Below are positions 1 to 20,410 of a DNA stretch of 20,410 nucleotides, piece by piece. The translations under genes were made by a program, and so were the position numbers. Each line of letters starts with the position of its first letter. Within the stretch, counting starts at the first letter, position 1. Under the pieces are notes generated by a model. It worked only from the letters and a program-made list of their open reading frames with translations, searched no databases and was not told where the DNA came from. The stretch comes from Cellulomonadaceae bacterium (GTDB lineage: Bacteria; Actinomycetota; Actinomycetes; Actinomycetales; Cellulomonadaceae): positions 1 through 20,410 of the forward strand of contig JAITCS010000164.1 of NCBI GenBank assembly GCA_031282935.1. The letters run 5' to 3'.

Positions 1-451
1 CGAGGCCGATGGAAGTGAACCCCGAGAATGCTGCCGGACGACAGGACTCGGGGTTTGCGCATTTATCGCGGCCAACCAAAAGATTCGCTGCGCACGGTTC
101 TTTCAATCTTGCGCCACCATCGAAGGTTGCCAGTTCGAGCAGAAACTACGGCGCCGCAAACGGCATCCGCTGCCCAAAGAAGCGGGTCGGCATTCCCTCT
201 AGTAGTCCGCACTCACCCAACGCCCCAATGATTTCGTCTCGCCGTTTATCAGATTCGTCTTTCCAATGCGTTTTCTTCTGCCCAGGCAACAGCAATTTCT
301 GAAGCCGTAAGCGTGCCTGGTTCTCTGCTTCGATGCCATCGGTTATCACCGCCCCATGGTCAAGGGATTTGTGGTACGTTATACACAGCAAAAACCCTAT
401 AAACCGCTCACGCCTAGAGTGGATTTTTCGGGAATCACTATAGAGGAACAA
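1..451. other. left-edge region with no confident gene
   Basis: About 450 bases precede the first antitoxin start. Open frames exist on both strands, but none has a recognisable domain or a convincing ribosome binding site. A minus-strand frame from about 451 to 146 would code a basic protein that overlaps the antitoxin leader; I do not recognise it. A short minus-strand frame starting ATG at 62-60 runs off the left edge and could be the first codons of a neighbouring gene. The 370-387 stretch (TGTGGTA, CGT, TATACACA) is a partial inverted repeat and could be an autoregulatory operator of the downstream TA pair, as is usual for such modules; this is inference. Confidence 0.3.
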
Positions 452-715
452 ATGTCACAGCTATTGGTCACCGGACTGTCAGACGATCTCACCCAGCGTT
501 TGCAAATGCAAGCCAGCCGTCATGGGCGGGCTTTGCCGGAGGAAGCGCGTCTCATTCTGCTGCGGTCACTACCGCCACAATCGCTACCTGTTACGGAGCC
601 AGTCTCGCTGGGGGAAGCTTTTTGGCAGTTAGGTGAGCGGCTCCGGGCTGAGGGCTTAGGTATCGAACTTGAATTGCCAAAACGGCGCGCTCCCAGAAAG
701 AGTCCTTTCGAATGA
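452..715 (+). CDS. FitA/VapB-like ribbon-helix-helix antitoxin
   Basis: This 87-residue protein is the antitoxin of a type II toxin-antitoxin pair. It should bind and neutralise the PIN RNase encoded just downstream and repress its own promoter. The first ~40 residues (VTGLSDDLTQRLQMQASRHG, then EEARLILLRSL) match the FitA-like/Arc-type RHH pattern of a beta strand followed by two helices. The C-terminal half, with Pro- and Leu-rich and basic stretches, is the expected toxin-wrapping tail. I chose ATG 452 because GAGG lies five bases upstream; a longer in-frame start at 356 has no such site and adds unrelated residues. Its TGA overlaps the toxin ATG (ATGA), so the two are translationally coupled. 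Confidence 0.85.
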   Translation: MSQLLVTGLSDDLTQRLQMQASRHGRALPEEARLILLRSLPPQSLPVTEPVSLGEAFWQLGERLRAEGLGIELELPKRRAPRKSPFE

Positions 716-1176
716 AGGGTTATTTAGCAGACACAAACGTGTGGTCGGCGACATTACTTAATAAGCCGGATCCGAAGTTTGCTGATTGGTATCAGGCTCA
801 CGCCAAAAAGCTCTGGATGCCCAGCGTTTCTGCTGCTGAAATGCTCTACGGTGTACGGCACCTTCCGGCGGGGCGGCGTCGGCATGAACTGGCGAAAGAA
901 ATTGACGCGATCTTGGAGGCCGCACGCCCTAAGATTCTTGACTTCACCGAGGAAGCGGCCAGCTTATTTGCTGATTTTCGGGTAGAGCAAGAGAAGTACG
1001 GCCCAGCGAGCAGCACTGAAGATTTACAGATCGCTGCGATTGCCGCAGCCAATGGACTCACACTGGCAACTCGCAACGTAAAAGACTTTCGCCACCTTGA
1101 TATAAGCATAATCAATCCATGGGAAACAGATAATGCTGAGGAACCAAACGATAAACGCATTGCGACGGTACTCTGA
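712..1176 (+). CDS. PIN-domain toxin, FitB/VapC family
   Basis: A 154-residue type II TA toxin, predicted to be a Mg-dependent endoribonuclease. The PIN acidic residues are all visible: D7 in LADTNVW, E43 in SAAEMLYG, D104 in STEDLQIAAIA and D125 in TRNVKDF. The C-terminal pattern of LATRNVKDF followed by the final strand and INPWE is typical of FitB and related VapC proteins. Its ATG overlaps the antitoxin TGA by the usual ATGA. The gene looks intact, with normal family length (about 135-145) plus a short acidic and basic tail of ~15 residues. It ends convergently with the second TA module, 67 bases away. Confidence 0.88.
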   Translation: MKGYLADTNVWSATLLNKPDPKFADWYQAHAKKLWMPSVSAAEMLYGVRHLPAGRRRHELAKEIDAILEAARPKILDFTEEAASLFADFRVEQEKYGPASSTEDLQIAAIAAANGLTLATRNVKDFRHLDISIINPWETDNAEEPNDKRIATVL

Positions 1177-1243
1177 GTTCGTCTCACACCGGCCTACGGT
1201 TTCCATAATGAACTAAAGCGGCCGTTCCGGCACAATAGTCGGG

Positions 1244-1659
1244 CTAGACGCTGGAAACCGCAATCTCGCTATCGCCCAAAAGCAATCTGATGTCATGCGG
1301 ATCGCCGGTGAGAACGATTACTGGCTTGGGTAAAATGAGCGCGGTAGCCGCCACGATTGCATCCACAGTCAAATCGCGCGCTTTACGGCGAGAGTCGCGA
1401 GCAGCCACTCGTAAAACCCCCGCACTCCGGGCGATTCCGTCCGAAACTTGCACCGTGACCATCGCCTTAAGCACCCGATTCAGGTTCACATCGCGGGAGC
1501 CACCAGTAACAACCTCAGCAAGGGTCAGCGAGGAAACATAGACGGTCGCGCCATTCTCAATCGAATAAGCCAGCCATTTCCGTATTGCGGCGTCTTGGTG
1601 GCAAAAAGCGTGAGCGCTTGCGCATCCAGCAAAATGGACTGCGGCGGTGCGGGTTTCAT
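1244..1659 (-). pseudogene. PIN-domain toxin broken by a -1 frameshift in a poly-T run
   Basis: This is the toxin partner of the antitoxin at 1656-1880. Translation from ATG 1659, which overlaps the antitoxin TGA as ATGA, gives a normal PIN start with ILLDAQALTLFA and its first catalytic Asp. The rest of the PIN domain lies in another frame: RKWLAYSIENGATVYVSS with LAEVV (Glu), then LTVDAIVAATAL (Asp) and LTGDPHDIRLLL (Asp), ending at 1244. The two parts join smoothly if one T is added to the five-T run at 1603-1607 (- strand). The gene is therefore frameshifted, or uses slippage on that run, or carries a sequencing error. All four acidic positions survive. A longer in-frame start at 1669 gives an N-terminus with no PIN motif and is not credible. 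Confidence 0.75.
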
Positions 1660-1880
1660 CCAAAGACACTCTTGAGCCGAGAAACGTCGGCTGGGTCGGT
1701 CGGGCCGTGGATGGCCTCTACCGCAGCCAGCAGTTCCGCAGCCGCATCGCGGCGCAGCCGTTGCGCCGTCGCTTCTGACACATATGCGGAGAACCCGCGC
1801 GAGCCTACCCTCTCGTCCACAGCCTGCGCTACCTCCGGCGGTATCGACACCAAGCGCTTGTCTTTGGTTGAGGGAGCCAC
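1656..1880 (-). CDS. ribbon-helix-helix antitoxin (CopG/VapB type)
   Basis: A 74-residue antitoxin for the frameshifted PIN toxin immediately downstream. KRLVSIPPEVAQAVDERV followed by GFSAYVSEATAQRLRRDAAA fits an RHH DNA-binding core with an 'FSAYV' turn, as seen in many actinobacterial VapB-like proteins. The tail (AIHGPTDPADVSRL) is the usual toxin-binding end. The start is GTG at 1880. No Shine-Dalgarno precedes it, but a good promoter does (-10 TAGGAT ending seven bases before the GTG), so the mRNA may be leaderless. If the toxin is really dead this is an orphan antitoxin that could still repress its own promoter or counter related toxins. Confidence 0.8.
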   Translation of the reverse strand: MAPSTKDKRLVSIPPEVAQAVDERVGSRGFSAYVSEATAQRLRRDAAAELLAAVEAIHGPTDPADVSRLKSVFG

Positions 1881-1886
1881 CGAATT

Positions 1887-1915
1887 ATCCTACTTGAATT
1901 GTTACTGCCGGGCAA
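1887..1915 (-). promoter_or_regulatory. probable promoter of the second TA module
   Basis: Reading the minus strand, TTGCCC (1915-1910) is followed by a 17-base spacer and TAGGAT (1892-1887). Both boxes are close to the actinobacterial housekeeping consensus. Transcription would begin around 1880, on the GTG start codon, giving a leaderless mRNA. AATTC occurs on both sides of the -10 and could be part of the antitoxin operator. Confidence 0.5.
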
Positions 1916-1936
1916 GACCGTTAACCACGGTGACTG

Positions 1937-1962
1937 GCTCGGGCCCGATTCTGTGCCCGAGC
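1937..1962. repeat. perfect 8-bp inverted repeat (hairpin) between TA modules
   Basis: GCTCGGGC (1937-1944) and GCCCGAGC (1955-1962) form a perfect stem with a ten-base loop. It lies downstream of the RelE/ParE toxin (ends 2056 on -), but no T-run follows on either strand. It could be a weak terminator, or an mRNA stabiliser. Nothing else stands out in 1881-2055. Confidence 0.4.
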
Positions 1963-2055
1963 GGCGCAGGTTAGTGCCGCTGAAAGGCCATACCGCTCAG
2001 CAACACGCGGGCTTAACGTGTTGGCCAGCCGTAACACGCCGACCCAAATTAGCAA

Positions 2056-2427
2056 CTACCTAGCCTCGTAATCAAAGCCGCGTTCGCGCCAATACCCAGT
2101 TTTTCGTTTGGTGGCTGCGACCGCAACCACTATCGGCTTGTCAGCAACCACAATAAAAACCACCCGATAGCCAAACCCGCGAACCGCGTGCGATCGAGGA
2201 ATGGGTTTCCCTACCCATTCGGGCCAGGTTAACGCATCCTCCCAAACTGGATAAGCTTCGGGCCAGAAAATAATGTCCTGTATCGCGCGAGTAACCGCAG
2301 CGAGGTATCTTAGCGCTGCGGTTTCACTGAAATCCATGCGCCGATCAAGTTCGGTATCGAATTCATGGCGCGCTTCGGGATGAAATTCGGCTAGAAAGTG
2401 GCTCTCTGCCTCGCCTATTACGACCAC
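2056..2427 (-). CDS. RelE/ParE-superfamily toxin
   Basis: A 123-residue toxin of the RelE/ParE fold. FHPEARHEFDTELDRRMDFS, then a helix with RAIQDIIFWPEAYPVW, then FGYRVVFIVVADKPIVVAVAATKRKTGYW and RE-rich end follow the family's helix-helix-sheet order and its YW.R ending. ParE members inhibit gyrase and RelE members cleave mRNA at the ribosome; the sequence alone does not decide. The GTG start at 2427 overlaps the antitoxin stop by ten bases, so translation is coupled. The final ~35 residues are hydrophobic and basic as expected. It appears intact. Confidence 0.82.
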   Translation of the reverse strand: MVVIGEAESHFLAEFHPEARHEFDTELDRRMDFSETAALRYLAAVTRAIQDIIFWPEAYPVWEDALTWPEWVGKPIPRSHAVRGFGYRVVFIVVADKPIVVAVAATKRKTGYWRERGFDYEAR

Positions 2428-2663
2428 TTTGCTGCGATACGCTCACGGGCTTCAGCGAATACCACGTCACCAGGAATCAGCTTTACCCCGCCGTCCAGAA
2501 TATCGTCAATTCGGGTTCGCACCTCGCCCGACCATTCTTTTTCGAACTCACGCTGCGCCTCGAACTCGGTTATTACCTCGTTAGCCAATGCCAGACGTTC
2601 ATTGATCGGCAACTGGTACAAACCCCTTCGAACATCATCCGCAACCAAACTCATACCCATCAT
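2418..2663 (-). CDS. addiction-module antitoxin (TIGR02574-like)
   Basis: An 81-residue acidic, helical protein partnering the RelE/ParE toxin. The core LPINERLALANEVITEFEAQ, then EKEWSGEVRTRIDDILDGGVKLIPGDVVFAEARERI matches the 'addiction module component' family (about 75 residues), which pairs with RelE/ParE toxins. Three ATG codons compete as start: 2663, 2660 and 2654. A GATAAT -10-like box ends at 2664, so a leaderless start at 2654 or 2660 is plausible. It is the first gene of its two-gene operon, 33 bases downstream of the MFS gene's stop on the same strand. Confidence 0.78.
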   Translation of the reverse strand: MMGMSLVADDVRRGLYQLPINERLALANEVITEFEAQREFEKEWSGEVRTRIDDILDGGVKLIPGDVVFAEARERIAAKWS

Positions 2664-2696
2664 ATTATCACGTCTTGAGGCCGGTTTACCGAAATG

Positions 2697-4157
2697 CTAG
2701 GCGGCGGTTATTAGTTCGGGGTCGGGGGCCATTATTGCGTTGGCCGTTGCTTTACCAGCGTGTGCAAGGGCGGGGTTCTCAGTTACACTCTGCGGCTCAG
2801 GTAGTTCAGACCCGGCCTGTTGCGGATTGGGGAGGTCAGACACCGGATGCTGCAGTGCGGATAGGTCGGACACGGCTTGGTGCTGCGCGCGGGAGTCGGT
2901 CGCCACCTCATCCATCGCGCCGCCAACGGGGAGCGCTCCGGCGGCGGGAAGCGACCGGCCCGCAGGAAGCGGACGGGCGGCACGGGTGGCCAAAAGGCTC
3001 GCCACCATCGCGATGGTGATCAGCATTAACGCATTACGAATACCCCAAGCGTCGCCCAGCATACCGAGCACGGGCGGCACTGCGAGCATGGAAACCGAGC
3101 TAAACGAACTCGCCACGGAAACTCGCTGCGGCGCCCGATCCCCCTCGTCAGCAGCCGCGCTCATCACGGTTGGCCAAGCCATCGCGGCCCCGGCACCCCA
3201 GAATACGATCCCGGCCCAGGCCAACGGCAACACCGGGGCTGTGGTGAACAACAGCAGGCCCACGAGCGCGGTGGTGCCCGAGCAGTACAGAACTTTCAGG
3301 CGACCGTGCTTTTGCAGCAATTTCGCACCCAACAGGCGCACGGACAACATCGAGATTACGAAAGTGGCATAAGCGAGCGCGCCGAACTCCTCGGGGGTGG
3401 CAAAGGAATCCACCACCGCAAGGTTCAACCAGTTTCCCGCCGAGCCCTCCGACATGGTGGCGGCCATCAGCAGCACCCCAAGCAGCAAGGTGCGCGGTTC
3501 CGTCCACGCCGATTTGCGTTTAGGCGACAATGTTTCACGTGAAACATTTTCGGCACCCGCAGATGCCGTGTTTGCAGGGTTGTGCGACCCGGCGGGGGTG
3601 CCCAAGGCGGTGGCGGGCCTGATCAAAACGGCCCGCAGCGCGGTGATGACAAACGCCAGCCCGATTATGTACCAGCCCGGGTGAACCTCCAGCCGCGCCG
3701 AAAGCGCGCCCAGCGCCGAGCCGAGGGCAGCGCCGATGGGGAAGGCGGCGTGCAACTGCGGTAGCAGCGGCCTGCCCATCATTTTCTCAATCCGCGCGCC
3801 CTCCAGGTTCGAGGTGACGTTGGTGTACGGGTTGGCTAGCCCATTTATCAGAACCCCGACCGCGAAAACCGCCGGTTGCCGCAAAAACAACGATAGGCCC
3901 ACCACGGTTATGCCGACGAAACTCCCCGCTGCGCCCAGCGCGAAACTGCGCCGAGAACCGAGGCGTGGCACCATCATGCCCGACATCATGACCGAGATGA
4001 GCGAGCCGACAGCACCCACCACAATCAACTGGCCTAGTTGGCCCACGGTCAAACCCAGCGCCTCCCGCACCGATGGCGCCCGGCTGCCCCAGGCGGTGAC
4101 GAAAACGCCAAACAGCCCGAACAGCATTAGGAGGCTGACCCGCATCCGGGCCATCAT
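2697..4157 (-). CDS. MFS transporter (YbjJ/fucose-permease-like) carrying a parS site
   Basis: A 486-residue, 12-helix major facilitator protein. WGSRAPSVREALGLT after TM1 and GARIEKMMGRPLLPQLHAAF with IGAALGSALGAL resemble the YbjJ-like subgroup; substrate unknown. The central loop between TM6 and TM7 (~residues 180-220) is long and hydrophilic and encodes ENVSRETLS, which is the translation of a parS palindrome. After TM12 there is an ~85-residue Pro/Ala/Ser/Gln-rich tail with LP and SDL repeats and no recognised domain. The frame stays open upstream to 4550, but that extension reads through dispersed repeats (repeated GWFR.AQPPGA) and a LacI-type operator, so I place the start at the double ATG 4157/4154 just before TM1. 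ATG 4475 cannot be excluded. Confidence 0.8.
   Translation of the reverse strand: MMARMRVSLLMLFGLFGVFVTAWGSRAPSVREALGLTVGQLGQLIVVGAVGSLISVMMSGMMVPRLGSRRSFALGAAGSFVGITVVGLSLFLRQPAVFAVGVLINGLANPYTNVTSNLEGARIEKMMGRPLLPQLHAAFPIGAALGSALGALSARLEVHPGWYIIGLAFVITALRAVLIRPATALGTPAGSHNPANTASAGAENVSRETLSPKRKSAWTEPRTLLLGVLLMAATMSEGSAGNWLNLAVVDSFATPEEFGALAYATFVISMLSVRLLGAKLLQKHGRLKVLYCSGTTALVGLLLFTTAPVLPLAWAGIVFWGAGAAMAWPTVMSAAADEGDRAPQRVSVASSFSSVSMLAVPPVLGMLGDAWGIRNALMLITIAMVASLLATRAARPLPAGRSLPAAGALPVGGAMDEVATDSRAQHQAVSDLSALQHPVSDLPNPQQAGSELPEPQSVTENPALAHAGKATANAIMAPDPELITAA
3531..3546. promoter_or_regulatory. parS, consensus ParB (Spo0J) binding site
   Basis: TGTTTCACGTGAAACA is a perfect 16-bp palindrome and is identical to the canonical chromosomal parS consensus. 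ParB-CTP clamps load here, spread, and recruit SMC for origin segregation. It lies in the MFS gene and is read there as N-V-S-R-E-T. Chromosomal parS sites cluster near oriC, which agrees with the ppiA/crgA/DUF881 block nearby. No second copy was seen in the window. Confidence 0.93.
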
Positions 4158-4188
4158 CTGCGCCTCGCTGTCCTTGCTCGCATCTACT

Positions 4189-4327
4189 GGTGGTTGAGCG
4201 TGTCGAAACCACCCGCCCGGTGGTTGACGCGCGTTATCCCGCGCGCCCGGTGGTTGAGCCTGTCGAAACCACCCCGGTTGAACCGTTTCTTCCCGCGCCC
4301 CTGGTGGTTGAGCCCGTCGAACCCACC
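4189..4327. repeat. cluster of TGGTTGAGCC...CGAAACCA palindromic repeats upstream of the MFS gene
   Basis: Three 25-bp copies with ends GGTGGTTGAG and CGAAACCACC (third copy slightly decayed) lie at 4189-4213, 4249-4273 and 4303-4327. Between the first two, at 4219-4250, is a GC-hairpin variant: GGTTGA followed by CGCGCG, TTATCC, CGCGCG. The copies share orientation. They are intergenic if the MFS starts at 4157. Same family as the copies at 10541-10616, 10917-10973, 14395-14850 and 15546-15569. Confidence 0.9.
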
Positions 4328-4468
4328 CACCCGGCGCCTCAACGGTCGCCAAGGGCACACTCACACTCTGCGGCAAGTTGCCGGCATCGCGCGACGGTTT
4401 CAAGGACGCAGTAGCGGGGCGGTCGAGGACAGCAGCGAGATTCAACGAAAAACTTTCAGAGATTACGG

Positions 4469-4484
4469 GTCGCATCGTTTCGAT
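4469..4484. promoter_or_regulatory. second, imperfect LacI-type operator
   Basis: GTCGCATCGTTTCGAT matches the perfect palindrome at 4502-4517 at 13 of 16 positions, including one whole half-site. The centres are 33 bp apart, about three helical turns, so two dimers or a tetramer could bind the same face of DNA. Both lie upstream of the MFS start chosen here. Confidence 0.45.
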
Positions 4485-4501
4485 AGCGGCGTAACACAGA
4501 A

Positions 4502-4517
4502 ATCGAAACGTTTCGAT
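4502..4517. promoter_or_regulatory. LacI-family-type operator upstream of the MFS gene
   Basis: ATCGAAACGTTTCGAT is a perfect 16-bp palindrome with the central CG and AAACGTTT core typical of LacI/GalR-family operators. On the minus strand a TTGACG hexamer (4532-4527) lies just upstream and could be a -35 box, which would put the operator in the spacer and -10 region of an MFS promoter. LacI regulators usually answer to sugars, suggesting a sugar-related substrate for the transporter. No LacI gene is in the window. Confidence 0.6.
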
Positions 4518-4528
4518 GGGCTTGAACG

Positions 4529-4672
4529 TCAAGCTACCACCGCCAGCCACGACAAGTCAAAACAGCAAGCCCAATCTGGCGTTCCCTGCGCTTCGCCCGA
4601 CTGCAACGCTTTTTTCACGTTCGCCACATGGCGGCCATGAATCCATACGGCGAACTCCGGTTTTTTAGGCAT
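4529..4672 (-). pseudogene. possible hipA-like toxin N-terminal remnant
   Basis: ATG at 4672 overlaps the stop of the upstream HTH remnant by eight bases (ATGCCTAA), the coupling expected of a hipB-hipA pair. The first residues, MPKKPEFAVWIHGRHVANV, resemble the 'VWL.GRRVG.L' start of HipA N-subdomain proteins. The similarity then ends and the frame stops after 47 residues, so only a stub of a kinase toxin of about 400 residues could be present. The region continues directly into the LacI-operator/MFS promoter. Interpretation rests on context and a short match. Confidence 0.4.
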
Positions 4673-4808
4673 CGCGGCCACCGGCGATTACGGATCCTTT
4701 GGGGGCAACACTGAGGGTGTACCCGCACTCTGATAGGGCGGCTATCACCGTGGATACCGCTACCGCCTCCCCGCGTTCCATCCGATATGTGGTGGCCCGG
4801 CTACAAAC
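4665..4808 (-). pseudogene. XRE-family (HipB-like) antitoxin C-terminal remnant
   Basis: In this minus-strand frame the sequence reads SRATTYRMERGEAVAVSTV, then IAALSECGYTLSVAPKG, ending in a TAA at 4667-4665. This is the pattern of the recognition helix and C-terminal end of HipB-like Cro/C1 HTH proteins ('SR.TIYR.E.G..V...TV...L..LGY.L.V.PK'). The N-terminal helices are missing: the frame runs straight into the end of the DUF881 gene (stop 4820) with no room for them. It is read as a truncated antitoxin left by deletion or insertion next to DUF881. It is too short to appear as a normal gene. Confidence 0.5.
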
Positions 4809-4819
4809 ATGACACAAAC

Positions 4820-5614
4820 CTACCGAAACGGGTTCACATCCGCAGGCAACTGCGCAAAAGTCAACCCTGGCCCCACATAGGCGGGCATTTCCAGGTTCGC
4901 CTCATGAGCGATAGAGAACCCCAACCCTAGCCAGGCCACGTAGTCAAGGAATACCTGCACCCCGGGCGACGCCTCAACGGCAGCCTGCAAACGCGAAGGA
5001 TTCCCGATGGCCGAAACCACGTAGGGCGGACTGAACACCCGCCCGTGCAGCAGCAGCACATTGCCCGTGCACCGGAACGCGGAGGTCATGGTCACCCGCT
5101 CGCCCATGAGGGTCATCGCCTCGGCGCCGCCCGCCCACAGCGCCGCGATCACATGTTGCAGGTCTTGCTGGTGTATCACCAGGTCGTCGTGCGTGACCCC
5201 GGCGATGTCCTGCGCGGCCACGGGGGCGTCGTCTAGGATCACGGTCAGCCCCGGCCCGGACACTGGGATCGAGCCGATGGCCATGCCCTCGGCCTCGGCC
5301 AGCGCCAGGTCGCGGTTCTCGGAAATCCCCGGCGCGGTGTCGGCCTCGGATATGACGGCGATTTTGGCGGTCAGTTCGTCCACCTGCGCGGTCAGGAAGT
5401 CGTTGCGGTAAATCCCGGCCACCACCATTTCGGCGAGATTTTGGGGGCGCCGCAGGGCAGCCGCCGTGTATTCGGCGCCGGTGGAGTTGCCCAGGCCAAT
5501 GCGCGCGAGTTGGGCGTTCGCGGCAAAAACCACGCCCACAAACGCCGCCACGAGGCCCACGGTGATGCCCTTGAGCGAACTCCCCGGTAGGTTTCTGAAT
5601 CTCGGCCCAGCCAC
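4820..5614 (-). CDS. DUF881 family membrane-anchored protein
   Basis: A 264-residue DUF881 protein of unknown biochemical function; the family is conserved next to crgA and ppiA near the origin of actinobacterial chromosomes and also occurs in Firmicutes. There is one N-terminal membrane helix (residues ~14-35), then a coiled-coil stretch (AQVDELTAKIAVISEAD) and the family domain with VSGPGLTVILDD, HQQDLQHVIAALWAGGAEAMTL and FSPPYVVSAIGNP. Start GTG 5614 was chosen because AAAGGGGG ends seven bases upstream. A longer frame starting with TTG at 5668 would run into an 11-bp repeat array. It is divergent from crgA. The gene downstream in most relatives (pabA/pknB cluster) is absent; a HipB remnant follows instead. 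Confidence 0.88.
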   Translation of the reverse strand: MAGPRFRNLPGSSLKGITVGLVAAFVGVVFAANAQLARIGLGNSTGAEYTAAALRRPQNLAEMVVAGIYRNDFLTAQVDELTAKIAVISEADTAPGISENRDLALAEAEGMAIGSIPVSGPGLTVILDDAPVAAQDIAGVTHDDLVIHQQDLQHVIAALWAGGAEAMTLMGERVTMTSAFRCTGNVLLLHGRVFSPPYVVSAIGNPSRLQAAVEASPGVQVFLDYVAWLGLGFSIAHEANLEMPAYVGPGLTFAQLPADVNPFR

Positions 5615-5640
5615 CCAGGCACCCCCTTTCCCAAAATCAG

Positions 5641-5717
5641 ACGCAAACCGAACACAAATCAAGCACAAACCAGATGCAAACCAAACGCAACGCGCACCGA
5701 AACCAAGCGCAACTGAG
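5641..5717. repeat. seven-unit 11-bp phased direct-repeat array
   Basis: Seven consecutive 11-base units with consensus RCGCAAACCAA on + (TTGGTTTGCGT on -) run without a break. The CAAA or equivalent core begins at 5644, 5655, 5666, 5677, 5688, 5699 and 5710, exactly 11 bases apart; units five and seven are the most degenerate. It lies in the 227-bp divergent space between DUF881 and crgA, 27 bases upstream of the DUF881 start. Tandem 11-bp direct repeats are the usual operator form of OmpR/PhoB-family response regulators (PHO boxes, MtrA sites), so this may be a multi-site operator; that is inference. Confidence 0.8.
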
Positions 5718-5746
5718 CCAGATTCCCGCGAACAAGTCCGAAAACC

Positions 5747-5763
5747 GCTAGGATTTCCCTAGC
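5747..5763. repeat. inverted repeat GCTAGG/CCTAGC upstream of crgA
   Basis: GCTAGG (5747-5752) and CCTAGC (5758-5763) flank five bases. TAGGAT inside it resembles an actinobacterial -10 box, but I see no matching -35. It could be an operator or a hairpin in the crgA leader. A second -10-like TATGCT follows at 5780-5785. Confidence 0.35.
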
Positions 5764-5841
5764 AGAGCTGTCCAAACACTATGCTACCGATAAATATGCT
5801 GTCCCGGCGCAACCCGCCGATTAGTTTGATGGAGCCGAGGC

Positions 5842-6111
5842 GTGCCAGTATCAAAGGTTCGGAAAAAGAACACCCCCAAGCGCAATCGCACCGCCGCCGC
5901 GCCGGTAGTTGTGGCCGACAACCGCCCCAATCCGCCGTGGTTCCTGCCCGTGATGCTCGGCCTGATGCTGCTCGGTTTGCTCTGGATCGTGACGTTTTAC
6001 ATCACCGCTGGCGGCCTGCGCCTGCCCATCCCCACCATCGGCAACTGGAATCTGGCCATCGGGTTCGCGCTGATCATCGCCGGTTTCGGCATGACCACCC
6101 GCTGGCGCTAA
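5842..6111 (+). CDS. crgA: cell division protein CrgA
   Basis: An 89-residue CrgA (UPF0233) protein. CrgA is a small membrane protein of the divisome that binds FtsZ, FtsI and FtsQ and modulates septation and peptidoglycan synthesis in actinobacteria. The basic N-terminus (KVRKKNTPKRNR) is followed by the signature NPPWFLPVMLGLMLLGLLWI (first membrane helix, ~33-55), then IGNWNLAIGF (second helix ~70-86) and the terminal GFGMTTRWR. Length and both helices are typical. Start GTG 5842 has GGAG seven bases upstream. It is divergent from DUF881 and convergent with the rhomboid gene, the usual neighbourhood. Confidence 0.97.
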   Translation: MPVSKVRKKNTPKRNRTAAAPVVVADNRPNPPWFLPVMLGLMLLGLLWIVTFYITAGGLRLPIPTIGNWNLAIGFALIIAGFGMTTRWR

Positions 6112-6209
6112 ATCGCCGTCCGGTTCGGGAGTGCCGCCAAGCACACCCAAATGTCATAGCTCGTTGTGCGTTTTTAGGCCACTGTACCCGCCCAACCCGA
6201 GTGTAAAGA

Positions 6210-6228
6210 TGCGCGGTGCAACCGCGCA
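6210..6228. terminator. hairpin in the convergent crgA-rhomboid gap
   Basis: TGCGCGGT, loop GCA, ACCGCGCA form a perfect 8-bp stem in the 154-bp gap between convergent crgA and the rhomboid gene. No clear T-run follows, so it is only a possible bidirectional terminator. The same 18 bases recur at 14575-14592, so it is also a dispersed repeat. A second hairpin, GGTTGAT/ATCAACC, lies at 6245-6259. Confidence 0.4.
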
Positions 6229-6265
6229 AGTGCGCCCCACCTGTGGTTGATGATCAACCGCGCAA

Positions 6266-7549
6266 TTAGGCGCTGCGGATTAGGGCTAACCAGCCCGAGG
6301 TGTCGTAGCGCAGGAAGGCAGCCAGGGTCAGCAGCGCCAGCACAGCGATGGGCAGACCCCAAGCGACCGCCTTGCTGAGCGCGGTGTTTCGGCTGACGGC
6401 GGCCTTAATTGGCGTCTGGGTTGCAGTCGAACCCACCGTGACAACCTGCGCGGAAGCTTGGCCCGCAATCATGCCCGATTCTTCCAGCGGCAGAGCGCTA
6501 GCCGCATCACCACCAGCACCGCTAGCAGTATAAGGCCCAACAACTCCAGATGACCCACTAGGACTTCCAGGCCCGAGCGCGCCAGCAGCATAGGGCCCGC
6601 CAACGGGCCCGGAAACATAAGAACCACCCGCACCAGCAACAACGCCAGGAGTATAAGGTCCACCGGCACTTCCAGGCCCACTAACACCAATACCTGAGCC
6701 GCTTCGGAGTCCGCGAGCGCCAGCACCTACGCCGCCAGCGCGGCGACCACCGAACATTCGGCCCAAAAGCGACGGCGCGTGCGCGTAGGCGTAACCCATC
6801 GCCAGCCCCACCGCGAAGCCGCCGAGGTGCGCCTGCCAGGCGATGCCCGGCACCACAAACCCCAGCACGGCGTTGATCGCGATCAGCCCCAAAATACTCC
6901 GCACCGACGACCCGGCCCGCTTCAACACTGGAATCAGCGCCCCGAACAGCCCGAACACGATCCCCGACGCCCCGACCACGGGCGTGTACCAGCCGCCGCC
7001 CTGCACCAGCGGCCCTTGAGCCAGCAGCAGGAAACCCACCGAGCCGCCGAGCGCCGTCAGTAGGCACAGGGTGGCGAATCGGGCATGGCCCAGCGCGCGC
7101 TCCAAAATCTGCCCGCACTGGTAAAAGGCCATCATGTTGAACAGAATATGCCCGATAAACCCGGTCGAGTGCAAGAACGCGGCCGTGAGGAAACGCCAAG
7201 GCTGGGTGGCCCCGATGAAAGGCGAGAACGCGAACATTTGCGTCCACCTGCCCTGCGTAATCCACTGCAGCGCGAAACTCGCCACACACAGCCCGATGAT
7301 GCCGTAGGTGACGTAGAGTTTGGCCGGAATCCGTCCCCCGAACATGGAGCGCCGCTCGGGCATGGCTTTTTGGGCACCCGAAACACAGCCCTCGCACTGC
7401 ACTCCCACTGCGGCGGGGCGCATGTCTTCGGGACAGATGTGCCGGTCACAGCGCTGACACCGGACATAAGTGACCCTCTCCGGGTGCCGGTAGCACACCG
7501 GCGCGTCCGCAACGCCAGGCTGAACCCCCGCCCCGTGACTAAGGCTCAA
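6266..7549 (-). CDS. rhomboid family intramembrane serine protease with zinc finger and Gly/Ser linker
   Basis: A 427-residue rhomboid protease. Residues 19-55 are the B-box-type zinc finger common in actinobacterial rhomboids (C19, H22, C31, C34, C39, C52, C55); the usual second Cys of CP.C is Asp here (CPED). Six helices follow (~75-258) with H134/N138 in HILFNM, catalytic S195 in GASG and H241 in AHLGG. Unusual is a ~130-residue low-complexity linker (264-395) with repeated GPY and GPGS motifs before a seventh helix (~395-412); relatives normally have only a short link. The TTG start at 7549 overlaps the ppiA stop by 11 bases; no strong ribosome site is visible, so it is probably coupled to ppiA. 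Confidence 0.9.
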
Positions 7550-8078
7550 CGGTCACCGAGTTAATGGTCACGGGCTGCCGTGGCCTATCCCCAGCCCCGG
7601 TGGGCACTGCCTCAATCTGGTCAACCACCCGCTTGGACTCTTCGTCGGCCACCTCCCCAAAAATGGTGTGCTTGCCGTTGAGGTGCGGGGTTTTCGTCGT
7701 CGTAATAAAGAACTGCGAACCGTTGGTGCCCTCAGCCGCCCCCGTGATCGGGTTGCGCCGCTTGCCGGCGTTCGCCATAGCCAACAGGTACGGGCGGTCA
7801 AAAGCCAACCCCGAACCCACCTCGTCGTCGAACTGATAACCGGGGCCGCCCGTGCCAGTGCCCAGCGGGTCCCCGCCCTGAATCATGAAGCCGGAAATCA
7901 CGCGGTGGAACGGCACGCCGTCATACAAAGGCGCAGTGGTTTTGGCGCCCGTGCGCGGGTCGGTCCATTCCTTAGCGCCCGTGGCCAAATCAGTGAAGTT
8001 GCGCACAGTTTTGGGCGCCTCGTTGGGGAACAGGTTTAGCCGAATATCCCCATAGTTTGTGTGTAAAGTTGCCACCAT
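7539..8078 (-). CDS. ppiA: peptidyl-prolyl cis-trans isomerase, cyclophilin type
   Basis: A 179-residue cytoplasmic cyclophilin that catalyses proline isomerisation. Signatures in order: [39 protein letters not shown] (catalytic Arg), [22 protein letters not shown] and [12 protein letters not shown]. There is no signal peptide. Start ATG 8078 was chosen because AAGGAG lies ten bases upstream; the in-frame TTG nine bases earlier sits on that site. It is the first gene of a ppiA-rhomboid operon and is divergent from the alanine-rich gene. The location next to rhomboid and crgA matches ppiA near the origin in other actinobacteria. Confidence 0.96.
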
Positions 8079-8101
8079 TTGACTCAATCTCCTTACGGCG
8101 C

Positions 8102-8117
8102 TGAAAAAATATTTTCA
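8102..8117. repeat. AT-rich inverted repeat in the ppiA/alanine-rich divergent promoter region
   Basis: TGAAAA, AATA, TTTTCA form an inverted repeat midway between the two divergent genes. On the minus strand, TATTTT within it could be the ppiA -10 with TTCACG 18 bases upstream as -35. It may be an operator or just promoter DNA. Confidence 0.35.
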
Positions 8118-8119
8118 AC

Positions 8120-8147
8120 TTAACCCTAGCGTGAACGGGCAGATAAT
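8120..8147 (+). promoter_or_regulatory. candidate promoter of the alanine-rich protein gene
   Basis: TTAACC (8120-8125), 16 bases, then GATAAT (8142-8147). A start site near 8154 would place the ribosome site AGGTGG (8154-8159) at the very 5' end, followed by GTG 8167. This makes the more upstream GTG at 8131 unlikely as the true start. Confidence 0.45.
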
Positions 8148-8166
8148 CCTAGCAGGTGGCAACATA

Positions 8167-10419
8167 GTGCCTATGTCGCGTATACATGAGCCGGAAAACG
8201 ACGGCCTTTTGGTAGATATCGAACCCATCGAGCTCGCGGAGACCAGCAGTGGCGGGCATAACTTTGGGAAATTTGGAAAGCGGGCGGCTGAGGTGGCGGC
8301 GGTCGCCATCGGCGCCGACCTAGCTAAAAACGCCGTCGAGGACGCGGTAAAGCATCACGCCGCCAAGCAGGCAGGTAACATTGCGGCCTCTGCGGCCAAG
8401 GGTGTCGCCGAGCATTTCGTGAAGCGGGCAGCCGCCGATGCGGTCGTCGGGGATGACGACGAGGGTGGCACTGGCCCGGTCGCTGCCACCGCGCATTGGG
8501 CGGAGCCGTTAGCCAAGGACGCTTGGGAGTGGCTCAAGCCCAAGGTGGAGCGCATTGCCGCCGCCTCGCTAGTAGAGAACGCTGCCGCTAAGGTCGCCGG
8601 TGGGCGTGCGGGTGGTTTCGGAGGCGGTTTGAAGGCGCGATCCGCTGACACCGATACATCGGCATCATCGGCGCACGGCAAATTAGTGGAGGAAGTAATG
8701 CCGCACTTGACCAATATTGTGGACGACGCCGCCGAGCGGAAAGCCGCCCGGATGGCAGCCCAGATGATGGCGCACCAAGTGGCCGAACACTTTGCCGCCT
8801 CGGAGGCCGCCGATGCGAAGGCCGCTGCCCATGTGGCGAACCTCGCCGACTTAGCTCAAATTGACAGCACCAAAGCCGCCCACGCGGCCGCTAAGGCTGC
8901 CAAGATTACGCGCGCCAAAGCACGCGAGGCCGCCCGCGCTGCGAAAGCTGCCAAGGTGATCAAGCCCGCTAAGGGTGACCATATCACTCTGATTGCCGCC
9001 GAGGCAGTAGCCGAGCCGGATCATCACCATTGCAAACGGCACATTTTGTTGGCGTTAATGCTCGCCGGTGGCGCTGCCGCTTACGCCTACTGGCGCCGCA
9101 ACAATGCGCTGACCAACGACCCTTGGGCGGAGCCTTGGGAGCATGACGACAACCCCGACGCCCGCGATGTCGCAGGTGACACCGCAGAGCGCATCGGTGC
9201 GGCGGCAGGTTTGGCCGTGGCTCGTGGTCGGGAGGCGGCGGCTCGCGCTAAGGAATGGACCACCGATTTGCGGGCGCGCCATTTGCGCGATGACGACAGC
9301 GAGGACGCTTTGGTTTTGCACGACACTTTCCTAGACAGCCCTGACGCAGCCGCCCCGCTCAGCGTGGTGGTGGTTTCTGACCACGAAGCGCTGCAAGGCA
9401 AGGTACATCACCACGCGCACAACGCTTGGCACGCTGTTTCCAGCCACGCCGCCACCCTGGCGGAGCACGCTGGCAAGTGGGCCACCGGCGAGGCGGAGCA
9501 CCTCAGCGGCGAGGCCAAGACCGCCGTCGAGGCTGAGGCGCACAAGTTGCGCGAAGGCGCCCGCGACGCTGTGGACAAGACGGCCGCGAAGTTGAAAGAA
9601 TCCGCTGTCGCTGAGGCCCACAAGCTCGGCGAGGCCACCAAGGCTAAGGCCCATGTTGAGGCGCTGCGTCTTGAGGATGGTGCCCGACACCTGGCCGGTG
9701 AGGCGAAGGTGAAGGCCGGGGCGGAGGCACGCAAGCTGCGCGACGACGCCGCCGACCACGCCCGCAAGTTGGCGGAGGTCGCCAAGGTCAAGGCCGAGGA
9801 TGAAGCACGCAAACTTGCGGAAGCCGCCAAGCCCATCGCCGAGGCGCAAGCGATCAAGTTAGCCGGAGCCGCTGGCCGCCTGGCTGCCGACGCCCGCGAA
9901 AAGGCCGAAACCTCAGGTAAAGCCGCTGCTCAGTGGGCTAACGCCGAAAAGCCAAGAGCTGAAGCTGCCGTGCGTGCCGCCGGAGGTGCCGTGTCGAAGG
10001 CCGCTAATGCTGTTGAAGATGCTGCCAAGAACCTCGGCGAACGCACCGCCCGCGAGTACCACAAGGTCGAGCCGGAGGTGGTGGCCGATGTGAAGCGCGG
10101 CGCCCACGAGGCCCGCGTGGAGACCTCGCACCTGGCTGACGAGGTCGGCGCTGCCGCCGCCCGCTTGGCCCGCGAGGTTGGTCCCAAGCTCGAGGGCGCG
10201 GTTGAGGCGGCGGCCACTTCTGCGGCCCCGCACTTGGCCGACGCGGCTGCTGCTGCGAACGACAAGGTACACACTTTCGCCACCGACGCTGGGCCGGATT
10301 TGGCCGAGATCGCGGCGCGCGTACACGAGGCTGCGGAGCACGCTGCCAGTGCGGCTGCTTTGAAGGCGGCCGATACCGCTGCTGACCTCACCAACGACGT
10401 CCGCGACCGCGAGGCTTAG
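8167..10419 (+). CDS. large alanine-rich coiled-coil protein with one central membrane helix
   Basis: About 750 residues; I recognise no family. Composition is dominated by Ala, Glu, Lys, Asp and His. Residues ~1-30 are acidic (RIHEPENDGLLVDIEPIE). Residues ~30-290 are helical and Ala-rich. A single membrane helix (~293-310, HILLALMLAGGAAAYAYW) is followed by RRNN and NDPWAEPWEHDD, a pattern like the helix-then-DLW ending of the small protein at 10645. The C-terminal ~430 residues are LEA/apolipoprotein-like: EARKL-type motifs recur at 11- and 15-residue spacing around 440-590, the spacing of right-handed coiled coils. There is no signal peptide. GTG 8167 has AGGTGG seven bases upstream; ATG 8173 and GTG 8131 are alternatives. 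A repeat follows 12 bases after the stop. A structural or envelope-stress role is speculation. Confidence 0.75.
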   Translation: MPMSRIHEPENDGLLVDIEPIELAETSSGGHNFGKFGKRAAEVAAVAIGADLAKNAVEDAVKHHAAKQAGNIAASAAKGVAEHFVKRAAADAVVGDDDEGGTGPVAATAHWAEPLAKDAWEWLKPKVERIAAASLVENAAAKVAGGRAGGFGGGLKARSADTDTSASSAHGKLVEEVMPHLTNIVDDAAERKAARMAAQMMAHQVAEHFAASEAADAKAAAHVANLADLAQIDSTKAAHAAAKAAKITRAKAREAARAAKAAKVIKPAKGDHITLIAAEAVAEPDHHHCKRHILLALMLAGGAAAYAYWRRNNALTNDPWAEPWEHDDNPDARDVAGDTAERIGAAAGLAVARGREAAARAKEWTTDLRARHLRDDDSEDALVLHDTFLDSPDAAAPLSVVVVSDHEALQGKVHHHAHNAWHAVSSHAATLAEHAGKWATGEAEHLSGEAKTAVEAEAHKLREGARDAVDKTAAKLKESAVAEAHKLGEATKAKAHVEALRLEDGARHLAGEAKVKAGAEARKLRDDAADHARKLAEVAKVKAEDEARKLAEAAKPIAEAQAIKLAGAAGRLAADAREKAETSGKAAAQWANAEKPRAEAAVRAAGGAVSKAANAVEDAAKNLGERTAREYHKVEPEVVADVKRGAHEARVETSHLADEVGAAAARLAREVGPKLEGAVEAAATSAAPHLADAAAAANDKVHTFATDAGPDLAEIAARVHEAAEHAASAAALKAADTAADLTNDVRDREA

Positions 10420-10431
10420 CCGCCGCACTGC

Positions 10432-10532
10432 TGGTTGAGCCTGTGGCGGTCGCTGCGCTCCCTATTCCCTCCTGGCCCTCGGTAGAATCCGCAAGCGGCC
10501 TCTACACTCGGCCTGCGTCGGTCACCGAAACC
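10432..10532 (+). repeat. 101-bp long form of the dispersed repeat, copy A
   Basis: Begins TGGTTGAGCCTGT and ends CGAAACC, the halves of the short palindromic repeat, with ~81 bases between them (for example CTCCCTATTCCCTCC and GGTAGAATCCGC). The other copy is inverted at 14706-14806; I count about six differences over 101 bases. It starts 12 bases after the stop of the alanine-rich gene. Confidence 0.92.
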
Positions 10533-10540
10533 ACCACCCC

Positions 10541-10616
10541 GGTGGTTGAGCCGCCCCGGTGGTTGAGCCGCCCCGGTGGTTGAGCCGCCCCGGTGGTTGA
10601 GCCTGTCGAAACCACC
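10541..10616 (+). repeat. three 17-bp tandem half-repeats plus one full palindrome
   Basis: GGTGGTTGAGCCGCCCC is repeated exactly three times (10541-10557, 10558-10574, 10575-10591). A complete 25-bp palindrome of the family, GGTGGTTGAG to CGAAACCACC, follows at 10592-10616. The array ends 16 bases before the ribosome site of the DLW-39 gene, so it must be in or just upstream of its leader. Confidence 0.93.
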
Positions 10617-10644
10617 ATCCTCGAACCCAACGAAAGGCACTACA

Positions 10645-10836
10645 TTGACAAAGCAATGCAAATGCTCCAAGCGCGGCCACTGTTCCAAGGGCAAGCGCGC
10701 CCACTGCCAAGCCGGTGGCAACCTGGCAGCGATCTTGTTCATCGCCGCCGCCGCCGTCGCGGCCTGGAAAAAGTACAACGAGGCTAAAGCGGGCCGCGAC
10801 CTCTGGACTGAGGTGACGGACTCCGTTCCCGACTAA
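10645..10836 (+). CDS. DLW-39-type small membrane protein with Cys-rich N-terminus
   Basis: A 63-residue protein. The C-terminal half has one membrane helix (NLAAILFIAAAAVAAW), a basic KKYNEAKAG turn and DLWTEVTDSVPD, the ending of the small actinobacterial DLW-39 family usually found near gyrA and the origin; function unknown. The N-terminus adds MTKQCKCSKRGHCSKGKR and AHC: four Cys and two His among 21 residues with many Lys/Arg, a possible small metal site that I do not know from this family. TTG 10645 was chosen because GAAAGG lies seven bases upstream; longer frames start inside the repeat array. A strong terminator follows the stop. Confidence 0.8.
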   Translation: MTKQCKCSKRGHCSKGKRAHCQAGGNLAAILFIAAAAVAAWKKYNEAKAGRDLWTEVTDSVPD

Positions 10837-10853
10837 CACTCGGGTGAGGCACG

Positions 10854-10893
10854 AAACCGGCGTTGGGCTTGCAAAGACCCAGCGCCGGTTTTT
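10854..10893 (+). terminator. intrinsic terminator after the DLW-39 gene
   Basis: Stem arms ACCGGCGTTGGG and CCCAGCGCCGGT (one G-T pair), ten-base loop, then TTTTT at 10889-10893. It lies 18 bases after the stop codon. Confidence 0.9.
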
Positions 10894-10916
10894 CTCCGTT
10901 GGTTGAGCTCAGTCAA

Positions 10917-10973
10917 GGTGGTTTCGACAGGCTCAACCACCGAGTGTCCCGTTGGTTGAGCCTGTCGAAACCA
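10917..10973. repeat. two short palindromic repeats between DLW-39 and dapL
   Basis: One 25-bp copy (GGTGGTTTCGAC to CTCAACCACC) at 10917-10941 and a second of opposite written orientation, TGGTTGAGCC to CGAAACCA, at 10953-10973. They lie in the convergent gap downstream of the terminator and of dapL (stop at 11006) and could act as transcript ends for dapL. Confidence 0.88.
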
Positions 10974-11005
10974 CTGGGGGTCTGGAAACCACCCGACGCC
11001 GTCGC

Positions 11006-12211
11006 TCAGACCTGCAAGGCCTTCAGCCGCTCGCAGGCTTCGACGATGTCAGCGCGGTGCCCAAAGGCCGAGAACCGAATATACCCCTCCCCAGCCGGAC
11101 CAAACCCAGCGCCAGGGGTTGTCACCACATGGCACTTTTCGAGGATGTCACTGAACACCTGCCAACTGTCCCGCCCAGGGAAATGCGCCCAGATGTAGGG
11201 CGAGTTCTCCCCACCAACCGAGGTTATCCCCAAGTCCGTAATGGCTCGCTTTATCAGTTTGGCATTTTCGAGATAAAAGTCGGTGCCCGCCCGCATTTCG
11301 CGCAAACCGTCCGGGTCTAGAGAAGCCAAACCTCCGGCTTGGGCCACATTGGAAGCGCCGTTGAATATGGTACCAGAAATACGGTGCCAGTCGGCGTTGA
11401 CACTTTCGCCGCTTTGGTATTGGAGTTCTTTGGGCACCACAGACCACCCCAGGCGTACACCGGTAAAACCGATAGGCTTTGAGAACGAATTGAGTTCGAT
11501 AGCGCAGGTGACGGCGTCAGGGATATCGTAAATGGTTTTCGGCAATTCCGGGTCGCGGATAAACTCGCTATATGCGGCATCGTAAATAATAATGCAACCT
11601 TTTTCGATGGCCATTGCCACGAGGTTTTCTAGTTGTTCCCGGGTTGCCACAGCGCCGGTTGGGTTATTCGGGGAACAGAAATACACCAAACTGCCCGCAG
11701 GCACTTTAGAAAGATCAGGGAAGTAGCCATTTTCTGCCGTGCAAGGTAAATAGGTTATGCCATTATACCCATTGCCGTTCCAGCCCCCGGCGGCGCCTAT
11801 CAAAACAGAGCCGTCCACATAAACCGGATATGACGGGTCTTGCACTGTCACCGGGTTTTCCGAACCAAACATGACCTGCAAACGCCCAATATCGCACTTA
11901 GCGCCGTCGGAAATAAAAATCTCAGAAATATCGAATTTGCCGTCATAGAACACTTCCGAGATCCGCTCGCGCAAAGTGGGCAAACCTTCATCCTGATAAC
12001 CGGAATAACCCGCCTCCGTGCCCAACCTCTGAGCCTCAGCAACTAACCCGGCAGTCACATGCGGCGTAAGCGGTTCGGTGGTGTTCCCAATTCCCAGGCT
12101 GATAATGTTAGCCTCTGGGTGCGCCTGGGCAAACTCCCGCCGCCGTTTCGCAATTTCGGGGAACAAATACCCGGCCTTCAAATTAGCCAAATCGCTATTA
12201 CGCTTAACCAT
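11006..12211 (-). CDS. dapL: LL-diaminopimelate aminotransferase
   Basis: A 401-residue class I/II PLP aminotransferase that converts tetrahydrodipicolinate and glutamate directly to LL-diaminopimelate, bypassing the succinylated or acetylated dapC/D/E steps. Full-length DapL hallmarks: GYLFPEIAKRR, SLGIGNTTEPL, FISDGAKCDIGRLQ (~99-112), DPSYPVYVDGS, CSPNNPTG (179-186), D211 in YDAAYSEFI, and the PLP lysine K245 in SFSKPIGFTGVRLG. The C-terminal NSPYIWAHFPG and GFGPAGEGYIRFSAFG are also typical. ATG 12211 gives the expected N-terminus; the ribosome site is weak (GAAAGACG). It lies 51 bp downstream of lysA on the same strand, so the pair makes LL-DAP and then lysine; a dapF epimerase must be elsewhere. 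Base composition looks lower in GC than crgA or rhomboid. Confidence 0.96.
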   Translation of the reverse strand: MVKRNSDLANLKAGYLFPEIAKRRREFAQAHPEANIISLGIGNTTEPLTPHVTAGLVAEAQRLGTEAGYSGYQDEGLPTLRERISEVFYDGKFDISEIFISDGAKCDIGRLQVMFGSENPVTVQDPSYPVYVDGSVLIGAAGGWNGNGYNGITYLPCTAENGYFPDLSKVPAGSLVYFCSPNNPTGAVATREQLENLVAMAIEKGCIIIYDAAYSEFIRDPELPKTIYDIPDAVTCAIELNSFSKPIGFTGVRLGWSVVPKELQYQSGESVNADWHRISGTIFNGASNVAQAGGLASLDPDGLREMRAGTDFYLENAKLIKRAITDLGITSVGGENSPYIWAHFPGRDSWQVFSDILEKCHVVTTPGAGFGPAGEGYIRFSAFGHRADIVEACERLKALQV

Positions 12212-12218
12212 AATTGTC

Positions 12219-12275
12219 GTCTTTCGTAGAGGTCTTTCGTAGAAGTCTTTCCAAAAATCTATCTAAAAGTCTTTC
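12219..12275. repeat. GTCTTTC tandem repeats between lysA and dapL
   Basis: GTCTTTCGTAGAG (12219-12231) and GTCTTTCGTAGAA (12232-12244) are 13-bp tandem units. GTCTTTC recurs at 12245 and again at 12269, within the last codons of lysA (read there as KDF). The array fills most of the 51-bp gap and forms the leader of dapL. It may be slippage-born. Confidence 0.8.
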
Positions 12276-13540
12276 ACGCCAGCAAAGTCTAAAGTGGCAA
12301 AATAATCGGCCACAGTTTCCGGCCGCCGAATTTGAACAACCTCACCGTTTGCGCGCAGCAACAACTCCCCGCACCGCAATTTCCCGTTGTAATTGAATCC
12401 CATCGCCCGCCCGTGCGCCCCGGCGTCGTGAATAACCAGCAAATCCCCAGCCCCACCCTCAGCGGCAACCGAAATGGGGGGCAATACCCTGTCCTCTGCA
12501 AACTTGTCGTTATTCTCGCACAAGCTCCCCACCACATCGTAAGTTTGGGTGCCCTCATCGTTCTCTTTACCCGCAACGGTAATGTGATGATAAGCGCCGT
12601 ACATGCCTGGGCGCATCAAATCCGCCATTGAAGCATCAACGCCCACATATTCCCGATAAGTGTGCTTCTTGTGAATAGCTCGGGTAATCAACCAACCGTA
12701 AGGCCCGGTAACAACCCTGCCCCATTCCGTCCTTATCCCCATGCCAGCCAAACCCGCCGGAGTCAGAATCTCATCATAAACCCGCTTTATGCCATTGGCT
12801 AATTCCGAATAATCCAAAGGCTCTTTATCCAAGGTGTAGGGGATTCCAACCCCACCACCAAAGTTCACAAACTCCAGCGCTATGCCGAGTTTCTCTTTCA
12901 CCTCCACAGCCAACTCGAATAGCAGTTTAGCGGTTTCAATGTGGTAAGAAACGTCTAGTTCGTTAGAGGCCACCATCGTGTGCAACGCAAACCGCCGCAC
13001 GCCCTTTTCTTGCAACCTTTTGTAAGCCTCAAACAACTGATCCCTGGTGAGGCCGTATTTCGACTTGTGCGGTTCGCCTATTATGGCGTTGCCCTGCTTT
13101 AGGGAACCAGGGTTGTACCGCAAAGAAACTAAACTGGGCAGGCCCACTGTTTGCTCTAGGTAATCAATATGGGTAAAATCGTCCAAATTGATTATCGCAC
13201 CTAACTCTTCGGCTTTCTCGTACTCAAAGGCCGGAGTTTCGTTCGAGGTGAACATAATCTTTTCGCCGCTCAGGCCCGCACGCTGCGCCAAAAGCAATTC
13301 CGGGTAACTGGAACAGTCCGCCCCAAAACCCGCTTTCGCCAAAACTTTTAGAATGTACGGGTTCGGTAACGCTTTTACGGCGAAATAGTTCAGGTAGGCC
13401 GGGAAATCGGCAAACGCTTCGATGATTCGGTTCGCATTAGCGACAATAGCGGCTTCATCGTACAAATAAAAAGGGGTGGGAAACTCCCTGGCAACCTCTT
13501 CCAGCGCACCCTTTTGCAGCGGAAAAGTCTTTTGGCTCAT
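12263..13540 (-). CDS. lysA: diaminopimelate decarboxylase
   Basis: A 425-residue fold-III PLP decarboxylase making L-lysine from meso-diaminopimelate. The PLP lysine is K56 in FAVKALPNP. Also present are CSSYPELLLAQRAG, FTSNETP, RYNPGS, SKYGL, FVNFGGGVGIPY (phosphate-binding Gly run), EWGRVVTGPYG, MRPGMYGAYHHITV and the catalytic-Cys motif SLCENNDKFAEDRVLP. The GPYG and MYGAYHHITV version resembles the LysA class of Bacteroidetes and other DapL-using anaerobes more than the usual actinobacterial LysA; this is from memory. ATG 13540 gives the normal N-terminus (MSQKTFPLQ); ATG 13552 and GTG 13600 are possible. First gene of lysA-dapL; divergent from the gene at 13699. Confidence 0.95.
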   Translation of the reverse strand: MSQKTFPLQKGALEEVAREFPTPFYLYDEAAIVANANRIIEAFADFPAYLNYFAVKALPNPYILKVLAKAGFGADCSSYPELLLAQRAGLSGEKIMFTSNETPAFEYEKAEELGAIINLDDFTHIDYLEQTVGLPSLVSLRYNPGSLKQGNAIIGEPHKSKYGLTRDQLFEAYKRLQEKGVRRFALHTMVASNELDVSYHIETAKLLFELAVEVKEKLGIALEFVNFGGGVGIPYTLDKEPLDYSELANGIKRVYDEILTPAGLAGMGIRTEWGRVVTGPYGWLITRAIHKKHTYREYVGVDASMADLMRPGMYGAYHHITVAGKENDEGTQTYDVVGSLCENNDKFAEDRVLPPISVAAEGGAGDLLVIHDAGAHGRAMGFNYNGKLRCGELLLRANGEVVQIRRPETVADYFATLDFAGVKDF

Positions 13541-13698
13541 AACCGCAACCATAGCAGCGCCGTCGTAATCCGCAAGGATGCTGGCCGTGAGCCGAACCAC
13601 ACGCCCAAAAAATAAATCCGACCAATTTTCACATTCAGGGTGAACTCAGGGAAGCCCCTCATAGTTTTGGCCGCCTACGCCCTGCTAAAATTATCAGT

Positions 13699-14379
13699 GT
13701 GGAAATGACTACCCTCTACATCCTGCTCGCCATGCTGCTGCCAATGCTGGTCACCGGCGCCGGCGTGGGGCTGGGGGTGCACCAATACCGCAAGTGGCGC
13801 CAAAAGACCTACCTAATCGCCAAGCGCGAATGGTCGCAGCGGCTGCTCACCGCCGACGAGCAGGTGTGCCAGATCGAGGCCGCTAGCATTGAGGACCCGT
13901 ACGCGCTCAAGCGCGCTGGGCAGGCTCGCGAGCACCTGAACAACGCGTTCGGCTTTTACAGCCAGAACTTCACCGCCGACCATTACCGCCAGGCGCCCCC
14001 GCGTTCGTCCGCGTTGCAGTTGACCACCGCGATGGCTGAGGTGGACAAGAACCTCGCCGCCTCCACCACGGCTCCGGGCAGTTTCGACCGCCTCAAATTC
14101 GTGGGCGCCGATTTCGGGCGCGATTTCGCAAAGGTCGCCGTGGCCAGCGGCACCAAGTTCCTCGAAACCTCGATGGAGAGCCTCAACCGGTACGTGAACG
14201 AGCCGCAAAGCCGCGACGCTTTCGGGTATCGCGGGCTTGGGCAAAACCCCAACTCTGGTGTGGTGGCGCAGGCCATCACCCCCGCTGCGGAGGCCGCCCC
14301 GGAGCCGGTTCTCACCCCGGAGGAGGCCGAGTTCCGCGCGCGTGCCGAGGCCGTGGCCAGGCGCAACGCAGCCGCCTAG
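13699..14379 (+). CDS. membrane-anchored protein of unknown function
   Basis: 226 residues; I do not recognise the family. One N-terminal membrane helix (~5-26, LYILLAMLLPMLVTGAGVGL) is followed by a positive stretch (QYRKWRQK), so the bulk is probably cytoplasmic. The middle is helical (IAKREWSQRLLTADEQ, then ALKRAGQAREHLNNAFGFY), with a later amphipathic segment (SFDRLKFVGADFGRDFAKVA). The tail is Ala/Glu-rich (LTPEEAEFRARAEAVARR). Start GTG 13699: no ribosome site, but TAAAAT at 13686-13691 would put transcription start on or next to the GTG, so it may be leaderless; ATG 13705 is an alternative. GC-rich codon use fits the core genome, unlike adjacent lysA. Confidence 0.7.
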   Translation: MEMTTLYILLAMLLPMLVTGAGVGLGVHQYRKWRQKTYLIAKREWSQRLLTADEQVCQIEAASIEDPYALKRAGQAREHLNNAFGFYSQNFTADHYRQAPPRSSALQLTTAMAEVDKNLAASTTAPGSFDRLKFVGADFGRDFAKVAVASGTKFLETSMESLNRYVNEPQSRDAFGYRGLGQNPNSGVVAQAITPAAEAAPEPVLTPEEAEFRARAEAVARRNAAA

Positions 14380-14394
14380 CGGTTTTCCAACCGA

Positions 14395-14524
14395 GGTTTC
14401 GACAGGCGAGCGCGCGGGTTTCCGCGCGTCAACCGACGGGGTTTAGACATGCGGGCGCCCGTGTTTCCGCGCGTCAACCGACGGGGTTTCAGCAGGCGAG
14501 CGCGCAGATTTCGCGCGTCAACCG
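14395..14524. repeat. three tandem GC-hairpin variants of the dispersed repeat
   Basis: Three units, each beginning GGTTT and ending CGCGCGTCAACCG, start at about 14395, 14439 and 14483. In the first, GGTTTCGACAGGC is followed by GAGCGCGCGGGTTTCCGCGCG and then TCAACC. This is the short repeat GGTTTCGACAGGC+TCAACC split by a 21-base hairpin. The third unit has a slightly shorter hairpin and the second is decayed. They begin 15 bases after the stop of the preceding gene. Confidence 0.88.
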
Positions 14525-14574
14525 CCGGGCGGTGTATTTAGGCCTCTGCCAACCTGGCTATGCCAGCTTTAACG

Positions 14575-14635
14575 GCGCGGTGCAACCGCGCAGTGCAGCC
14601 TAGCTGCGCAGTGCAGCCTAGCTGCGCAGTGCAGC
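14575..14635. repeat. GC-rich tandem 18-bp repeats
   Basis: GCGCGGTGCAACCGCGCA (14575-14592, same as 6211-6228) runs into GCGCAGTGCAGCCTAGCT repeated with an 18-base period at 14588-14605, 14606-14623 and in part at 14624-14635. No function is visible. This is part of the gene-free stretch 14380-14854, which is otherwise filled by the other repeats listed. Confidence 0.8.
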
Positions 14636-14659
14636 GTGGTTTAGCTGCCCGGTGCGTGT

Positions 14660-14700
14660 GGTTTCGACAGGCGGGCGCGCGGATTTCCGCGCGTCAAACC
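14660..14700. repeat. GC-hairpin variant of the dispersed repeat
   Basis: GGTTTCGACAGGC, then GGGCGCGCGGATTTCCGCGCG, then TCAAACC. It directly abuts the 101-bp form at 14706-14806. A fifth, shorter unit (GGCAGGCGGGCGCGCGGATT and TGCGCGTCAACC) lies at 14811-14847. Confidence 0.88.
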
Positions 14701-14705
14701 ACCGG

Positions 14706-14806
14706 GGTTTCGGTGACCGACGCAGCCCGAGTGGAGAGTCCACTAGCGGATTCTACCGAGGGCCAGGAGGGAATAGGGAGCGTAGCGACCGCCACAGGCT
14801 CAACCA
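14706..14806 (-). repeat. 101-bp long form of the dispersed repeat, copy B
   Basis: Reverse complement of copy A at 10432-10532 with about six substitutions and no length change. It ends in the same TGGTTGAGCCTGT and CGAAACC halves. With copy A it forms an inverted pair enclosing the DLW-39, dapL, lysA and 13699 genes. Confidence 0.92.
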
Positions 14807-14854
14807 CCGGATGGCAGGCGGGCGCGCGGATTTCTGCGCGTCAACCGGCGGCGG

Positions 14855-15220
14855 TTAGAGTTCTACCCCAGTGGCGGCAGCGTATTCTGTTACCAGCGGT
14901 TCAAGTATTTTGGTCAATTCGGGAATATCAGTAGTAGCAGCCTCAAACACTTCAATGTCGTTCACTCAGTGGTATTCGTGGGCTAAGAAGTTTCGCATAT
15001 CCACTGCATTTGCTAGCGGGCCAATCCTTGCAGCTATATCTGGATAATGCTCCCTAACCCGTTTCAGCGCTTCGCCAAGAATTCCAAAAGATCGTTCTAC
15101 TGCGCGGACTCGCAGTAAGTCGGCTTGATACTCAGCGGCGTCAAGGTCGCCAATAAAGAGCGTGATTTCTTTACAAGCCTCTAGCGCTTCCCAGAGATAG
15201 GTTCCCGCGTTCTTAGCCAT
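14855..15220 (-). pseudogene. HepT-like HEPN toxin interrupted by an in-frame TGA
   Basis: HEPN-domain ribonuclease toxin of a MntA/HepT (type VII) pair. Starting at ATG 15220, which overlaps the MntA stop by eight bases, the frame reads MAKNAGTYLWEALEACKEIT through FGILGEALKRVREHYPDIAA to the RX4HXY motif R76-NFLA-H81-E-Y83, then stops at TGA 14968-14966 after 84 residues. The same frame continues for 36 more codons (VNDIEVFEAATTDIPELTK to VEL, TAA at 14857-14855), the exact C-terminal helix expected of HepT. The full reading of 121 residues is normal family length. So one codon changed to TGA, or there is readthrough or a sequencing error. The truncated form keeps the active-site motif but loses the last helix. 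Confidence 0.8.
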
Positions 15221-15515
15221 AGTAGGGCACCGCCTCGCTTCTGGCAGCTTTGGCAAAAAACGGATTTCGGATAGCGGAATCGTTAACTAGGTCAACATCG
15301 CGGCCAAATAGTTCCTTAAGTTCCTCCCATAAGCCTAAGTGCGCTTTCGAAGGCCTCTCGACGTCGGATCGCCAAAACACCAGAAAATCATAATCGCTAG
15401 TATCGGGATCAAATCCACCCGTTACAGCCGAACCAAAAGCTTGCATTTTGGTTACTCCATATTTTTGACAGAGATAACCAACTGCTTCACGCTTGTCCAA
15501 TAATTGCTTTTCCAT
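15213..15515 (-). CDS. MntA-like minimal nucleotidyltransferase antitoxin
   Basis: A 100-residue MNT-domain protein. The nucleotidyltransferase signature is complete: G28-S29 in AFGSAVTGGF, D41 and D43 in SDYDFLV, and the third acidic residue D75 in GRDVDLV. In studied HepT/MntA pairs the MNT enzyme transfers AMP to the Tyr of the toxin's RX4HXY motif and thereby silences it; that Tyr is present in the adjacent gene. Start ATG 15515 gives the normal N-terminus; no good ribosome site is seen. The stop is overlapped by the HepT ATG. A palindromic repeat (15546-15569) separates it from the xylanase stop. Confidence 0.87.
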   Translation of the reverse strand: MEKQLLDKREAVGYLCQKYGVTKMQAFGSAVTGGFDPDTSDYDFLVFWRSDVERPSKAHLGLWEELKELFGRDVDLVNDSAIRNPFFAKAARSEAVPYYG

Positions 15516-15545
15516 TATGAATAGTCCGCGTAGTGTGGTTTCGCC

Positions 15546-15569
15546 GGGGTTTCGACAGGCTCAACCACC
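15546..15569. repeat. palindromic repeat that supplies the xylanase stop codon
   Basis: GGGGTTTCGACAGG and CTCAACCACC, a copy of the short repeat. On the minus strand its GGTGGTTGA arm is read as Gly-Gly-stop, the last codons of the xylanase. The repeat therefore lies across the 3' end of that gene and 31 bases upstream of mntA. Confidence 0.88.
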
Positions 15570-16766
15570 GGCGGGGGCGCCGAGGGCTCCGCTTACGGCT
15601 GCGTAGGCTTGCTTGGGGGCTAGATTGTCGTCGAACAGCAACGCCGCCCCTTCGCCTTTGAATAGCGAAGGAATCCATGAATAACTGTCCGCTACCCCCC
15701 AAATGGTCACCCCGGTAACCCCAGGCACTGCCAAAGCATCAGAGATTACCCGCGCATACCATTCGGCTTGCGTGTCCAAATCCTCGGGAATTCGCGCTTC
15801 ATCATTTTCATCAACAAAAATGCGGATGTCCAATTCGGTGATTTCTACGCCTAACCCCAAGGCTGTAAAGCGAGCCATGTTCTCGCGCATGTCGTTGGGG
15901 TATCCGTATTGCAAAGCGAGGTGACCTTGAATCCCAAACCCGTGCAGTGGCACTCCGGCGGCCAGTAATTCCTTGGACAATTCGTAATACGCATCAGACT
16001 TAGCGTTTATGGATTCCACGTTATAGTCATTTAGGTATAGTTGGCAGTTTGGATCCGCCTGGTGGGCGAGGCGCAGGGCCTCGGCAATGATCTCCAGGCC
16101 AAAACGGTCAATCCACGGGTTGCCAACCCGGACACTGCCATCCTCATTGAATATCTCATTGGCAACGTCCCACTGTGCAATGTGCCCCTTATACCGGCCT
16201 ACCACATGATTAATGTGTTGCACCAAAACAGCACGCAATTCTTCATCAGTGGCCGCGCCCTCTTCAAACATATCCCGTAACCATTGCGGATTCTGATTAT
16301 GCCAAAGCAGGCAATGGCCGCGCACTCGTTGCCCGTTCTCTTTGGCAAAGTCAAGCAGCCCGTCCATTTCCGAGAAATGGAATTGGTTCCGGGCCGGGGC
16401 GATTTCTTGCCACTTCCCCTGATTTTCTGGGGTGAGGGAGTTGAATTGTTTTGCGGTTAGGTGTTCCAGAGTTTCGGCCTCGTTGCGCACCTCGTCCGTG
16501 ACAGGCAGTGCGGGGATATCTTTTGCATCCGTGGTGAGGCCGGATATCAGGTCACCGAGGGTGCCATCTTTTTTGGCTTGCCGCAGCAGTGCCGCGCTCA
16601 CAAAAATGTCATCCCCTGTAGGGCGCACGGTGGGTTTGGAACCGCCGTCTTTATCGGCGAGCGAGCCGCCCAAAAGGTGCCCAGCACCGGGCACCACATT
16701 GCCGAGGTAAAACCCGTTCGGGAGTTCTGAGCGTAAGGAGGAAGTTGGGGTGAGGCGTGCGGTCAC
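15561..16766 (-). CDS. GH10 endo-1,4-beta-xylanase, probably intracellular
   Basis: A 401-residue glycoside hydrolase family 10 enzyme that cleaves xylan or xylo-oligosaccharides with retention. Motifs: NSLTPENQGKWQEIAPARNQ (~109-128), GHCLLWHNQNPQWL, RYKGHIAQWDVANE with acid/base E204, LYLNDYNVES, GFGIQGHLALQ, VEITELDI with nucleophile E311, TIWGVADSYSW and ALLFDDN. No signal peptide or membrane helix is seen, and no carbohydrate-binding module. Between GFYLGNVVPGAGH (residues 18-30) and the core there is a ~65-residue stretch longer than usual. GTG 16766 lies seven bases after the mnhC stop with no ribosome site, suggesting coupling to the antiporter operon. The stop codon comes from a dispersed repeat, so the original C-terminus may have been altered. 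Confidence 0.92.
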   Translation of the reverse strand: MTARLTPTSSLRSELPNGFYLGNVVPGAGHLLGGSLADKDGGSKPTVRPTGDDIFVSAALLRQAKKDGTLGDLISGLTTDAKDIPALPVTDEVRNEAETLEHLTAKQFNSLTPENQGKWQEIAPARNQFHFSEMDGLLDFAKENGQRVRGHCLLWHNQNPQWLRDMFEEGAATDEELRAVLVQHINHVVGRYKGHIAQWDVANEIFNEDGSVRVGNPWIDRFGLEIIAEALRLAHQADPNCQLYLNDYNVESINAKSDAYYELSKELLAAGVPLHGFGIQGHLALQYGYPNDMRENMARFTALGLGVEITELDIRIFVDENDEARIPEDLDTQAEWYARVISDALAVPGVTGVTIWGVADSYSWIPSLFKGEGAALLFDDNLAPKQAYAAVSGALGAPAGG

Positions 16767-16773
16767 AAGGCCA

Positions 16774-17190
16774 TTATCGGTTAAGCATTATCGAAAGTCT
16801 TTGATTTTGCTCCGGTGATTCCTTCTGTGTTGGCGGGATTTCGCCTTCAACGGCGCGCAGGCGTTGCACCTCGTACCAGTCCAGGGTGCCGTACTGCCGA
16901 AAAAGGTTCATCACCAGCACCAACAGTACCGCCTGCACGGACACCCCGATCACCACAGAAGTGATCATCAAAGCTTGGGGCACCGGGTCGGCGGTGCCAA
17001 CAATTTCGGTGCCAACCATCGGCGGCACGTAATTCGGGGCGGCGTTTAGGGTGACAAAGAACAGCACCACTGCGATATTCATAATGCCCACTGCCAGCAC
17101 TGTCATCATAATGTTGCGCCTAATGATAACGCCCAGCAGGCCGATAAAGAACAGGATTAGGCCCACGATTTCGCCGGATAACTCAAACAT
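16774..17190 (-). CDS. mnhC: Na+/H+ antiporter subunit C (MrpC/MnhC, NuoK-like)
   Basis: A 138-residue, three-helix NuoK-type subunit of the Mrp antiporter. FFIGLLGVIIRRNIMMTVLAVGIM and ADPVPQALMITSVVIGVSVQAVLL are the MrpC signatures. The cytoplasmic tail (EVQRLRAVEGEIPPTQKE) is ordinary in length. GGAGG in the end of the upstream gene lies 11 bases before ATG 17190; the gap to that gene is six bases. It is the last antiporter gene on this side, and the xylanase follows seven bases later. Confidence 0.93.
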   Translation of the reverse strand: MFELSGEIVGLILFFIGLLGVIIRRNIMMTVLAVGIMNIAVVLFFVTLNAAPNYVPPMVGTEIVGTADPVPQALMITSVVIGVSVQAVLLVLVMNLFRQYGTLDWYEVQRLRAVEGEIPPTQKESPEQNQRLSIMLNR

Positions 17191-17196
17191 GTGCCA

Positions 17197-18105
17197 CTAT
17201 TCCTCCGCCGCAAAAAACAAGAACATAATGGATAAGCCGCAGAACACTTTGACCCCCAAAAGGGCGTTCATCAGCAACATGAATGGTGGGTAAATGCCTG
17301 CGTTGCGCGCATCGAGTAAAACGTAGGCGATGATGGACAGCACGAATAGGACGAATACCAGTTTCTCGATTTTTTGCATGTCGTCGGTGCGCTTGCCCGA
17401 ATATGGGCGCACCAGATATCGGCCCACCACAATCGCCGCCAATATCCCGCCGCCTTGAAAACCGCCACCGGGCGTAAATGGGTCGCCGATAATCATTGCC
17501 GCCCCCACCACAAACAAAATGGGCACCAGCACGCGCACGGCGGTACGCAAAGTGGGGTGCATTTCGTTCACCGCCAAATACTCGGCCGCGCCCCCTCGGT
17601 GCCCAGTATCGGTAAGGTGAACCACAGCCAACACCGCCACGAGCAACATTGACGCCTCGAATACCGTATCGAATACCCGATAACTGAGCAGAATTGAAGT
17701 TACCGGGCTAACTATTCGCTGTGAAGCGAAATAGCTTTCCATTATCTCCACTTGCAGCGGTGCAATGCCTAAACTCGGGGTAGAAACAGTGAAGTAAATC
17801 AGTAACCCGCACACGGTGGTCAGTAAAAATAACGCTGACAACCTAATTCGCAAAAGTTGACGAAAGGGCGGCAATGAAACATCGGTGTATTTCCTGATGG
17901 TAAGCACTAAAAGAATGGTGCCTAACGTTGAGGAAACCACGGCCTCGGACACTGAAACGTCAGGGGCGTGATACAACAAATAGGCCAAGGACGCCCACAA
18001 CCCAAATACGGAGGACAAAATGATGGCGTGTTTGAGGCAGGAGGCTGCGATTGTCAAAATGGCAAAAACAATCAGCATCAGGTAAATGACTTGGCTCAGA
18101 ATCAT
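17197..18105 (-). CDS. fused antiporter subunit: MbhD + MbhE (MrpA C-terminal) + MrpB
   Basis: A 302-residue membrane protein with three parts. Residues 1-75 are MbhD/DUF4040 (CLKHAIILSSVFGLWASLAY, then APDVSVSEAVV with E54 conserved). Residues ~88-165 match MbhE, the C-terminal piece of MrpA (SPVTSILLSYRVFDTVFEAS). Residues ~185-302 are MrpB/MnhB (VRVLVPILFVVGAAMIIGDP, FTPGGGFQGGGILA, GLSIMFL). Together they would form part of the cation/proton path of the complex. Start ATG 18105 overlaps the mnhG stop (TGATG); a longer frame to 18210 reads through mnhG and is not real. The full N-terminal antiporter part of MrpA is not attached. Confidence 0.9.
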   Translation of the reverse strand: MILSQVIYLMLIVFAILTIAASCLKHAIILSSVFGLWASLAYLLYHAPDVSVSEAVVSSTLGTILLVLTIRKYTDVSLPPFRQLLRIRLSALFLLTTVCGLLIYFTVSTPSLGIAPLQVEIMESYFASQRIVSPVTSILLSYRVFDTVFEASMLLVAVLAVVHLTDTGHRGGAAEYLAVNEMHPTLRTAVRVLVPILFVVGAAMIIGDPFTPGGGFQGGGILAAIVVGRYLVRPYSGKRTDDMQKIEKLVFVLFVLSIIAYVLLDARNAGIYPPFMLLMNALLGVKVFCGLSIMFLFFAAEE

Positions 18106-18389
18106 CAGGTTTCCCCATCCTCTCTGGCCCGCGAAAGGATTTGACTCGATGAAATTGGCCCCGTGGCCAACGCAATCAACAACACCAGTAGCGCTTTTGC
18201 CGCCAGCCAACTAACCCCGGCCCGGAAAACCACACCCAAAAGTACGCAAATCATGGCCACTGTGTCAATTTTCGCGGCCGATAAAACTTTCATGGTGAAG
18301 CCGCGAAACCGCAAAATGCCGAAAATACCTAAATAAACCAGCAACACCCCAAGCAGGATGAACGCGTTACCTACCCATTCATTCCACAT
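18105..18389 (-). CDS. mnhG: Na+/H+ antiporter subunit G (MrpG/MnhG)
   Basis: A 94-residue, three-helix protein. LLGVLLVYLGIFGILRFRGF, KVLSAAKIDTVAMICVLLG and LLVLLIALATGPISSSQI fit MrpG (the 'ATGP.S...ILSRA' ending is diagnostic). ATG 18389 has GAGGGG seven bases upstream. It overlaps mnhF by 11 bases and its stop overlaps the start of the next gene, so the operon is tightly coupled. Confidence 0.93.
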   Translation of the reverse strand: MWNEWVGNAFILLGVLLVYLGIFGILRFRGFTMKVLSAAKIDTVAMICVLLGVVFRAGVSWLAAKALLVLLIALATGPISSSQILSRAREDGET

Positions 18390-18801
18390 GATTTATCCCC
18401 TCAGGGTAGTCCCGGCTGACGGTTTTGATGGCGGCAATATTTTCTGCATCACCGTGCGGCTCTAGGGTGGTGGATTCAAACCTGTTTATCGGGCCGGTAT
18501 GGGTGGCCAACCGCAACCGCCCCGGAGGCCGATTCACTTTGTCCTTCTTGTTGCGCTCAACAATGTAATCCGCCAAGGCAATAATTCCTATGTAAGAGAG
18601 CAAAACATAAATGAGGGCGATATCTAAATAAAAAGTGTTACCGGAACTAACGGCCAGAATGATAATGATCATGGTAATCTTGGCCGAAACCAGATTGTAG
18701 CCGAGCAAACGCTTCCATTTGCTCGGCCCCCGAATCAGCGCCAAACCCGCAATAGCGGCAGCCACCGCGAGTGCCACCTTAACTCCGTCTAAAAACGTCA
18801 C
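18379..18801 (-). CDS. mnhF: Na+/H+ antiporter subunit F (MrpF/MnhF) with a long tail
   Basis: 140 residues. The first ~85 are a three-helix MrpF (LALIRGPSKWKRLLGYNLVS, ILAVSSGNTFYLDIALIYVLLSYI). The remaining ~55 residues form a hydrophilic tail (KDKVNRPPGRLRLATHTGP to SRDYPEGINHVE) beyond the usual end of the family (about 85-100). GTG 18801 overlaps the mnhE TGA as GTGA. The tail runs up to the mnhG start and may simply be the filled overlap. Confidence 0.92.
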   Translation of the reverse strand: MTFLDGVKVALAVAAAIAGLALIRGPSKWKRLLGYNLVSAKITMIIIILAVSSGNTFYLDIALIYVLLSYIGIIALADYIVERNKKDKVNRPPGRLRLATHTGPINRFESTTLEPHGDAENIAAIKTVSRDYPEGINHVE

Positions 18802-19415
18802 TTCGCCCCCTCGCCTCCGCTAGCGGCCTTGGCCAAGGTTTCCTCACGCAGCTTCTTGGCCCGGCGAGCCGCTGCGATACGCGCCGACCGCGCCCTGCCG
18901 CCCACCATCGGCGCGCTCACGGCCTCAATGCGGTGCTCAATCTCTTCACAACCCGCCCGCGCAGCGGCCACGTCCTTGCCAATGCCGATAATCGTAAGCA
19001 AAGAATCTTTTCGGCCCACCACCATGGTGCCCGGGGTCAAAATAATGAACGTACACAACAGAAATATCGAAAGGTCGTCTTCCAATACCGATTGGTATCT
19101 GAAAGCCACGGTGTCGGTATCGCCACGCAAAATCGCTTTCGCCATCGTAAAAGCAGAGGTGAATATCAGACGAAATACGGCTGGGAATAACGCTAAACCG
19201 GCCCGCCACCCTATCCAGAGCTCATCAACGTAAGAGCGGTGTATCACCATTCTGGTGCCCAGCAAAGCGGCTATCGCCACCAAGATCCCAGATATTACCA
19301 GCAGTGGGCTAAACCCTTCATTCATTATCAGCCACACCCCGGTAAGGGCGATAATCAAAGGAATAGAGCGCACAAAACGTTCTGGCCGCCCGTGTAGTAA
19401 GTTTAGTTTGGCCAT
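18798..19415 (-). CDS. mnhE: Na+/H+ antiporter subunit E (MrpE/MnhE)
   Basis: 205 residues. MrpE core: RSIPLIIALTGVWLIMNEGF, a second helix, FPAVFRLIFTSAFTMAKAIL, the VAFRYQSVLEDDLSIFLLCT segment, and FIILTPGTMVVGRKDSLLTI, the strongest signature. The tail has HRIEAV and a basic Ala/Lys/Arg region (RAKKLREETLAKAA). ATG 19415 lies two bases after the upstream subunit's TAA; the longer frame to 19466 overlaps it and was rejected. Confidence 0.93.
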   Translation of the reverse strand: MAKLNLLHGRPERFVRSIPLIIALTGVWLIMNEGFSPLLVISGILVAIAALLGTRMVIHRSYVDELWIGWRAGLALFPAVFRLIFTSAFTMAKAILRGDTDTVAFRYQSVLEDDLSIFLLCTFIILTPGTMVVGRKDSLLTIIGIGKDVAAARAGCEEIEHRIEAVSAPMVGGRARSARIAAARRAKKLREETLAKAASGGEGAK

Positions 19416-19416
19416 G

Positions 19417-20410
19417 TTAACCCGCCCCGCTAACAAGGCTGCTGCTAACCAGGCCACCGCTAGCACCGCCGCTCACTACGCCCCCAGTAACCCAGCCAAT
19501 CAGGATCACGGCCGCAACAAAGGCCACAATCGCTAGCACGGCGTCAGGTAAAGCCAGTGACTTGGTAAGGGAGGCGGTAAGGCGGTTGCCGGTGGCTTTC
19601 CAGCGCGCAAACTGCGCCATTTGGGCCAGGGCATAAGCGATAAGGAAAAGCTGCATGAACTCGGCCGCTTTGTTCAGCGCGGCAAGGAGTGTAATTGGGT
19701 AGGCCGTGCCGATGATGTTGCTAAAGATTTGGCTGGTTAGCCCACCGACAAATATCAACAAGGCCAGGGCGCCAAGTGTGCCCAGTACATATCGGGGGAT
19801 AGTTTGAGTAATTTGGGGGTGGGGGCCTATAAATTCGCGGCGATAAATCGTGTTGGGTACTATTAACTTTAGCATTACCAAAATGGTGAATAGATTGGGA
19901 ATCCACAAGCCCCAATAAATTAGCGGGTTGTAAGCTCCGGCACTGATCCAGTATTTGGACACCCCACCAAAAGTGAGCGGGAGACCCACCATGGATAAGG
20001 CCGCGATCACGGCAGCGGCCCCCAGCAGTGGAGTGCGCCAAATCTTTTCCCGAAATGCGGCAATGCTGCTGGTGTCGTAAGCCGCGTTGAAAGCGCCCAC
20101 GCACAAGAATAATACGGCTTTGGCAAGGGCGTGGGCGAAAAGGTGTGCAATAAAACCTAATTCGGAAACGATGGTGCCCGAACCAAGCGCGATAAGCATT
20201 AAGCCCGCTTGGGAAACCGTGGAGAACGCCAACAAAAGCCGAGCGTCTTTTTGCGCTAACGCTTTCACAGCCCCGTAAATGGCGGTAATAAAACCGAGCA
20301 CCAATAGTATCGGACCAGTGTTCAGCACCGGACTGAACGCCCAACTAAGCCGCGCAATCCAAAACATTACCGTAGTGGAAATCACGGCAGAGGAAACCAT
20401 CAGCACTACC
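19417..20410 (-). CDS. mnhD: Na+/H+ antiporter subunit D-like (MrpD/NuoN family), 5' part outside the window
   Basis: At least 330 C-terminal residues of a proton-translocating ND2/4/5-type subunit; the frame is open at the right edge. IYGAVKALAQKDARLLLAFSTVSQAGL and IAHLFAHALAKAVLFLCVGA contain the conserved channel Lys and His residues, followed by GLPLTFGGVSKYW. The C-terminal region has further helices and a Gly/Ser/Val-rich end (GGVVSGGASGGLVSSSLV). It is followed at two bases by mnhE. Whether it is MrpD or a second A-like/D-like copy cannot be settled without the N-terminus. Confidence 0.88.
   Translation of the reverse strand, partial: VVLMVSSAVISTTVMFWIARLSWAFSPVLNTGPILLVLGFITAIYGAVKALAQKDARLLLAFSTVSQAGLMLIALGSGTIVSELGFIAHLFAHALAKAVLFLCVGAFNAAYDTSSIAAFREKIWRTPLLGAAAVIAALSMVGLPLTFGGVSKYWISAGAYNPLIYWGLWIPNLFTILVMLKLIVPNTIYRREFIGPHPQITQTIPRYVLGTLGALALLIFVGGLTSQIFSNIIGTAYPITLLAALNKAAEFMQLFLIAYALAQMAQFARWKATGNRLTASLTKSLALPDAVLAIVAFVAAVILIGWVTGGVVSGGASGGLVSSSLVSGAG

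Follow-up and report, generated by a model that had tools for sequence, protein, structure and literature searches.

A perfect parS palindrome inside a transporter gene is probably one member of an expanded set of predicted ParB-loading sites in a Cellulomonadaceae bacterium

In chromosome partition of the ParABS type, parS is the DNA entry point for the partition protein ParB: it loads CTP-bound ParB clamps, and the sliding clamps support both ParA-driven segregation and condensin loading. A review and a research paper describe the system in the same terms, and name the varying number of parS sites and the driver of expansion of the centromere-like region as open questions (PMC7333895, PMC5815017). 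Published accounts give one to 20 sites per genome (PMC10197239) or up to 20-23 (PMC7333895), and for Streptomyces an average of 22.8 parS (range 11-65, matrix-predicted in 20 closed genomes), most of them near oriC (PMC8743542). In Pseudomonas aeruginosa, according to PMC7022226, ParB is found at many places beyond the core centromere through a 7-base half-parS. As for placement, PMC5815017 reports that Caulobacter tolerates extra parS sites within ~500 kb around its native cluster, and that P. aeruginosa requires parS within ~650 kb around ori.

Here we analyze a predicted parS in a Cellulomonadaceae genome assembled to 1.50 Mb in 228 contigs (65.5% complete). The site lies in a 20,410-nt stretch of DNA, the whole of which we call the window, together with the following features.

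3531-3546, no strand: parS, perfect 16-bp consensus TGTTTCACGTGAAACA (consensus match and window scan)
3529-3548, no strand: extended 20-bp perfect palindrome AATGTTTCACGTGAAACATT (sequence; its A/T extension is frequent among 34 genomic sites)
2697-4157, minus strand: MFS transporter gene hosting parS (PF07690, alignment, relatives; start probably near 4157, program-made ORF to 4550)
3507-3602, approximate limits, minus strand: length-variable transporter loop with N-V-S-R-E-T (alignment, translation)
4823-5668, minus strand: DUF881 protein gene, origin-side neighbour (PF05949; counterpart 18 kb from dnaA in congener G009)
5842-6111, plus strand: crgA, cell division gene of the origin-side block (PF06781)
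6266-7549, minus strand: rhomboid protease gene (PF01694; counterpart 17 kb from dnaA in G009)
7539-8087, minus strand: cyclophilin-type peptidyl-prolyl isomerase gene (PF00160; counterpart 16 kb from dnaA in G009)

The 16-mer at 3531-3546 matches the parS consensus without a mismatch, as originally predicted, and is the sole match at up to three mismatches in the window; 100 shuffled windows gave a mean of 0.03 such matches, with any match at all in 3 of the 100. Extended to the 20-mer AATGTTTCACGTGAAACATT, it has 8 exact copies in the own contigs searched vs. 0 in 1.55 Mb of G009. The site is read in frame within the minus-strand MFS ORF, where translation gives the peptide N-V-S-R-E-T. It has both the sequence of a ParABS-type parS, being a 16-bp palindrome identical to TGTTTCACGTGAAACA, and the expected partners, as parA (ParA-type AAA_31) and parB (ParB_N, HTH_ParB, ParB_C) are encoded in the same genome, on contig C43, which is separate from the window contig and itself carries three parS sites. 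The ParB protein contains GERRWRA, which we take to resemble the CTP box of ParB, and the SMC hinge family had no match in the searched part of the 65%-complete genome.

Pfam assignments bear out two elements of the described neighbourhood: the site adjoins origin-side genes (DUF881, CrgA, rhomboid, cyclophilin), and toxin-antitoxin modules do lie beside the transporter. The latter comprise a PIN protein paired with a FitA-like antitoxin; another PIN-like ORF, whose 21.9 bits are slightly under the Pfam cut-off of 23.6 bits; and an antitoxin ORF of the PF09720 family whose small partner gave no Pfam match. These toxin-antitoxin-like genes cluster at window positions 356-2663, adjoining the origin-side block. 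When mapped to G009, some genes of the window have their counterpart 1.8 Mb from dnaA. A dispersed 25-bp repeat, GGTGGTTGAGCNTGTCGAAACCACC, occurs at 4189-4327, 10592-10616, 10917-10975 and 15545-15569, with 7 window copies at up to three mismatches vs. 0 in 100 shuffles; its 10-base core is found 78 times in 435 kb of own contigs vs. 3 times in 1.55 Mb of G009.

The host ORF matches PF07690 with 97 bits. Its start is probably near 4157 rather than 4550, since the matched stretches of nine aligned relatives begin near residues 100-135 of the program-made ORF and the N-terminal part of that ORF contains dispersed repeats; the match of L042, a locus left out of the alignment, is reported from residue 14. 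In the alignment with the nine relatives, the parS position falls in a gappy, length-variable stretch flanked by two well-conserved transporter parts, in keeping with the prediction that N-V-S-R-E-T occupies a tolerant loop. A variable stretch between two conserved parts also agrees with the putative TM6-TM7 loop.

Transporter matches occur in 10/10 congeners (8/10 at E <= 1.4e-107), and five congeners have the transporter and dnaA on the same contig, at distances of ~50 kb (G009), 53 kb (G010), 46 kb (G005), 84 kb (G002) and, for a match that is partial (E 2.5e-65), 56 kb in G006. None of 29 fetched relative transporter loci (L039-L067, gene plus ~1.5 kb on each side), among which are four of these five congeners with G006 left out, has a parS at up to three mismatches; a scan of named genomes for a transporter relative found none. 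With matches in every congener and no parS at the relative loci, the transporter seems to be a gene that the genus ordinarily has on the origin side, not the accessory gene it had been taken for, and the simplest reading of these sequences is that parS was gained later in a transporter that was already present. The idea that selection on parS holds the transporter in place fares no better: the site is not needed to keep the gene there, because relatives retain the transporter without it.

We next consider the genome-wide scan for 16-mers within two mismatches that the original prediction had called for, which returned 34 sites on 28 contigs (11 perfect, 25 within one mismatch and 39 within three). 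The reversed pattern, used as control in the same genome, gave 0 matches at two mismatches and 2 at three; a chance origin of the whole set is rejected on this difference (34 vs. 0), and some two-mismatch sites may be chance matches. The ten congeners carry 0-9 sites each (the one with 0 also has no dnaA match, in an assembly that is 72% complete), and the range over 118 relatives is 0-13. Across 396 genomes sampled from the phylum, our own included, five others reach at least 34 sites: an f21 g62 genome of 8.6 Mb has 35, and four genomes of family f42 have 38-164. A further genome of the same order (G107, family f4; 2.0 Mb) has 13 parS-like sites within two mismatches on several contigs, none of them perfect.

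These counts bear directly on the possibility that the site at 3531 is one of a few main origin parS sites, selection for which would keep the transporter in place. Its perfect consensus favours this, as do its origin-side neighbours and a host gene ~50 kb from dnaA in most congeners where the distance is readable. However, the site is not singled out among 11 perfect copies and 34 within two mismatches, three of which lie on the parAB contig, and four congeners have the transporter about as far from dnaA with no parS in the fetched locus. We consider this explanation unlikely, and regard the three sites on the parAB contig as a better candidate for the centromere core than the 3531 site.

How the sites lie relative to dnaA also sets this genome apart from its congeners. 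All nine sites in G009 are 3.2-7.8 kb from dnaA, and 29/30 sites pooled over G005-G009 are within 12 kb of it (G005 6/6, G006 6/7, G007 5/5, G008 3/3). All 8 sites of G010 are within 5 kb of one another, their distance to dnaA crossing a contig end, and 5/7 sites in G001 and 2/4 in G004 are on the dnaA contig with the remainder on other contigs. The compact cluster of G005-G009 thus shares the identical 16-mer with our site but comprises 3-9 sites beside dnaA, with none in the fetched transporter loci, whereas in our genome, which has one dnaA and one parB match only, the sites are spread over many contigs instead of lying within ~12 kb of dnaA, and the dnaA contig (C36, 5.4 kb) has no site within two mismatches.

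Since our assembly is in 228 contigs and 65% complete, positions in it were taken from G009, by mapping the proteins of the 28 parS contigs and of 33 other contigs against 1.55 Mb of that genome. With the dnaA contig left out, 15 of the parS contigs and 14 of the controls could be anchored, leaving 13 and 18 unplaced, respectively. For 18/19 anchored sites the nearest anchor lies at -396 to +420 kb from dnaA, with one at -726 kb, in coordinates of a genome whose gene order is rearranged relative to ours, so that anchors inside one contig often disagree. Median distance from dnaA is 171 kb for the 15 parS contigs vs. 377.5 kb for the 14 controls, which were chosen by contig number and not at random (p = 0.021, one-sided rank test), and 1/15 parS contigs vs. 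6/14 controls lie more than 500 kb away (p = 0.035), this being one of several distance cut-offs tried; near/far cut-offs at 200 and 400 kb gave no significant difference (p = 0.14 and 0.11; p = 0.11 at 200 kb in another run). Coverage of the G009 reference favours the origin region, equally for parS and control contigs. Collectively, these comparisons suggest a modest preference of the placeable sites for the origin side, and the spread of ~400 kb on each side in G009 coordinates would be similar to, or somewhat wider than, the Caulobacter and P. aeruginosa limits. As to the near-origin placement originally proposed for the 3531 site, its host gene has counterparts 46-84 kb from dnaA in five congeners, with dnaA on a separate contig in our fragmented assembly, so that the site may lie in the origin domain; it is not singled out as the main parS. 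Most likely it would be an auxiliary ParB loading point ~50 kb out.

To see how the sites might have arisen, we inspected their 40-base flanks visually and counted the bases at each of the first ten positions. The flanks of the 34 sites are A-rich before and T-rich after the palindrome over the first 2-3 positions and otherwise have nothing visible in common; sharing just these 2-3 A/T-rich bases, they give no sign that the sites were copied as parts of a longer element. A total of 29/34 sites fall in an open frame of 100 codons or more, which by itself is no proof of a gene; of the other five, two are close to a contig end or right at it. In 16/29 the longest of these frames reads x-V-S-R-E-T. 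One open frame of at least 4392 codons (L034 on C99, 1823-14998, minus strand) contains a perfect parS read as D-V-S-R-E-T.

A Pfam scan of 16 other site-bearing frames, whose gene labels are inferred from domains, left five without a domain and gave one epimerase-like frame with the site at the gene start. In 6/16 the site falls outside the matched domains (KhpB-like, PknB-like, ETF alpha, FtsK/SpoIIIE-type, M3 peptidase, HrpA-like helicase) and in 4/16 inside one (ParA, glutamate synthase, LysR regulator, RadA-like protein); each of these two groups includes two two-mismatch sites. Judged from these frames and flanks, the sites seem to have been gained de novo again and again, in many cases, though not in all, at positions that the protein would be expected to tolerate.

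The same data bear on the notion that the motif is mostly neutral, or the target of some other palindrome-reading regulator, and plays no role in partition. ParB binding here is a prediction, and the set includes variants such as TGTTCCACGTGGAACA, both of which leave room for such a reading; set against it are the excess over the reversed pattern (34 vs. 0), the position of 29/34 sites inside open frames, unlike most regulator operators, the three sites on the parAB contig, and the recurrence of the TGTTCCACGTGGAACA variant, tightly clustered, in genomes elsewhere in the phylum. We find this explanation improbable. We give still less credence to an assembly artefact in which parS contigs of more than one organism were binned together. 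The 228 contigs and 65% completeness would invite it, but the contamination estimate is 1%, dnaA and parB each have a single match, and the 10-base repeat core is present in 15/28 parS and 10/33 other contigs but just 3 times in 1.55 Mb of G009; the GC content of parS contigs is 0.588 (sd 0.022), the control GC and tetranucleotide figures being distorted by one masked contig. Spread of the sites by a mobile or repeated element carrying parS, which the high copy number and the four tandem copies of the distant genome G543 might suggest, is very improbable and is rejected, as the 40-base flanks of the 34 own sites appear unrelated beyond 2-3 bases.

We thus favour, as quite probable, the explanation that the 3531 16-mer is a predicted parS belonging to a lineage-specific, de novo expanded field of ParB-loading sites, mainly on the origin side. 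Under such expansion, parS palindromes would have formed repeatedly at unrelated positions, most likely via point mutation: in variable loops and linkers within genes, inside certain conserved domains, and between genes. ParB dimers would bind CTP, close as clamps on each parS and slide into adjoining DNA, and the clamps would jointly define a wide origin domain that serves segregation by ParA and the loading of condensin, replacing the single compact cluster that relatives keep within ~12 kb of dnaA. The sequences themselves show the sites, how many there are, their unrelated flanks, a parA and a parB, and by synteny a modest origin-side bias; that ParB binds the sites and loads on them as clamps, that condensin is recruited and that selection maintains the sites is inferred.

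Among known systems, Streptomyces likewise has numerous parS sites, and the 11 f21 g62 genomes of our sample (6-10 Mb), presumably Streptomyces-like, carry 8-35 within two mismatches; however, those chromosomes measure 6-10 Mb, whereas ours has at least 34 sites in 1.5 Mb at 65% completeness, with congeners at 0-9. The P. aeruginosa half-parS resembles our field in that ParB would occupy many places outside the core, occupancy in our genome being a prediction, but those are 7-base half sites and ours are full palindromes.

A far larger expansion is seen in Eggerthellaceae, with up to 157 sites within one mismatch. Family f42 is Eggerthellaceae, as judged by named relatives of the G486 DnaA, and we take it to belong to a class distant from our genome. 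At least 30 sites within one mismatch occur in 26/138 of these genomes and at least 100 in 10/138, with many others at 0-17; the expanded ones include G486, G582, G583, G412, G286, G587 and G614 (loci L210-L263). In G486, with dnaA at 1.8 kb, 36 of the 92 perfect sites listed are in the first 200 kb and 17 at 1.2-2.6 Mb, so that among the sites listed, in which the other arm is under-represented, density is highest on the dnaA side. Surroundings of dnaA reach at least 0.55 sites/kb (within one mismatch) in 17/55 fetched loci and have none in 6/55, with examples in Gordonibacter pamelaeae (14 in 21.6 kb), Adlercreutzia faecimuris (21 in 21.6 kb) and Eggerthella sinensis (12 in 21.5 kb). The likeness to our genome lies in numerous scattered parS sites, with the listed perfect sites of G486 densest toward dnaA; the difference lies in much denser sites, some in close or tandem copies. 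Separately, in G543 (C1:98884-99127) four parS copies form a tandem array with 76-bp spacing.

Within the accessible portions of the open-access literature on Eggerthella or Coriobacteri parS, we found no report of an expansion on this scale, and the Eggerthellaceae counts exceed the published figures found there (20-23 as the usual maximum, 65 predicted in one Streptomyces). Nor did that literature, as far as its available text goes, yield comparable parS numbers for Cellulomonas or more than 100 parS anywhere. Our best reading is that the phenomenon is known in kind and new in degree, because published counts are 1-23, with 11-65 predicted in Streptomyces: at least 34 sites in a 1.5-Mb partial genome whose congeners have 0-9 is something we did not find in print.

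A species with at least 34 sites beside congeners with 0-9 offers a sharp contrast for the question of parS expansion, and the window supplies an example of a new site, placed in a variable loop of an otherwise ordinary gene that relatives carry ~50 kb from dnaA. More speculatively, and in our view possible but doubtful, the lineage may have passed from a compact to a diffuse centromere over a large origin-side share of the chromosome, with ParB as a domain-wide organiser, and Eggerthellaceae may independently have gone further still. If true, the size of the bacterial centromere would be a freely evolving trait with repeated runaway expansions.
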